NCBI RefSeq assembly: GCF_021401245.1
Contig: NZ_JACBFY010000004.1
Span: 496,001-560,000, forward strand
DNA from: Pseudacidovorax sp. NFM-22
GTDB taxonomy: Bacteria > Pseudomonadota > Gammaproteobacteria > Burkholderiales > Burkholderiaceae_C
DNA length: 64,000 nt
Reading direction: 5' to 3'
The position numbers and the translations under genes are program-made. A model generated the notes under the pieces. That model was given only the letters and a program-made list of their open reading frames with translations, ran no database searches and was not told where the DNA came from. Numbering within the stretch: the first letter of the stretch is position 1; each line of letters starts with the position of its first letter. Shown here piece by piece: positions 1-64,000 of this stretch.

Positions 1-103
1 CGGCGTCCAGGGCGCGCAGGCCCTCGGGCATGACTTCCTTGCCGATGCCATCGCCGGGCAGGACGGCGATGCGGAAGGGGCGGTTGGGGGTGGCTGCGGA
101 CAT
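1..103 (-). CDS. Tartrate/isopropylmalate-type dehydrogenase, 5' end only
   Basis: Only the first 34 codons lie in the window; the gene runs off the left edge. The N-terminus reads RIAVLPGDGIGKEV, the nucleotide-binding signature of the isocitrate/isopropylmalate dehydrogenase superfamily, which oxidatively decarboxylates beta-hydroxy acids with NAD(P). The wording of this motif and the divergent LysR gene 209 bp away are typical of tartrate dehydrogenase/decarboxylase loci (ttuC-like), but leuB-like or other paralogues cannot be excluded from 34 residues. The ATG at 103 is the obvious start because the motif begins about 11 residues in. Confidence 0.75.
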   Translation of the reverse strand, partial: MSAATPNRPFRIAVLPGDGIGKEVMPEGLRALDA

Positions 104-161
104 GTGGGTCTCCGGGAGCGAAAAGGAAAGGAACGGCGCAATGCGGGCCGTCGACCAAAGA

Positions 162-220
162 CCGTTCGGGCTGAGCCTGTCGAAGCCTGGGCACAAGCCC
201 TTCGACAAGAGGGCGAACGG
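162..220. repeat. Dispersed inverted repeat, copy 1
   Basis: A left arm CCGTTCGGGCTGAGCCTGTC at 162-181 faces a degenerate right arm ending in CTTCGACAAGAGGGCGAACGG. The same arm occurs at 7266, 32530 and 40341, so this is a family of short intergenic palindromic repeats. Here it lies between two divergent genes and is not near a gene end. Confidence 0.7.
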
Positions 221-275
221 ATCAATTGACTGGCATCGAAGGAAGAGTGCGCATTCTCGTTGCACACGTTATTCA

Positions 276-281
276 TACAAT
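276..281 (+). promoter_or_regulatory. Possible -10 box for the LysR gene
   Basis: TACAAT lies 31 bp upstream of the GTG start of the LysR gene, in the most AT-rich part of the divergent intergenic region. No good -35 hexamer sits at 16-18 bp, as expected if an activator is needed. Tentative. Confidence 0.3.
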
Positions 282-312
282 CCCTCTTCCGTGAAGACAT
301 TGGCCACGAAAC

Positions 313-1257
313 GTGAGCAATATCCCCGCCAACGAAGACCTGCGCGTCTTCCTCATCGTGGCCCGCCAGTCCAGCTTCGCGGCGGCGGCGGAGCAGCTGG
401 GCGTCTCGACCGCCTACGTGAGCAAGCGCATCCGCGTGCTGGAGGACGTGCTCGGTGTGCGTCTGCTCCACCGCACCACCCGGCGCGTGAGCGTGACCGA
501 CCAGGGCGAGCGCGTCTTCCACTGGGCGCAGCGCGTGCTCGACGACGTGGAGCAGCTGATGCAGGAGGTGGCCGTCACCCGCGGCGAGCCGCGCGGGCTG
601 CTGCGCATCAGCAGCAGCTTCGGCTTCGGCCGGCGGGTGGTGGCGCCCATGCTCTCGACCATGGCGCGGCGCCACCCCGGCCTGCAGGTGCGGCTGGAGG
701 TGCTGGACCGGCTGGTGGACGTGGCCGCCGAGGGCTACGACGTGGACGTGCGCGTGGGCGACGAGATCGCGCCGCACCTCATCGCCCGCCGGCTGGCGGC
801 CAACCACCGCGTGCTGTGCGCCGCGCCCGCCTACCTGGCCCGCCGCGAAGCGCCGCGCACCCTGCAGGACCTGGCCAGCCACGACTGCCTGGTGATCAAG
901 GAGCGTGACCATCCCTTCGGCGTGTGGCGGCTGCGCGCCGGCGCGCAGGAGGAGGCGGTGAAGGTCACCGGCCCGCTGTCGTCCAACCATGGCGAGGTGG
1001 CCGTGCAGTGGGCGGTGGACGGCCACGGCGTGGTGCTGCGCTCGCTGTGGGATGTGGCGCCGCTGCTGGCCGATGGCCGGCTGGTGCAGCTGCTGCCCGA
1101 CTGGCGGCAGGAGGCCAACGTGTGGGCCGTCTACCCCGAGCGCCTGGCCAGCTCGGCCAAGGTGCGGGTCTGCGTCGAATACCTGATCGAGGCCTTTGCC
1201 GAGGTCAGCGCCGCCGATGCTGGAAGGCCGTCGGCGACTTCCCCGTCGCCTGCTTGA
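313..1257 (+). CDS. LysR-family transcriptional regulator
   Basis: A 314-residue LysR-type regulator. Residues about 5-65 form the winged helix-turn-helix (FLIVARQSSFAAAAEQLGVS, then RTTRRVSVTDQGE), followed by a linker helix and a substrate-binding-like effector domain from about residue 90. It belongs to the subgroup that has LLRISSSFGFGRRVVAP at the domain boundary. The start is GTG; no upstream ATG in frame gives a normal N-terminus. It is divergent from the tartrate-dehydrogenase-like gene and is probably its regulator by family habit (inference). Its last 53 bp overlap the end of the convergent AraC gene. Confidence 0.88.
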   Translation: MSNIPANEDLRVFLIVARQSSFAAAAEQLGVSTAYVSKRIRVLEDVLGVRLLHRTTRRVSVTDQGERVFHWAQRVLDDVEQLMQEVAVTRGEPRGLLRISSSFGFGRRVVAPMLSTMARRHPGLQVRLEVLDRLVDVAAEGYDVDVRVGDEIAPHLIARRLAANHRVLCAAPAYLARREAPRTLQDLASHDCLVIKERDHPFGVWRLRAGAQEEAVKVTGPLSSNHGEVAVQWAVDGHGVVLRSLWDVAPLLADGRLVQLLPDWRQEANVWAVYPERLASSAKVRVCVEYLIEAFAEVSAADAGRPSATSPSPA

Positions 1258-2116
1258 ACATGGCGCAGAAGGCGCTGTCGGTGGCATAGCCGCAGGCGGT
1301 GGCCACCTGGCTCACGGCCATGCCGCGGGCCAGCAGCGGCAGCGCATGGGCCAGCACCGCCTGCTGGCGCCAGGCCTGCCAGCTCATGCCCAGCTGGTCG
1401 CGGAACAGGCGCGCCACGGTGCGCTCGCTGGCGCCGATGCCGCGGGCGCGCTCGGCCAGCGTGGCGCGGTCGTCGGGCGCGCGCAGCACGGCCTCGCACA
1501 GCTGGCGCAGGCGCTTGTCCTGCGGCAGCGGCACGTCGATGCGGATCTGCTGGGCGCGCTCCAGCTCGTCCACCAGCAGCGGGGCAATCCAGCGCTCGCG
1601 TTGCGGCGCCGCCGGGTCGGCGGGCGGCAGGCCGTCGGGCGTGGTGTCCAGCGCCAGCATCAGGGCGCGCAGCAGCGGGCTGATCTCCAGCACCTCGCAG
1701 CGCGCCCAGTCCGGGCCCAGCCAGCGGTGCAGGTAGACCGTGCGCAGCTCGGCGTCTTCCACCAGCGTGATGCTGTGCGGCACGTCCGCCGGCACCCAGA
1801 GCGCACGCGAGGGCGGGATGATGTAGCTGCCGTCCCGGGTCGAGAGGCGGATCACGCCGCGGGTGGAGAAGGTGAGTTGCGGCCAGGGATGGGTGTGGGG
1901 CTCGACCTGGGTGTCGGCGGAAAGGAAATGCTCCTTGGCCCGCAGCGGGCGCACGGCATCGGGCGCGTAGAGGTGCGGCGTGAGCGGGCCAACGCTGTGG
2001 GCGAGGGCGGCCGGGGCCGTCGCGGGGAGCGCATGGCGCGTGCCGGACGGGCGCCGTTTCCGGGCGGAGATGTCCGCGACCGGGGCCGCTTCGACAGGCG
2101 TTGCAAGATCTGGCAT
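1205..2116 (-). CDS. AraC-family transcriptional regulator with cupin sensor
   Basis: About 303 residues from the ATG at 2116; an in-frame ATG at 2171 would add 18. The N-terminal half is an AraC-type cupin (EPHTHPWPQLTFSTRGVIRL, then IIPPSRALWVPADVPHSI). The C-terminal quarter is the double helix-turn-helix (LAERARGIGASERTVARLFR and VATACGYATDSAFCAMFKQ). This architecture matches regulators that control a neighbouring exporter; an MFS gene starts 153 bp away in the opposite direction and is the likely target. The 3' end overlaps the LysR gene tail to tail. Confidence 0.88.
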   Translation of the reverse strand: MPDLATPVEAAPVADISARKRRPSGTRHALPATAPAALAHSVGPLTPHLYAPDAVRPLRAKEHFLSADTQVEPHTHPWPQLTFSTRGVIRLSTRDGSYIIPPSRALWVPADVPHSITLVEDAELRTVYLHRWLGPDWARCEVLEISPLLRALMLALDTTPDGLPPADPAAPQRERWIAPLLVDELERAQQIRIDVPLPQDKRLRQLCEAVLRAPDDRATLAERARGIGASERTVARLFRDQLGMSWQAWRQQAVLAHALPLLARGMAVSQVATACGYATDSAFCAMFKQATGKSPTAFQHRRR

Positions 2117-2269
2117 GTTCTCGACACAGGTTGGCAGGGTGTCGGCATTCTGCCGTTTTCCGGCGCCTACCATGGCGGGGCGCTGCGGGCCCGGGTCGGG
2201 TGACGCAGCCGCTTCCTCCAACGACAAGAAACCCGCCTGCTGCGTCCCCGGGACGCACGGCCCGCTGCC

Positions 2270-3517
2270 ATGACCACTGCTTCTGCGTCGCCCCCCGGCG
2301 GCTCTTCCTCTCTTCGCTCCGATGCCACCCTCATCGGCCTGGTCGGCCTGGCGCACGCCATCAGCCATTTCAGCCAGCTGATCCTGCCGCCGCTCTTCCC
2401 CTGGCTGAAGGACGCCTTCGGCGTCAGCTACACCGAGCTGGGCGCGGTACTGACCGTGTTCTTCGTCACCTCCTGCGCGGTGCAGGCGGGCTCGGGCTTC
2501 ATCGTCGACAAGCTGGGCCCGCGGCCGGTGCTCTTCGTGGGCCTGGGCTGCCTGGGGCTGGCGGCCTTCGGCTACGCGATGGCGCCCAACTACTGGGGCC
2601 TGGTCGGCAGTGCCATCGTGGCGGGCGTGGGCAATGGCGTCTTCCACCCGGTGGACTACACGCTGTTCAACCGCAAGGTGGCGCCCACGCGCCTGGGTCA
2701 TGCCTACAGCGTGCACGGCATCACCGGCAGCCTGGGCTGGGCGCTGGCGCCGGCCTTCGTGGTGCCGCTGGCCATCGCCTTCTCCTGGCGTGTGGCGCTG
2801 GCCAGCGCGGGCGTGCTGGCCCTGGTGGTGCTGGTGGTGCTGTGGGTCGGCCGCGCCGCGCTGGCGCTGGACGTCAAGGCCGTGCAGAAGGCCACCGGCC
2901 AGGGCCCCGGCAGCGAAGGCGCCTTCGCCTTCCTGCGCATCCCGGCGGTGTGGATGTGCTTCGGCTTCTTCTTTTTCTACGCCATGGTCATCAGCGTGGT
3001 GCAGACCTTCGCGCCGCAGGCCGCTGGCCGGCTGCACGCCGTGCCGGTGGCGCTGGTCGCCATCTGCGTGACGGTCTACATGGTGGCCAGTTCGGTGGGC
3101 ATGGTGCTGGGCGGCTTTCTGGCCTCGGACCCGACGCGCTGCGAGCGCATCGTGGGGGCAGGCTTCGGCATTGCGGCCGCGCTGGCGCTGGTGCTGGGCC
3201 TGGCGAGCTTTCCGCCCGCGGTGGTGCCGGTGCTGTTCGGCGCCATGGGCTTCGCCTCGGGCATTGCGGGCCCCTCGCGCGACCTGATCGTCAAGCGTTC
3301 CACCCCCGCCAACGCCAGCGGCCGCGTCTACGGCGTGGTGTACGCGGGCCTGGACATCGGCCAGGCAGTGGCGCCGCTGATCTTCGGCCGCCTGATGGAC
3401 GCCGGCCAGTACACCAGCGTGATCCTGGGGCTGGCGATGGTGCAGGCGGTGCTGATCGCCAGTGCCTTCAACGTGCGCCGGGCGCGGCGCGAGCTGCTGA
3501 CGCCGGCTTCGGCCTGA
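2270..3517 (+). CDS. MFS transporter
   Basis: A 415-residue inner-membrane protein with about twelve hydrophobic segments, the size and layout of a major facilitator superfamily permease. The loop between helices 2 and 3 reads VDKLGPRPVL, a variant of the MFS signature G-x3-D-R-x-GRR. The middle loop (about residues 200-225) is polar, as usual between the six-helix halves. The substrate is not evident. It is divergent from the AraC gene, which is its probable regulator. The 123 bp after it contain no feature I can support before the convergent arsC. Confidence 0.85.
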   Translation: MTTASASPPGGSSSLRSDATLIGLVGLAHAISHFSQLILPPLFPWLKDAFGVSYTELGAVLTVFFVTSCAVQAGSGFIVDKLGPRPVLFVGLGCLGLAAFGYAMAPNYWGLVGSAIVAGVGNGVFHPVDYTLFNRKVAPTRLGHAYSVHGITGSLGWALAPAFVVPLAIAFSWRVALASAGVLALVVLVVLWVGRAALALDVKAVQKATGQGPGSEGAFAFLRIPAVWMCFGFFFFYAMVISVVQTFAPQAAGRLHAVPVALVAICVTVYMVASSVGMVLGGFLASDPTRCERIVGAGFGIAAALALVLGLASFPPAVVPVLFGAMGFASGIAGPSRDLIVKRSTPANASGRVYGVVYAGLDIGQAVAPLIFGRLMDAGQYTSVILGLAMVQAVLIASAFNVRRARRELLTPASA

Positions 3518-3640
3518 CTTTCCCGCGCCACGGTCAGGCGCTGCAGGCCCCAGGAACGCGGCAAGGACTTCCAGGCCGCCGCCGACCGATCCGCCGCGCC
3601 GTCGCTGTCGCGCTCTTCGCCCGGCACTGGGCGACGGCGC

Positions 3641-3997
3641 TCAGAGGATCTCCAGCACCACCTCCTTGGGCCGGCACAGCCGCGTGCCCTTGGGCGTGAC
3701 CACCAGCGGGCGGTTGATGAGCACCGGGTGGGCCAGCATCGCGTCCAGCAGGTCCTCGTCGCTGCGGGCGGGATCGAGCAGGCCGAGTTCGGCGGCCAGC
3801 GCCTCCTTCTCGCGCAGCACGCCCCGTACGCCGAGGCCGCTGTCCGCACACAGGCGCTGCAGTGTGTCGCGGTCGGGCGGTGTCTTCAGGTAGTGGATGA
3901 CCGTGGGCTCGATGCCCCGCTCGCGCAGCATCGCCAGCGTGTTGCGCGAAGTGCCGCAGGCGGGGTTGTGATAGATCGTGGTGTCGTTGCTTGGCAT
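3641..3997 (-). CDS. arsC: Arsenate reductase, glutaredoxin-dependent
   Basis: A 118-residue ArsC/Spx-fold protein. IYHNPACGTSRNTL carries the catalytic H-x3-C-x3-R motif with Cys at about residue 14, and INRPLVVTPKGTRLCRP contains the conserved arginine region of the active site. The family reduces arsenate to arsenite using glutathione and glutaredoxin. No arsR, arsB or acr3 is adjacent; the only partner is a divergent exported methyltransferase. No Shine-Dalgarno lies before the ATG, and the shared 29-bp spacer suggests a very short or absent leader. Orphan arsC copies of this kind are common in betaproteobacteria. Confidence 0.85.
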   Translation of the reverse strand: MPSNDTTIYHNPACGTSRNTLAMLRERGIEPTVIHYLKTPPDRDTLQRLCADSGLGVRGVLREKEALAAELGLLDPARSDEDLLDAMLAHPVLINRPLVVTPKGTRLCRPKEVVLEIL

Positions 3998-4019
3998 CCG
4001 GGAATTATTCCCACCATAC
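3991..4019 (+). promoter_or_regulatory. Sigma-70 promoter with palindromic spacer, arsC/methyltransferase
   Basis: TTGGCA (3991-3996) and CATACT (4014-4019) are separated by 17 bp, and the ATG of the methyltransferase is 7 bp after the -10, so transcription would start at or next to the start codon (leaderless). The spacer holds a perfect 13-bp palindrome GGGAATTATTCCC (4000-4012), which also sits 2 bp upstream of the arsC ATG on the other strand. It could be an operator for both genes. Confidence 0.5.
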
Positions 4020-4026
4020 TGGCCGG

Positions 4027-4863
4027 ATGCGCTGCCGACCTCTCCTGCTTCTGCTGCCTGGGCTCGCGGCGACGGCCGCGGTGCCCACGGCCGGGGCGCA
4101 GCCGCGGGGCGATGCAGCCGCCGTGGCATCGATGGTGGCGGCCGAGCGGCTCGCCCAGGCCATCGTCCGGATGGCCGCGCTGCGCAGCGACGACCATCTG
4201 CTCGACCTGGGCACGGCAGAAGGCCGCGTGGTGGTGGCCGCGGCGCTGGCCGGTGCACGCGCCACCGGCGTCGAGACCGAACCCGAGCTGCTCAACCGCG
4301 CCCGCCAGCGCGCGGCCCAGGCGGGTGTGGCGGACCGGGTCGTGTTCCGGGAGGAGGACCTTCTGCGCACGCCCCTCACCGGTGCCAGCATCGTCGTGAT
4401 GCACCTGCCGCCCGAATCGCAGCAGCAGCTGCGTCCGGCGCTGCTGCGCCTGGCGCCGGGCACGCGGGTGATCTCCGACACGGACGGTTTGTCCGGCTGG
4501 CCGGCCGAGCAGACGCAGACCGTGGAACTGCCCGACCGCAGTCCCGGCCGTCTACGGACGCAGCGCATCTCTCTCTGGCGCGTGCCGGCACCGGTCGACG
4601 GCGCATGGTGCGCGCCGGGCGGCTTCCAGCTCAGCTTTCGTCAGTCGATGCTGGCGTACCAGGCCACCTTCGCGCGCGGCGCCGGGACGCCCGTGCAATG
4701 GCGCGGCCGCATCGACGGCGCGAGCCTGCCGCCGCCGGTCGGTGGCCCACTGCGGCCCTGGCTGATCTGGAGCGACGGCCAGTTGCTGGTGCGGCGCGGC
4801 ATCCCAGGGCTGCCGGACGGCATCCGCCTCTCGCGGCGGCCCGCTGCCGGCTGCCCGTCCTGA
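4027..4863 (+). CDS. Exported class I SAM methyltransferase-like protein
   Basis: 278 residues from the ATG at 4027. Residues 1-24 look like a signal peptide (MRCRPLLLLLPGLAA, then a likely AxA cleavage site near AGA-Q). The mature protein has the Rossmann methyltransferase motif I DLGTAEGRVVVAAA and an acidic residue ending strand 2 (GVETEPELL), so SAM binding is plausible although the protein seems exported. The C-terminal third has no recognised domain. Related exported methyltransferase-fold proteins are common in Burkholderiales with unknown role. It shares a 29-bp promoter region with arsC. Substrate and true location are unknown; a longer start at 3991 would spoil the signal peptide. 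Confidence 0.7.
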   Translation: MRCRPLLLLLPGLAATAAVPTAGAQPRGDAAAVASMVAAERLAQAIVRMAALRSDDHLLDLGTAEGRVVVAAALAGARATGVETEPELLNRARQRAAQAGVADRVVFREEDLLRTPLTGASIVVMHLPPESQQQLRPALLRLAPGTRVISDTDGLSGWPAEQTQTVELPDRSPGRLRTQRISLWRVPAPVDGAWCAPGGFQLSFRQSMLAYQATFARGAGTPVQWRGRIDGASLPPPVGGPLRPWLIWSDGQLLVRRGIPGLPDGIRLSRRPAAGCPS

Positions 4864-4938
4864 GCCGCCCTGACCGGCCGGGGTGCGCAGGTGAGACGTC
4901 GTCAACCTGTGCCCGGCCCCAGCCCGGACAATGCCGCC

Positions 4939-5406
4939 ATGAGTTCCCGCTACTGGTTGATGAAGTCGGAGCCCGACGAATGCTCCATCGACGACGCCCT
5001 GGTCGCGCCCGCGCAGACCGTGCCCTGGACGGGCGTGCGCAATTACCAAGCGCGCAACTTCATGCGCGATGCGATGCAGGTCGGCGACGGTGTGCTCTTC
5101 TATCACTCCAGCTGCCCGCAGCCGGGCGTGGCTGGCATCGCGCGCGTGGCCTCGGGCGTGCGGCCCGACCCGACGCAGTTCGATGCGGCCTCGCCGTACC
5201 ACGACGCGGCGTCCAAGCCCGATGCGCCGCGCTGGCTGCTGCTGGACGTGCAGGCGGTGCGCAAGACGCGGCTGCTGGGCCTGCCCGAGCTGCGCGCCGA
5301 GCCGGCGCTCGCCGACATGCTGCTGCTGCGCAAGGGCAACCGGCTGTCGATCACGCCGGTGACGCCGGCCGAGTGGGCGGCCGTGCTGGCACTGGCGGAT
5401 CGCTGA
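4939..5406 (+). CDS. EVE domain-containing protein
   Basis: A 155-residue single-domain EVE protein (PUA-like fold) that starts with RYWLMKSEPDECSIDD and has WTGVRNYQARNFMRDAM and VGDGVLFYHSSC, all hallmarks of the family. EVE domains bind modified bases in DNA or RNA; the bacterial thymocyte nuclear protein 1 homologues are of uncertain cellular role. The ATG at 4939 is chosen over an in-frame start at 4891 because the family begins at this point. GACAAT occurs just 6 bp before the ATG, so the transcript may be leaderless. Confidence 0.88.
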   Translation: MSSRYWLMKSEPDECSIDDALVAPAQTVPWTGVRNYQARNFMRDAMQVGDGVLFYHSSCPQPGVAGIARVASGVRPDPTQFDAASPYHDAASKPDAPRWLLLDVQAVRKTRLLGLPELRAEPALADMLLLRKGNRLSITPVTPAEWAAVLALADR

Positions 5407-5421
5407 ACCGACGCAAGGCTC

Positions 5422-5445
5422 GGGCGGCCCGCTGCCAGGCCGCCC
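5422..5445. terminator. GC-rich hairpin between convergent genes
   Basis: GGGCGGCC (5422-5429) pairs perfectly with GGCCGCCC (5438-5445) in the 53-bp gap between the EVE gene and ribH. There is no U-tract on either side, so it is at best a weak or Rho-assisted terminator. Confidence 0.35.
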
Positions 5446-5459
5446 GCCACTGCGCGCGA

Positions 5460-5963
5460 TCAGGCCGCGAGCAGCGCGTCCAGCCGCGAGAGCCCCGCGA
5501 TGGTCTTCACGCAGGCCTCGGCCGCCTCGGTGCCCTTCACCGCGAAATGGCGGTGGAAGTACTTGCGGTGCTCGATGTGCTCGTGGAAGTGGTGCGGCGT
5601 GAGCACGGCCGAGATCATGGGCACCTCGGTCTCCAGCTGCACCTGCATCAGCGACTCGACCACGGTGCTGGCCACGAACTCGTGGCGGTAGATGCCGCCG
5701 TCGACCACCAGCGCGCAGCACACCACGGCGGCATAGCGGCCGCTGCGGGCAAGCCGTTTGGCATGCAGCGGGATCTCGAAGGCGCCGGGCACGTCGAAGA
5801 TGTCGATCTGCGAGGCGGGCACGCCCAGGCGTTCCATCTCGGCAAGGAAGGCGTCGCGCGCCTGGTGGACGATGTCCGCATGCCACTGGGCCTCGACCAG
5901 CGCAATGCGCCGGTCGCCCAAGGCGGGCAGGATCTGGAGGGGAAGGTCGTTGAGCTGACTCAT
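5460..5963 (-). CDS. ribH: 6,7-dimethyl-8-ribityllumazine synthase, type II-like
   Basis: A 167-residue lumazine synthase, which condenses the ribityl-pyrimidine with dihydroxybutanone phosphate in riboflavin synthesis. VPGAFEIPLHAKRL is the substrate-binding segment, and TPHHFHEHIEHRKYFHRHF contains the catalytic histidine region. The sequence resembles the second, decameric RibH2 type of Brucella and rhizobia more than the housekeeping RibH usually found with ribBA and nusB (inference from reading). It stands alone rather than in a rib operon and is preceded by a complete FMN riboswitch, so flavin status should control it. The start is fixed by SQLNDLPLQ, directly after the 130-bp leader. 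Confidence 0.88.
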   Translation of the reverse strand: MSQLNDLPLQILPALGDRRIALVEAQWHADIVHQARDAFLAEMERLGVPASQIDIFDVPGAFEIPLHAKRLARSGRYAAVVCCALVVDGGIYRHEFVASTVVESLMQVQLETEVPMISAVLTPHHFHEHIEHRKYFHRHFAVKGTEAAEACVKTIAGLSRLDALLAA

Positions 5964-6093
5964 GGTGTTGCCTTTGAACAAAGGGTGGGCCTGAATCAGG
6001 GCATCGAGAACATGCACGAAAAGCCGCGCCCGGCCCTTGGCTGCGCGCGGCATGGCGCCGCACGCAGCCAAGGGCCTGGCCGCATCTCGCGCT

Positions 6094-6256
6094 CTCTTTC
6101 ATCCGGACTGTGACCGTCGGCTTCGGAATCGCACCGAATCTGCTGACCCCGCCGCCACGGCCCGTGAAGGCGGCGGCGGCGGGCGCTCGCGGGCTCGTGC
6201 GGAAGTCGCCTTCCACCATGACCGCCGGTAGGGAATTCCACCCTGCCCTGAGAACG
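6094..6256 (-). promoter_or_regulatory. FMN riboswitch (RFN element) upstream of ribH
   Basis: Read on the minus strand, the region carries the conserved RFN blocks in order: AGGGCAGGGTGGAATTCCC, TACCGGCGGT, a variable arm, AGCCCGCGAGC, a long GC hairpin (CGCCGCCGCC/GGCGGCGG), GTCAGCAGATTCGGTG, CGAAGCCGACGGT and AGTCCGGATGAAAGAGA. All parts of the six-helix FMN aptamer are present. About 130 nt separate the aptamer from the ribH start, enough for an expression platform; ribH is the only gene downstream on this strand. Confidence 0.95.
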
Positions 6257-6323
6257 CTTGGCGGCCACCCGAGGGTGGCTGCGGGCGGATTCTAGGAGCG
6301 GGTCAAAGCCCTTGCTGTCGCCT

Positions 6324-7238
6324 TCATTCCGCCTGCGCCTCCAGCGTGCGCACCGGCTGGCGGTTGCGCTCGCTGCGGATCACCTGCAGGCCCGAGCCCA
6401 CCAGCAGCGCGATGCCGGCCCAGGCCCAGGCATTGGGCACGTCGCCCCAGACCGCATAGCCCAGCCCCACCGCGAAGAGCAGGGCCGAGTAGCGGAAGGG
6501 CGCGGTGAGGGACACCTCGCCCTGGCGCATGCACTGGATCAGCAGGAAGTAAGCGGTGGCCAGGAAGGCGGACGACAGCGCCAGCAGCCCGAGCTGCCCG
6601 GCCGCGGCCGGCTGCCAGCCCTCGGCCACCGACAGCGCGCCCGACAGCAGCGTGACGGCCAATGCGGTGGAGAGCGTGACCACGATGGAGGGAATGGCCG
6701 GGTCGAGCCCGCGCGTCAGCAGATCGCGCGTCGCATGGAACAGCGTGGCCGAGAGGCACAGCAGCGCCCAGGCGTTGAAGCCGTCGCCGCGCGGCTGCAC
6801 CACCAGCAGCACGCCGACGAAGCCGATCCCCACGGCCCACCAGCGCGCCGCGCCCGGCCGCTCGCGCAGGAAGATGGCGGCGAACACCGTCATGAAGAGC
6901 GGGGCCGCGAGGTTGATGGCGGTGGCATTGCCCAGCGGCAGGCGGAACAACGAGAGCAGGTACATCACCGTCGCGCAGGCATCCACGCTGGCGCGCAGCA
7001 GCACGCGCGGGTGGCGCAGGGCGCCCAGGCGCCGGTGCTCGCCGAGCACGACGGCCACGGCCAGCACCAGCAGCGTGGCCATCAGCCCGCGCAGGAAGAT
7101 GAGCTGCCCGGCCGGCAGCCCCTGGCTGACGAGTTTGCTGAGGGCGTCGTTGACGACGAAGCAGGCCATGGCGCCGAGCATGCAGCCGATGGCGCGTCGG
7201 CCGCGGCGGGCCGGATCGGAGGAGAGGAGGGAAGGCAC
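6324..7238 (-). CDS. EamA/DMT-family transporter
   Basis: About 304 residues with ten hydrophobic segments arranged as two EamA repeats (roughly 10-140 and 150-290), the drug/metabolite transporter layout. The first repeat includes VNDALSKLVSQGLPAGQLIF and RGLMATLLVLA, and the second ends VWGDVPNAWAWAGIALLV. The start is uncertain: GTG at 7238 keeps the whole first helix with a short cytoplasmic tail, while ATG at 7181 gives 285 residues. It is the last gene in the direction of the TetR-controlled operon, 71 bp after the isomerase gene, with half of a dispersed repeat in between; membership in that operon is likely but unproven. Confidence 0.82.
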   Translation of the reverse strand: MPSLLSSDPARRGRRAIGCMLGAMACFVVNDALSKLVSQGLPAGQLIFLRGLMATLLVLAVAVVLGEHRRLGALRHPRVLLRASVDACATVMYLLSLFRLPLGNATAINLAAPLFMTVFAAIFLRERPGAARWWAVGIGFVGVLLVVQPRGDGFNAWALLCLSATLFHATRDLLTRGLDPAIPSIVVTLSTALAVTLLSGALSVAEGWQPAAAGQLGLLALSSAFLATAYFLLIQCMRQGEVSLTAPFRYSALLFAVGLGYAVWGDVPNAWAWAGIALLVGSGLQVIRSERNRQPVRTLEAQAE

Positions 7239-7265
7239 GGAGGGCGAGGGTAACGCGGCCCAAAT

Positions 7266-7291
7266 CCGTTCGCCCTGAGCCTGTCGAAGGG
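7266..7291. repeat. Dispersed repeat, half copy
   Basis: CCGTTCGCCCTGAGCCTGTC followed by GAAGGG, a single arm of the family at 162, 32530 and 40341. It lies between the isomerase and EamA genes. Confidence 0.6.
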
Positions 7292-7309
7292 CCGAAGGGC
7301 GCGCGCCCC

Positions 7310-8188
7310 TCACACCACGCTGCGATGCCGCTCGATGCAGATACGCAGCGTCTCTTCCCCGTCGCGCTGCCACCAGTCCTGCGTCGAGAAGATCTCCACC
7401 TCGCAGTACCCCGCGTAGCCCGCGGCCTCGACCCAGCCGCGCAGCTGCTGCAGCTCGATCACGCCGTCGCCCATCATCCCGCGGTCGTTGAGCAGGTCGC
7501 GCGTGGGCGTGAGCCAGTCGCACACGTGGTAGGCCAGCAGGCGGTCCCGGCCCGCGCGGGCCGTCTGCGCTTCGAGCTTCGGGTCCCACCAGCAGTGGTA
7601 GGCATCGAGGGCGACACCCAGCATGCCCGTGCGATCCGGATCGAGGGCGTCGCACAGGTCCAGCGCCTGCTCCAGCGTGTTGACGCAGGCCCGTTCCGCG
7701 GCCTGCATGGGATGCAGCGGCTCGATGGCCAGCGGCATGCCGACGTTGCGCGCGTACTCCAGCGAGGCCGCGATGCCATCGCGCACCTCGCCGCGGGCGC
7801 GGGCCATGTTCTTGTGGACCGGCTTGCCTTCCAGGGCGCCGGGCAGCGCGCCGACCACCAGCACCAGGCAGGGCGCATCCAGCGCCTTGGCTTCGTCGAT
7901 GGCGCGGCGGTTGTCGTCCAGCGCGGCGCGCAGGCCGGCGGCGTCGGCCGCGGGGTAGAAGCCGCCGCGGCAGTAGCCTGAGAGCTGCATGTCCAGTGCC
8001 CGCAGTTGCCGGCCCACGGCCTCCAGCCCGGCGGCGGCCACCTGATCGCGCCAGGGGCTGATGGCGCGGATGCCCCGCGCGGCGCACTGGTCGATGATGC
8101 GCGCCAGCGGCACCTCGGCACCGCGCTGGCGGCGGATGGTGGCGGTGTTGATTGACAGCCAGCGGCTGTCCTGCGACAGGTCGCGCAT
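7310..8188 (-). CDS. Sugar phosphate isomerase/epimerase-like TIM barrel
   Basis: A 292-residue member of the xylose-isomerase-like TIM-barrel superfamily (AP_endonuc_2 type). Metal-ligand positions can be read as AIEPLHPM (Glu), ALDAYHCWWDP (Asp/His), VCDWLTPT (His/Asp region) and CEVEIFS (final Glu). Such enzymes isomerise or epimerise sugars or cyclitols, or act on 3-keto sugars, in operons with Gfo/Idh/MocA oxidoreductases, as here. The ATG overlaps the stop of the DUF993 gene (TGATG), so the two are translationally coupled. Exact reaction unknown. Confidence 0.82.
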   Translation of the reverse strand: MRDLSQDSRWLSINTATIRRQRGAEVPLARIIDQCAARGIRAISPWRDQVAAAGLEAVGRQLRALDMQLSGYCRGGFYPAADAAGLRAALDDNRRAIDEAKALDAPCLVLVVGALPGALEGKPVHKNMARARGEVRDGIAASLEYARNVGMPLAIEPLHPMQAAERACVNTLEQALDLCDALDPDRTGMLGVALDAYHCWWDPKLEAQTARAGRDRLLAYHVCDWLTPTRDLLNDRGMMGDGVIELQQLRGWVEAAGYAGYCEVEIFSTQDWWQRDGEETLRICIERHRSVV

Positions 8189-9375
8189 CAGCCCTCCACC
8201 CCGTGCGTGGCCAGCAGCGCCTTCATGCGGCGCACGGCCAGGTCCGGGTCGGCCAGCAGGTGGGCCGCATCGGCCAGGCGGAACAGCTCGGCCAGGTGCG
8301 GCAGCGAGCGCGTGCTCTGCTGCCCGCCCACCATGGTGAAGTGCGACTGGTGGCCGTTGAGCCAGGCCATGAAGACCACGCCCGTCTTGTAGAAGCGCGT
8401 GGGCGCCCGGAAGATGTGGCGCGACAGCGGCACCGTCGGCGCCAGGATCTCGTGGAAGCGCGCCGTGTCGCCCTGCGCCAGCGCCGCCAGCGCCGCACTC
8501 GCTGCGGGCGCGATGGCGTCGAAGATGCCCAGCAGCGCATCGCTCTTGCCATGCGTGGGCTCGGTGCCGGCACCGTCGCCGGCGATCAGCTCGGCATAGT
8601 TGAAGTCGTCGCCGGTGTACATGCGCACGCCCGCGGGCAGGCGGCGGCGCATGGCGATCTCCTTGTCCTTGTCGAGCAGCGAGATCTTGATGCCGTCCAC
8701 CTTGTGCGGATGCGCGGCGATGATGCCCAGGGCCGTGTCCATGGCGGCGTCCACGTCGGTGGTGCCCCAGTAGCCGGCCAGCGCCGGGTCGAACATGTCG
8801 CCCAGCCAGTGCAGCACCACCGGCTGCTTCGCCTGGCTCAGCACGCGGTCGTACACGCGCTCGTAGTCGGCGGGGCTCGTCGCCACGCGGGCCAGCGCGC
8901 GGCTGGCCATCACGATCAGCTTGCCGCCCAGGGCCTCGATGGCGGCCATCTGCGTCTCGTAGCCGCGGATCACGTCGTCCACGCTGCGGACCTCGGCCAG
9001 GTCCAGGTGGTCGGTGCCACAGCCGGAGGCGAGGAAGGCGCCGGGGACGTCGCGCGCGGCGTCGATGGAGCGGCGGATGAGTTCCAGCGAGGTGGGCCAG
9101 TCCAGGCCCATGCCGCGCTGGGCGGTGTCCATGGCCTCGGCCACGCCCAGGCCCAGCGACCACAGGTGGCGGCGGTAGTCCAGGGTGGCGTCCCAGTCGA
9201 CAGCGCACTGCAGCCAGGGGTCGATGGCGGCCAGCGGATCGGCCACCACATGCGCGGCGGAATAGGCGATGCGGTCGAAGCGGGCGCCTGGCTGCGGCTG
9301 CACCGGCGTGGCGCCGCTGAGCGTGTAGGCGGCCAGGCGGCCGTCGGCGTCGGGCAGGCGAAGGGTCAGGGCCAT
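8188..9375 (-). CDS. DUF993 family, dihydrodipicolinate-synthase-like protein
   Basis: A 395-residue protein of the DUF993 family, remotely related to the DapA/N-acetylneuraminate lyase aldolase barrel. Visible features are FLASGCGTDHLD, KLIVMASRALAR, PVVLHWLGDMFDP, VDGIKISLLDKDKE (the lysine of the last is a candidate Schiff-base residue) and MYTGDDFNYAELI. No member has a widely known reaction to my knowledge. In this operon it sits between an oxidoreductase and an isomerase, consistent with a retro-aldol or lyase step on an oxidised sugar-like substrate (inference). The gap to the upstream gene is 25 bp, and its stop overlaps the next start by one base. Confidence 0.75.
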   Translation of the reverse strand: MALTLRLPDADGRLAAYTLSGATPVQPQPGARFDRIAYSAAHVVADPLAAIDPWLQCAVDWDATLDYRRHLWSLGLGVAEAMDTAQRGMGLDWPTSLELIRRSIDAARDVPGAFLASGCGTDHLDLAEVRSVDDVIRGYETQMAAIEALGGKLIVMASRALARVATSPADYERVYDRVLSQAKQPVVLHWLGDMFDPALAGYWGTTDVDAAMDTALGIIAAHPHKVDGIKISLLDKDKEIAMRRRLPAGVRMYTGDDFNYAELIAGDGAGTEPTHGKSDALLGIFDAIAPAASAALAALAQGDTARFHEILAPTVPLSRHIFRAPTRFYKTGVVFMAWLNGHQSHFTMVGGQQSTRSLPHLAELFRLADAAHLLADPDLAVRRMKALLATHGVEG

Positions 9376-9400
9376 GGCAGTTTCCTCGTCGGTGCGGCCA

Positions 9401-10576
9401 TCAGACCTTGAGCGGCGGCACGTCGATCCAGCGCCGCTCCTTCCAGGAGTCGAGCGCGGCCTCCACCAGCTGCACGCCCTTGGCGCCTTCGGGCAGCGTC
9501 CACTTGTACGGCGCGTCCTCGACCACGTGGCGGATGAAGTGCTCCCACTGGATCTTGAAGCCGTTGTCGTAGGTCTCGACGTCCGGGATCTCCTGCCACT
9601 GGTCGAAGAAGTTCATCGTCTGCTTGATGTCCGGGTTCCACACTGGCCGCGGCGTGGCCACGCGCGACTGGGCGCGGCAACTCTGCAGGCCGGCGACGGC
9701 CGAGCCCTCGGTGCCGTCGACATGGAAGGTCACCAGGTCGTCGCGGCGCACGCGCGTGACCCAGCTCATGTTGATCTGCGCGATCACCGGCTCGCCGTTG
9801 TGGCCGGTGAGCTGGCAGGTGGCGTAGGCGGCGTCGTCGGCCGTCGCTTCGTAGGGCTGGCCGGCTTCGTCCCAGCGCTTGGGGATGTGCGTGGTGCCCA
9901 GGCAGCTGACCGACTTCACCTCGCCGAAGAGGTTGTCGAGCACGTAGCGCCAGTGACACATCATGTCCAGGATCATTCCGCCGCCGTCTTCCTTGCGGTA
10001 GTTCCAGCTGGGGCGCTGGATGGGCTGCAGGTCGCCCTCGAACACCCAGTAGCCGAACTCCAGCCGCACCGACAGCATGCGGCCGAAGAAGCCGGCGCGG
10101 CGCAGCATGTCCAGCTTGCGCAGGCCGGGCAGGAAGAGCTTGTCCTGCACGGCGCCGTGCTTGATGCCCTTCGTGCGGCCGGCCTCGTCGGCCAGGCGCG
10201 CGATCTCCACCGCCTCGTTGAGGTTGGTGGCGATGGGCTTCTCGCAATACACGTGCTTGCCGGCGCGGATGGCCCGGGCCAGCAGCTGCGGGCGCATCTG
10301 GGTGGTGCCGGCGTCGAAGAAGACGGTGTCGTCCGGATTGGCCAGCGCGGCCTCCAGGTCGGTGCCCCAGCGCTCGATGCCATGCGCACGGGCCAGCGCC
10401 GCGATCTTGTCGGCATTGCGGCCGATGAGGATGGGGTCGGGCATCACGCGGTCGCCGTTGGCGAGCGGGACGCCGCCTTGAGCGCGGATGGCGCAGATGG
10501 AGCGGATCAGGTGCTGGTTCATGCCCATGCGTCCGGTGACGCCGTGCATGATCAGTCCGAGTCGTTGTGTGGCCAT
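9401..10576 (-). CDS. Gfo/Idh/MocA-family oxidoreductase
   Basis: A 391-residue NAD(P)-dependent oxidoreductase. The Rossmann domain starts with LGLIMHGVTGRMGMNQH, an unusual variant of the GxGxxG loop, and contains the family signature CEKPIATN; DMMCHWRYVLDNLFG is the C-domain catalytic histidine region (DMxxH). Relatives oxidise sugar or cyclitol hydroxyls, such as myo-inositol to the 2-ketone. It sits between the enolase-like gene (42 bp upstream, with a GAGAGGAGCC ribosome site) and DUF993, so it probably makes a keto intermediate for the downstream enzymes. Substrate not identifiable. Confidence 0.85.
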   Translation of the reverse strand: MATQRLGLIMHGVTGRMGMNQHLIRSICAIRAQGGVPLANGDRVMPDPILIGRNADKIAALARAHGIERWGTDLEAALANPDDTVFFDAGTTQMRPQLLARAIRAGKHVYCEKPIATNLNEAVEIARLADEAGRTKGIKHGAVQDKLFLPGLRKLDMLRRAGFFGRMLSVRLEFGYWVFEGDLQPIQRPSWNYRKEDGGGMILDMMCHWRYVLDNLFGEVKSVSCLGTTHIPKRWDEAGQPYEATADDAAYATCQLTGHNGEPVIAQINMSWVTRVRRDDLVTFHVDGTEGSAVAGLQSCRAQSRVATPRPVWNPDIKQTMNFFDQWQEIPDVETYDNGFKIQWEHFIRHVVEDAPYKWTLPEGAKGVQLVEAALDSWKERRWIDVPPLKV

Positions 10577-10618
10577 GGAAGGCTCCTCTCTCTGGAAATG
10601 GCGGGGGTAAGGGGCGGC

Positions 10619-12076
10619 TCAGACCATCGACGGTGCGCGGTCGAGCGGTGCCAGGTGATCGAAGTCGGGCAGGGCGCCGGTGGCGAAGCCGGGCCGGGCG
10701 AACAGCGAGCCGAGGGCGATGGCGCCGTCGCGGATGGCCAGCCGGGGCCGACCGGCGCTGCATTCGTACAGGTCCGGATGGGCCTCGGCGAAGGCCTGGG
10801 CTTCGGCATCCGATGCGGGGCCGAAGCCATCCACATAGTGGTGGCCGTTGCGCTCTGCATGGGTGAGGCCCAGCAGCGCGGCCCAGGCCAGGTCCTGCTG
10901 GACCGACAGGCCGGCCTGGCAGGTCAGGTCCTCGGCGGACAGGAAGGGCGGCGTGCCCGGGGCGCTCGCCTGACGCTCGCAGCGCGCGCGGTTGGCCAGC
11001 GCCTTCCAGATGCCCTTGCAGCCCTTGCTGGAGATGCCGGCCCAGCCGGCCGCGCGCGCCTGCACGAAGCTGTCCAGCGCGGCATCGCCCTCGTCCAGCA
11101 GCAGCGGCGTCGGCAGGCGCAGCGCCGCCAGGCCGTGGGCGAAGCTGCCGTCGCGCGGCAGCGGCTGCTCCAGGTAGAGCAGCGCCTGCGGCCGCTGCGC
11201 CACGCGCGGCAGCGTGCGCAGGCCGTCGGCCAGTTGCGCCAAGCGGTCGGTGTCGGCGTATTGCTCGTTGCCGTCGAGCGTGTAGCGGTGCTGCGGGCAG
11301 AGCAGGTCCAGCACGGCGAGCACGGCGTCCAGGCGGTCGAGGTCGGCCTGCGGGTCGCCGCCGAGCTTGATCTTGAAGAAGCGGTGGCCGTAGCGGCGGA
11401 TCACCGCGGGCAGGGTGGCGGGCAGGGCCTGGGCGTCGGGTGCGGCCGACGCGTCGTCCAGCGCATCGAGCATGCCGATGGTGTGCCTCGCCTGCAGGGT
11501 GGCGGCCGGGCGGCGCGTGCGCAGCCAGCCGTTCCAGTCCCAGCCGGCCAGGTCGGGCAGCAGGGGCGTGTCGGCCAGGCCCGGCAGGTTGTGTGCGAGC
11601 GCCTCATGCACCGGCAACCCGGCGGCGCGGCACAGGGCGTCGAGCACGGCGCGGTCCAGCACGGCCTGGCCGAAGGTGGTGCTCAGGGCGGTCTCGCCAG
11701 CGGATCGGCCCGCGGCGGCCAGAGCGCTGCAGTGGCGCTCGAAGAGGCCGAAGGCGCTGGCGGGCTGGTCGTTCTCGTACGCCTGTGCGGCGCGTGTGAA
11801 GGCGGCGGCCAGGTCGGCGATGTTGTGGGCCGCATCGCGCTCGGAGCGCTTGTCGAACCAGCGCGGCACCATCATCTCGGCGGCATGGCCGACTGCACTG
11901 CCGTGGCCGGCCATCTCGACCTCGGCCCGCACGAAGAGTTGCGGGCAGCGGGTGAGCGTGACCTGGCCGAAGCGGAAGGGCAGGCGCAGCCGCATGTCGC
12001 GCACGCCGGCTTCCACCCGCCGCACGCGCAGCGGCAAGCCGGCGCCGGCCGACGAGGAACCCGCCTCAGTGCGCAT
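10619..12076 (-). CDS. Enolase-superfamily (mandelate racemase/MLE-like) enzyme
   Basis: 485 residues, longer than the usual 350-450 of this group. The C-terminal barrel shows the superfamily residues in order: FKIKLGG (KxK acid/base pair), YTLDGNEQYAD (first metal Asp), LYLEQPLP (second metal Glu), LLLDEGDAALD (third metal acid) and GISSKGCKG (opposite-face Lys). KxK plus this lysine resembles the muconate-lactonising/epimerase subgroup, not the His-Asp dyad of mandelate racemase. Members abstract a proton alpha to a carboxylate to racemise, dehydrate or cycloisomerise acids. The start overlaps the stop of the upstream ABC ATPase gene by 11 bp, so it belongs to the transporter operon. Confidence 0.78.
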   Translation of the reverse strand: MRTEAGSSSAGAGLPLRVRRVEAGVRDMRLRLPFRFGQVTLTRCPQLFVRAEVEMAGHGSAVGHAAEMMVPRWFDKRSERDAAHNIADLAAAFTRAAQAYENDQPASAFGLFERHCSALAAAGRSAGETALSTTFGQAVLDRAVLDALCRAAGLPVHEALAHNLPGLADTPLLPDLAGWDWNGWLRTRRPAATLQARHTIGMLDALDDASAAPDAQALPATLPAVIRRYGHRFFKIKLGGDPQADLDRLDAVLAVLDLLCPQHRYTLDGNEQYADTDRLAQLADGLRTLPRVAQRPQALLYLEQPLPRDGSFAHGLAALRLPTPLLLDEGDAALDSFVQARAAGWAGISSKGCKGIWKALANRARCERQASAPGTPPFLSAEDLTCQAGLSVQQDLAWAALLGLTHAERNGHHYVDGFGPASDAEAQAFAEAHPDLYECSAGRPRLAIRDGAIALGSLFARPGFATGALPDFDHLAPLDRAPSMV

Positions 12077-12893
12077 CCAGGTGACCCTGCGCGTAGAAGT
12101 GCGCGCGCAGCTGGCGCGCATAGGCGGCGAAGGCCTCGGTGCCCATCACGTCCAGCGGGCGGGGGCGGGGCAGGTCGATGTCGTAGGTGGCGGCGATGTG
12201 GCCGGGCCGCTCGCTCATCACCAGCACGCGGTCGGAAAGGAACACCGCCTCCGGGATGCTGTGGGTGATCAGCAGCACCGTCTTGCCCGAGGCCTGCCAG
12301 ATGCGCTGCAGCTCCAGGTTCATGCGCTCGCGGGTCATGGCGTCCAGCGCGCCGAAGGGCTCGTCCATCAGCAGCACGGGCGGGTCGTGCAGCAGGGCCC
12401 GCAGGATCGCCACGCGCTGCTGCATGCCGCCCGACAGCTGCCAGGGGTACTTGTGCTCGAAGCCCTGCAGCCCGGCCATGGCGATCAGCGACTCGGCCCG
12501 CTGGCGCGCGGCGGCCATGGGCATGCCGCGGATTTCGGCCTGCAGCAGGATGTTGTCGATCACCCGGCGCCAGGGCAGCAGCAGCGCGCTCTGGAAGACG
12601 ATGCCGACGTCGGTCTGCGGTCCGGTGACGGGCTTGCCCGCCAGCCGCAACTCGCCGCCGGAGATCGGCAGCAGGCCCGCCACCATCTTCATCAGCGTGC
12701 TCTTGCCGCAGCCGGAGGGACCGACCACCGAGACGAACTCGCCGGCGCGGATCTGGAAGTCCAGCGGCCGCAGCGTCTCGACCTCGCCCTCGCGGGTGCG
12801 GTAGACCTTGCGAACGCCCCGGCCTTCGATCAGCACCTGGCCGGTGCGGGCACCGGCGGCCAGCGGAACGACGTTGGACGGCACGGCACTCAT
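12066..12893 (-). CDS. ABC transporter ATP-binding protein, NitT/TauT type
   Basis: A 275-residue ATPase of the nitrate/sulfonate/taurine importer class. Walker A is GPSGCGKSTL (about residue 58), the Q-loop region is VGIVFQSALLLPWR, the signature is QLSGGMQQRV and Walker B is PVLLMDEPFGALDA, followed by the H-loop LLITHSI. It energises the permease at 13970 and the binding protein at 12925, which complete the system. The gene is preceded by a 31-bp gap and overlaps the enolase-like gene, showing cotranscription with the enzymes. The start at ATG 12893 leaves an N-terminal extension of about 20 residues before the ABC domain. Confidence 0.93.
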   Translation of the reverse strand: MSAVPSNVVPLAAGARTGQVLIEGRGVRKVYRTREGEVETLRPLDFQIRAGEFVSVVGPSGCGKSTLMKMVAGLLPISGGELRLAGKPVTGPQTDVGIVFQSALLLPWRRVIDNILLQAEIRGMPMAAARQRAESLIAMAGLQGFEHKYPWQLSGGMQQRVAILRALLHDPPVLLMDEPFGALDAMTRERMNLELQRIWQASGKTVLLITHSIPEAVFLSDRVLVMSERPGHIAATYDIDLPRPRPLDVMGTEAFAAYARQLRAHFYAQGHLDAH

Positions 12894-12924
12894 GGATTCG
12901 CCTTCGGGGTGGCCAGTGCCGCGC

Positions 12925-13923
12925 TCATTGCGGCAGGAAGTCGTTGGTGACCCAGTCCTGGGCCTTGCCGCGCTGGGCGGCGTCGAGGCCGCCGTACTGC
13001 ACCAGCAGGTCGAGCGATTCGTCGATGTCCTTCATCGAGGCGCGCAGCGGCCGCAGCTTCTGCGTGTCGGCCGTGTGATAGAGCGGCGTGGTGAGCTTGA
13101 TGCCGATGATCAGCGTGTCGCGCTGACCGGCCTTGCTGTTGGCCTTGAGCATCGCATCGATGGCGGCCTCCGGCTCCTTCTCGGTGGCCTCGAAGGCGCG
13201 CGTGGTGGCGCGCATGAAGCGCCGCACCAGGTCGCCCTTGTTGGCCAGCGTGTCCTTGTGGGCCACGATGCCCGAGCTGATCAGGTTGACGCCGTAGTCG
13301 GCGAAGCGGATGACCTGCACCGGCTTCTTGGTGGCGTCCTGCACCTTGATGTTCTGGTCCATCAGGTAGCCCAGCAGGAGGTCGGCCTGGCCGTGGATCA
13401 CGGCATTGAGCTTGGTCTGCGCATCGCCGGAGACCACCTTGTACTGGCCTTCCTGCAGGCCGGTCTTCTTCAGGAACAGCGGCCAGATCTGGCTCATCGA
13501 GTCGCCGGGCGTCATGGCCACCGTCTTGCCGATGATGTCCTTGGGTGTCTTGATGTTCTTCTCGGCCAGGCCCATGACCGACATGGGGCTGACCTGCAGC
13601 GCCACGCCCACCGCCTTGACCGGTGCGCCCTTGGTGGCAGCCTTGATCATGGTCGGCACGTCCACGTAGCCGAAGGTGGCCGAGTTGGCGGCCACCGCCT
13701 GGATCGAGACCGCGGAGCCGCGGCCCTCCTGGATGTCGAGGTCGATGCCCTCGTCGGCATAGAAGCCTCGCTCCTTGCCGATGAAGAAGGGCGCGTGCTC
13801 GCTGTACACGTACCAGTTCAAGAGCAGCGTGACCTTGTCGCGCTGCTGCGCGAAGGCAGGCGCGGCCATGCTGGCGGCCAGGGCGGCGGTAGCGGCCGCG
13901 CGCAGAAGGTGTCGACGTTCCAT
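12925..13923 (-). CDS. ABC transporter substrate-binding protein, NMT1/THI5-like
   Basis: 332 residues with an N-terminal signal peptide (MERRHLLRAAATAALA, cleavage near AFA-Q, with a twin-Arg at positions 3-4 but no clear Tat consensus). The mature protein starts VTLLLNWYVYSEHAPFFIGK and continues GFYADEGIDLDI, the NMT1/SsuA-like fold that binds small anionic or heterocyclic ligands such as pyrimidine precursors or sulfonates. It delivers ligand in the periplasm to the permease encoded 46 bp upstream. The ligand cannot be told from sequence; the neighbouring enzymes argue for a carbon source rather than a sulfur source. Confidence 0.9.
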   Translation of the reverse strand: MERRHLLRAAATAALAASMAAPAFAQQRDKVTLLLNWYVYSEHAPFFIGKERGFYADEGIDLDIQEGRGSAVSIQAVAANSATFGYVDVPTMIKAATKGAPVKAVGVALQVSPMSVMGLAEKNIKTPKDIIGKTVAMTPGDSMSQIWPLFLKKTGLQEGQYKVVSGDAQTKLNAVIHGQADLLLGYLMDQNIKVQDATKKPVQVIRFADYGVNLISSGIVAHKDTLANKGDLVRRFMRATTRAFEATEKEPEAAIDAMLKANSKAGQRDTLIIGIKLTTPLYHTADTQKLRPLRASMKDIDESLDLLVQYGGLDAAQRGKAQDWVTNDFLPQ

Positions 13924-13969
13924 GCGAAGTGTCTCCTTGAGGGGCGAAGGCGAAAGGGGGCGGCGTCGA

Positions 13970-14791
13970 TCAGGCCGTGGCCTGAAGGTCGTGGCGCTGC
14001 GAGGCGTGCCAGGGCATGAGCCATCGCTCCACCACCTCGACCGCCAGGAACAGCAGCACACCCATCATCGAAAGCACCACCAGCGCCGCGAACATCAGCG
14101 GCAGGTCGAAGGTGCCCGTGGCGCGTTGCAGCACGAAGCCGATGCCGGAGTTGGCGCCGACGAACTCGCCCACCACGGCGCCCACCACCGCCAGCGTGAC
14201 CGACACCTTCAGTCCGCTGAAGATGGCGGGCAAGGCTTGCGGCAGGCGGAACTTGAGGAAGATCTTGAGCGGGTTGGCGCCCATCGAGCGGGCCAGGTCG
14301 ATCACGTCCGGTTCCACCGACTTGAAGCCCTGCACGGTGGAGACCACCACCGGAAAGAAGCCCAGCAGGAAGGCGGCGATGACCTTGGGCACGATGCCGA
14401 AGCCGAACCACACGACGAACAGCGGCGCCACCGCCACCTTGGGCACGGACTGCGAGAACACGAGCAGCGGGTAGACGAAGCTTTCGACCGTGCGCGAATA
14501 GGCGATCCACATCGCGATCGGCACCCCGATCACCGCCGAGGCGATGAAGCCACCCAGCGTGGCATAGAGCGTGGGCAGGCTCTGCTGCAGCAGCATCGGC
14601 CACTCGGCCACCAGCTGCTTGACCACCGCGGCGGGCGGCGGGATCAGGTAGGGCGGGATCGAGAAGACGCGCACGGCCAGGTCCCACAGCACCAGCAGCA
14701 GCACGAGCAGCCAGACGGGGCGCGTGGCCGGATGCATGAGCCAGCGTTGCAGCTCGAAGCGCGGGCGGGCGGAGGGGGTCGATCCATCCAT
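13970..14791 (-). CDS. ABC transporter permease, NitT/TauT type
   Basis: 273 residues with about six membrane helices. The EAA loop appears as VIDLARSMGANPLKIFLKF, which docks to the ATPase. I use the ATG at 14791, which overlaps the stop of the PhyH gene (TGATG); a GTG one codon earlier is also possible. Together with the binding protein and ATPase it forms a complete importer in one transcription unit. The permease precedes the binding protein here, whereas many ssu/tau operons put the binding protein first. Confidence 0.9.
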   Translation of the reverse strand: MDGSTPSARPRFELQRWLMHPATRPVWLLVLLLVLWDLAVRVFSIPPYLIPPPAAVVKQLVAEWPMLLQQSLPTLYATLGGFIASAVIGVPIAMWIAYSRTVESFVYPLLVFSQSVPKVAVAPLFVVWFGFGIVPKVIAAFLLGFFPVVVSTVQGFKSVEPDVIDLARSMGANPLKIFLKFRLPQALPAIFSGLKVSVTLAVVGAVVGEFVGANSGIGFVLQRATGTFDLPLMFAALVVLSMMGVLLFLAVEVVERWLMPWHASQRHDLQATA

Positions 14792-15531
14792 CACGACACC
14801 TGCAGCTTCAGCGAGTGGTCATAGGGCAGGGCCGGCTTCGCGAAATGGTTGGTGTTGCTCACGAAGTGCAGCGCGCAGGCCCGGCGCCAGTGGCGGCTCT
14901 GGTTGGGGCCGGAGTAGTGGAAGGTGTTGCCATGGTGGAAGCTCACACCGCCTTTGCGCACCGGCGCGGGGGTCATCGGCTGGCGGTCCAGGATCTCGTG
15001 CGGCACCTGCAGGTTGTAGGGCTCGTTCTCCGGCGCGAAGTGTTCGTACACCGGCCCCAGGTTGGTGCCGGCGCCGTAGTAGAGGCAGCCGTTCTCCAGC
15101 GTGGCGTCGTCCAGGGCGATCCAGGCGGTCACCATGCCCTCCGGATCCTCGGGGCCGAAATAGAAGTTGTCCTGGTGCGCCGGCTTGGGGCCACCCCCTT
15201 CGGGCGGCTTGAAGAAGATCTGGCTGAAGTACACGGACACGCCCGGGCCGATCAGCGCCTCCACCAGATCGAGCAGCCGGCGGTCGCGCGCCAGGGCCTG
15301 CACGGCCATGCGCTGGGTGTGGGGGTTGTCCAGCTTGCGCAACACGGTGCGGGCCTGAACGCCGCCGTCGACGTACCAGGCGCGCTGCTCGGGCGGCAGG
15401 GCGCCCAGGAAGGACTCGCCCCAGGCCTCGATGTCGTGCACCACGGCATCCATCTCGGGCGGTGTGAACACGCCATTGACCGTCAGGTGGCCATGGTGCC
15501 GGTAATAGGCGGCGTCGTACGCATCCATCAT
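14791..15531 (-). CDS. Phytanoyl-CoA dioxygenase (PhyH) family protein
   Basis: 246 residues with a double-stranded beta-helix fold of the Fe(II)/2-oxoglutarate oxygenases. KPAHQDNFYFGPEDPEGMV holds the first His and the Asp of the 2-His-1-carboxylate site (HxD). SFHHGNTFHYSGPNQSRHWR supplies the distal His and the arginine that binds 2-oxoglutarate. Such enzymes hydroxylate unactivated carbons, opening a substrate for later oxidation. It lies between the Bug receptor gene (64 bp upstream) and the ABC permease (one-base overlap), so it is part of the same regulated operon and may do the first step of the pathway (inference). Confidence 0.85.
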   Translation of the reverse strand: MMDAYDAAYYRHHGHLTVNGVFTPPEMDAVVHDIEAWGESFLGALPPEQRAWYVDGGVQARTVLRKLDNPHTQRMAVQALARDRRLLDLVEALIGPGVSVYFSQIFFKPPEGGGPKPAHQDNFYFGPEDPEGMVTAWIALDDATLENGCLYYGAGTNLGPVYEHFAPENEPYNLQVPHEILDRQPMTPAPVRKGGVSFHHGNTFHYSGPNQSRHWRRACALHFVSNTNHFAKPALPYDHSLKLQVS

Positions 15532-15595
15532 GGGACTTCGCTCCTCGGGGTTTGGAAGGCGGAAGGGGCCGGGGCGGCGGCGCCGCCGCCGTGCG

Positions 15596-16573
15596 TCACT
15601 GCTGGGCCGCCAGGCCGGCGGCCTTGACCACCGACGCGTTGCTGGCGATCTCGTCCTTGATGTAGGCGTCGAACTGCTCGGGCTTGAGCGTCCAGGTGTC
15701 GGCGCCCAGCTTGGCGAAGCGCTCCTTGACCTCGGGCGTGGCCAGCGCCTTGAGCACCTCGGCATGCAGCCGCTCGATCACGGGGCGCGGTGTCTTGGCC
15801 GGGGCCATCATGCCGATCCAGAAGTTGAATTCGGAGCCGGGCACGCCGGCTTCGGCCGTGGTGGGCACGTCGGGCAGGGCGCCGGCGCGCTGCGGCGATC
15901 CCACGGCCAGGGCCAGCAACTGGCCTTCGCGGATCTGTCCGATCACGGGGGCGATGGGCGAGAAGTAGTAGTCGACGCGGCCCGCCAGCACCTCGGTGAC
16001 GGCCTCGGCCGAGCCCTTGAAGGGAATGTTGGTCGCATCAATGCGCGCCGCCAGCTTGAACTTCTCGGCATTGAGGTGCGTGGCACTGCCCTGGCCGGCC
16101 GAGGCGAAGTTGAGCTTGCCCGGCTGGGCGCGCGCGGCGGCCAGCAGATCGCCCAGCGTGCGGTAGCCCTTCTGCGGCGACACCACCAGCGCATTGGAGA
16201 GCGAGGAGATCGGTGTCACGCCCGCAAAGTCGCGCACCGTGTCGAAGGGCAGCTTGGCGAAGGTGGACGGGCTGACGGTGTGCGAGGACGAATGGATCAT
16301 CACCGTGTAGCCGTCCGGCGCGGCCGAGGCGACGGCCGCCTGCCCGATGGTGCCGCTCGCGCCGCCGCGGTTGTCGATGACCAGCTGCTGGCCCATGCTC
16401 TGGCTCATCTTGTCGGTGATGGCGCGGGCAATGATGTCGGTGGTGCTGCCGGCCGCGAAGGGCACGATCACGCGGATCGGCTTGCTGGGGTAGGCGGCCT
16501 CGGCCAGCGCGGGCACCGGGGCGACGGACAGGGTGAAAGCGGCCGCCAGGGCGGCGCCGGCAACGAAGCGCAT
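15596..16573 (-). CDS. Bug-family (TctC-like) tripartite carboxylate receptor
   Basis: A 325-residue periplasmic receptor with a signal peptide (residues 1-25, cleavage near ALA-E). AYPSKPIRVIVPFAAGSTTD is the canonical Bug N-terminus, and the carboxylate-binding loops GGASGTIGQAAVASAAPDGYT and SAGQGSATHLNAEKFK are present. Bug proteins bind carboxylates such as tartrate, citraconate or aromatic acids. No TctA or TctB membrane subunit is nearby, so it either works with a distant permease or acts as a sensor. It is the first gene after the operator and has a strong AGGAGAC ribosome site. Confidence 0.93.
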   Translation of the reverse strand: MRFVAGAALAAAFTLSVAPVPALAEAAYPSKPIRVIVPFAAGSTTDIIARAITDKMSQSMGQQLVIDNRGGASGTIGQAAVASAAPDGYTVMIHSSSHTVSPSTFAKLPFDTVRDFAGVTPISSLSNALVVSPQKGYRTLGDLLAAARAQPGKLNFASAGQGSATHLNAEKFKLAARIDATNIPFKGSAEAVTEVLAGRVDYYFSPIAPVIGQIREGQLLALAVGSPQRAGALPDVPTTAEAGVPGSEFNFWIGMMAPAKTPRPVIERLHAEVLKALATPEVKERFAKLGADTWTLKPEQFDAYIKDEIASNASVVKAAGLAAQQ

Positions 16574-16592
16574 CGGTCTTGTCTCCTGTTTT

Positions 16593-16610
16593 ATTCACCA
16601 ATTGGTGAAT
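16593..16610. promoter_or_regulatory. TetR operator, perfect 18-bp palindrome
   Basis: ATTCACCAATTGGTGAAT is a perfect palindrome that begins about at the predicted transcription start of the Bug gene and ends about 20 bp before its ATG. A second, degenerate copy (13 of 18 positions) sits in front of the tetR gene at 17325. Position and duplication fit an operator of the adjacent TetR protein. Confidence 0.75.
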
Positions 16611-16617
16611 TTAGGAG

Positions 16618-16647
16618 ATTCTGTCTCCGAGGCTCTCGCGCCGTCAA
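16618..16647 (-). promoter_or_regulatory. Sigma-70 promoter of the catabolic operon
   Basis: On the minus strand TTGACG (16647-16642) is followed after 18 bp by CAGAAT (16623-16618). Transcription would begin around 16611, exactly at the edge of the 18-bp palindrome, so a repressor bound there would block initiation. Confidence 0.55.
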
Positions 16648-16673
16648 CGCGTCCTCGTCGGTAGATACCCGGG

Positions 16674-17318
16674 TCAGTGCATCAGGTAGCCCAGCACCAG
16701 TTCCGTCATGTGCGACAGCCGCTGCGCCATGGCCTTGGGCGCGCGCAGGTCACGCCCGAAGATGGCCGAGAGCGTGTGGTTGTTCGACAGGTAGAAGTAG
16801 CACAGCGAGGCGATCGAGATGTAGAGCTGGATGGGGTCGACGCCCGCTCGGAAGACGCCCGACCGGCGGCCTCGCTCGACCACGCCGTCCAGCAGCTGCA
16901 CCAGCGGCGAGTTCATCTCCTGGATGCGGTCGGAGCGGCGCAGATGCTCGGCGCGGTGCAGGTTCTCGCTGTTGAGCAGGGTGATGAACTCCGGATGCTC
17001 CAGGTAGTAGTGCCAGGTGAAGGAGATCAGGCGCCGCACCGCCTCCACCGGCTCGACCTCGTCCAGGTGCAACTGCTGCTCGGCCGTGCGGATGTCGGCA
17101 TAGACGCGCTCGAGCACGGCCAGGAACAGGTCGTCCTTGCTGCCGAAGTAGTAGTAGATGAGGCGCTTGTTGACGTCGGCGCGTTCGGCGATGCGGTCCA
17201 TCCGTGCGCCGGCAAGGCCGTGTCCGGCGAACTCCTCGCGCGCAGCCAGCAGGATGGCGGCCTGCGAGCGGTCGGCATCGCGCAGGCGCGTTTCGGAGAG
17301 GGTGGGATCGTCGCTCAT
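16674..17318 (-). CDS. TetR-family repressor of the adjacent operon
   Basis: 214 residues. The N-terminal domain has the TetR helix-turn-helix (AGARMDRIAERADVNKRLIY, then YYFGSKDDLFLAVLER at about residues 55-70), and the rest is an all-helical ligand-binding and dimerisation domain of the TetR_C type. It sits 100 bp upstream of the Bug gene in the same orientation, and operator-like palindromes precede both genes, implying autorepression and control of the whole catabolic operon. No Shine-Dalgarno lies before the ATG; the best -10 (TATAGT, 17334-17329) is inside the operator and close enough to give a near-leaderless transcript. Confidence 0.9.
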   Translation of the reverse strand: MSDDPTLSETRLRDADRSQAAILLAAREEFAGHGLAGARMDRIAERADVNKRLIYYYFGSKDDLFLAVLERVYADIRTAEQQLHLDEVEPVEAVRRLISFTWHYYLEHPEFITLLNSENLHRAEHLRRSDRIQEMNSPLVQLLDGVVERGRRSGVFRAGVDPIQLYISIASLCYFYLSNNHTLSAIFGRDLRAPKAMAQRLSHMTELVLGYLMH

Positions 17319-17324
17319 CTTTTA

Positions 17325-17342
17325 ATTCACTATATGGTTAAC
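17325..17342. promoter_or_regulatory. Second, degenerate TetR operator
   Basis: AATTCACTATATGGTTAAC spans the site; aligned to the perfect palindrome at 16593 it matches 13 of 18 positions and keeps the ATTCAC half intact. It lies 6 bp upstream of the tetR ATG, covers its likely -10, and is also in the region upstream of the divergent ThDP gene. Confidence 0.5.
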
Positions 17343-17420
17343 TAAGGCCGCCGGCAACGCGGGCTGCCGATAATCGCCCAACTTTCTGCAGCTTCCGGCG
17401 TCCGCGCCTCACTTCACCTC

Positions 17421-19127
17421 ATGACCGCTTCCCGTCCCGCCGGCCATCTGCTGGTCGAATGCCTCGTCGCCCAAGGTGTTTCCCATGTGTTCGGCGTGCC
17501 GGGCGAAAGCTTCCTGGCGGCGCTCGATGGCTTCCATGACCACGAGGCGCAGATCCGCTTCGTGGCCTGCCGGCAGGAAGGCGGCGCCGCCTTCATGGCC
17601 GAGGCCCACGGCAAGCTGAGCGGCCGTCCGGGCGTGTGCTTCGTGACACGCGGGCCGGGCGCCACCAACGCGTCCATCGGCGTGCATACCGCCTTCCAGG
17701 ATTCGACGCCTATGGTGCTGCTGGTCGGGGATGTGGGCAGCGATTTCCGCGACCGCGAGGCCTTCCAGGAGGTGGACTTCGCCAGTTTCTTCGGCCCCAG
17801 CACGAAGGGGTTCGCCAAGCGGGTCGAGCGCGTGGACGATGCCGATCGCTTGCCGGAGTACGTGGCCCGCGCCTTCGCGACCGCCATGAGCGGCCGCCCG
17901 GGGCCGGTGGTGCTGGTGCTGCCCGAGGACATGCTGCGTGCGCCGACCGCAGCCCTGCCGCTGCCGCGCGTCGAACCGCCGCAGGCCTGGGCCGATCCGG
18001 GCGCGCTTCGCACCCTGCGCACGATGCTGCTGGCCGCCGAGCGGCCGCTCGTCATCGCGGGCGGCGGTGGCTGGACGCCGCAGGCTGCCCAGGCACTGCA
18101 GCGCTTTGCCGAGAACTGGCAGCTGCCGGTGGCCAATGCCTTCCGCTTCCAGGACACCTTCGACAACCACCATCCGCTCTACGCCGGCGACGTGGGCATC
18201 GCCATCAACCCGCGCTTGGCGGCCCATGTGCGCGAGAGCGATCTCGTGATCGCCATCGGCCCGCGGCTGGGCGAGATGACCACGGGCGGCTACACGCTGC
18301 TGGAGGCGCCGCGCAGTCGCCAGAAGCTGGTGCATTTCCACGCCAGCGGGGAAGAGCTTCATCGCGTGTACCAGGCCGACCTGGCGTTCAACACCACCAT
18401 GAATGCCGCGGCCCGTGCGCTGGAAGTGCTGACCGCCCCGCCGGAGGTGCCCTGGGCCGGCTGGGCGCAGCAGGTCCATGCCAGCTACGAGGCCAACCTG
18501 GTGCCGCAACCACTGCCCGGGCCCGTCGACATGGCCGCCATCGTCGGCGTCGTGCAGAAGCACCTGCCCGCCGATGCGGTGGTGACCAATGGCGCCGGCA
18601 ACTTCGCCAGCTGGATGCACCGCTTTTTTCGTCACCATGGCCTGGCCAAGGGCTTCAAGACGCAGCTCGCGCCCACCAGCGGCGCGATGGGCTACGGCGT
18701 GCCGGCGGGCATCGCCGCCAACATCGTGTCGGGCCGGGTGGCCTTCACCGTGGCAGGCGACGGCGACTTCCTGATGAACGGCCAGGAACTGGCCACGGCC
18801 ATGCAGCACGGTGGCCGCAGCATCGTGGTGCTGCTCAACAACGGCATGTTCGGCACCATCCGCATGCACCAGGAGCGCGAGTACCCCACGCGCATCAGCG
18901 GGACGGTCCTGGGCAATCCGGATTTCTGCGCACTCGCCCGCGCCTACGGCTATGCGGCGGAGCGCGTGACGCGCACGGAGGACTTCGAGGCGGCGTTGCT
19001 GCGTGCGCTGGAGGCGCCGACAGGCACGCTGATCGAGATTCCGCTCGACCCGGAAGTGATCACCACACGCACGACGCTCGGCGCGATCCGCGAGGCTGCC
19101 ATCGCCAAGGGGGCTGCTGCTGGCTGA
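17421..19127 (+). CDS. Thiamine-diphosphate-dependent enzyme, acetolactate-synthase-like
   Basis: 568 residues with the three-domain layout of the acetohydroxyacid synthase/oxalyl-CoA decarboxylase superfamily. The N-terminal PYR domain has the catalytic Glu in FVACRQEGGAAFMAEA (about residue 53) and FVTRGPGATNA; the central domain has PLVIAGGGGW; the C-terminal PP domain has the ThDP motif GDGDFLMNGQELATAMQ ending at VVLLNNGMFGT. Family members decarboxylate 2-keto acids, form acyloins or cleave cyclic triones. It has no small subunit, so it is not the housekeeping IlvB. It diverges from tetR with an operator in between, so it is probably co-regulated with the catabolic operon. Confidence 0.85.
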   Translation: MTASRPAGHLLVECLVAQGVSHVFGVPGESFLAALDGFHDHEAQIRFVACRQEGGAAFMAEAHGKLSGRPGVCFVTRGPGATNASIGVHTAFQDSTPMVLLVGDVGSDFRDREAFQEVDFASFFGPSTKGFAKRVERVDDADRLPEYVARAFATAMSGRPGPVVLVLPEDMLRAPTAALPLPRVEPPQAWADPGALRTLRTMLLAAERPLVIAGGGGWTPQAAQALQRFAENWQLPVANAFRFQDTFDNHHPLYAGDVGIAINPRLAAHVRESDLVIAIGPRLGEMTTGGYTLLEAPRSRQKLVHFHASGEELHRVYQADLAFNTTMNAAARALEVLTAPPEVPWAGWAQQVHASYEANLVPQPLPGPVDMAAIVGVVQKHLPADAVVTNGAGNFASWMHRFFRHHGLAKGFKTQLAPTSGAMGYGVPAGIAANIVSGRVAFTVAGDGDFLMNGQELATAMQHGGRSIVVLLNNGMFGTIRMHQEREYPTRISGTVLGNPDFCALARAYGYAAERVTRTEDFEAALLRALEAPTGTLIEIPLDPEVITTRTTLGAIREAAIAKGAAAG

Positions 19128-19192
19128 CGTGCTGAACGGCCCGGTGCCGGCTTTTTCGATCCGGGCCCACTGTCAGGCCGATCGGCAAAGAA

Positions 19193-19219
19193 AAAGGGAC
19201 GTGCATTGCACGTCCCTTT
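19193..19219 (-). terminator. Rho-independent terminator of the SWIB gene
   Basis: AAAGGGACGTGC (19193-19204) and GCACGTCCCTTT (19208-19219) form a perfect 12-bp stem with a 3-nt loop. On the minus strand it is followed by TTTCTTT, so it ends the SWIB gene transcript 21 bp after its stop; it may also act on the ThDP gene from the other side. Confidence 0.85.
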
Positions 19220-19240
19220 CTGCTGGCCGTAAGGCGCGTC

Positions 19241-19639
19241 TTACTTGACGTGCGAGCCGATCAGCGAGGCCAGTTCGAACATCGAGACCTGGGCCTTGCC
19301 GAAGATTTCCTTCAGCTTGGCGTCGGCGTTGATCATTCGCTTGTTGGCCTTGTCCTGCAGGTTGTTCTTCTTGATGTAGTCCCACAGCTTGCTCACGATG
19401 GCGGTGCGGGGCAGCGGGGTGCTGCCCACCACGGCGGCCAGTGCGGGGCTGGGGGTGAGGGCCTTCATGAAGGCGGCGTTGGGGGTGCGCTTGGCTGCGA
19501 CCTTCTTGGCAGCGGCCTTCTTCGCCGGTGCGGCGGCCGTCTTGGCCGGAGCCGCCTTCTTCGCCGGGGCCGCCTTCTTGGCAGGCGCCGCGGCCTTCTT
19601 CGCCGGCGCCTTCGCCGGAGCTTTCTTTGCAGTTGCCAT
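19241..19639 (-). CDS. SWIB/MDM2-domain protein with histone-H1-like tail
   Basis: 132 residues in two parts. Residues 2-51 are a low-complexity Lys/Ala/Pro repeat (units such as APAKKAAPAKKA), strongly basic and like the C-terminal tail of histone H1 or AlgP. Residues about 53-132 are a SWIB domain (NAAFMKALTPSPALAAVVG, SKLWDYIKKNNLQDK and INADAKLKEIFG), the helical module of eukaryotic SWI/SNF and MDM2 proteins. Similar fusions are found in Burkholderiales and Chlamydiae and are thought to be nucleoid-associated. The start at 19639 is the first ATG before the repeat, and a strong terminator follows. Confidence 0.88.
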   Translation of the reverse strand: MATAKKAPAKAPAKKAAAPAKKAAPAKKAAPAKTAAAPAKKAAAKKVAAKRTPNAAFMKALTPSPALAAVVGSTPLPRTAIVSKLWDYIKKNNLQDKANKRMINADAKLKEIFGKAQVSMFELASLIGSHVK

Positions 19640-19799
19640 GGTTGAGTCCTTGTCGTTGGATAGATGCAGTCTTCCCAATGAAAACGGTGTCTTCCTGGGT
19701 GTCCCTGATGCTAATGGAGAAGAAACGCCTTTCCAAGGGAGAACAAGGCTTTTCAAAGGGGTGCGTTGCTTTTTTTCCGAGGGAACGGGCCTGCGCCAT

Positions 19800-20777
19800 T
19801 CAAAGCTGCGTCTGCGTTGTTCCGCGGCTGCGCGAAGGCCATGTGGCCAGCACGACACCGGCCAGCGCGGCAGCAAAGGCCAGCAGTTGCAACGCCGACA
19901 GCGACTCGCCGAGCACGAACACGCCCACAAGCGCCGCCGCCACCGGCAACATCACCGTGAACACACCGGCCTGCGAGGCTGGCACGCCGCCCTTCAGTCC
20001 GGTCATCCAGAGCCACACCGTCCAGATGCTGGCCGCCAGGGCGTAGGCCACCAGCAGCATCCACATGCCCGCCGGAACCGCGGCGAAGTCGAAATGCCAG
20101 GCCAGCACGACGCCGAACGGGGTGCTCAGCGCAAAGCCCCACAGGTTGATCAGTGCGGAGATGCGGCGAGGCCCCAGCCGACCCGTGAGCGATTTGCCGA
20201 TGACCGCATAGGCCGCTTCGCACAGCACCGCGCAGAACACCAGCAGGTTGCCGAGCCACGGCATTGCGGGCGCGCCGCCGGTGGCTTCCGCATGGGCCGG
20301 ATGCGGGGCCAGCGCCAGCAGGCCGATGCCCGCGGCGGCGCAACCGATGGCCGCCACCACGCGCGCGCCGATGCGCTCGCGCAGGAACATCCAACTGCCG
20401 ATGGCCACCATCGCGGGAATGGCCGCCATGATCACGCCCGCCGAGACCGCGCTCGTCATGCGCACGCCGAACAGCATGAAGATGGAGAAGAGGAAGTTGC
20501 CGAGGAAGGACTCGAGGAACACCAGCCCGCGCGTTCGCCCGGTCATCGGCGGCTCGTCGGCGGGCTTGCGCAGCCAGTGCGGCATCGCGAGTGCGGCGAT
20601 GCCGAAGCGCAGCCAGGCCAGCAGCAGCACGGGAAAGGTCGCCACCAGTGGCTTGGACAGCGCCACATAGCTGCCGACGAGCGTCATGCTGAGCGCCAGG
20701 CAACCATAGGAAAGCAGGCGATGGGACGAGGTCGGCGCAGAGGAGGGCGTCACTAGACTGTTCTTTCTTTCCTTCAT
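19800..20777 (-). CDS. EamA/DMT-family transporter
   Basis: 325 residues with ten predicted membrane helices in two EamA repeats (about 25-165 and 180-310). Recognisable pieces are LLLAWLRFGIAALAMP, MAAIPAMVAIGSWMFLRERI (end of the first repeat) and VFTVMLPVAAALVGVFVLGE (end of the second). It is probably an exporter of small metabolites; specificity is not deducible. It is divergent from the gamma-glutamylcyclotransferase-like gene with only 32 bp between the two ATGs, so their promoters must overlap coding sequence. The 160 bp between it and the SWIB start hold no feature I can support. Confidence 0.85.
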   Translation of the reverse strand: MKERKNSLVTPSSAPTSSHRLLSYGCLALSMTLVGSYVALSKPLVATFPVLLLAWLRFGIAALAMPHWLRKPADEPPMTGRTRGLVFLESFLGNFLFSIFMLFGVRMTSAVSAGVIMAAIPAMVAIGSWMFLRERIGARVVAAIGCAAAGIGLLALAPHPAHAEATGGAPAMPWLGNLLVFCAVLCEAAYAVIGKSLTGRLGPRRISALINLWGFALSTPFGVVLAWHFDFAAVPAGMWMLLVAYALAASIWTVWLWMTGLKGGVPASQAGVFTVMLPVAAALVGVFVLGESLSALQLLAFAAALAGVVLATWPSRSRGTTQTQL

Positions 20778-20809
20778 GTCCCGCGCTTGCGTGCGCGGGG
20801 CGGTCGATC

Positions 20810-21259
20810 ATGCCTGAGCCCCTGAACACCTTCCTTCCGGATCGCTCCCCGGCGCAGCCATGCGCCGTGTTCGTCTATGGCACCTTGCGGCGCGGGGGCA
20901 GCAATGACATCCATCGCTTCGGACCGCCGGCCCCGCGCTTCCGCGGCGCAGGCTGCATCGCCGGTGTGCTGCACGACCTGGGGCCGTATCCGGGTGTGGT
21001 GCTCGGGGGAGACGGCCGGGTCGTGGGCGAGGTGTACGAGGTCGCGCCGGAGGTCGAGCGCGCGCTCGATGCGCTGGAGGAGGTCCAGGATGACGACGAG
21101 GGCGAGTACCGCCGGCGCCACGTGTCGGTTGCGCTCGACGAGGGCCGGCACGTCACGTGCCTGGTCTACGAGATCCATCCCCGGCACGTCCGCGGGACGC
21201 CGGTGATTCCTTCGGGCGACTGGATTGCGCATTGGCAGGCGCGGCAAGGGCGTGGTTGA
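20810..21259 (+). CDS. Gamma-glutamylcyclotransferase family protein
   Basis: 149 residues of the GGCT/AIG2-like fold. AVFVYGTLRRGGSND carries the YGTLR signature that binds the gamma-glutamyl or aminoacyl moiety, and VVGEVYEVAPEVERALDALEE includes the conserved Glu region of the active site. Family members release 5-oxoproline from gamma-glutamyl compounds or act on gamma-glutamylamines; which reaction this one performs is open. The 339 bp that follow before aceA have no gene. Confidence 0.82.
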   Translation: MPEPLNTFLPDRSPAQPCAVFVYGTLRRGGSNDIHRFGPPAPRFRGAGCIAGVLHDLGPYPGVVLGGDGRVVGEVYEVAPEVERALDALEEVQDDDEGEYRRRHVSVALDEGRHVTCLVYEIHPRHVRGTPVIPSGDWIAHWQARQGRG

Positions 21260-21490
21260 GCGACGGCTCCATGAGGTCAAGGCTCCGTCTTCTCGCCCGC
21301 GGTGCACCTGTGGGTTTACGCGTTGCCGCGGTTCGATGGCCAGCCGCATCGCCTTCCACGCACGGAAAAGGCATTTCTCATGGTGAGATAAGGCGGTGGG
21401 CGGACGCACTTCCGTCTTTCATGGCAAAGAAGTTGATTTCTTGATGCGGAATTCGCTCTCTAACTCATTGAATTCATTGGACTAAAAAAA

Positions 21491-21504
21491 GTCTTATATA
21501 AGAC
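21491..21504. promoter_or_regulatory. Palindromic regulatory site upstream of aceA
   Basis: GTCTTATATAAGAC is a perfect 14-bp palindrome, followed at once by a third half-site (ATAAGAC, 21505-21511). It lies about 95 bp upstream of the aceA start in the AT-rich end of a 339-bp non-coding stretch (21260-21598) that otherwise shows no gene or clear hairpin. Likely an operator or promoter element controlling isocitrate lyase; the regulator is unknown. Confidence 0.55.
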
Positions 21505-21598
21505 ATAAGACACAAGAGGTGGTCGTAAAGTAGAGGCCAAGCGGCGACCTCGCCGCCCAGCCTTCCGACCACGCATTGCAACCTTGGAGTCCAGCACC

Positions 21599-22930
21599 AT
21601 GCCTCAAGCCGTCACCGAACAACTCAGCCGCGACCAGCAGATCAGCGCCCTCGAGAAGGACTGGGCGACCAACCCGCGCTGGAAGGGCGTGAAGCGCGGC
21701 TACAGCGCGGCCGACGTGGTCCGCCTGCGCGGCTCCGTGCCGATCGAGTACACGCTGGCCCAGCGCGGCGCCGAGAAGCTGTGGGAGAAGATCAACGGCG
21801 GTGCCAAGAAGGGCTACGTCAACGCCTTCGGCGCCATCACCGCCGGCCAGGCCATGCAGCAGGCCAAGGCGGGCCTGGAGGCCGTGTACCTGTCGGGCTG
21901 GCAGGTCGCCGCCGACGGCAACACGTCCGAGACCATGTACCCCGACCAGTCGCTGTACGCGTACGACTCGGTGCCCACCATGGTCCGCCGCATCAACAAC
22001 ACCTTCAAGCGTGCCGACGAGATCCAGTGGGGCCGCGGCATCAACCCCGGTGATGCCGAGTTCGTCGACTACTTCCTGCCCATCGTGGCCGACGCCGAAG
22101 CCGGCTTCGGCGGCGTGCTCAACGCCTTCGAGCTGATGAAGAACATGATCGCGGCCGGCGCCGCGGGCGTGCACTTCGAAGACCAGCTGGCGGCCGTCAA
22201 GAAGTGCGGCCACATGGGCGGCAAGGTGCTGGTGCCCACGCAAGAGGCCGTCGAGAAGCTGATCGCCGCGCGTTTTGCCGCCGACGTGATGGGTGTGCCT
22301 TCGATCGTGCTGGCCCGCACGGACGCCGAGGCTGCCAACCTGATCACCAGCGACCACGACGCCAACGACAAGCCCTTCCTGACGGGCGAGCGCACGCAGG
22401 AAGGCTTCTTCCGCGTCAAGAATGGCCTGGAGCAGTCCATCAGCCGCGGCGTCGCCTACGCGCCCTATGCTGACCTGGTGTGGTGCGAGACCGGCGTGCC
22501 CGACATCGGCTTCGCCCGCGAGTTCGCCCAGGCCGTGCATGCCGCCTGCCCGGGCAAGCTGCTGAGCTACAACTGCTCGCCCTCGTTCAACTGGAAGAAG
22601 AACCTGAACGAAAAGCAGATCGCCTCGTTCCAGGAAGACCTGTCGGCCCTCGGCTACAAGTTCCAGTTCATCACGCTGGCCGGCATCCACATCAACTGGT
22701 TCCAGACCTTCCAGTTCGCCCATGCCTATGCCCGCGGCGAAGGCATGAAGCACTACACCGAGATGGTGCAGGAGCCCGAGTTCGCCGCGCGCGAGAAGGG
22801 CTACACCTTCGTGTCGCACCAGCAGGAAGTCGGCGCCGGTTATTTCGATGACGTGACCACCGTCATCCAGGGCGGCTCGTCCAGCGTGAAGGCGCTGACG
22901 GGCTCGACGGAGGAAGAGCAGTTCCACTGA
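21599..22930 (+). CDS. aceA: Isocitrate lyase
   Basis: 443 residues. It splits isocitrate into succinate and glyoxylate, the first step of the glyoxylate bypass needed for growth on acetate and fatty acids. The catalytic loop [15 protein letters not shown] holds the active-site Cys; [10 protein letters not shown] supplies the metal-binding acid, and [13 protein letters not shown] is the conserved substrate-closing segment. The length is close to that of the Escherichia coli enzyme (434). The ATG at 21599 has TTGGAG upstream and is preferred to an in-frame ATG at 21584. It is monocistronic, with a palindromic site upstream and a terminator downstream; malate synthase is not adjacent. Confidence 0.97.
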
Positions 22931-22958
22931 TCGGTTCAGCAGGTTCGCTCAGGGAGCA

Positions 22959-22986
22959 GGGCTCGGCCGGTGGCCGGGCCCTTTTT
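22959..22986 (+). terminator. Rho-independent terminator of aceA
   Basis: GGGCTCGGCC and GGCCGGGCCC pair over 10 bp (one G-U) with a GGT loop, followed by TTTTT. It starts 28 bp after the aceA stop. Confidence 0.85.
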
Positions 22987-23115
22987 GCGTGTTGGGTGCG
23001 CGTCGGGAATGCGCTGCGCCGCTCTGGCCTCTTGCGGTTCTGAGAAGTGCCTTGATCTTTCTTTGCAGCGTGTTGCGCATCGGCACCTGCAGCAGGGCTG
23101 CGGCCGAGCGGCCGC

Positions 23116-23121
23116 TACAAT
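23116..23121 (+). promoter_or_regulatory. Probable -10 box of the thrS leader transcript
   Basis: TACAAT in an otherwise GC-rich stretch, 51 bp before the leader-peptide ATG and 205 bp before thrS. No convincing -35 is visible at 17 bp. A start near 23128 would put the whole leader-peptide and terminator module in the 5' leader of thrS. Confidence 0.45.
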
Positions 23122-23171
23122 CGCGCGCTCATCGTCTGTTCACCAACAAGGGCGAGAAAGGCAATCTGGTT

Positions 23172-23234
23172 ATGACACCGCGAACTACTGGCACCGCATC
23201 GTTCGGTCTGCTTCCCCAGGGGAGCGGCCGGTAG
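23172..23234 (+). CDS. Threonine-rich leader peptide of thrS (attenuator)
   Basis: A 20-codon reading frame [20 protein letters not shown] ending in TAG. Four of its first eight codons are Thr (ACA, ACT, ACT, ACC), far above expectation, and AAAGG lies 11 bp before the ATG as a weak ribosome site. It sits upstream of threonyl-tRNA synthetase and is followed by an intrinsic terminator 20 bp before thrS. CCGCGC (23237-23242), just past its stop, can pair with GCGCGG (23279-23284), the 5' arm of the terminator. A ribosome stalled at the Thr codons would leave this segment free to form the antiterminator; a ribosome at the stop would cover it. This is the logic of amino-acid biosynthetic attenuators; the call is from sequence only. 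Confidence 0.6.
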
Positions 23235-23276
23235 GCCCGCGCAGCGCCGGCAGGTCCGGCACGCTCATCCAGCACG

Positions 23277-23308
23277 AAGCGCGGCTCACCCCCGCGCTTT
23301 TTTGTTTT
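23277..23308 (+). terminator. Attenuator terminator before thrS
   Basis: AAGCGCGG (23277-23284) and CCGCGCTT (23292-23299) form a perfect 8-bp stem with a 7-nt loop, followed by a T-rich run (TTTTTTGTTTT). It ends 18 bp before the thrS ATG, where a terminator only makes sense as an attenuator. Its 5' arm has an alternative partner at 23237-23242; a small hairpin GCCGG/CCGGC (23246-23260) fits inside that alternative loop. Confidence 0.75.
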
Positions 23309-23325
23309 CCGCTCCAAGGTTTCCC

Positions 23326-25233
23326 ATGATCCAGATCACGCTCCCCGACAACTCCCGCCGCGAATACCCCGGCCCCGTGACGGTGGCCGAAGTGGCCCAG
23401 TCCATCGGCCCCGGCCTCGCCAAGAACACGGTGGCCGGCAAGGTGGACGGCAAGCTGGTGGACGCCAGCGACGTCATCGACCACGACGCTCGCCTGCAGA
23501 TCATCACGCCCAAGGACGAGGAAGGGCTGGAGATCATCCGCCACTCCTGCGCCCACCTGGTCGGCCATGCGGTCAAGCAGCTCTATCCCACGGCCAAGAT
23601 GGTGATCGGCCCGGTGATCGACGAGGGCTTCTATTACGACATCTCCTACGAGCGCCCCTTCACGCCCGACGACATGGCGGCCATCGAGCAGCGCATGAAG
23701 GAACTGATCGCGCAGGACTACGACGTCATCAAGAAGATGACGCCGCGCGCCGAGGTGATCGATGTCTTCAAGTCCCGCGGCGAGGACTACAAGCTGCGCC
23801 TTGTGGAGGACATGCCGGATGAACAGGCCATGGGCCTGTACTACCACCAGGAATATGTGGACATGTGCCGCGGCCCGCACGTGCCCAACACGCGCTTCCT
23901 GAAGGTCTTCAAGCTCACGAAATTGGCCGGCGCCTACTGGCGCGGTGATGCCAAGAACGAGCAGCTGCAGCGCATCTACGGCACGGCCTGGGCCGACAAG
24001 AAGCAGCTCGATCAGTACATCCAGCGCATCGAGGAGGCCGAGAAGCGCGACCACCGCAAGCTGGGCAAGGAACTCGACCTGTTCCACATCGACGACGTGG
24101 CACCCGGCGTGGTCTTCTGGCATCCCAAGGGCTGGGCCCTGTGGCAGGCCGTGGAGCAGTACATGCGCCAGGTCTACAAGGACACGGGCTACCAGGAAGT
24201 GAAGGGCCCGCAGATCCTCGACAAGAGCCTGTGGGAGAAGACGGGCCACTGGCAGAACTACCGCGAGAACATGTTCGTCACGGAGTCGGAGAAGCGCGAC
24301 TACGCGCTCAAGCCGATGAACTGCCCTGGCCACGTGCTCATCTTCAAGAGCGACCTGCGCAGCTACCGCGAACTGCCGCTGCGCTACGGCGAGTTCGGCC
24401 AGTGCCACCGCAACGAGCCCTCGGGCGGCCTTCACGGCATCATGCGTGTGCGCGGCTTCACGCAGGATGATGGCCACATCTTCTGCACGGAGGACCACAT
24501 CCTCGAGGAATGCGTGGCCTACACGTCGCAGTTGCTCAAGGTGTATGCGGACTTCGGCTTCACGGACATCCTCTACAAGGTGGCAACGCGCCCCGAGCAT
24601 CGCATCGGCTCCGACGAGCTCTGGGACAAGGCCGAAGGCGCGCTGATGGAAGCGCTGCGCCGATCGGGCGTGGACTTCGTCATCGCCCCGGGCGATGGGG
24701 CCTTCTATGGCCCCAAGATCGAGTACACGTTGCGCGACGCCATCGGCCGCCAGTGGCAGTGCGGCACGATGCAGGTGGACTTCAACATGGCCGAGCGCCT
24801 GGGCGCCGAGTACGTGACGGAGTCCAGCGGTCGCGCCCACCCGGTGATGCTGCACCGGGCCATCGTCGGCAGCCTCGAGCGCTTCATCGGAATGCTGATC
24901 GAGCACCACGCCGGCGCCATGCCTGTTTGGCTCGCGCCGGTGCAGATTTCGGTGCTGAACATCACGGATGCGCAGGCCGACTATGCTGCGGAAGTTGCGA
25001 AAACGCTGCGCCATCAAGGGTTTAGGGTGCAGCTCGATCTGCAGAACGAGAAGATCACGTATAAAATACGCAAGCATTCGCTGCAAAAGCTTCCGTACAT
25101 CCTCGTCGTGGGTGACAAGGAAAAGGAAGCCGGTGCCGTCGCGGTGCGCGCCCGAGGCAATGTCGACCTCGGTGTCATGTCGGTGGAGGCGTTCTCCCAA
25201 AAGATCGCCGACGACATCTCCAGCAAGCGTTGA
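23326..25233 (+). CDS. thrS: Threonyl-tRNA synthetase
   Basis: 635 residues, the normal bacterial length. Residues 1-60 form the TGS domain ([20 protein letters not shown]); the editing domain follows with [16 protein letters not shown] (HxxxH zinc-like motif) and [11 protein letters not shown]. The class II catalytic core has motif 2 in [20 protein letters not shown] with zinc-binding Cys in MNCPGH, and motif 3 near [13 protein letters not shown]. The C-terminal anticodon-binding domain ends the protein. It charges tRNA-Thr and clears mischarged Ser-tRNA-Thr. It is the first gene of the thrS-infC-rpmI-rplT-pheST-ihfA unit, behind a Thr-rich leader peptide and a terminator. Confidence 0.98.
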
Positions 25234-25338
25234 CAACCCTCAGGTCCGAGCTTTACTGCCGGGTCTGTGCTTTGCTTGGTGCGTGCCAATAACGGCGTTA
25301 GCTACAGAATTTGTAGCATCTGATGAAGGACTGAAGCC

Positions 25339-25935
25339 ATCGCTACTGCATTTCGCGACCGTCGCCAACGCGAGGAACGCCAACACCGCCTGAACCGGGA
25401 AATCATGGCCCCGGAAGTTCGCCTGTTCGGACCCGAAAACGAGGCCCTGGGCGTTGTGAGCCTTTCCGAGGCATTGCGTCTGGCCGGCGAGCACGACGTG
25501 GACCTGGTCGAGGTGGTTGCTGCCGCCAATCCGCCGGTCTGCCGGTTGATCGAGTACGGCAAGTTCAAATTCCTCGAACAGAAGAAGGCCGCCGAGGCGA
25601 AGTCGAAGCAGAAGGTCATCGAGGTCAAGGAAGTCAAGTTCCGGCCCGGTACCGACGATGGCGACTACAACATCAAGATGCGCAACATCCGTCGTTTCCT
25701 GGACGACGGCGACAAGTGCAAGATCACGCTGCGCTTCCGCGGTCGCGAGATCACGCACCAGGAGCTGGGCTTGGCCCTGCTGCAGCGCATCCGGGACGAA
25801 CTGGGCGACGCCATCGTGGTCGAGCAGTTCCCCAAGCTGGAAGGCCGGCAGATGATCATGATGATCGCGCCGGGCCGCAAGAAGGGTGGGGCGGCTCCCA
25901 AGGCCGCCGAGCCGGCAACGTCCGGCCAGGCCTGA
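25339..25935 (+). CDS. infC: Translation initiation factor IF-3, non-AUG start
   Basis: 198 residues when started at ATC 25339. The usual IF-3 N-terminus ([16 protein letters not shown]) extends upstream of the first ATG (25405) as [14 protein letters not shown]. An in-frame stop at 25324 leaves no ATG, GTG or TTG between, and GAAGGA (25325-25330) is spaced 8 nt from ATC. Starting at a rare codon is the known basis of IF-3 autoregulation (AUU in Escherichia coli), because IF-3 rejects non-canonical starts. The N-domain, lysine-rich linker ([15 protein letters not shown]) and C-domain ([20 protein letters not shown]) are intact. IF-3 binds the 30S subunit and checks initiator tRNA pairing. Confidence 0.9.
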
Positions 25936-25978
25936 AGCGCGAGCTTCGCCTGCCTGCAAAGGATTTCGCCGCTGGCGC

Positions 25979-26053
25979 CGCAAGGCGCGGGTGGCGGAAT
26001 GAAGAAGTGCCTCGAAGGCCAACAAGTCCGGGAAGGATTCCCGGCGCCTTGCG
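25979..26053 (+). promoter_or_regulatory. Structured rpmI leader, candidate L20 autoregulatory site
   Basis: CGCAAGGCGC (25979-25988) is exactly complementary to GCGCCTTGCG (26044-26053), closing a 75-nt domain between the infC stop and the rpmI ribosome site. Inside it CCGGGAA (26028-26034) can pair with TTCCCGG (26038-26044), a competing hairpin that shares bases with the long stem. In Escherichia coli, L20 represses rpmI-rplT by binding structure at the same place; here the role is inferred from position. Confidence 0.5.
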
Positions 26054-26077
26054 AGCACAAGTAAAAGGAGCATTCAC

Positions 26078-26281
26078 ATGCCCAAGATGAAGACCAAGAG
26101 CAGCGCGAAGAAACGCTTCCGCGTTCGTCCCGGTGGCACCGTCAAGCGCGGTCAAGCCTTCAAGCGTCACATCCTGACCAAGAAGACCACCAAGAACAAG
26201 CGCCACCTGCGCGGTGCGGTGACGGTTCACGAGACCAATATGGTTTCGATGGCCGCCATGCTGCCCGGCCAAGGCATTTGA
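26078..26281 (+). CDS. rpmI: 50S ribosomal protein L35
   Basis: 67 residues, very basic, with the L35 pattern [20 protein letters not shown] and the C-terminal [12 protein letters not shown]. It packs in the interior of the large subunit near 23S rRNA domain II. A strong AAAAGGAG lies 7 bp before the ATG; the structured leader upstream may mask this site. It is followed 28 bp later by rplT. Confidence 0.96.
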
Positions 26282-26309
26282 TCAACCGACGAACTAGGAA
26301 GGATTCAAT

Positions 26310-26669
26310 ATGCCTCGCGTCAAACGTGGTGTAACCGCTCGCGCCCGCCACAAGAAGGTTCTCGCCCTTGCCAAGGGCTTCCGCGGTCGTCGCGGCAACG
26401 TCTTCCGCATCGCCAAGCAGGCGGTGATGAAGGCGGGCCAGTACGCCTACCGTGACCGCCGTGCCAAGAAGCGCGTTTTCCGTCGTCTGTGGATCGCGCG
26501 TATCAACGCCGCCTCCCGTGAACTGGGCCTGACCTACAGCCAGTTTGCCAACGGCATCCGCAAGGCCGGCATCGAGATCGACCGCAAGGTCCTCGCCGAC
26601 ATCGCCGTGCACGACAAGGCGGCTTTCGCCGGCATCGTGGAGCAGGTCAAGGCCAAGCTGGCTGCTTGA
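26310..26669 (+). CDS. rplT: 50S ribosomal protein L20
   Basis: 119 residues beginning [20 protein letters not shown] with [20 protein letters not shown], the long basic L20 helix that binds 23S rRNA early in assembly; the C-terminal globular half ([19 protein letters not shown]) is the part that recognises the rpmI-rplT mRNA in enteric bacteria. An AGGAAGGA ribosome site precedes the ATG. Two hairpins separate it from pheS. Confidence 0.97.
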
Positions 26670-26678
26670 TTCCGCCCA

Positions 26679-26708
26679 GTGCGCGTCCGCTCCGGCGGAG
26701 CCGCGCAC
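26679..26708 (+). other. Hairpin after rplT
   Basis: GTGCGC (26679-26684) pairs with GCGCAC (26703-26708), with an inner GCTCC/GGAGC stem. There is no U-run. It may protect the ribosomal-protein mRNA 3' end or mark a processing site. Confidence 0.4.
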
Positions 26709-26720
26709 GCCCACGGTTCC

Positions 26721-26754
26721 AGGGCTGGCGCTTGAAAAAGCTCCGGCCCTTTTT
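26721..26754 (+). terminator. Intrinsic terminator between rplT and pheS
   Basis: AGGGCTGG (26721-26728) pairs with CCGGCCCT (26743-26750) with one G-U, followed by TTTT. A nested GAAAAAG/CTTTTTC pairing is the alternative. No phenylalanine-rich leader frame precedes it, so it probably lowers rather than regulates read-through into pheST. Confidence 0.5.
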
Positions 26755-26846
26755 CATGGGCCCCGCGGTGCGCGCATCGACTCCCGGTCGGTGCTGTCGC
26801 ATCCAGCGGCCACGGCCCACTCCTTTCTCCGCATCGCACGCATTCC

Positions 26847-27890
26847 ATGAACGAACTGGACACCCTGGTCGACCAAGCCCGTGCCGCCTTTGCCGGCGCC
26901 CGGGCACCCGCTGAGCTCGAGAACGCAAAGGCGCAGTTCCTGGGGAAGTCCGGCCGCGTCACGGAACTGATGAAGGGCCTGGCCCAACTGCCGGTCGACG
27001 AGAAGAAGAGCCGCGGCGCCGCCATCAACGTGGCCAAGCAGGCGATCGAGGCCGCGCTCAATGCCCGCCGCCAGGAACTGGCCGATGCCGAACTCAACGC
27101 CCAGCTGCAGGCCGAGGCGCTGGACGTCACGCTGCCTGGCCGTCGCCGTGTCGGGGGCGGCCTGCACCCGGTGGCGCGCGCGCAGGAGCGCATCGAGGCC
27201 ATCTTCGCCAGCATGGGCTTCGACGTGGCCGACGGCCCCGAGGTCGAGACCGACTGGTTCAGCTTCACCTCGCTGAACAACCCGCCGAACCACCCCGCGC
27301 GGTCGATGCAGGACACCTTCTACGTCGACATGAAGGACGACGACGGCCAGCTGTTCAACCTGCGCCCGCACACCTCGCCGATGCAGGTGCGTTATGCCCA
27401 GGCCCATGCGCGCCAGTACGCCGGCCAGGAGAGCATGCCCGACATCCGCGTGATCGCGCCGGGCCGCACCTACCGTGTGGACAGCGATGCCACGCATTCG
27501 CCCATGTTCCATCAGGTCGAGGGGCTGTGGATCGGCCAGAACGTCAGCTTCAAGGACCTGAAGGTGATGTACCTGGACTTCATCCAGGCCTTCTTCGAGA
27601 CCAGCGCGCTCAAGCTGCGCTTCCGCCCCAGCTACTTCCCTTTCACCGAGCCCAGCGCCGAAATCGACATCATGTTCGAGAAGGGGCCGCTGGCCGGCCG
27701 CTGGCTGGAGGTCTCGGGCTCGGGCCAGGTGCATCCGCAGGTGGTGCGCAACATGGGCCTGGACCCGGAGAAGTACATCGGCTTCGCCTTCGGCTCGGGT
27801 ATTGATCGTTTGGCCATGCTGCGCTATGGCGTGAGCGACCTGCGGCTCTTCTTCGACGGCGACCTGCGTTTCCTGAACCAATTCCAATAA
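26847..27890 (+). CDS. pheS: Phenylalanyl-tRNA synthetase alpha subunit
   Basis: 347 residues. The N-terminal coiled-coil arm (residues about 1-90) that contacts tRNA is followed by the class II catalytic domain: [29 protein letters not shown] (motif 1/2 boundary), [11 protein letters not shown] and [18 protein letters not shown] (motif 2), and [13 protein letters not shown] (motif 3). It forms the (alpha-beta)2 enzyme that charges tRNA-Phe. pheT follows after 15 bp. Confidence 0.98.
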
Positions 27891-27905
27891 GACGAGGGCG
27901 ACCCG

Positions 27906-30335
27906 ATGCAATTCCCCGAATCCTGGCTGCGCGCCTTCTGCAATCCGCCGCTGTCCTCCGAAGCCCTGGCCGACACGCTGACCATGGGCGGCTTCGAAGT
28001 CGAGGAGCGCCGTTCCGCCGCGCCGCCTTTCACCAAGATCGTCGTCGGTGAGATCAAGGAGGCCGTGCAGCATCCCAACGCCGACCGCCTGCGTGTGTGC
28101 CAGGTGGACGCCGGCCAGGGTGCCCTGCTGAACATCGTCTGCGGCGCGCCCAACGCCCGCGTGGGCATCAAGGTGCCCTGCGCGCTGGTCGGTGCCGAAC
28201 TGCCGCCCGGCGAGGACGGCAAGCCTTTCAAGATCAAGCTGGGCAAGCTGCGTGGCGTGGAAAGCCAGGGCATGCTGTGCTCCGCCCGCGAACTGGGCCT
28301 GAGCGACGACCACGGCGGTCTGCTCGAACTCGCTGGCGATGCGACGGTGGGCGCCGACGTGCGCGATCTGCTGCAGCTCGACGACGTGCTGATCACCATC
28401 AAGCTCACGCCCAACCTGGCGCATGGCCTGTCGGTCTACGGCATCGCGCGTGAACTGTCGGCGCTGACCGGCGCGCCTCTGCAGACGCCGGCCATCGAGC
28501 CGGTGCAGCCGCAACTGGACGACAAGCTGCCGGTGCGCGTCGAGGCCGCCGACCTGTGCGGTCGCTTCTCGGGACGCATCGTGCGCGGCGTCAACACCCG
28601 CGCGGCCACGCCGGCCTGGATGGTCGAGCGCCTGGCGCGCTGCGGCCAGCGCAGCGTGTCGCCGCTGGTGGACATCTCCAACTACGTGATGTTCGAGTAC
28701 GGTTCGCCCTCGCACATCTTCGACCTGGGCAAGATCCATGGCGGCCTGACGGTGCGCTGGGGCAAGCCGGGCGAGCAACTCAAGCTGCTCAACGGCAACA
28801 CCGTCACGGTCGACGCGCAGGTGGGCGTGATCGCCGACGAACGCGAGGTCGAGTCCCTGGCCGGCATCATGGGCGGCGACGCCACGGCCGTGTCCGACGA
28901 CACGAGCAGCATCTACATCGAGGCGGCTTTCTGGTGGCCGGCCGCCATCCAGGGCCGCTCGCGCCGCTTCAACTTCTCGACCGACGCCGGCCACCGCTTC
29001 GAGCGCGGCGTGGATCCGAGCCGCACCGTGGCCATGATCGAGCGCATCACCCGCCTGGTGCAGGAGATCTGCGGCGGCCAGGCCGGCCCCATCGACGACC
29101 AGGTCCTGAAGCTGCCCGAGGCCACGCCCGTCACGCTGCGCGTGGCGCGTGCCGAGCGCGTGATCGGCATGCCGATCACCCAGGCCCAGTGCGCCGACGT
29201 GCTGCGCAAGCTGCACCTCGACTTCACCGAAGGCGAGGGCACCCTCACCGTCACGCCGCCGCCGCACCGCTTCGACATCGCCATCGAGGAAGACCTGATC
29301 GAGGAGGTCGCCCGCCTCGTCGGCTACAACAACCTGCCGTCCACGCCGCCGCTGGCGCCCATCCGCGCCCGGGTGCTCTCGGAAGCGCAGCGCAGCCGCT
29401 TCGCCGTGCGCCATCGCTTGGCCGACCTGGGCTACCAGGAGACGATCAACTTCAGCTTCGTCGAAGCCGCCTGGGAGCGCGACCTGGCGGGCAATGCCAA
29501 CCCGGTGCAGCTGCTCAACCCCATCGCCAGCCAGATGAGCGTGATGCGCTCTTCGCTCATGGGGTCGCTGCTGGCCGTGCTCAAGTTCAACCTGGACCGC
29601 AAGGCACCGCGCGTGCGCGTGTTCGAGGTCGGCCGCGTGTTCGTGCGCGACGACGCCGTCGTGACCAGCGACAGCAGCGTCAAGGGCGTGCGCCAGCCGG
29701 TGCACGTGGCGGGCCTGGCCTGGGGCGACGACGAGGCCTCGCGCTGGGACGGCAAGCCGCAGCGCGTGGACTTCTACGATGCCAAGGGCGATGTCGAGGC
29801 GCTGCTCGCGCCGCGCGCCGTGCGTTTCGAGAAGGCGGAGCATCCCGGGCTGCATCCGGGCCGCTGCGCCCGGGTGCTCGTGGATGACCAGCCGGTCGGC
29901 TTCATCGGCGAGCTGCACCCGCGCTGGCGCCAGCAGTGGGATCTGCCCTTCGCGCCCATGCTGTTCGAACTGTCCCTCGACGCCGTGACGGCGCGGGCCA
30001 TGCCGGCCCTGCGTCCGGTGCCGCGCCACCAGTCCGTGGAGCGCGACATCGCCGTGGTGGTGGCCGAATCGGTGAGCCACGACGCCCTGCTGGACGCCGT
30101 GCGCGCCGCCGACACCGGTGGCCTGCTGCGCGATGCGGCGCTGTTCGACATCTACCGGCCGGCGCCTGAGGCAAACGCTGCTGCGCCCGGCGCCCTCGCC
30201 GCGGGCGAGAAGAGCATGGCCGTGCGCCTGGCCTTCCTGGGGGAGGCCACGCTGACCGACGAGCAGGTCGATGCCGCCGTGGCGGCCATCGTGGCGAAGG
30301 CCCAGCAACAGGTCGGCGCCCGCCTGCGCGGCTGA
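27906..30335 (+). CDS. pheT: Phenylalanyl-tRNA synthetase beta subunit
   Basis: 809 residues, typical of bacterial PheT. The domain order is an OB-fold tRNA-binding domain (residues about 40-150, with [20 protein letters not shown]), B3/B4 editing domain ([19 protein letters not shown], which removes Tyr), B5 DNA-binding-like domain ([20 protein letters not shown]), an inactive class II core, and the C-terminal FDX-ACB anticodon-binding domain ([16 protein letters not shown]). It pairs with pheS directly upstream and is followed by ihfA after 16 bp, the usual proteobacterial order. Confidence 0.98.
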
Positions 30336-30351
30336 CACCGAGGACGACGAC

Positions 30352-30732
30352 ATGGAATTCAAGATCGACGCCATCGAGACGCCCGCGCTGACCAAGGCGC
30401 AGCTGTCGGAACTGCTGTTCGAGCAGATCGGCCTCAACAAGCGCGAAGCCAAGGACATGGTCGAGGCCTTCTTCGAGGTCATCGCCCAGCGCCTGATCGA
30501 AGGTGACGAGGTCAAGATCTCGGGCTTCGGCAACTTCCAGATCCGGACCAAGGCCGCGCGGCCGGGGCGCAATCCGCGCACGGGCGAATCGATCCCGATC
30601 GGCCCGCGCCGGGTGGCGGTCTTCCACGCCAGCGCCAAGCTCAAGGAGCAGTTGCACGAGGCCGTCGCGGCCGACGCCGCATCCCCGGTCACGGCCGCCC
30701 CCATCGAGGCCGAGCGCGCCGAGCTTGGCTGA
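30352..30732 (+). CDS. ihfA: Integration host factor alpha subunit
   Basis: 126 residues of the HU/IHF fold. [20 protein letters not shown] is the dimerisation helix pair. [20 protein letters not shown] is the DNA-minor-groove arm with the intercalating Pro in RNPRTGE. The alpha subunit pairs with IhfB and bends DNA at specific sites, helping sigma-54 promoters, replication and recombination. The tail beyond about residue 105 is Ala/Glu-rich and extends past the roughly 99-residue enteric protein. It is the distal gene of the thrS-pheT operon, as in many Proteobacteria. Confidence 0.96.
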
Positions 30733-30892
30733 TGTCAGTGCGAGCCCGCAGGGCGCCCAAGCGCACGCAGCGCTGCGGCACCCGGGCACGAGGACCCGGT
30801 CACATCTGCGCGCACTTTGAACGTTCGGTGTCTGGTATGTGCTGCACTGCTGGAGTAACCTCGCACGTTTGCCTCGCACCGTGTTGATTTCG

Positions 30893-31420
30893 ATGGAGAA
30901 CAGCCTCCCTCCGATTCCCGTCAAGCGCTACTTCACCATCGGTGAGGTGGCTGAGTTGTGCGGGGTCAAGCCGCATGTGCTGCGCTACTGGGAGCAGGAA
31001 TTCACGCAGTTGCGGCCCATGAAGCGCCGGGGCAATCGCCGCTACTACCAGCACCACGAGGTGCTGATGATCCGTCGCATCCGGGACCTGCTCTACGAGC
31101 AGGGCTTCACGATCAGCGGCGCCCGCAACCGGCTGCAGGAACTGGCGCAAGCCGAGCGCGAGCGTCGCCGCCGGGGGGACATGCCTGCCGACGAGGCCGA
31201 CGCCCAGCCTGCCTTCGCCGAGCCGTCCTTCGACGACGAGCCCGTCTTCGAGGAGCCGCCCCCGTTCGTGGCGGAGGGCGCGCGCCACTCGGCGCATCTT
31301 GTCGCAGCCGAGGCCGAACTGGTCGTCGGATCGCCGTTGCCGATGATCTCGGACGCCTATCCCGTGGCGCTACTGCGCCGCGAACTGGTGGAGATCCGCG
31401 ACCTGCTCAGCTTCTACTGA
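30893..31420 (+). CDS. MerR-family transcriptional regulator
   Basis: 175 residues. The N-terminal winged helix (RYFTIGEVAELCGVKPHVLR, then YWEQEFTQLRPMKRRGNRRY) is MerR-like, followed by a short coiled coil (GARNRLQELAQAERERRRR) and a long acidic, probably unstructured tail with a hydrophobic C-terminus (RRELVEIRDLLSFY). It lacks effector cysteines. This gene typically follows ihfA in proteobacteria, but its targets are not established. The ATG at 30893 is chosen because the domain begins 10 residues later; GTG and TTG codons just upstream are also in frame. Confidence 0.88.
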   Translation: MENSLPPIPVKRYFTIGEVAELCGVKPHVLRYWEQEFTQLRPMKRRGNRRYYQHHEVLMIRRIRDLLYEQGFTISGARNRLQELAQAERERRRRGDMPADEADAQPAFAEPSFDDEPVFEEPPPFVAEGARHSAHLVAAEAELVVGSPLPMISDAYPVALLRRELVEIRDLLSFY

Positions 31421-31470
31421 GCGAAGCGAATTTCTCCCTTCGAAGTTCGCGAAGACAGTGAAATCCGGTA

Positions 31471-31476
31471 TATACT
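31471..31476 (+). promoter_or_regulatory. -10 box of the tRNA-Pro gene
   Basis: TATACT, 9 bp upstream of the tRNA 5' end, in a locally AT-rich stretch. A weak TTCGCG at 31446 could be the -35 (19-bp spacing). Confidence 0.5.
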
Positions 31477-31485
31477 TTATGGCTT

Positions 31486-31562
31486 CGGTGTGTGGCGCAG
31501 CCTGGTAGCGCACTTGCATGGGGTGCAAGGGGTCGAAGGTTCGAATCCTTTCACACCGACCA
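31486..31562 (+). tRNA. tRNA-Pro (anticodon GGG)
   Basis: 77 nt with all cloverleaf parts: acceptor CGGTGTG/CACACCG, D-stem GCGC/GCGC with AGCCTGGTA loop, anticodon stem CTTGC/GCAAG around loop ATGGGGT (anticodon GGG, reading CCC and CCT), T-loop TTCGAAT and an encoded CCA. The 5' C and discriminator A are typical of tRNA-Pro. Its own promoter and strong terminator show it is monocistronic. Confidence 0.97.
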
Positions 31563-31577
31563 CTATTAAAGAAGCTG

Positions 31578-31616
31578 AAAGCCGCTGTGGAGTCAAATCC
31601 ACAGCGGCTTTTTTGT
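31578..31616 (+). terminator. Rho-independent terminator of tRNA-Pro
   Basis: AAAGCCGCTGTGGA (31578-31591) and TCCACAGCGGCTTT (31598-31611) form a perfect 14-bp stem with loop GTCAAA, followed by a T-run. Confidence 0.95.
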
Positions 31617-31676
31617 TTTGGGTTTTGTGTGTCTCGCGGGCTGAACGGCCCGGCTTTCGAAAACAGGAGTTCCGTT

Positions 31677-32501
31677 TTGGACATCGTTCTGCTGACCAAG
31701 GCCGCCATCATGGGCATCGTGGAAGGGCTCACCGAGTTCCTTCCGATTTCCTCCACCGGTCACCTCATCCTCGCAGGCTCGCTGCTGGGCTTCGATGACG
31801 GCAAGGCCAAGGTCTTCGACATCGCGATCCAGACCGGCGCGATCTTCGCGGTGATCCTGGTGTACTGGCAGAAGATCAAGTCCACCGTCGTGGCCTTGCC
31901 CCGTCAGCGAAAAGCGCAACGTCTGGCGCTCAACGTGCTGATCGGCTTCCTGCCCGCCGTGGTGCTGGGCCTGCTGTTCGGCAAGGCAATCAAGGCACAC
32001 CTGTTCATCCCCACCGTGGTGGCCAGCACCTTCATCATTGGCGGCTTCATCATCCTCTGGGCCGAGAAGCGGCCGCCGGGTGCCGTGCGCGTCGAGCATG
32101 TGGATGACATGACGCCCTGGGACGCGGTCAAGGTCGGCCTGGTGCAGTGCTTTGCCATGATCCCCGGCACCAGCCGCAGCGGCTCCACCATCATCGGCGG
32201 CATGCTGCTGGGCCTCTCGCGCAAGGCGGCGACCGACTTCTCCTTCTTCCTGGCCATCCCGACGCTGATCGGCGCGGGCGTCTACAGCCTCTACAAGGAG
32301 CGGGCGCTGCTGTCGGTGGCCGACATCCCGATGTTCGCGGTGGGCCTGGTCTTCTCCTTCATCAGCGCCTGGCTGTGTGTGCGCTGGCTGCTGCGCTACA
32401 TCTCCACCCACAGTTTCATTCCCTTCGCCTGGTACCGCATCGTGTTCGGCCTGATCGTGCTGGGCACGGCCTGGAGCGGGATGGTGGTCTGGGCGGATTG
32501 A
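31677..32501 (+). CDS. uppP: Undecaprenyl-diphosphatase
   Basis: 274 residues with about eight membrane helices. It recycles the lipid carrier of peptidoglycan synthesis by removing a phosphate from undecaprenyl diphosphate at the inner membrane. The family motifs are present: [20 protein letters not shown] (Glu-rich motif) and [20 protein letters not shown] (phosphate-binding PGTSRSG). The start is TTG at 31677, which gives the standard N-terminus [16 protein letters not shown]; an AGGAG sits 7 bp upstream. An ATG start at 31710 would cut into the first helix. Confidence 0.96.
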
Positions 32502-32529
32502 GTGGCGCGGGGCGGGTTATCGCGCCCCG

Positions 32530-32554
32530 GCTTCGACAAGCTCAGCCCGAACGG
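32530..32554. repeat. Dispersed repeat, half copy
   Basis: GCTTCGACAAGCTCAGCCCG followed by AACGG, one arm of the repeat family at 162, 7266 and 40341. It lies between the convergent uppP and hydrolase genes. Confidence 0.6.
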
Positions 32555-32619
32555 TTTTGGAGGGGCGCATCCGCCAGGCGTAGCGCGCTTCCCTGAGCCT
32601 TCACATCAGGTGCAAACAG

Positions 32620-32650
32620 AAAAGCCACCGGTCGCAGGCCGGTGGCTTTT
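32620..32650. terminator. Bidirectional terminator between uppP and hydrolase
   Basis: AAAAGCCACCGG (32620-32631) and CCGGTGGCTTTT (32639-32650) form a perfect 12-bp stem with a 7-nt loop, flanked by A- and T-runs, in the gap between two convergent genes. Confidence 0.88.
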
Positions 32651-32711
32651 GTCCTTTGGCGCCCGCATCGTGCTCGCCGACCTCCACGCCCCACGCGGGC
32701 CGAGAAAGTCC

Positions 32712-33635
32712 TCAGAGCAGGTTGCGCAGCATCGCTTCGATGGCTGCTGCCGTGGCGATGGGCTTTTCCATCGGAAAGAGGTGCGTGCCGTCCAGCATGC
32801 TGATGCGCCCACGCGTCAGCCGCAGGGTGGCGGCCATGCCGGCGCGCTTCATCTCCACCGACTGGCGGCCGCCAATGAAGGCGCAGGGGCACTGCAGCGG
32901 CCGGCTGCGCAGCAGGCGGCCGATGTTGTCGGGCAGGTTGTCGTAGATCGCGGTCTCGACGTCGCGGTCGAAGGCGAGGGCGCGTGCATCCCCGTGCACG
33001 AAGGTGCCGTGGTCGATGTAGTCGTGCAGCACCTGCGGGTCCCAGCGCGCGAAGGCCTTCTTGTGGCGGAAGTGTTCGAACACCGCCTCGCGGTCTTCCC
33101 AGCTGTCGCGGCGCTTGCGGCTGACCATGCCCGGCGAGACGCGGCGCATCAGCGGCGTGCGCTTGACCAGCCCCAGCGTGCCGGCGCGCCAGCCGTCGAT
33201 GATGGGCGAATCGATCATCACCACGCCGCGCGCCAGCAGCGGATGCCGGGACGCACACATCACGCTCAGGATGCCGCCGAGCGAATGGCCGACGAGGAAG
33301 GGCGCGGTGCCCGCGGCGTCGGCGATGGGCGCCGTGAACTCGGCCAGCTGCTCGACCAGGTGCGGCCAGTTGTCCGTGACCGGAAAGCGCGGGTCATGGC
33401 CGAACTTCTCGATGGCGTGCACGGCAAAGCCGCGGGCGCGCAGGCTGTCGAGCATGACCCGGTAGGTGCTGGCCGGAAAGCTGTTGCCGTGCGAGAAGAC
33501 GATGGGCGGCAGCGTGGCCGTGGCGGATGGCAAGGGCGCGGAGGCAGGCACGGTCGGCAGCAGGCGGTGGAATCGGGAATCGGGGTGGGAGGACAGGGGC
33601 AGGCGCCGAGCGAGGTGCCGCACCGCCCGGCTCAC
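32712..33635 (-). CDS. Alpha/beta-hydrolase family protein
   Basis: 307 residues. PIVFSHGNSFPASTYRVML holds the oxyanion-hole HGN, VGHSLGGILSV is the nucleophile elbow with catalytic Ser, and LDGTHLFPMEKP supplies the catalytic His near the C-terminus. Substrate unknown; related Burkholderiales proteins are annotated only as hydrolases. The GTG start at 33635 gives a 45-residue basic and Pro/Ala-rich lead-in before the first beta strand, so the true start may lie further in, although no ATG is available there. Confidence 0.8.
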   Translation of the reverse strand: MSRAVRHLARRLPLSSHPDSRFHRLLPTVPASAPLPSATATLPPIVFSHGNSFPASTYRVMLDSLRARGFAVHAIEKFGHDPRFPVTDNWPHLVEQLAEFTAPIADAAGTAPFLVGHSLGGILSVMCASRHPLLARGVVMIDSPIIDGWRAGTLGLVKRTPLMRRVSPGMVSRKRRDSWEDREAVFEHFRHKKAFARWDPQVLHDYIDHGTFVHGDARALAFDRDVETAIYDNLPDNIGRLLRSRPLQCPCAFIGGRQSVEMKRAGMAATLRLTRGRISMLDGTHLFPMEKPIATAAAIEAMLRNLL

Positions 33636-33675
33636 GACGCGCGGACGAATCCGCAGGCCGAGCGGGCGGGTCTTC

Positions 33676-34506
33676 TCAGATGAGCTTCTCGTCCCGCGTC
33701 GAGATCTTGCGCAGCGCGCCGTGGCGGCCGGCCGGCATCTTCAGCGGATGCGCGGTGTGGTCATCGTTCCAGACCGGGTCTTCGAGACTGTCGAACACTT
33801 CGCGCAGCTTGCGGCCCCAGCCGTCGCGGATCATGCGGAAGTAGGGGTTGTCGGCGTCGATGCAGATCACCTTGTCGGTCTGCAGGCGGTTGGCCTCGTA
33901 GACCACCAGATCCAGCGGCAGGCCCACCGACAGGTTGGACTTCATGGTCGAGTCCATCGACACCAGCGCGCACTTGGCGGCCTCGTCCAGCGGCGTGTCG
34001 GGCGTGAGCACGCGGTCGAGCACCGGCTTGCCATATTTGGCTTCGCCGATCTGGAAGTAGGGCGTCTCGGGCGTGGCCTCGATGAAGTTGCCGGCCGAAT
34101 AGACCAGGAAGAGCCGCATGCCTTCGCCCTTGACCTGCCCGCCGAGGATGAAGCTCACGTTGAAGTCCACGCCGGCCGCCTTCAGCGCCTCGCCGTCGCG
34201 GTCGTACACATGGCGCACGGCCGAGCCCAGCACGCGCGCGGCGTCGAACATGCTCCGGGCGTTCCAGATGGTGATGGGCGGGCCTTCGCGGCCGTGCTCT
34301 TCCAGCTCTTCGATCTGCAGGATCTCGCGCACCGACTGCGAGATCGACAGGTTGCCGGCCGACAGCAGCACCATTGTGCGGTCGCCCGGCTGCTCGTAGA
34401 CGATGGTCTTGCGGAAGGTGCTGATGTGGTCCACGCCCGCATTGGTGCGGGAATCCGACAGGAAGACCAGGCCGGCGTTGAGTTTGATGCCTACGCAGTA
34501 CGTCAT
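33676..34506 (-). CDS. Anbu-type proteasome-like peptidase
   Basis: 276 residues of the Ntn-hydrolase fold related to proteasome beta subunits. Removal of Met would expose Thr-2 (MTYCVGIKLNAGLVFLSDSR), with the proteasome-like Asp in SDSRTNAG and Lys in TFRKT completing the active-site set. Anbu assembles into an open helical ring; its substrates are unknown. In many genomes it sits with a transglutaminase-like protein, an alpha-E protein and an ATP-grasp protein; none is seen here, and its neighbours are a hydrolase and mutS. The ATG at 34506 is fixed by the need for Thr at position 2. Confidence 0.9.
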   Translation of the reverse strand: MTYCVGIKLNAGLVFLSDSRTNAGVDHISTFRKTIVYEQPGDRTMVLLSAGNLSISQSVREILQIEELEEHGREGPPITIWNARSMFDAARVLGSAVRHVYDRDGEALKAAGVDFNVSFILGGQVKGEGMRLFLVYSAGNFIEATPETPYFQIGEAKYGKPVLDRVLTPDTPLDEAAKCALVSMDSTMKSNLSVGLPLDLVVYEANRLQTDKVICIDADNPYFRMIRDGWGRKLREVFDSLEDPVWNDDHTAHPLKMPAGRHGALRKISTRDEKLI

Positions 34507-34541
34507 GGTGATGCGCGGTCGGCGGGCGGGCCGCGGAGGCT

Positions 34542-37199
<2,658 letters not shown>

Positions 37200-37322
37200 T
37201 TGCTTGTCGATGTCCAGGGGCCGCGCATGCCTGCTGCCGGATGGCGAATGCTGTGCGCGAGGTCGGCCCGCTGCGGGGCGGGCCGACGAAGGGCGTGGAT
37301 TATCGACCCGGACGCCCGGTCC

Positions 37323-39047
37323 TCAGCGCCACAGGTTCGTGCGCGCCAGCTCCACCACCTCGTCCCCGCGGCCATTGATGATGGCCTTGAGCAGGTACAG
37401 GCCGAAGCCCTTGGCCTGTTCCGCCTCGATCTTGGGCGGCAGCACCAGTTCCTGCTTGGCCGTGACCACGTCCACCAGCGCCGGGCCGTCGTGGGCGAAG
37501 GCGGCGGCCAGGGCGCCGTCCAGCTCGGCGGAGTCGGTGACGCGGATGCCGCGCACGCCCATGGCCGTCGCCATCGCCGCGAAGTCCGGGTTGGCCAGGT
37601 CGGTGCCGGTGTCCAGATAGCCGCCGGATTTCATCTCCATGGCGACGAAACCCAGGCTGCCGTTGTTGAAGACGATCACCTTCACCGGCAGGCCCAGCTG
37701 CACCAGGCTCAGGAAGTCGCCCATCATCATGGTGAAGCCGCCGTCGCCCGAGAGCGAGACCACCTGCCGCCCCCGCGCCGCGGCCTGGGCGCCCATGGCC
37801 TGCAGCATGGCGTTGGCCATGGAGCCATGGTTGAAGGAGCCGATGAGCCGGCGCCGGCCATTCATCTTCAGGTAGCGCGCGGCCCACACCGTGGGGGTGC
37901 CCACATCGGCGGTGAAGACGGCATCGTCCGCCGCCATCGCGCTCACCCGCTGCGCCACGTACTGCGGGTGCAGCGGTCGACCCGCACCGGTGGCCACGGC
38001 CAGGTCGTCCAGGCCTTCGCGCGCCTTCGCATAGTGGGCCAGTGCGCCATCGAGGAAGCGCCGGTCGTGGTGGTCCTGGAGTCGCGGCAGCAGTGCGGCG
38101 ATGGTGTCACCCACGTCGCCGACCAGACCCTGCGCCAGCGGCGCCCGGCGGCCGAGGGCGCCGGGGTCGCGGTCGATCTGCACGATGTGCGCGTCCTTGG
38201 GATAGAAGGCGCGGTAGGGAAAGTCGGTGCCCAGCATCAGCAGGGTGTCGGCGTTCTCCATGGCGTGGTAGCCGGAGGCGAAGCCGATCAGGCCGGTCAT
38301 GCCCACGTCGTAGGGGTTGTCCCATTCCACATGCTCCTTGCCGCGCAGCGCATGGACGATGGGCGCCTTGAGCCGTTCGGCCAGGGCGACCACGGCATCG
38401 TGATGGCCGGCACAGCCGCTGCCGGCAAGGATGGTTATGGCCCCGCTGCCGTCCAGGTGGGCGGCGAGTTCGTCGAGCGCGGCGTCCGGCGGCACGATGC
38501 GCGGCCGCGGCGCCAGCGGGATGCGCGGCGCCTGCTCCACCGGCGAGGCGGCCAGCGCCACGTCGCCCGGGATCACCAGCACCGCCACGCCGCCCCGGCC
38601 CACGGCCGTCTGGATCGCGCGGTGCAGCACAGCCGGCATCTGCGCCGGGTTGGAGACCAGCTCCACATAGTCCGCGCATTCGCGGAACAGCTCCTGCGGA
38701 TGCGTCTCCTGGAAGTAGCCCAGCCCGATCTCCGAGGAGGGAATGTGCGCCGCGATGGCCAGCACCGGCACCCGGTTGCGCTGGCAGTCGAACAGACCGT
38801 TGATCAGGTGCAGATTGCCGGGCCCGCAACTGCCGGCGCAGACCGCCAGACTGCCGGTCAGCGCCGCCTCGGCACCCGCGGCGAAGGCGGCCGATTCCTC
38901 GTGCCGCACATGCATCCATTCGATGCGGCCCAGCCGGCGCAGGCTGTCGTTGAGACCGTTGAGGCTGTCGCCCGTCACGCCCCAGATGCGCTCGACGCCG
39001 AGGTCGGCAAGGCTGTGGGCGAGGAGGTCGGCGACGGTGAAGGGCAT
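37323..39047 (-). CDS. poxB: Pyruvate dehydrogenase (ubiquinone), PoxB
   Basis: 574 residues, matching PoxB (572 in Escherichia coli). The peripheral membrane flavoenzyme decarboxylates pyruvate to acetate and CO2 and passes electrons to ubiquinone. Motifs are [16 protein letters not shown], the catalytic Glu in [15 protein letters not shown], the FAD domain with [13 protein letters not shown], and the ThDP motif [18 protein letters not shown] ending in VFNNGSLG. The C-terminal helix [19 protein letters not shown] resembles the lipid-activated tail of PoxB, which separates it from acetolactate synthase. It is monocistronic; the 193 bp downstream of its start region (39048-39240) hold no gene. 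Confidence 0.93.
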
Positions 39048-39240
39048 GGCGGCTCCAAAACAAGGGTAAATACGAATGGACTCGCATTCATCCTAAGAAT
39101 TTCGGCGAGGCGCTGGCGTAGGAACGGAGCGATAGCGGACCTCGATGCCTGCGGCCTGCGCCCCAAGCGGTCTGCACGGCGCGGTGCCGTCAGCGCCTCC
39201 GCCCCTGTGACGCTTGGCCGCTTGCCCCCAACGGCGCGTG

Positions 39241-39846
39241 TCAGCCCCAGCCCACGCGTCCCTGCGCCGCGTCGGTGATGGCCGCCTTCAGCGCGGACGC
39301 CGCATCGTCGACCACCTCGAAGCGAAGCCGCACGACGCTGCCGTGGTTCACCTCCAGCAGGGCGGCGCCGGCGTGCGCCAGTTCGCGGCGGACGGTCCCT
39401 TCCAGGGCGTAGGGCACTTCGCAGCTCAGCGTGACGCGCCGCTGCAGCGGCACGGTCTGCGCGGCCTTCAGCGCCTGTGCGACGGCGTCGGTGTAGGCGC
39501 GGACCAGCCCGCCGGCCCCAAGCTTCACGCCGCCGAAGTAACGCACGACCGTGGCCAGAACGCCTTCGAGCTCATGGTGGCGCAGCACCTCCAGCATCGG
39601 CCGGCCGGCGGTGCCCGTAGGCTCGCCATCGTCCACGGCCGCGGACTGGCCGCCCGCCATCAAGGCCCAGCAGACGTGGGCCGCATCCGGATGCTGCGCC
39701 CGCAACTGCGCCACGATGGCCTGCGCGGCCGCCCGGTCGGGCACCGCCTGCACGCAGGCCAGGAAGCGGCTCTTGCGCACCAGCAGTTCGAAATTGGCGG
39801 GCGCCGCGATGGAGAAAGGCATGGGAAGGAGGGCGGCAGGCGCCAT
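39241..39846 (-). CDS. IMPACT/YigZ family protein
   Basis: 201 residues of the YigZ/IMPACT family. The N-terminal UPF0029 domain (RKSRFLACVQAVPDRAAAQA, DDGEPTGTAGRPMLEVLRHH and VVRYFGGVKLGAGGLVRAY) is followed by a DUF1949 ferredoxin-like domain (residues about 130-195). The bacterial role is unclear; the eukaryotic relative IMPACT modulates GCN2 signalling. The ATG at 39846 is used; an in-frame ATG at 39822 is equally plausible. It is divergent from the DUF1304 gene 62 bp away. Confidence 0.87.
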   Translation of the reverse strand: MAPAALLPMPFSIAAPANFELLVRKSRFLACVQAVPDRAAAQAIVAQLRAQHPDAAHVCWALMAGGQSAAVDDGEPTGTAGRPMLEVLRHHELEGVLATVVRYFGGVKLGAGGLVRAYTDAVAQALKAAQTVPLQRRVTLSCEVPYALEGTVRRELAHAGAALLEVNHGSVVRLRFEVVDDAASALKAAITDAAQGRVGWG

Positions 39847-39908
39847 GAGGGGCGGGTCGGCGATGATGCCCCAGGCCGAATGGCGGTCGAGAGGAAAGAG
39901 AGAACAAC

Positions 39909-40259
39909 GTGATCGGAAACCTGCTGACGGCCCTGGTGGCCCTCATCCACGTCTACATCCTGGTGCTGGAGATGTTCTTCTGGGACACGCCGCGCGGCCA
40001 CAAGGCCTTCGGCCTGAAACCCGAGTTCGCCCGTGCCACGCGTGTGCTGGCGGCCAACCAGGGCCTTTACAACGGCTTCCTGGCGGCGGGCCTGTTCTGG
40101 GGCCTGTGGCTCGGCGCCGCGGGCATCGCGGTCAAGCTGTTCTTCCTGGCCTGCGTGGCGGTGGCAGGGTTGTACGGCGCTGCCACGTCGAGCCGCAAGA
40201 TCCTGTTCGTGCAGACGGTGCCGGCCGTGCTGGCGATGGCGGCGCTGCTGCTCGGCTGA
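39909..40259 (+). CDS. DUF1304 family membrane protein
   Basis: 116 residues, a small integral membrane protein with four hydrophobic segments. ALIHVYILVLEMFFWDTPRG and LAANQGLYNGFLAAGL are the conserved DUF1304 stretches. Function unknown; relatives are widespread in bacteria. The GTG start at 39909 follows GAGAGAAC. It is convergent with trxC, with a palindromic repeat between them. Confidence 0.85.
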   Translation: MIGNLLTALVALIHVYILVLEMFFWDTPRGHKAFGLKPEFARATRVLAANQGLYNGFLAAGLFWGLWLGAAGIAVKLFFLACVAVAGLYGAATSSRKILFVQTVPAVLAMAALLLG

Positions 40260-40340
40260 GAGGGGCGGGGTTGGCACTTGCGGTGCTCCCAATGGCGTGA
40301 GGCCCGTTCGCTGCCTCGCCTCAGCCCCATGCCATCACCC

Positions 40341-40401
40341 CCGTTCGCGCTGAGCCTGTCGAAGCGCCAGCGCGAGGCTTCGACAGGCTCAGCCCGAACG
40401 G
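40341..40401. repeat. Dispersed inverted repeat, complete copy
   Basis: CCGTTCGCGCTGAGCCTGTC-GAAGC (40341-40365) and GCTTCGACAGGCTCAGCCCG-AACGG (40377-40401) are nearly perfect inverted 25-bp arms around an 11-nt loop. This is the best copy of the family in the window. It lies between the convergent DUF1304 and trxC genes, where it could act as a bidirectional terminator or mRNA-stabilising hairpin. Confidence 0.85.
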
Positions 40402-40438
40402 CGTTGCGCGATCACAGGGCAATGGTGGCAGCCGTTCC

Positions 40439-40903
40439 CTACACGGCTGCTGCTCGCGCGAGCGCCTGCTGCGTCCAGCGCACGATGTCCGCGGCGCCCA
40501 TCGCCCCGGGCTGGCGGGCGATCTCCCGGCCACTGACGAACAGGGCCAGCGTCGGGATGCTGCGGATGTTGAAGCGTGCGCCCAGCCCAGGCTGTGCCTC
40601 GGTATCGACCTTGGCCAGCCGCACCTGCGGCTCCAGGGTGCGGGCCGCCTGTTCGAAGGCCGGGGCCATCTGCCGGCAGGGGCCGCACCAGGGCGCCCAG
40701 AAGTCCACCAGCACCGGCAACTGACCGCGGCCCACGTGGCGCTCGAAGGCGGCGGCATCCAGCGCCACGGGATGGCCGGTGAACAGGGGCTGGTGGCACT
40801 GGCCGCAGTCGGGCGCGCTGCCGAGCTGGGCCGTGCGCACGCGGTTGGTGGTCTGGCAGTGCGGGCAGACGACATGCAGGCTGTCAGCGGTGGCGGTGGT
40901 CAT
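40439..40903 (-). CDS. trxC: Thioredoxin 2 (zinc-containing)
   Basis: 154 residues. The N-terminal zinc finger CPHCQTTNR and CGQCHQPLF marks TrxC, and the thioredoxin domain has the active site FWAPWCGPCRQMAPAFEQ and the cis-Pro in SIPTLALF. It reduces disulfides in the cytosol and is often induced by oxidative stress. ATG 40903 places the first Cys pair at about residues 13 and 16; nine residues further upstream are also open. It is followed, in reverse order, by a small unknown gene and a second thioredoxin-like gene. Confidence 0.92.
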   Translation of the reverse strand: MTTATADSLHVVCPHCQTTNRVRTAQLGSAPDCGQCHQPLFTGHPVALDAAAFERHVGRGQLPVLVDFWAPWCGPCRQMAPAFEQAARTLEPQVRLAKVDTEAQPGLGARFNIRSIPTLALFVSGREIARQPGAMGAADIVRWTQQALARAAAV

Positions 40904-40972
40904 GGCGGGGTGTCCTTCCTGCGGCGGCAATGGCGGTGACGGGGCGGCGTCGTGGCGGCACGGGCCGCGCAG

Positions 40973-41329
40973 TCAGGGGGCCGACGGACCTTCGGCCTTT
41001 TCGCCCGACGGGGCGGCGCCACTGCGGGCGCGATCCTGCGCGCGGGCGATGGCGGCCCGGGCGCTCTGCTCGGCCGCGAGTGCTGCCTCCAGCGGCGCCC
41101 GGCACAGGCCGGCGTGCTGGTAGCGCAGGTTCTCGTAGATGGCCGCTGCGGCGGGCGACGCCTGCAGCAGCGGCTGCAGCACGTCCGTGTCCTGGACTTG
41201 GTCCAGCGCGGCGGCCAGCCGCTGCGCCACCAGCCGGTACTGGCCGGCATCGGGGTGGCCGCGCTCCATCCGCTCCAGATCGTGGGCGAGCAGCACGGCA
41301 TGGGGGGTGTGGGTGCGAGAGGTGTTCAT
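40973..41329 (-). CDS. Hypothetical protein, helical
   Basis: 118 residues, not recognised. It is almost entirely alpha-helical by composition (many Ala, Leu, Gln and Arg), with no cysteine pair or membrane segment, and ends in a polar tail (SGEKAEGPSAP). The ATG at 41329 has no clear ribosome site. Its codon use matches the neighbours, and the frame is open without internal stops between two thioredoxin genes on the same strand; this supports it being real, but no homologue comes to mind. Confidence 0.55.
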   Translation of the reverse strand: MNTSRTHTPHAVLLAHDLERMERGHPDAGQYRLVAQRLAAALDQVQDTDVLQPLLQASPAAAAIYENLRYQHAGLCRAPLEAALAAEQSARAAIARAQDRARSGAAPSGEKAEGPSAP

Positions 41330-41405
41330 GCCCCCGAGTTTTGGGGCATGCAGGCGCTTTGCAAGAGGCGCCCCCGCGCCGCCCCCGGCCGGTTGGCGCC
41401 GTGCC

Positions 41406-41726
41406 TCAGGCCAACTGCCGCAACGGTTCCCGCACGGCGTCGGCCGATGCGGGGCGCACCACCCGGGCCACTTCCCGGCCGTCCTTGAGGAAGACCAGCG
41501 TCGGCCATAGCTTGACGCCGAAGGCCCGGCCCAGCGGCCGGCCACTGCCGTCTTCCACCTTGATGTGGCGCAGGCCTTCCGGCGCCTCGGCCAGGGCTTC
41601 GGCAATGGCGGGCTGGGCGCCCTTGCAGATGCCGCACCAGTTGGCGCCGAATTCGAGGACGGTGGGCCCGGTGAGGGCGGCCACCTCGTCCTGGCGCAGG
41701 CTTTCGGGTTCGTAGGGTCGTGTCAT
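41406..41726 (-). CDS. Thioredoxin-family protein, CGIC active site
   Basis: 106 residues with a single thioredoxin fold. The active site is FGANWCGICKGAQPAIAEAL, so CxxC is present with Ile-Gly in place of Gly-Pro, and KLWPTLVFLKDG holds the cis-Pro. Such proteins are found in Burkholderiales as small oxidoreductases of unknown partner. It is 76 bp upstream of the unknown helical gene on the same strand and 115 bp from the regulator gene. Confidence 0.85.
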   Translation of the reverse strand: MTRPYEPESLRQDEVAALTGPTVLEFGANWCGICKGAQPAIAEALAEAPEGLRHIKVEDGSGRPLGRAFGVKLWPTLVFLKDGREVARVVRPASADAVREPLRQLA

Positions 41727-41841
41727 GGGGCGAGTGTGGCAGCGCTGCGCGGGCGGTGTGTGCGGCCGTGCCGGCGTGGTATGTCGGCGGGGGCGTCGGA
41801 TGACGGGGCGTGAGCGGCGGGCCGCAAGGCGGGCGACGCGC

Positions 41842-42939
41842 TCAGCCGCCGCGCCGCCCCAGCTTGCGGTAGACCGTCGCCCGGCTCACGCCCAGCAGCC
41901 GCGCCGCCTCGGCGACATTGCCCTGGGCGTCGTCGACGGCCTGGCGGATCCAGGCGTCCTGCGCCTCCTTCAGCCGCGGGCGTGCGGCGACGCGGGGGCT
42001 GGCGCTGCCGCTTCGCGTGGCGCGCACCTGGGTGCGCAGGCCGCTCCAGAGCGGGACTTCGAGCGGCGCCCCGCCGCGGGTGGCGGCATCGAAGAGCAGA
42101 TGCGCCGGTGCAGCGAACACCTCGTCCGCCGGCCAGGGCCCCGTGCCCTGCAGGCCCAGCAGTTGCCGCGCGAGCGCGTTCGCGCCCGTGATGCGGCCGT
42201 CGGCGTCGAGCACCAGCAGCCCGTCGCCGTCGGCGCCCTCGACCGGGGCCAGGCAGCCCGGCCAGTTCAGCTGCAGCAGCAGCGCATGGGGTTGCGCGCG
42301 CAGCAGCCGGTTGCCGATGGCCTGGACCGCGTGGCGGGCCAGGTGCTGCAGCTCGGGCCGTTCGTCCACCTGCACGCCGGTCAGGTCCAGCATGCCGATG
42401 CAGCGGCCCTGCGGGTCGAACAGCGGCGCGCCGGCGCAGGTGTAGCCACTGGTGTCGTCGAAGAAATGCTCGCCGCGGTGCAACCAGACGGGCGCCTGTT
42501 CGGCCAGGGCCGCGCCGATGGCGGTGGTGCCCACGGCGCGTTCCGACAGGTCGACGCCGACGCGCGCGATGTCCGCGATGGCGCGCTCGTCCTGCGCCGG
42601 CAGCGTGCCCACTTCGAGCACCATGCCCTGGGCATCGGTCAGCAGCGCGAAGTAGCGGGTGGCGGCGATGGCGCGCGAGAGCCGGTCCATGACCGGCCGG
42701 GCAGCCTCGATCAACCGCCGGCTGCCCTCGGTGGCCTGGCGCAGCCGGGGCGCCGAGACGGGCTCGAACTGCACCCGCTCGCCCGGCTGGCGGCCGGCCG
42801 CCAGGCAGCGCTGCCACGAGCGCGTGATCCAGGGTTCGATGGGGGGCGCATGGCGTCCCTGTGTGCCATGCAGCCAGTGCCCGCGCGCCAGCGCAATGGC
42901 GCCGGCACGGTCGGGCGCGGGACGGACCGGTGTCTCCAT
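41842..42939 (-). CDS. GAF-PAS-Fis regulator lacking an AAA+ domain
   Basis: 365 residues. The order is an N-terminal helical segment (WITRSWQRCLAAG), a GAF-like sensor (about 80-200, with RGEHFFDDTSGYTCAGAPLF), a PAS-like stretch (about 225-290, LLVLDADGRITGANALARQL), and a C-terminal Fis-type helix-turn-helix (about 325-362, GNVAEAARLLGVSRATVYRK). This is the acetoin-regulator (AcoR) layout without the central AAA+/GAFTGA domain, so it cannot drive sigma-54 RNA polymerase itself. It diverges from the molybdenum hydroxylase operon, its probable target. An upstream extension of the frame is open, but the N-terminal motif fixes the start near 42939. Confidence 0.85.
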   Translation of the reverse strand: METPVRPAPDRAGAIALARGHWLHGTQGRHAPPIEPWITRSWQRCLAAGRQPGERVQFEPVSAPRLRQATEGSRRLIEAARPVMDRLSRAIAATRYFALLTDAQGMVLEVGTLPAQDERAIADIARVGVDLSERAVGTTAIGAALAEQAPVWLHRGEHFFDDTSGYTCAGAPLFDPQGRCIGMLDLTGVQVDERPELQHLARHAVQAIGNRLLRAQPHALLLQLNWPGCLAPVEGADGDGLLVLDADGRITGANALARQLLGLQGTGPWPADEVFAAPAHLLFDAATRGGAPLEVPLWSGLRTQVRATRSGSASPRVAARPRLKEAQDAWIRQAVDDAQGNVAEAARLLGVSRATVYRKLGRRGG

Positions 42940-42957
42940 GAGGGGCTTTCGTGGGGG

Positions 42958-42977
42958 TGTTCCATTTTGAGAATTTC
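42958..42977. promoter_or_regulatory. Candidate operator of the Fis-type regulator
   Basis: TGTTCCATTTTGAGAATTTC is a palindrome-like AT-rich element (left half TGTTCCA, right half degenerate) in the 157-bp divergent region between the regulator and the hydroxylase operon. GGAACA occurs again at 43035-43040. AcoR-like proteins favour TGTTCC/GGAACA-type palindromes; assignment here is only positional. Confidence 0.3.
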
Positions 42978-43096
42978 GGGCCCGACCGTCCATCGCGCTA
43001 GGGTTTTGCCTGAGCGCCGCCCCTGGGTGCGCGCGGAACATGCGACGCTTCGGCCCTCGTGCCGCCCAGCCATCCCCTCGAATGGAGACAGCCAGC

Positions 43097-43600
43097 ATGC
43101 AGGTATCCCTCAGCGTCAATGGCCGCGCCGTCAACGTGGACGCGCCGCCCAACACCCTTCTCGTCACGGCCATCCGCGAGCATCTGCAGCTCACGGGCAC
43201 CCATGTGGGCTGCGACACCGCCCAGTGCGGCGCCTGCACGGTGCACATGAACGGTCGGGCGGTGAAGTCCTGCAACATCCTGCTGGCCCAGGCGGCCGGC
43301 GCCGACATCACCACCATCGAGGGCATCGCCCAGCCCGACGGCACGCTGCATCCGATGCAGGCCGCCTTCAAGGAATGCCATGGCCTGCAATGCGGCTTCT
43401 GCACCCCCGGCATGGTGATGAGCGCCATCGACCTGTGCCAGCAGCATCCCGGTGCCGACGAGCAGGAGATCCGCGAGCTGCTCGACGGCAACCTGTGCCG
43501 CTGCACCGGCTACCAGAACATCGTCAAGGCCGTGAAGATGGGCGGCCAGGGCATGGCCGAAGGCCAGCCCGCCACTTCGTCCGCCACCGCCACGGCCTGA
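43097..43600 (+). CDS. Molybdenum hydroxylase 2Fe-2S subunit (CoxS-like)
   Basis: 167 residues with two [2Fe-2S] clusters. The plant-type cluster uses [21 protein letters not shown], abbreviated to its Cys at about residues 42, 47, 50 and 62; the second, helical cluster uses CGFC and CRCTGY (about 100-140). It passes electrons from the Mo centre to FAD in xanthine-dehydrogenase-family enzymes. The GGAGA before the ATG supports 43097 over an ATG 15 bp earlier. The C-terminal tail (about 155-167) is Ala/Thr/Ser-rich and variable. Confidence 0.94.
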
Positions 43601-43617
43601 GCGAAAAGGAGTCCGCC

Positions 43618-46059
<2,442 letters not shown>

Positions 46060-46085
46060 AACCCGCGAAGGAAGGAGCCTTTTCC

Positions 46086-46877
46086 ATGTACGCATTCACC
46101 TTCGAACAGCCCGCCGCGCTCGACGACGCACTGGGCCTGGTGGCCGCTGGGGGCAAGCCCCTTGCCGGTGGCCAGACCCTGCTGGCCTCGATGAAGCTGC
46201 GCCTGTCGGCGCCCGAGCAACTGGTCGACCTGGGCCGCTGCAAGGAGCTGTCGGGCATCGGCCTGCAGAACGGCGAGCTGGTCATCGGCGCCATGACGCG
46301 CCATGCCGAGGTTGCGGTCAACCCGCAGGTGCAGAGCAGCTACCCGGCGCTGGCCGACCTGGCCTCGCGCATCGGCGACCGCCAGGTGCGGGCCATGGGC
46401 ACGCTGGGCGGCTCGGTGGCCAACAACGACCCGGCGGCGTGTTACCCGAGTGCCGTGCTGGCCTCGGGCGCGACCATCGTCACCACGCAGCGCGAGATCG
46501 CGGCCGACGACTTCTTCCTGGGCCTGTTCGCCACCGCGCTGGAGGAGGGCGAGCTGATCAAGGCGATCCGCTTCCCGGTGCCCAAGCAGGCGGCGTACGA
46601 GAAGCTGCGCCAGAAGGCCTCGCACTTCCCACTGGTGGGTGTGTTCGTGACCCGCTTCGACGACGGCGTGCGCGTGGCCGTCACCGGCGCGGGCAACGGC
46701 GTGTTCCGCCATGCGGGGCTGGAGCAGGCCCTGTCGCAGTCCTTCACGGCGCAGGCGGCTGGCGGTGTCGAGATCGACGCCAGCGAGCTCAACAGCGACC
46801 TGCACGGCACGGCGGCCTACCGCGCCAACCTGATCAGCGTGCTGGCCCAGCGCGCGGTGATCAAGGCGAGCCGCTAA
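46086..46877 (+). CDS. Molybdenum hydroxylase FAD subunit (CoxM-like)
   Basis: 263 residues, the medium subunit that binds FAD and hands electrons to an acceptor. The FAD-binding loops are KPLAGGQTLLASMKLR and MGTLGGSVANNDPA. It is the third structural gene, so the order is small-large-medium rather than the medium-small-large of the classical cox operon. The C-terminal CO dehydrogenase flavoprotein domain (about 165-260) is intact. Confidence 0.93.
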   Translation: MYAFTFEQPAALDDALGLVAAGGKPLAGGQTLLASMKLRLSAPEQLVDLGRCKELSGIGLQNGELVIGAMTRHAEVAVNPQVQSSYPALADLASRIGDRQVRAMGTLGGSVANNDPAACYPSAVLASGATIVTTQREIAADDFFLGLFATALEEGELIKAIRFPVPKQAAYEKLRQKASHFPLVGVFVTRFDDGVRVAVTGAGNGVFRHAGLEQALSQSFTAQAAGGVEIDASELNSDLHGTAAYRANLISVLAQRAVIKASR

Positions 46878-46887
46878 GCTCGGCACG

Positions 46888-47826
<939 letters not shown>

Positions 47827-47842
47827 GCGCAGGCTTTCAGCC

Positions 47843-49054
47843 ATGCCAGGCATCCAGCAACTCGGCGACGCACGGCGCGGCAAGCTGGCCGGCCACATGA
47901 TCGGCTTCGGCCGCGCGCTGCGGCGGGCGGGCGTGCGCATCGACCCGTCGCGCATCGCGCTGGGCCTGGAGGCGGCGCTGCTGGTCGGCGTCGAGCAACG
48001 TGCCGACCTGCAGGCCGCGCTCGAGTCTGTGCTGGTCAGCCGCGAGCAGGACCGGCTGGTCTTCCGCGAACTCTTCGATGCCTGGTTCCAGGACCCGGCC
48101 CTCGCCCAGAAGATGCTGGCGCGCATGCTGCCCAACGCCGAGGGCCGCGCCGAGCCGGTGCAGCGCCGCAACCGCGTGCGCGAGGCACTGGCCGCGCCCA
48201 CCACGCTCAAGCCCGCCCCGCAGGACGAAGAAGTGCAGCTCGACGCCGCCATGAGCGCCGGCACGCGCGAACGACTGCAGCAGGCCGACTTCAACAGCCT
48301 GGGCGCTGCCGAGTACCGCCTGGTCGAGCGTCTGGCGCGCGAGAAGGCGCTGCCTGTGCACACCTATGCCTCGCGCCGGCTGCGGCCGGTGGCGCAGGCG
48401 GGTGCCTCGGCCCGCATCCACTGGCCCGGCGTGTGGCGCCAGGCCGCGCGGCACGGCGGCGAGATTCCGCGCCTGCCGCGGCAGGTCAGGCGCGCACGGC
48501 CCCGGCCGCTGCTGGTGCTGGTCGATGTCTCCGGCTCCATGGAGCGCTACGCGCGGCTGCTGCTGGCCTACCTGCATGCGGCCACGCGTCCGCTGGTGGG
48601 CGAGGGCGCGCGGCGCGACGTCTTTGCCTTCGGCACCGGCCTGACCGACCTCACCCCCGCCTTCCGCCATGCCGACACCGACGTGATGCTGGCCGAGGCC
48701 GGTCGCGCCATCGCCGACTTCGCGGGCGGCACGCGCCTGGGCGAGGCCCTGACCCAGTTGCGCCGGCAGCATGCGCGTCGCCTGGTCGGCCGTCGCACGC
48801 TGGTGCTGCTGATCAGCGACGGGCTGGACACCGGCGAGCCGGCCGAACTGGACGCCCAGCTGCAATGGCTGCGCCGCCACACGGGCGCGCTGCTGTGGCT
48901 CAATCCCCTTCTGCGCTTCGCCGGCTATGCGCCGCTGGCGCGCGGCGCCGCACTGCTCGACCGCCATGCCGATGCCATGCTGGCCGTGCACAACCTGCAG
49001 GCGCTGGACGAGCTGGCCGACAGCCTGGCCGCGCTGCTGCGCCGACTGCGCTGA
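47843..49054 (+). CDS. VWA-domain protein (CoxE-like)
   Basis: 403 residues. The C-terminal half is a von Willebrand A domain with the MIDAS motif VLVDVSGSMERYARLLLAYL (about residues 224-240) and SDGLDTGEP. It partners the MoxR ATPase in metal-cofactor maturation, as with CoxD-CoxE. The N-terminal half (about 1-200) is helical with a conserved RLARE region and no known domain. It is 16 bp after coxD. Confidence 0.92.
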   Translation: MPGIQQLGDARRGKLAGHMIGFGRALRRAGVRIDPSRIALGLEAALLVGVEQRADLQAALESVLVSREQDRLVFRELFDAWFQDPALAQKMLARMLPNAEGRAEPVQRRNRVREALAAPTTLKPAPQDEEVQLDAAMSAGTRERLQQADFNSLGAAEYRLVERLAREKALPVHTYASRRLRPVAQAGASARIHWPGVWRQAARHGGEIPRLPRQVRRARPRPLLVLVDVSGSMERYARLLLAYLHAATRPLVGEGARRDVFAFGTGLTDLTPAFRHADTDVMLAEAGRAIADFAGGTRLGEALTQLRRQHARRLVGRRTLVLLISDGLDTGEPAELDAQLQWLRRHTGALLWLNPLLRFAGYAPLARGAALLDRHADAMLAVHNLQALDELADSLAALLRRLR

Positions 49055-49083
49055 ATCATCATTTCTTTCCTCAGGAGACCCAC

Positions 49084-49638
49084 ATGGACATGCAAGGCAG
49101 CCGCCCCCTGGGCGTGACCCAGCAACAGGCCTGGGAGGCCCTCAACGACCCCGAGACGCTCAAGCGCTGCCTGCCCGGTTGCGACAAGTTCGAGGCCACG
49201 GGCGAAGGCCAGTACACCGTCACCATGGCCGTGAAGGTGGGCCCGGTGTCGGCCAAGTTCGCGGGCAAGGTCACGCTCAGCGACATTCAGCCGCCCGAGA
49301 GCTACCGACTCAGCTTCGAAGGGCAGGGCGGCGTGGCCGGCTTCGGCAAGGGCGCGTCTTCGGTGTCGCTGGCACCCACCGACACCGGCTGCACGCTCAG
49401 CTACACCGTGCAGGCGCAGGTGGGCGGCAAGATCGCGCAGCTGGGCCAGCGGCTGATCGACGGCGCGGCCAAGTCCATGGCCGACGACTTCTTCAAGCGC
49501 TTCGATGCCGAGATGCAGCGCCTGCACGGCGTGCCGCCCGCCGCTGGCGAGCCGGCGGAGGAAGCCAAGACCGGCGCCGTCGCCGGCCTCATGCAGAAGA
49601 TGGGCTTCGGCAAGAAGGACAAGTCCGAGGAGGGCTGA
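49084..49638 (+). CDS. CoxG-like SRPBCC-family protein
   Basis: 184 residues. The START/SRPBCC-like fold begins VTQQQAWEALNDPETLKRCL and continues VGPVSAKFAGKVTLSDI and GKGASSVSLAPTDTG. CoxG anchors CO dehydrogenase or related hydroxylases to the membrane or aids assembly in aerobic carboxydotrophs. A Lys-rich C-terminus (FGKKDKSEEG) could contact the membrane. It is preceded by AGGAGA and is 29 bp after the VWA gene. Confidence 0.92.
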   Translation: MDMQGSRPLGVTQQQAWEALNDPETLKRCLPGCDKFEATGEGQYTVTMAVKVGPVSAKFAGKVTLSDIQPPESYRLSFEGQGGVAGFGKGASSVSLAPTDTGCTLSYTVQAQVGGKIAQLGQRLIDGAAKSMADDFFKRFDAEMQRLHGVPPAAGEPAEEAKTGAVAGLMQKMGFGKKDKSEEG

Positions 49639-49643
49639 ACACG

Positions 49644-50657
49644 ATGGAAAACCTCGACGTGATGGTGCTGCGCCAACTGCGCGACTGGCGCCAGGCTGGC
49701 CGCCGGGCGCTGCTGGCGACGGTGGTGCGCACCTGGGGCTCGTCGCCGCGACCTGTGGGTTCCATCATGGCGCTGGCGGAAGACGGCGCGGTGGTCGGCT
49801 CCGTCTCCGGCGGCTGCATCGAGGACGACCTGATCGCCCGCCACAGCCGCGTCGGCCAGCAGGCCATGCCCACCGGCGCACCGGCGCGGGTCAAGTACGG
49901 CATCACCGCCGACGAGGCGCACCGCTTCGGCCTGCCCTGCGGCGGCACGCTGGAGCTGGTGCTGGAGTTCGACCCCGACGCCCATGCGCTGGCCGAGCTG
50001 GTGCAGCGGCTGGAGGGCGGCCAGCTCACCCAGCGCATCGTGCGACTGGCCGACGGCGCCGTCACGCTCGAAGCCGCTCACGCCCCGGCCGAGCTCGTCA
50101 TCGACGACACACGGCTGGTCAACACCTTCGGCCCCGAGTACCGCATGCTGCTGATCGGCGCCGGCCAGCTCGCCGAATACCTGGCCACCATGGCCAGCTT
50201 CAGCGGCTTCGCCGTCACGCTGTGCGATCCGCGCGAGGAATACCGTGGCGCCTGGTCGCTGCCCAACGTGCGCCTGTCCACCGAGATGCCCGACGATGCC
50301 GTCGCCGCCTTCCGGCCCGACCGGCGCAGCTGCGTCGTCGCCCTCACGCACGACCCCAAGCTCGACGACCTGGCCCTGCTGGCGGCGCTGGAGACGGACG
50401 CCTTCTACGTCGGCGCCATCGGCTCCCGCCGCAACGCCCAGGCGCGGCGCGAACGGATGATCGAGCACTTCGACCAGACGCCCGAATCGCTCGCCCGCCT
50501 GCGCGGCCCCATCGGCCTGTACATCGGCAGCAAGACGCCGCCCGAGATCGCGGTGAGCGTGATGGCCGAGATCCTGGCCGTGAAGAACGGCGTGGCCCTC
50601 CCGCGCGAGATGGAGGTGGCGCAGGCCAAGGAACAGTTGCAGGCGCAGCCGGGGTAG
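49644..50657 (+). CDS. XdhC/CoxF-family maturation protein
   Basis: 337 residues. The N-terminal XdhC domain (SSPRPVGSIMALAEDGAV, then SGGCIEDDLIAR) is followed by the C-terminal NAD-like Rossmann domain (RMLLIGAGQLAEYLATMA, and GAIGSRRNAQARRERM). XdhC binds molybdenum cofactor and passes the sulfurated form to the apo-enzyme. It is the last gene of the hydroxylase operon, 5 bp after the CoxG-like gene. Confidence 0.92.
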   Translation: MENLDVMVLRQLRDWRQAGRRALLATVVRTWGSSPRPVGSIMALAEDGAVVGSVSGGCIEDDLIARHSRVGQQAMPTGAPARVKYGITADEAHRFGLPCGGTLELVLEFDPDAHALAELVQRLEGGQLTQRIVRLADGAVTLEAAHAPAELVIDDTRLVNTFGPEYRMLLIGAGQLAEYLATMASFSGFAVTLCDPREEYRGAWSLPNVRLSTEMPDDAVAAFRPDRRSCVVALTHDPKLDDLALLAALETDAFYVGAIGSRRNAQARRERMIEHFDQTPESLARLRGPIGLYIGSKTPPEIAVSVMAEILAVKNGVALPREMEVAQAKEQLQAQPG

Positions 50658-50740
50658 GCGCCGACCCCATCGGCGCCGGTCTGGAGCGCCGGACCGGGCG
50701 GGGCACTGCGCGCGCGCCTGCAAGCCCGCAACCGTCGCGC

Positions 50741-50746
50741 TACAGT
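50741..50746 (+). promoter_or_regulatory. Probable -10 box of the aldo/keto reductase gene
   Basis: TACAGT, 32 bp before the ATG, in an AT-poor intergenic region after the hydroxylase operon. No good -35 is visible. Confidence 0.35.
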
Positions 50747-50778
50747 GCCGGGCTTTTCCGCTTCAGCTCTTTTCCGCC

Positions 50779-51840
50779 ATGCAACGCATCCAGCTCGGTC
50801 GCAGCGATCTGCACGTCACGCCCATCTGCCTGGGCACCATGACCTTCGGCGAACAGGTGGACGAGCCCACCGCGCACGACATCCTCGACCACGCGGTGGC
50901 CCGCGGCGTCGACTTCCTGGACACGGCCGAGATGTACGCGGTGCCCGCCCGCAAGGAAACCTACGGCGCCACCGAGACCATCCTCGGCAACTGGTTCGCC
51001 AAGAATCCCGGCCTGCGCCAGAAGCTCACGCTGGCCACCAAGGTGGCGGGCCCGTCGCGCGGCATGCCCTGGGTGCGCGAAGGGGGTGGCATGACGGCCG
51101 CGGACATCGTGGCTTCCTGCGAAGGCAGCCTGCGCCGGCTGCAGACGGATGTCATCGACCTCTACCAGATCCACTGGCCCGAACGCAACGTGCCCGCCTT
51201 CGGCACGATGTACTACGACCCCACCAAGGAACGCACGCAGACCTCGATCCACGAGCAGTTGGACGCGCTGGCCGGCCTGGTGAAGGCGGGCAAGGTGCGC
51301 TACATCGGCCTGTCCAACGAGACGCCCTACGGCGTGCACGAGTTCGTGCGTCTGGCCGAGCAGCACAACCTGCCGCGCGTGGCCACGGTGCAGAACGTCT
51401 ACTGCCTTCTCAGCCGCGCGCTGGAGAACGGCCTGGACGAGACCATGCACCGGCTGGATGTCTCGCTGCTGGCCTATTCGCCGCTGGGCTTCGGCCTGCT
51501 GACCGGCAAGTACGACGCCAGCGGCACCGAAGGCCCGGATGCGCCCGAGGACGGCCGCATCGCTCGCTACGAATCGGTGCGCAAGCAGCGCTGGGGCCGG
51601 CCCGAGGCGCTCGCCGCCGCGCGCCGCTACAACCAGCTTGCGCGCGACCACGGCATGACGCCCGCGCGCCTCGCGCTCGCCTTCTGCTACACCAAGTGGC
51701 AGGTGGCCAGCACCATCATCGGCGTCACGACGAAGGCGCAGCTGGACGAGGACCTGGACGCCTGGGGCACCACGCTGTCGCCCGAGCTGCTGGCCGAGAT
51801 CGACCGCATTCGTTGGGAGATGCGCGACCCCGCGAACTGA
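50779..51840 (+). CDS. Aldo/keto reductase
   Basis: 353 residues of the (beta/alpha)8 AKR superfamily, Tas/YajO type. The catalytic tetrad can be seen as VDFLDTAEMYAVP (Asp and Tyr), a Lys in LTLATKVAGPS and a His in YQIHWPERNV; NADPH-binding residues lie in the C-terminal barrel (STIIGVTTKAQL). It reduces aldehydes or ketones; the substrate is not evident. ybaK follows after 1 bp, so the two are cotranscribed. Confidence 0.9.
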   Translation: MQRIQLGRSDLHVTPICLGTMTFGEQVDEPTAHDILDHAVARGVDFLDTAEMYAVPARKETYGATETILGNWFAKNPGLRQKLTLATKVAGPSRGMPWVREGGGMTAADIVASCEGSLRRLQTDVIDLYQIHWPERNVPAFGTMYYDPTKERTQTSIHEQLDALAGLVKAGKVRYIGLSNETPYGVHEFVRLAEQHNLPRVATVQNVYCLLSRALENGLDETMHRLDVSLLAYSPLGFGLLTGKYDASGTEGPDAPEDGRIARYESVRKQRWGRPEALAAARRYNQLARDHGMTPARLALAFCYTKWQVASTIIGVTTKAQLDEDLDAWGTTLSPELLAEIDRIRWEMRDPAN

Positions 51841-51841
51841 G

Positions 51842-52339
51842 ATGGCCAAGAAGGACAAGGCCCATGTGTCGGAGACGCCCGCCACGGCCGTGCTGCGCGC
51901 GGCCAAGGTGGCCTTCACCGAGCATCCCTACGAGTACCTGGAGCACGGCGGCGCGCAGCACAGCGCGGCGGTGCTGGGCTTCGACCCCTTCACGGTGGTC
52001 AAGACGCTGGTGATGCAGGACCAGGACGCCAAGCCGCTCATCGTGCTGATGCACGGCAACCGCACGGTGTCGACCAAGAACCTCGCGCGGCAGATCGGCG
52101 CCAAGTCGGTGGAGCCCTGCAAGCCCGAGGTGGCCCAGCGCCACAGCGGCTACCAGGTGGGCGGCACCTCGCCCTTCGGCACGCGGCGGGACATGCCGGT
52201 CTACATCGAGTCGACCATCCTCGACCTGCCGCGCATCTGCATCAACGGCGGGCGGCGCGGCTACCTGGTCGGCATCGATCCGCAGGTGTGCGTGCAACTG
52301 CTCGGCGCGCGGCCGGTGCAGTGCGCGCTGGCAGAATGA
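51842..52339 (+). CDS. ybaK: YbaK-type Cys-tRNA(Pro) deacylase
   Basis: 165 residues of the INS/YbaK editing family. KTLVMQDQDAKPLIVLMHGN and VGGTSPFGTRRDMPVYIE are the family landmarks; the conserved Lys near residue 55 (VVKTLVM) is used for deacylation. It hydrolyses Cys mischarged on tRNA-Pro, in trans with ProRS. It begins 1 bp after the AKR gene stop. Confidence 0.92.
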   Translation: MAKKDKAHVSETPATAVLRAAKVAFTEHPYEYLEHGGAQHSAAVLGFDPFTVVKTLVMQDQDAKPLIVLMHGNRTVSTKNLARQIGAKSVEPCKPEVAQRHSGYQVGGTSPFGTRRDMPVYIESTILDLPRICINGGRRGYLVGIDPQVCVQLLGARPVQCALAE

Positions 52340-52456
52340 GGCGCGGCCCGAGCGGGGCCGCCTCTCTCACGTCTTCCACGATTCCCGAATACCCAGACGC
52401 CGCCTTCCGAGCGGCGCGCAGCGGCCGCGCATGAGGCGGCCGGCGAAGGTCCTTCC

Positions 52457-53113
52457 ATGAGCCTGTCCATGTCCTCCATCCTCGTCATCATTGCGGCCTA
52501 CCTGATCGGCTCGCTGTCTTTCGCCGTGATCGTCAGCCGCCTGATGGGCATGGACGATCCACGCAGCTACGGCAGCGGCAACCCGGGCGCCACCAATGTG
52601 CTGCGCTCCGGCCGCAAGGGCGCGGCCCTGGCCACGCTGCTGCTGGACGCCGCCAAGGGCTGGCTGCCGGTGTTCCTGGTGCGGCGCTTCGGCGCGGCCT
52701 ACGGGCTGGACGAGAGCGTGGCCGCACTCGCCGGCCTGGCCGCCTTCCTGGGCCACCTGTACCCGGTGTTCTTCGGCTTCAAGGGCGGCAAGGGCGTCGC
52801 CACCGCCGCCGGCGTGCTGCTGGGCATCGACTGGATGTTGGGCCTGGCGACCGGGCTGACCTGGATCATCATCGCCTTCTTCTTCCGCTACTCCTCGCTG
52901 GCGGCGCTGGTGGCGGCCTTCTTCGCGCCGGCCTACTACCTGCTGGGCGGCGGCATCGCCTGGCCGCTGCACCGTGGCGTGCTCGCGGCCATCGTGGTCA
53001 TGGGCCTGCTGCTGGTGTGGCGCCACCGCGAGAACATCCGCCGGCTGCTGGCCGGCACCGAATCGCGGCTTGGTTCCAAGGCGAAGGCCAAGGTCAAGAC
53101 GTCCTCCTCCTGA
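52457..53113 (+). CDS. plsY: Glycerol-3-phosphate acyltransferase PlsY
   Basis: 218 residues with five to six membrane helices. It transfers the acyl group from acyl phosphate to glycerol-3-phosphate in the first step of phospholipid synthesis at the inner membrane. [19 protein letters not shown] is the first PlsY motif, and [19 protein letters not shown] contains the phosphate-binding KGGKGVAT. The C-terminus is a short Lys-rich tail. The start at 52457 precedes a second in-frame ATG by 12 bp. The 117-bp gap before it holds a GC hairpin (GAGGCGCGGCCC/GGGCCGCCTC) but no gene. Confidence 0.95.
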
Positions 53114-53124
53114 TCAGGATTCCC

Positions 53125-53478
53125 ATGCCAGAACTCAAGCGCTTCCACGTCGGCCCCCGTCTGTCGGAGATGGCCGTTTACAACGGCACCGTCTATCTGG
53201 CCGGCCAGGTGCCGGACGACACCACGCAGGACATCCGCGGCCAGACGGCCCAGGTGCTGGCCATGGTCGACCGCCTGTTGGCCGAGGCCGGCAGCGACAA
53301 GACCCGCATCCTGATGACGCAGATCTTCCTGACCGACATCAGCGAGATCGGCGCCATGAACGAGGTGTGGGACGCCTGGGTGCCCGCCGGTCACACGCCG
53401 CCGCGCGCCACCGTGCAGGCGGCGCTGGCCAATGCGGCCTACAAGATCGAGATCGTCGTCACGGCCGCGCTGGCCTGA
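53125..53478 (+). CDS. RidA/YjgF family protein
   Basis: 117 residues of the Rid family trimer fold. VYLAGQVPDDTTQDIRGQT and MNEVWDAWVPAGHTPPRATV are typical; the Arg in PPRATV is the carboxylate-binding residue that marks imine deaminases. Rid proteins clear reactive enamine/imine intermediates from PLP enzymes. This divergent subgroup is not the RidA of Escherichia coli, and its substrate is unknown. It follows plsY by 11 bp. Confidence 0.88.
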   Translation: MPELKRFHVGPRLSEMAVYNGTVYLAGQVPDDTTQDIRGQTAQVLAMVDRLLAEAGSDKTRILMTQIFLTDISEIGAMNEVWDAWVPAGHTPPRATVQAALANAAYKIEIVVTAALA

Positions 53479-53534
53479 CCGCCCCGCCGCAACGGCGCGC
53501 GAGCGCTTCGAGCACGACGCGACTTCGGACCGCC

Positions 53535-54290
53535 ATGCACGGCAGCAGCTCGGACGACGATGCGCTGACGGTCGGCCCACCCCGGTTCATCGACCGCCTG
53601 TGGGCCTGGATGGAAGGCCGCCCGCTGCGCCGCGCGGCTGTGGCCGTGGTGGCGTTCCTCGTGGCCTTCAGCGGGCTGTTCGCCTCGTGGATCGGGGTGG
53701 CGCTGTGGCGCGGCTCGACGGACCGCAATGCCGGGGCGGTGGCGCTGCTGTACGTGCTGGTGCCCTTCATCGCCGTGGTCATGCTCTTCATGATCCAGCG
53801 CATGATGTACCGGCTGCTGTGGAACCAGGAACGCGCCATGGCTCGCGGCGAATGGCGGCCGGGCGATCGGGTGCCGCCACCCGGTCCTCGATCCACGCCT
53901 CCAGCCCCGTCGGTGTCCTGGCCGTGGACGTTGCGCGCGCGGCATGCGCTGCTCTACGTGCTCACGCTTGCCGGACTGCTGTACGGCTTCATGCCCTATG
54001 AACACCAGGTCGAGCTGGGGCGGCTGGTCTGGCGGCTGGGCTCGGGCACGGCCACGCGGCGGCAACTGCCGGTGCTGCTCTTCGGCTACCTGCCCCTCGT
54101 CGTCTTCGGGTTGCTGGCCGTCGCGCTGACCCACCGCCAGCGGCGCCGGCGGGACGCAGGACGGCTCGACGCCCGCGCGCGCCTGGTGCTGCGGGCCGAG
54201 ATGAACTGGCTGTGGGCTTTCGCGACGGCGGCCACGATGACCATCCTGATGCTGCAGTTCTTCGGCCAGCTCATCGTCGCCAAACTCTGA
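53535..54290 (+). CDS. Hypothetical membrane protein
   Basis: 251 residues, not recognised. Four or five hydrophobic segments can be seen: about 35-60 (VVAFLVAFSGLFASWIGVAL), 68-92, 138-155, 176-196 and 225-245. The loops are Arg-rich on one side. No catalytic motif is visible. The start at 53535 gives a short acidic N-terminus before the first segment. The gene has the same codon use as its neighbours and sits between RidA and the convergent protease gene. Confidence 0.65.
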   Translation: MHGSSSDDDALTVGPPRFIDRLWAWMEGRPLRRAAVAVVAFLVAFSGLFASWIGVALWRGSTDRNAGAVALLYVLVPFIAVVMLFMIQRMMYRLLWNQERAMARGEWRPGDRVPPPGPRSTPPAPSVSWPWTLRARHALLYVLTLAGLLYGFMPYEHQVELGRLVWRLGSGTATRRQLPVLLFGYLPLVVFGLLAVALTHRQRRRRDAGRLDARARLVLRAEMNWLWAFATAATMTILMLQFFGQLIVAKL

Positions 54291-54326
54291 CGCACGCCCG
54301 GCTCCCGCGCTGCCCGGCCGGGCGAT

Positions 54327-55001
54327 TCAGTAGCGCCGTTCCAGCACCATCTGGTCGGCGTCGCGCCGCATCGAGAAGCGGTTGATGAAGCTGTTGCCCA
54401 GCAGCACATAGGGCATGGCTTGTGGCGAGACGACGGCATCGACGTCGTACACCGTCACGTCGCCCACCTTCACCGACTCCAGCTTGATCCGCCAGCCCGG
54501 CGCCGTGCCGTTGGCGGTGTTCATGGTCACCGGCTGCCCGCGTGTGGGATCGAGGCCGATGCGCTGTGCGTCGGCCATGGACAGGGCCACCGCGGTGGCG
54601 CCCGTGTCCAGCATGAAGGTCACCGGTCGGCCGTTGATCCCGCCGGCCGTCACGAAGTGGCCCCGGCTGTCCGCCGTCAGCACGATGCGGCTGCCCCCGC
54701 CGCCGCCCCCCGACCCGCCGACGCTCACCGGCGCGCCCATGCGCAGCGCTAGCCGTTTGCCGCCGGACTCCACCACGGCCTCGCCGTCCTGCACGCTCAC
54801 CAGCCGCACGCCCTGCAGACTCTCTCCGGGCGCCAGCGTGCGAGGCGCGCCCCCACCCACGATCAGGATCGCGCGGCTGCCGATGGTGCCGGTCAGCGTG
54901 ATCGATTGGGTCTGGCTCTGGGCTTGAGCGTGGGCGTGCGTACTGAGCGCAAAGCCCGCCGCGAGGATTGAAGCGAGGACGGCTGCGCGTGTGAGTTTCA
55001 T
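54327..55001 (-). CDS. Retropepsin-like aspartic protease, exported
   Basis: 224 residues with an N-terminal signal peptide (residues 1-26, cleavage near AHA-Q). The C-terminal domain (about 100-224) is a single-chain retropepsin fold (TIGR02281-like): FMLDTGATAVALSM carries the catalytic DTGA, and YVLLGNSFINRFSMRR is the downstream conserved LLG-SF-L block. A Gly-rich linker (about 95-104) separates it from an N-terminal beta domain. Such bacterial periplasmic proteins dimerise to form the active site; the substrate is unknown. It is convergent with the membrane-protein gene. Confidence 0.85.
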   Translation of the reverse strand: MKLTRAAVLASILAAGFALSTHAHAQAQSQTQSITLTGTIGSRAILIVGGGAPRTLAPGESLQGVRLVSVQDGEAVVESGGKRLALRMGAPVSVGGSGGGGGGSRIVLTADSRGHFVTAGGINGRPVTFMLDTGATAVALSMADAQRIGLDPTRGQPVTMNTANGTAPGWRIKLESVKVGDVTVYDVDAVVSPQAMPYVLLGNSFINRFSMRRDADQMVLERRY

Positions 55002-55264
55002 CGCCGAAACCTATCGCGCAGCGTCGTTGCCGCCAGTGACGCAACTCGCCCGACTGCACCGAAGGCCGCGGAGCAGGCCATGCCAGTGCACCCCAGGAAC
55101 TGGCTGTGCCAGGCCTGCGGGTGCGCCCCCCTCCAAGCCGAAGGCGTCAGAGAGGGGCTGAGGGCCGCGGCTCCAAGCCTGCCAGTGCAGGCTTGGACGT
55201 GCCCGAAGAGCAGCCGCCTCTGGCGGCCGCCCGGAGCCGCGAAGCGGCATGGGGGGTTCACGCC
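55002..55264. other. GC-rich non-coding stretch with hairpin
   Basis: 263 bp without a gene between two minus-strand genes. CCAAGCCTGC (55173-55182) and GCAGGCTTGG (55187-55196) form a perfect 10-bp hairpin with a CAGT loop. Several near-repeats of GCCAGTGCA and of CCTCCAAGCC/GGGCTGAGGG flank it, so the whole stretch looks like a degraded intergenic repeat or the remains of an element. Confidence 0.4.
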
Positions 55265-55750
55265 TCAATCTCTGAAGTTGTCAAAAGAGACCGGCAGATC
55301 GGCCACATCCTTGCGGATCAGCGCCATCGCCGCCTGCAGGTCGTCGCGCTTGGCACCGGTCACGCGCACGGCATCGCCCTGGATGGCCGCCTGCACCTTG
55401 AGCTTGCTGTCCTTGAGCAGGCGCTGGATCTTCTTGCCCGTGTCCGAGTCGACGCCGCTCTTGACCTTGAAGACCTGCTTGACCTTGTCGCCGCCGATCT
55501 TCTGCACGTCGCCCTTGTCCAGGAAGCGCACGTCGACGTTGCGCTTGGTGAGCTTGCCGCGCACGATGTCCTCGATCTGCGCCAGCTGGAAATCGGCGTT
55601 GCCGATCAGGATGATTTCCTTGTCCTTGAGCTCGACCGAGGCCGGCGTGCCCTTGAAGTCGAAGCGGGTGGCGATTTCCTTGGAGGCGGTGTCGATGGCG
55701 TTGCGCACCTCGACCATGTTGGGTTCGCAGACAGTGTCGAAAGAGGGCAT
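55265..55750 (-). CDS. YajQ-family nucleotide-binding protein
   Basis: 161 residues with the two ferredoxin-like domains of the YajQ family: [18 protein letters not shown] at the start, the [15 protein letters not shown] segment and the C-terminal [18 protein letters not shown]. Some members bind cyclic di-GMP and act with a LysR partner in virulence regulation in Xanthomonas; whether this one does is unknown. The ATG at 55750 has a GGAGAAC ribosome site. It is divergent from murB with 104 bp between. Confidence 0.9.
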
Positions 55751-55854
55751 GGGGTGTTCTCCTGAGGGTGTCGCGCCCGGGCGCGGTGCCGGGGGCGGAA
55801 GAGGGCGCCGCCCGCGGGCGCGGGCCCGAGGCGGCTGGATGCGAAAATTCTCCC

Positions 55855-56910
55855 ATGATCGCCGAGCGCAACGTCCCCCTTCAATCCCACAACAGCTTCG
55901 GCATCGTCGCCCGCGCCCAGCAGCTTGTCCGCATCCGCAGCGAGGACGACATCGCCGAGGTGCTGGCCCGCGAGGACTGGCGCGCGATGCCCAAGTTCGT
56001 GCTCGGTGGCGGCAGCAACATCGTCATCACCGGCGACGTCAAGCCGCTGGTGCTCAAGGTCGAGATTCCCGGCCGCCGCGTGGTCGAAGACACGCCGAAG
56101 GGCTGCATCGTCGAGATCGGCGCCGGCGAGCTGTGGCACGACACCGTGCGCTGGACGCTGGAGCAGGGCTGCCCCGGCCTGGAGAACATGGCCATGATCC
56201 CGGGCACCGTGGGCGGCGCCCCGGTGCAGAACATCGGTGCCTATGGCGTGGAGCTGCAGGATCGTTTCGAGTCGCTGGACGGCATCGACCTGGAAACCGG
56301 CCGCCGCTTCACCCTCGACGCGGCCCAGTGCGCCTTCGGCTACCGCGATTCGGTGTTCAAGCATCCGCCGGGCAGCGGCCCCAACGACTTCGGCCTGGCC
56401 GGCCGCGCGCTCATCACGCGGGTGCGGCTGCGCCTGCCGCGGCCCTGGAAGCCGGAGCTGGGTTATCTGGACTTGGCGCGCAAGGCGGCCGAGAGCGGCA
56501 TCCACGAGCCGACGCCCATGCAGGTCTTCGACTGGGTCTGCGCCATTCGCCAGGCCAAGCTGCCGGACTGGCGCGTGCTGGGCAATGCGGGCAGCTTCTT
56601 CAAGAACCCGACGGTCACGCCGGAACAGTGCGCGGACATCATCGCCCGCGAGCCGCGCATCGTGCACTACCCCATGCCCGACGGCACGGTGAAGCTGGCG
56701 GCGGGCTGGCTGATCGATGCCTGCGGCTGGAAGGGCAAGTCGGTGGGAAATGCCGGCGTCTACGAAAAGCAGGCGCTGGTGCTGGTCAACCGCGGGGGAA
56801 ACACGCACCCCGCCACCGGCGGTGAGGTGATGACTCTGGCCAAGGCCATCCAGACCAGCGTCTACGAGCGCTTCGGCATCCGGCTGGAGCCGGAGCCGGT
56901 CGTCGTCTGA
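55855..56910 (+). CDS. murB: UDP-N-acetylenolpyruvoylglucosamine reductase
   Basis: 351 residues. It reduces UDP-GlcNAc-enolpyruvate to UDP-MurNAc with NADPH and FAD in the cytosol. [20 protein letters not shown] is the FAD-binding segment, [18 protein letters not shown] holds the isoalloxazine-contact residues with the conserved Tyr, FGYRDSVFK carries the catalytic Arg region, and [10 protein letters not shown] contains the catalytic Ser. This is the type I (Escherichia coli-like) enzyme. It stands apart from the mur cluster. The start at 55855 follows a short AT-rich box (AAAATTC) with no clear ribosome site. Confidence 0.97.
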
Positions 56911-56918
56911 ACGCGCGT

Positions 56919-57242
56919 TCAGCCGAAGTGGCAGATGTAGCTGTAGGGCTCGCCGCTGACCCGGATCTCGAACTTGGCGTTGCCGGGGATGCTGAACTTC
57001 TCGCCGGCGGCGGAGCGCTTCCAGTCGCTTTCGCCCTCCAGGCGGTATTCGCAGCTGCCGGCGGTGCATTCCATGATCTCGGGCGCGCCGGTGCTGAAGG
57101 TCAGCGAAGACGGCAGGATCACCCCGACGGTGCACTTGCGGCCATCGGCCAGCGTCACGCCGTGCGAGACGCACTTGCCGTCGAAATAGACGTTGGCCGA
57201 GGTGGCGACGGACACGCCGTCGAGGGTCTTCTGGATGCTCAT
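56919..57242 (-). CDS. ppnP: Pyrimidine/purine nucleoside phosphorylase
   Basis: 107 residues of the small cupin-fold PpnP/YaiE family (formerly DUF1255). GKCVSHGVTLADGRKCTVGV, ILPSSLTFSTGAPEIMEC and FSIPGNAKFEIRV are its blocks. It phosphorolyses various nucleosides to base and ribose-1-phosphate. The ATG at 57242 starts with SIQKTLDGVSV. Convergent with murB, 8 bp apart. Confidence 0.92.
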   Translation of the reverse strand: MSIQKTLDGVSVATSANVYFDGKCVSHGVTLADGRKCTVGVILPSSLTFSTGAPEIMECTAGSCEYRLEGESDWKRSAAGEKFSIPGNAKFEIRVSGEPYSYICHFG

Positions 57243-57328
57243 GGACTGCAGCGATGAGGAGGATGGAACAGGGCCGCGGATTCTAGGGGCCGGTCGGTCG
57301 CGCACCGGCGCAGCCTTCCGGGGTCCGC

Positions 57329-57901
57329 TCACCAGCGCCGGTGCCAGCCGCGCGAGTAGCCAAAGTTGAGCGACAGGCCCACCGGCGGGTACACATAAGG
57401 CGCCGGGTAGGCATAGACCGGCGCAGCCACCGGGGCGGGGTAATAGACGGGCGCCGGGTACGTGGTCGTGTAGACGGGATAACCGGGCGCCACGACGGCC
57501 TGGGGCGTGGCGGCGGGCATCGGTGCATTCGACACCACCACCCCGGGCTCCGGGGCCACCTGCTCCCAAGGGGCGCGGGTGGCGTAGGTGTTGCCGGCAG
57601 GAGGCGGAACCTGGCCCGTCTGCATGCTCGGCTGCGGCGTCACCGGGTAGGTGCTGACACCCAGGTCGCTCACCTGCAGGCCGATGGTCTGGCCGGGCGG
57701 CGTGTCGGTGCGGGTGGTGTAGGTGCGGCCGTTGTACTCGTAGCGCACGCTGTAGCCGGTGCGGCCGTTCTCGACGACCGGGGTGCTCGAGAGCACGCGG
57801 CCCTCGGCGTACTGGGGCTGGCTCTGGGCGAAGGCCGGGGCGGCGAGGCTGCCGAGCACGGCCAGGGCCAGGGCGCCGAGCGATGGACGGGGGAAGGTCA
57901 T
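57329..57901 (-). CDS. Hypothetical exported Pro/Tyr/Ala-rich protein
   Basis: 190 residues, not recognised. A signal peptide (residues 1-25, cleavage near AFA-Q) is followed by a beta-rich domain (about 28-95; SVRYEYNGRTYTTRTDTPPG) and then a low-complexity stretch of Ala-Pro-Val-Tyr repeats (about 140-172) before a C-terminus rich in Gly, Trp and Arg. AGGAG lies 6 bp before the ATG at 57901, which decides the start against another ATG at 57907. Related proteins in Comamonadaceae are listed as hypothetical; a cell-surface role is likely. Confidence 0.75.
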   Translation of the reverse strand: MTFPRPSLGALALAVLGSLAAPAFAQSQPQYAEGRVLSSTPVVENGRTGYSVRYEYNGRTYTTRTDTPPGQTIGLQVSDLGVSTYPVTPQPSMQTGQVPPPAGNTYATRAPWEQVAPEPGVVVSNAPMPAATPQAVVAPGYPVYTTTYPAPVYYPAPVAAPVYAYPAPYVYPPVGLSLNFGYSRGWHRRW

Positions 57902-57980
57902 GGACATCTCCTGCGTGTGAGAGGCGGCGGATGCGCCGCAGCCTCGATTGGACGCCACCCGTTGCGGCGGGTTCAATCCC

Positions 57981-58334
57981 TCAGCGGCCGATGCGGGCCT
58001 TCCAGACCTCGGCATCGAAACCAACGGTAACCGCGCCCTCCGGCCATTCGACGACCGGGCGTTTCACCAGGCTGGGGTTGGCGCGCAGGGCGGCGGCGGC
58101 CGAATCGGCGTCGACCACCGCCTGGCGCGCGCCTTCGTCCAGTTGCCGCCAGGTGGTTCCGCGGCGGTTGACCAGCGGCTCCCAGCCCACGGCCGCCAGC
58201 CAGCGGGCGAGTGCGGCCTCGGGCACGCCCTGCTTCTTGAAGTCGTGGAAGGTGTAGGCCTGACCCTGGCTGTCGAGCCAGGTCCGGGCGCGCTTGACGG
58301 TGTCGCAGTTGGGAATGCCGTAGACGTCGATCAT
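57981..58334 (-). CDS. ArsC/Spx-family protein (YffB-like)
   Basis: 117 residues of the ArsC/Spx thioredoxin-like fold. The N-terminus is DVYGIPNCDTVKRARTWLD, so only one Cys at residue 10 (not the Cx2C of thioredoxin), followed by FHDFKKQGVPEAALARWLA and VKRPVVEWPEGAV, the block shared with Spx and YffB. It is not the arsenate reductase of the arsC clade (the HX3CX3R motif is missing). The role is unknown; YffB binds glutathione. It is divergent from folC. Confidence 0.88.
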   Translation of the reverse strand: MIDVYGIPNCDTVKRARTWLDSQGQAYTFHDFKKQGVPEAALARWLAAVGWEPLVNRRGTTWRQLDEGARQAVVDADSAAAALRANPSLVKRPVVEWPEGAVTVGFDAEVWKARIGR

Positions 58335-58497
58335 GGGGCGCGATGATGCCTCAGGCTTCGGCTGCCCGGGGCGCACGGCGCGCGCCCCCTGCCGCGGCGC
58401 AGCGAGCGCCGTCCCGCGGCATCTCCCGCCGCTTGACCGGTCATTGGTTCGGGGCCGGGGAGCGCGTCAGAGGGCTCGGCGACAATGCCGCCCTCCT

Positions 58498-59805
58498 ATG
58501 AAGACCCTCGCCGACTGGCTCGCCTACGCCGAGCAACTGCATGCCAAGAACATCGCCCTCGGGCTGGACCGGGTCCAGGCCGTGGCGCGGCGCATGGGCC
58601 TCGCACTGAACTGCCCCGTCATCACGGTGGCCGGCACCAACGGCAAGGGTTCCACCTGCGCCATGCTGGAGGCCATCCTGGCCCAGGCCGGCTACCGCAC
58701 CGGCGTCTACACCTCGCCGCACCTGGTCCATTTCGAGGAGCGCCTGCGCATCGGCGGGCAATCGGTCGAGGGCGAGGCGCTGCTGCCGCATTTCGAGGCC
58801 GTCGAGGCGGCCCGCACGGCCGGCGGCGAAGCCGTTGCGCTGACGTATTTCGAGTTCACCACCCTCGCCATCCTGTCGTGCATGGCAGCCTCGGGCCTCG
58901 ATGCCGCGATCCTCGAGGTGGGCCTGGGCGGCCGGCTGGACGCCGTCAACATCATCGATGCCGACTGCGCCGTGATCACCAGCGTGGACATCGACCACAT
59001 CGAATTCCTCGGCACCGACCGTGAAAGCATCGGCGCGGAAAAAGCCGGCGTCCTGCGCACGGGACGGCCCGCGATCGTGAGCGATCCGATGCCGCCGCGC
59101 AGCGTGGTGGCCCGCGCCGAGGAACTGGGCGCCGACCTGTGGCTCTCCGGCCGCGATTTCACCGTCAGCGGCGACAAGCAGCAGTGGGCCTGGTCGGGCC
59201 GTGGGCGCCGCTATGCGGGCCTGGCCTATCCGGCGTTGCGCGGCGCCAACCAGCTGATCAATGCGGCGGGCGTGCTGGCAGCGCTGGAGGCCCTGCGCCC
59301 GCGGCTGCCGGTGTCGGCCCAGGCCATCCGCCAGGGCTTTGCCACCGTCGAGTTGCCGGGCCGCTTCCAGATCGTGCCCGGCCAGCCGGCGCTGGTGCTG
59401 GACGTCGCCCACAACCCGCATTCGGCGGCGGCCCTGGCCGAGAACCTGGACGCCATGGGCTTCTTTCCGGTCACGCATGCCGTCTTCGGCGCCATGGCAG
59501 ACAAGGACCTGGCGCCCATCTTCGAACGCCTGGGGCCTCTGGTGGACCGCTGGTACTTCACGGACCTGCCCACGCCGCGCGCCGCGCGGGCCGCGGACCT
59601 GATGCGCATGTGGACGGCGCTGAACCGCCGCACGGACGCCAGTGCCTCCCTGCACGCCGACCCCATGGCGGCCCTCTCCGCGGCCACGGCGGCGGCGGAC
59701 CCGGCTGATAGAATCGTTGTCTTTGGTTCTTTCTTCACCGTCGGCGGTGTTCTCGCGCACGGTGTGCCCCGGCTGACAGCCCGGCATCTGCAGCCGGGTA
59801 CCTGA
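58498..59805 (+). CDS. folC: Bifunctional folylpolyglutamate/dihydrofolate synthase
   Basis: 435 residues of the Mur-ligase-like fold. VAGTNGKGSTCAMLEAIL is the P-loop, TSPHLVHFEERLRIGG the folate-binding block, and LDVAHNPHSAAALAENL the C-terminal catalytic block. It adds glutamate to dihydropteroate and to tetrahydrofolate. The ATG at 58498 has GACAAT 12 bp upstream as a possible -10, so the leader is short. In many Burkholderiales the order is accD-folC-SPOR-cvpA-purF; accD is not beside it here. Confidence 0.95.
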   Translation: MKTLADWLAYAEQLHAKNIALGLDRVQAVARRMGLALNCPVITVAGTNGKGSTCAMLEAILAQAGYRTGVYTSPHLVHFEERLRIGGQSVEGEALLPHFEAVEAARTAGGEAVALTYFEFTTLAILSCMAASGLDAAILEVGLGGRLDAVNIIDADCAVITSVDIDHIEFLGTDRESIGAEKAGVLRTGRPAIVSDPMPPRSVVARAEELGADLWLSGRDFTVSGDKQQWAWSGRGRRYAGLAYPALRGANQLINAAGVLAALEALRPRLPVSAQAIRQGFATVELPGRFQIVPGQPALVLDVAHNPHSAAALAENLDAMGFFPVTHAVFGAMADKDLAPIFERLGPLVDRWYFTDLPTPRAARAADLMRMWTALNRRTDASASLHADPMAALSAATAAADPADRIVVFGSFFTVGGVLAHGVPRLTARHLQPGT

Positions 59806-59875
59806 ATTCGGTCGCTGCGGCGCTTTCGCCCTTCGTCCGCCAGACAGCCGCTCCGCTCGGGGATTCGACGTCCAC

Positions 59876-60808
59876 ATGGCTTTCTTCAAGCTTCGATCCA
59901 AAGGTTCCCCGGGCAAGGAAGGCCGCGGCAACGTCTCGGCCGCACCCGCCGAAAGCGTCGAATCGCTGCGCCGCCGCGCGCGACACCGCCTCGTCGGCGC
60001 CGCCGTGCTGGTGCTGCTCGGCGTGATCGGCTTTCCCCTCCTGTTCGACACCCAGCCGCGGCCCGTGGCCGTCGACATTCCCATCGAAATGCCGGACCGG
60101 GCCAAGGTCAAGCCGCTGGCCCAGGCCGAGGCGCCGGCGGCCGACACCTCGCGCAGCGCTTCCGGCGGCATCGCCTTGCCGCCACCTGCCAATGGTGTGA
60201 TCACGGAACGCGCCGATGGCAGCGAGGTGGCGGCGGCGCCCCCTGCCGCGCCACCGGAGCCGCGCCGCGAGGCCGTTGCCAGTTCCGAACCGGCCAAGAG
60301 CGAGGCACCGCGAACGGAGCCAGCACGTGTCGAAGCCAAACCGGAGCCCAAGCCTGAACCGGCCAAGACGCCGGTGACCAAGCCCGAGGCCTCCAAGACC
60401 GAAGCCAAGACCGAGGTCGCCAAGGCCGAGCCCTCGAAGCCCGAGCCCGCCAAGCCAGCCTCGCCGGCGCCGGGCCGCGACGACGGCGCCCGCGCCCGAG
60501 CCCTGCTCGAAGGCAAGCCCCCGCAGCAGCAGGTCGTGGCGCAGGCACAGCCCGCGGCCGCAGCACCCGCCGAGGTCGCCGGACGCTTCGTGGTCCAGGT
60601 GGGCGCCTTCGCCGACGCCGCCAAGGCCCAGGAAACGCGCCAGAAGCTGGAGCGCGCCGGTCTCAAGACCTATACCCATGTGGCCAAGACGCCGCAGGGT
60701 GACCGCACCCGCGTACGGGTGGGGCCGTTCTCTTCGCGTGCCGACGCCGACAAGGCCGCCGCCCGCATCAAGGCGCTGGCCCTGCCGGCTGCCGTGCTCA
60801 CACTCTGA
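59876..60808 (+). CDS. SPOR-domain membrane protein
   Basis: 310 residues. A basic N-terminus (about 1-37) precedes one transmembrane helix (VGAAVLVLLGVIGFPLLF, about 40-57). A long Pro/Ala/Glu/Lys-rich linker (about 70-225) leads to a C-terminal SPOR domain (RFVVQVGAFADAAKAQETRQ and RTRVRVGPFSSRADADKA). SPOR domains bind denuded peptidoglycan at the division site. It lies between folC and cvpA, as in most betaproteobacteria. Confidence 0.92.
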   Translation: MAFFKLRSKGSPGKEGRGNVSAAPAESVESLRRRARHRLVGAAVLVLLGVIGFPLLFDTQPRPVAVDIPIEMPDRAKVKPLAQAEAPAADTSRSASGGIALPPPANGVITERADGSEVAAAPPAAPPEPRREAVASSEPAKSEAPRTEPARVEAKPEPKPEPAKTPVTKPEASKTEAKTEVAKAEPSKPEPAKPASPAPGRDDGARARALLEGKPPQQQVVAQAQPAAAAPAEVAGRFVVQVGAFADAAKAQETRQKLERAGLKTYTHVAKTPQGDRTRVRVGPFSSRADADKAAARIKALALPAAVLTL

Positions 60809-60820
60809 CCGCGCTGCGCC

Positions 60821-61306
60821 ATGGCGCTCTTCGACTGGATCGCCGTGATGCTGATCGCGGTGTCGATGCTGATGGGCCTGTGGCGCGGGCTGGTCTATGA
60901 GGTGCTGTCGCTGGCGGGCTGGGTCGCCGCCTTTCTGTGCGCGCAGTGGCTGGCGGGCAGCCTGGCCGCGGTCTTGCCTTTCGGCGATCCGGAAGCACCT
61001 TGGCGCTATGGCGTGGCGTTTGCGCTCATCTTCATCGTCGTCGCCTTCGTCGGCGGCGCCATCGCCTCGATGACGCGGCGCCTGGTCACGGTGGCCGGGC
61101 TGCGTCCGGTGGACCGGTCGCTCGGCGCCCTGTTCGGTGCCGCCCGCGCAGCCGTGGCGCTGCTGGCGATCGCGGTGGTGGTTCATGTGATGGCCTGGCA
61201 CGACCAGGCCTGGTGGCGCGAGTCGGCCGGCGCGCCTTTCATCGATGCGGCATTGCAGGGCCTCAAGCCCGCGCTGCCGCAGAAACTGGCCAGCTACCTT
61301 CCGTAG
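60821..61306 (+). CDS. cvpA: CvpA family membrane protein
   Basis: 161 residues with four membrane segments (first: FDWIAVMLIAVSMLMGLWRG, then YEVLSLAGWVAAFLCAQWLA). CvpA is needed for colicin V production in Escherichia coli and may link purine synthesis with the membrane; its biochemical role is unresolved. It sits 12 bp after the SPOR gene and 22 bp before purF, the standard placement. Confidence 0.94.
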   Translation: MALFDWIAVMLIAVSMLMGLWRGLVYEVLSLAGWVAAFLCAQWLAGSLAAVLPFGDPEAPWRYGVAFALIFIVVAFVGGAIASMTRRLVTVAGLRPVDRSLGALFGAARAAVALLAIAVVVHVMAWHDQAWWRESAGAPFIDAALQGLKPALPQKLASYLP

Positions 61307-61328
61307 TTCAGGAAATCAAGGATCTCCC

Positions 61329-62845
<1,517 letters not shown>

Positions 62846-62849
<4 letters not shown>

Positions 62850-64000
62850 CCATGAGCCCGCAAGAACGCGACCTGCCGGCTGGCCTGCATCCCGAGACCG
62901 AGGCCGTGCGCCGCGCCACGGCGCGCAGCCAGTACGGCGAGAACTCCGAGGCGCTGTACCTGACGAGCGGCTACGTCCAGCCCTCGGCCGAGGCTGCCGC
63001 CCGCCGCTTTGCCGGCGACGAGGAAGGCTTCACCTACGGCCGCTACGGCAACCCCACCGTCGCCAGCTTCGAGCAGCGCCTGGCCGCGCTCGAGGGCGCC
63101 GAGGCGTGCATGTCCACCGCGTCCGGCATGTCGGCCATCCTGATGATGTGCATGGGTCTGCTCAAGGCGGGTGACCACGTCGTGTGCTCGCAGTCGATGT
63201 TCGGCTCGACCATCAAGCTGATCGGCTCGGACCTGGCCAAGTTTGGCGTCGAGTCGAGCTTCGTGCCGCAGACCGACCTCGCCGCGTGGAAGGCCGCCGT
63301 GCGGCCGGGCACCACGCGCCTGCTCTTCGCCGAGACGCCCACCAATCCGCTCACCGAGGTGTGCGACATCGCCGCGCTGTCCGAGCTGGCGCACGAGAAC
63401 GGCGCGCTGATGGCCGTGGACAACTGCTTCGCCACGCCCGCGCTGCAGCGGCCCATGGCGATGGGTGCAGACATCGTCATGCACTCCGGCACCAAGTACC
63501 TCGACGGCCAGGGCCGCGTGATGGCCGGCGCGCTGTGCGCCAGCCAGAAGATGGTGACCGAGAAGTTCCTGCCCGTACTCAAGAGCGCCGGCATGACGCT
63601 CGCGCCCTTCAACGCCTGGGTGGTGCTCAAGGGTCTGGAGACGCTGGACATCCGCATGAAGGCGCAGGCCGCCAAGGCGCTGGCGCTGGCGCGCTGGCTG
63701 GAGGCGCATCCCGGCGTCGGCCGCGTGTACTACCCCGGCCTTGCGAGCCATCCGCAGCATGACCTCGCCATGGCTCAACAGTCGGGCAGCGGCGGGGCGG
63801 TGCTGTCCTTCGACGTGAAGGCCTCCGACCCTGAGCAGGCGCGCCGCCGCGCCTTCCATGTGCTGGACGCGATGCAGTGGCTGTCGCTGGCCACCAACCT
63901 GGGTGACACCAAGACCATGTGCGCGCACCCGGCCAGCACCTCGCACGGTCGCCTGACCGAGGCGCAGCGCCAGGCGGCTGGCGTGGGCCAGGGCCTGATC
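62846..64000 (+). CDS. metZ: O-succinylhomoserine sulfhydrylase, 3' end cut by window
   Basis: About 385 residues are present; the stop is beyond the window. The first ATG (62846) overlaps the purF stop (ATGA), with an alternative ATG two codons later. The PLP-binding Lys is in HSGTKYLDGQGRVMAG, and YGRYGNPTVASFEQRLAALE, SGMSAILMMCMGLLKAGDHV and ETPTNPLTEVCDIAALS are typical of the Cys/Met metabolism PLP family. The enzyme takes O-succinylhomoserine and sulfide to homocysteine. The purF-metZ order is common in Burkholderiales. Related MetB or MetY activity cannot be excluded by eye. Confidence 0.9.

Follow-up and report, generated by a model that had tools for sequence, protein, structure and literature searches.

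A putative threonine-sensing transcription attenuator in front of thrS conserved in Burkholderiales

The thrS gene, encoding threonyl-tRNA synthetase (ThrRS), is preceded in the window (the whole stretch of DNA analyzed, 64,000 nucleotides) by a short leader ORF and a terminator hairpin which, judging from sequence comparison and modelling, very probably form a ribosome-mediated transcription attenuator sensing charged tRNA-Thr (probability about 90%). In ribosome-mediated attenuators a short control ORF, rich in codons for the amino acid that is sensed, has its stop codon beside arm 2, the arms can form 1:2, 2:3 and 3:4 pairings, and a terminator stands before the gene. Thr-leader attenuation before thrS had been proposed from the letters of the DNA alone (the original prediction), and the proposal is supported by the family genomes, where comparison shows that the ORF in its frame, its Thr content, the position of its stop codon, the terminator and the arms, with arm 2 in common, are conserved, and that a few changes are compensatory. 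If the reading is correct, threonine-tRNA supply gates thrS, and potentially IF3, L35, L20, PheRS and IHF-alpha, in this bacterial order, and the element can be tested in many genera and in leaderless genomes that keep the terminator.

Organization of the thrS leader in the window

The elements of the leader region are given in Table 1. The 20-codon frame of the original prediction is present, with Thr at codons 2 (ACA), 5 (ACT), 6 (ACT) and 8 (ACC), as are the intrinsic terminator with its T-run in front of thrS and the competing arm CCGCGC close to the leader stop. The Shine-Dalgarno sequence is one that we take to be complementary to the 3' end of 16S rRNA. Three pairings can be drawn: arm 2, at the stop, can pair either with the Thr codons (arm 1) or with arm 3, and arm 3 can instead pair with arm 4 to give the terminator. 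The 1:2 pairing, in which the Thr-codon arm 23179-23192 faces 23227-23241 with the stop codon included, had been overlooked in the original prediction. The genes that follow thrS are, in order, infC, rpmI, rplT, pheS, pheT and ihfA (named from their translations), so that the operon originally described is correct as gene content; a single transcript would presumably run from thrS through ihfA.

Table 1. Elements of the thrS leader locus and their positions in the window
Element	Position	Strand	Basis or detail
TACAAT, probable -10 element of the promoter for the leader	23116..23121	+	Position and recurrence of TANAAT in relatives; without clear -35
Shine-Dalgarno AGAAAGG of the leader ORF	23155..23161	+	10 nt 5' of ATG
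Near-invariant core GGTTATGACACCGCGAAC	23168..23185	+	121 leaders, recognized by part of the same core
Leader ORF/peptide, 20 codons, MTPRTT...	23172..23234	+	ATG 23172, stop TAG 23232-23234
Arm 1, CGCG + CTACTGGC, inside codons 3-7	23179..23192	+	1:2 duplex -19.2 kcal/mol, 2/100 shuffles as good
Arm 2, overlapping the stop codon	23227..23242	+	2:3 duplex -18.7 kcal/mol, 18/100 shuffles as good
Anti-terminator arm CCGCGC, part of arm 2	23237-23242	+
Arm 3, terminator 5' arm AAGCGCGG	23277..23284	+	Terminator scan and comparison with relatives
Terminator loop CTCACCC	between 23284 and 23292	+
Arm 4, terminator 3' arm CCGCGCTT	23292..23299	+	Terminator scan and comparison with relatives
Terminator T-tract TTTTTTGTTTT	23298..23308	+
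thrS, threonyl-tRNA synthetase, regulated gene	23326..25233	+	ATG at 23326

In the proposed mechanism RNA polymerase would start just 3' of TACAAT (23116) and make a leader RNA carrying the short ORF. With Thr-tRNA plentiful, the ribosome would move quickly through MTPRTT... to the stop codon and mask arm 2; arms 3 and 4 would then pair and transcription would terminate near 23305. With Thr-tRNA scarce, the ribosome would pause over one of Thr codons 5 and 6, masking arm 1 and leaving arm 2 free to pair with arm 3, and the polymerase would continue into thrS and the following genes. If no ribosome initiates, the 1:2 pairing would form and the terminator would win. Promoter activity, translation of the ORF, termination in vivo, ribosome stalling and a response to threonine are the steps that we infer.

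Taken alone, the sequence of the window holds little of the attenuator layout above chance. A terminator scan of 4.5 kb (22000-26500) gave 6 sites where 3.3 (sd 2.0) would be expected, and the fold of the whole leader (225 nt) had a z of -0.60, which is no signal, as expected of a switch. Rfam at the gathering score matched no leader, whether in the window or at 20 further loci, and at a low threshold the leader region gave just two matches at chance level (E 1.8 and 4.3). It is the recurrence of the frame, the Thr codons, the stop and the arms among relatives, in 121 of the 145 family genomes, that makes the layout significant.

Conservation of the leader in the family

The family sample comprised 150 genomes from 141 genera, 146 of them with a thrS match; the region 5' of thrS was readable in 145, four genomes being dropped for lack of a thrS match and one for an internal match only. 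Thirty-two of the 145 regions came from loci of earlier searches and from the window itself. The core GGTT[A/G]TGACACCGC was found in 117 of the 145 genomes, and under a slightly looser rule a leader of the form MTPRT(T)... precedes thrS in 121. The family sequences are related, and these leader counts are not independent events.

The alignment of relatives called for in the original prediction showed the Thr codons to be conserved: Thr occupies codon 5 in all 121 leaders and codon 2 in all but one (120), and it is also encoded at codon 6 in 92 and at codon 7 in 60. Since the leaders were recognized by the core, its invariance is partly a matter of choice; the statistics on frame and Thr content therefore concern codons outside it. 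Past codon 6, Thr accounts for 180 of 993 in-frame codons (18%), against 11/872 and 19/872 (1-2%) in the other two frames, and a stop is reached after a median of 7 codons in frame, as against 37 and 35 out of frame. By these sequence statistics, the reading frame of the leader past codon 6 is under clear selection. The leaders are 9 to 27 codons long, 72 of them having 12 or 13 codons.

A terminator between leader and thrS was detected by script in 120 of the 121 relatives, and in the remaining one (L090) it was recognized by eye, with an 11-nt loop. The median distance from the terminator stem to the ATG of thrS is 27 nt. In the alignment of the 121 leaders, GGTT directly before the leader ATG is fixed, and columns -15, -14 and -12 are strongly conserved. 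UGGUUA in the core, which by eye might mimic the anticodon of tRNA-Thr, was rejected as such because the flanks of its would-be stem are variable.

Evidence on the leader promoter

A sigma-70 consensus scan of 22000-26500 found no promoter anywhere, and so none 3' of 23234, where the original prediction had held that a promoter would refute attenuation; with 0.5 expected by chance, this is weak evidence. In 97 of 121 relatives a TANAAT stands 36-110 nt 5' of the leader ATG (median 51 nt), against 2.2 expected from mononucleotide shuffles. The best -35 hexamers agree with TTGACA at 1-4 of the 6 positions. Transcription would presumably start just 3' of the TACAAT of the window.

Competing pairings

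L090 has a terminator loop longer than the script allows, and the pairing statistics therefore cover the other 120 leaders. The mean energy of the 2:3 duplex was -16.2 kcal/mol against -13.4 for shuffled sequences, and that of the 1:2 duplex -13.1 against -10.4. The stems are conserved in this sense, contrary to the refuting result named in the original prediction, the 2:3 duplex being better than the median shuffle in 113/120 leaders and the 1:2 duplex in 106/120, and some arms covary. At most 5 of 100 shuffles were as good in only 32/120 leaders for 2:3 and 45/120 for 1:2.

The same arm 2 (at least 4 nt shared) is used by the 1:2 and 2:3 pairings in 114/120 leaders, compared with an expectation of 67.1 for shuffled linkers. 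Owing to the CGCG common to arms 1 and 3, 56% of the shuffled linkers share arm 2 as well, and less weight is therefore placed on this count. Shuffles that both share arm 2 and pair as well in sum make up a median of 4%, and no more than 5% for 69/120 leaders. The core of the 2:3 pairing starts between -6 and +20 relative to the stop codon in 102/120, which bears out the placing of the competing arm by the leader stop.

Arms 1 and 3 hardly vary among the 120 leaders. GCGCGG is missing from arm 3 in eight. In two leaders of one genus (L027 and L131) and in L119 the arm reads ACGCGG and its partner is CCGCGU, in place of CCGCGC; in L126 CGGCTTC is paired with GAAGCCG; the other four variants form wobble or shifted helices. 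Support from covariation thus amounts to four sequences from three genera.

Effect of ribosome position in an energy model

The cost of freeing arm 3 was calculated with an energy model in which the RNA extends up to the terminator loop and the ribosome covers 12 nt 3' of the A-site codon. Over the 120 leaders the mean cost was 7.69 kcal/mol with the ribosome at codon 5, 4.72 with the ribosome at the stop codon and 3.99 with none; the cost at codon 5 exceeded that at the stop in 91/120 leaders and that without a ribosome in 104/120. The corresponding values for the window were 9.57, 5.26 and 5.05 kcal/mol. With shuffled linkers the stalled cost was still 6.43 kcal/mol, against the 7.69 observed, and the difference between stall and stop was 0.56 kcal/mol compared with 2.97 observed, that between stall and no ribosome 0.94 compared with 3.70. 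In this energy model only the difference between states stands out from the shuffles.

A cruder measure, the probability of upstream pairing of arm 3, gave a moderate separation (0.87 stalled, 0.63 at the stop and 0.60 with no ribosome), and for the window a weak one (0.85, 0.71 and 0.83, respectively). When arm 4 is included, the terminator dominates at equilibrium even with a stalled ribosome (mean 0.89). The switch, if real, must therefore be kinetic. Classical attenuators rely on kinetic switching.

Codon choice in the leader

The leader of the window uses ACA, CGA, ACT and ACT, then ACC. In six genes of the window Thr is encoded by ACG 55 times and by ACC 41 times, ACA and ACT never being used, and CGA accounts for 2 of 184 Arg codons. 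Among the 121 leaders, ACA stands at codon 2 in 119, CGA at codon 4 in 115 and ACT at codon 5 in 107. The A of CGA is retained in 65 of the 66 sequences where the predicted 1:2 pairing leaves this base unused; pairing alone is therefore insufficient as an explanation. According to a theoretical treatment, the codons of attenuators are picked for sensitive tRNA charging, not for rarity as such (PMC1183508), and for the theory of codon choice in attenuators the conserved rare codons of the thrS leader would be a puzzle. As a tentative suggestion, which we hold to be possible rather than probable, GGTTATGACACCGCGAAC could be a sensor frozen into an 18-nt cassette in several large families, in which the rare ACA-CCG-CGA-ACT codons do more than pair; a slow CGA before the Thr codons might pace the ribosome and perhaps make the sensing of Thr-tRNA unusually sharp. 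The same tentative suggestion includes a rewiring from operator to attenuator at or near the root of Burkholderiales.

Distribution in the order and beyond

A scan for the core together with a Shine-Dalgarno sequence gave at least 118 named loci. The genera among the matches listed include Acidovorax, Variovorax, Comamonas, Rhodoferax, Massilia, Janthinobacterium, Herbaspirillum, Burkholderia, Paraburkholderia and Cupriavidus, and other titles among them belong to bins named only bacterium, beta proteobacterium, Proteobacteria or Pseudomonadota. From the named matches the order is taken to be Burkholderiales, and one of the carriers is Variovorax paradoxus (L189). Among the matches listed, the locus most similar to the window is that of Pseudacidovorax sp. 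RU35E (95% over 3.9 kb), so that the window probably belongs to this genus or to a near one. The leader and thrS also lie on a contig titled Chitinophaga pinensis (Bacteroidota; L237), a title that is probably wrong. Among 130 loci, made up of the 118 scan loci among the matches listed and 12 from the scan of the order, and in part from genomes that overlap with the family set, thrS lies within 310 nt of the leader ATG in 129; in the remaining one the sequence ends 43 nt after the ATG, so that thrS is next in 129 of the 129 that are readable.

Of 300 genomes from the order, 22 contain the exact 18-mer GGTTATGACACCGCGAAC, eight in each of two families (f1 and f8) and two in each of three others (f10, f32 and f39). 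Other families of the order were sampled by 60 upstream regions from 50 families (out of 107 genomes with thrS), one per family and 10 more, some of the latter chosen because their families had matches to the core. By eye, a short Thr ORF, mostly with Thr after Arg, followed by a terminator was recognized in 19/60 regions from 14 families, or in 13/50 of the one-per-family set; no leader was recognized in the other 41/60. Some of the leaders take the MTPRT form and others read, for example, MFKRTTTTRISR, MAVRTTTTHP, MQRTSTKTITYLG or MQLNRTTTTS, the weakest being MGFRTCMPDSMHRF in f24 with one Thr. A fixed criterion, an ATG start and no fewer than 3 Thr within 6 codons, was passed by 11/60 regions, 9 of them among the one-per-family 50, compared with 0.8% of shuffles. 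Alternative pairings are present in these families too, and are mostly weaker.

In many other families of the order (L289-L348) and in several genomes outside it (L349-L368) a tRNA gene lies 5' of thrS. Rfam confirmed it in 10 of 20 loci, and by eye its anticodon is GAC (Val); thrS may share a transcript with this upstream tRNA gene. One genome of the class outside the order (G466, locus L349) has a ThrRS whose start is 83% identical to that of the window. Before its thrS stand a short ORF, MSTTTAQR, and a terminator, with no CGU-loop motif (see below). Transfer of the gene together with its regulator and an independent origin are both possible.

Alternative explanations

The hairpin might simply terminate the upstream gene or stray transcription, accompanied by an incidental ORF, or it might act as a fixed brake on thrS; we consider this very unlikely. 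The genomes without the leader speak for it. By our rule the leader is absent from 24 of the 145 family genomes (one of these, L129, may hold a diverged form, MTTRTRRS..., as judged by eye), and in 18 of the 24 a terminator-like hairpin is retained no more than 130 nt from thrS. By reading, 15 of the 18 hairpins belong to the GCGCGG or GGTGCGG type, and such a hairpin can thus occur where the sensor is missing. Five of these genomes (L055, L071, L072, L091 and L142) have a GCGCGG-type terminator stem starting 15-28 nt after TANAAT, that is, an orphan terminator lies almost at the start of the transcript with the leader ORF gone. Against an ordinary terminator, however, the isocitrate lyase gene upstream already has a strong terminator-like site of its own (11 bp, 22958-22982), which separates it from the thrS leader, the ORF is strongly constrained in frame, Thr and stop position, and arm 2 recurs beyond expectation. 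That the leader peptide arrests the ribosome by its nascent chain or by codon context, the fixed MTPRT start setting the stall beyond Thr shortage, possibly for another signal, is improbable in our view, if slightly less so. Residues and codons 2-5 are almost fixed, partly through the way the set was recognized, and the retention of CGA, including its A where the model leaves it unpaired, would fit such an arrest. In other families, however, the first residues vary (MFKRTTTT, MAVRTTTT, MQRTSTK, MQLNRTTTTS) and the Thr after Arg stays, as is expected for Thr sensing, and five residues are short for arrest in the exit tunnel.

In E. coli, ThrRS binds a tRNA-like hairpin in front of thrS and blocks its translation. 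This operator serves the same gene and the same physiological demand as the leader described here, and repression by ThrRS of its own synthesis through such a tRNA mimic is the known control in E. coli, self-regulation being cited in PMC2965389. As the explanation of the present element we regard it as extremely unlikely. With a median of 27 nt between terminator stem and thrS ATG there is little room for an operator, and a CGU-loop motif of the E. coli type, which was written after reading the regions from outside the order, was found in 0/145 family and 0/60 order regions (none of the 205 scanned in the order), against 10 of the 20 regions read upstream of thrS elsewhere in the class (sampled from 53 genomes with thrS). 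A stricter scan for a perfect-stem operator gave 7/145, 1/60 and 2/20, respectively, and does not discriminate. The operator may have been replaced in Burkholderiales rather than gained elsewhere. If the attenuator reading is true, two unrelated mechanisms would have replaced each other on one essential gene within one bacterial class.

Relation to known attenuators

The thrS leader follows the same scheme of ORF, arms and terminator as the attenuators of the enteric amino-acid operons (trp, thr, leu and his), and differs from them in governing an aminoacyl-tRNA synthetase operon instead of biosynthesis. Leader-peptide attenuation of a synthetase gene occurs in E. coli pheST, with the leader peptide pheM. 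The pheST attenuator responds to Phe from within the thrS-pheT cluster, whereas here thrS, the first gene, has a Thr sensor. The leader of thrS has few Thr codons, the first of them rare (ACA, ACT), in contrast to the eight ACC codons given for the E. coli thr leader (PMC1183508). A Thr leader peptide before thrS, thrL, is called an attenuator by the authors of a study on Streptomyces lividans (PMC8079986); as described there, it reads MKRVRPFLETTPGFVPAR, with two Thr, a leaderless start and no clear intrinsic terminator, and it is unrelated to the present leader in sequence and phylum. A report on Burkholderia cenocepacia places its 82 short 5'UTRs in a supplementary table (PMC5688073).

Among titles and openings of abstracts, no report of a thrS leader in Betaproteobacteria was recognized; Lopatovskaya 2010 (PubMed 20198868) may already describe the present one. 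That work is said to be a comparative study of amino-acid and aminoacyl-tRNA operons. Leader-peptide attenuation being already known, also for synthetase genes, we would class the thrS leader of Burkholderiales as an apparently new case of a known mechanism.

Other observations in the window

An FMN riboswitch at 6087-6259 on the minus strand scored 105 bits and is ordinary. The infC gene (25339-25935) has an apparent non-AUG start, ATC at 25339, behind GAAGGACTGAAGCC, its first residue being given as (I). The start codon of E. coli infC is AUU, and by analogy the control of IF3 over its own synthesis through the infC start codon may persist here.
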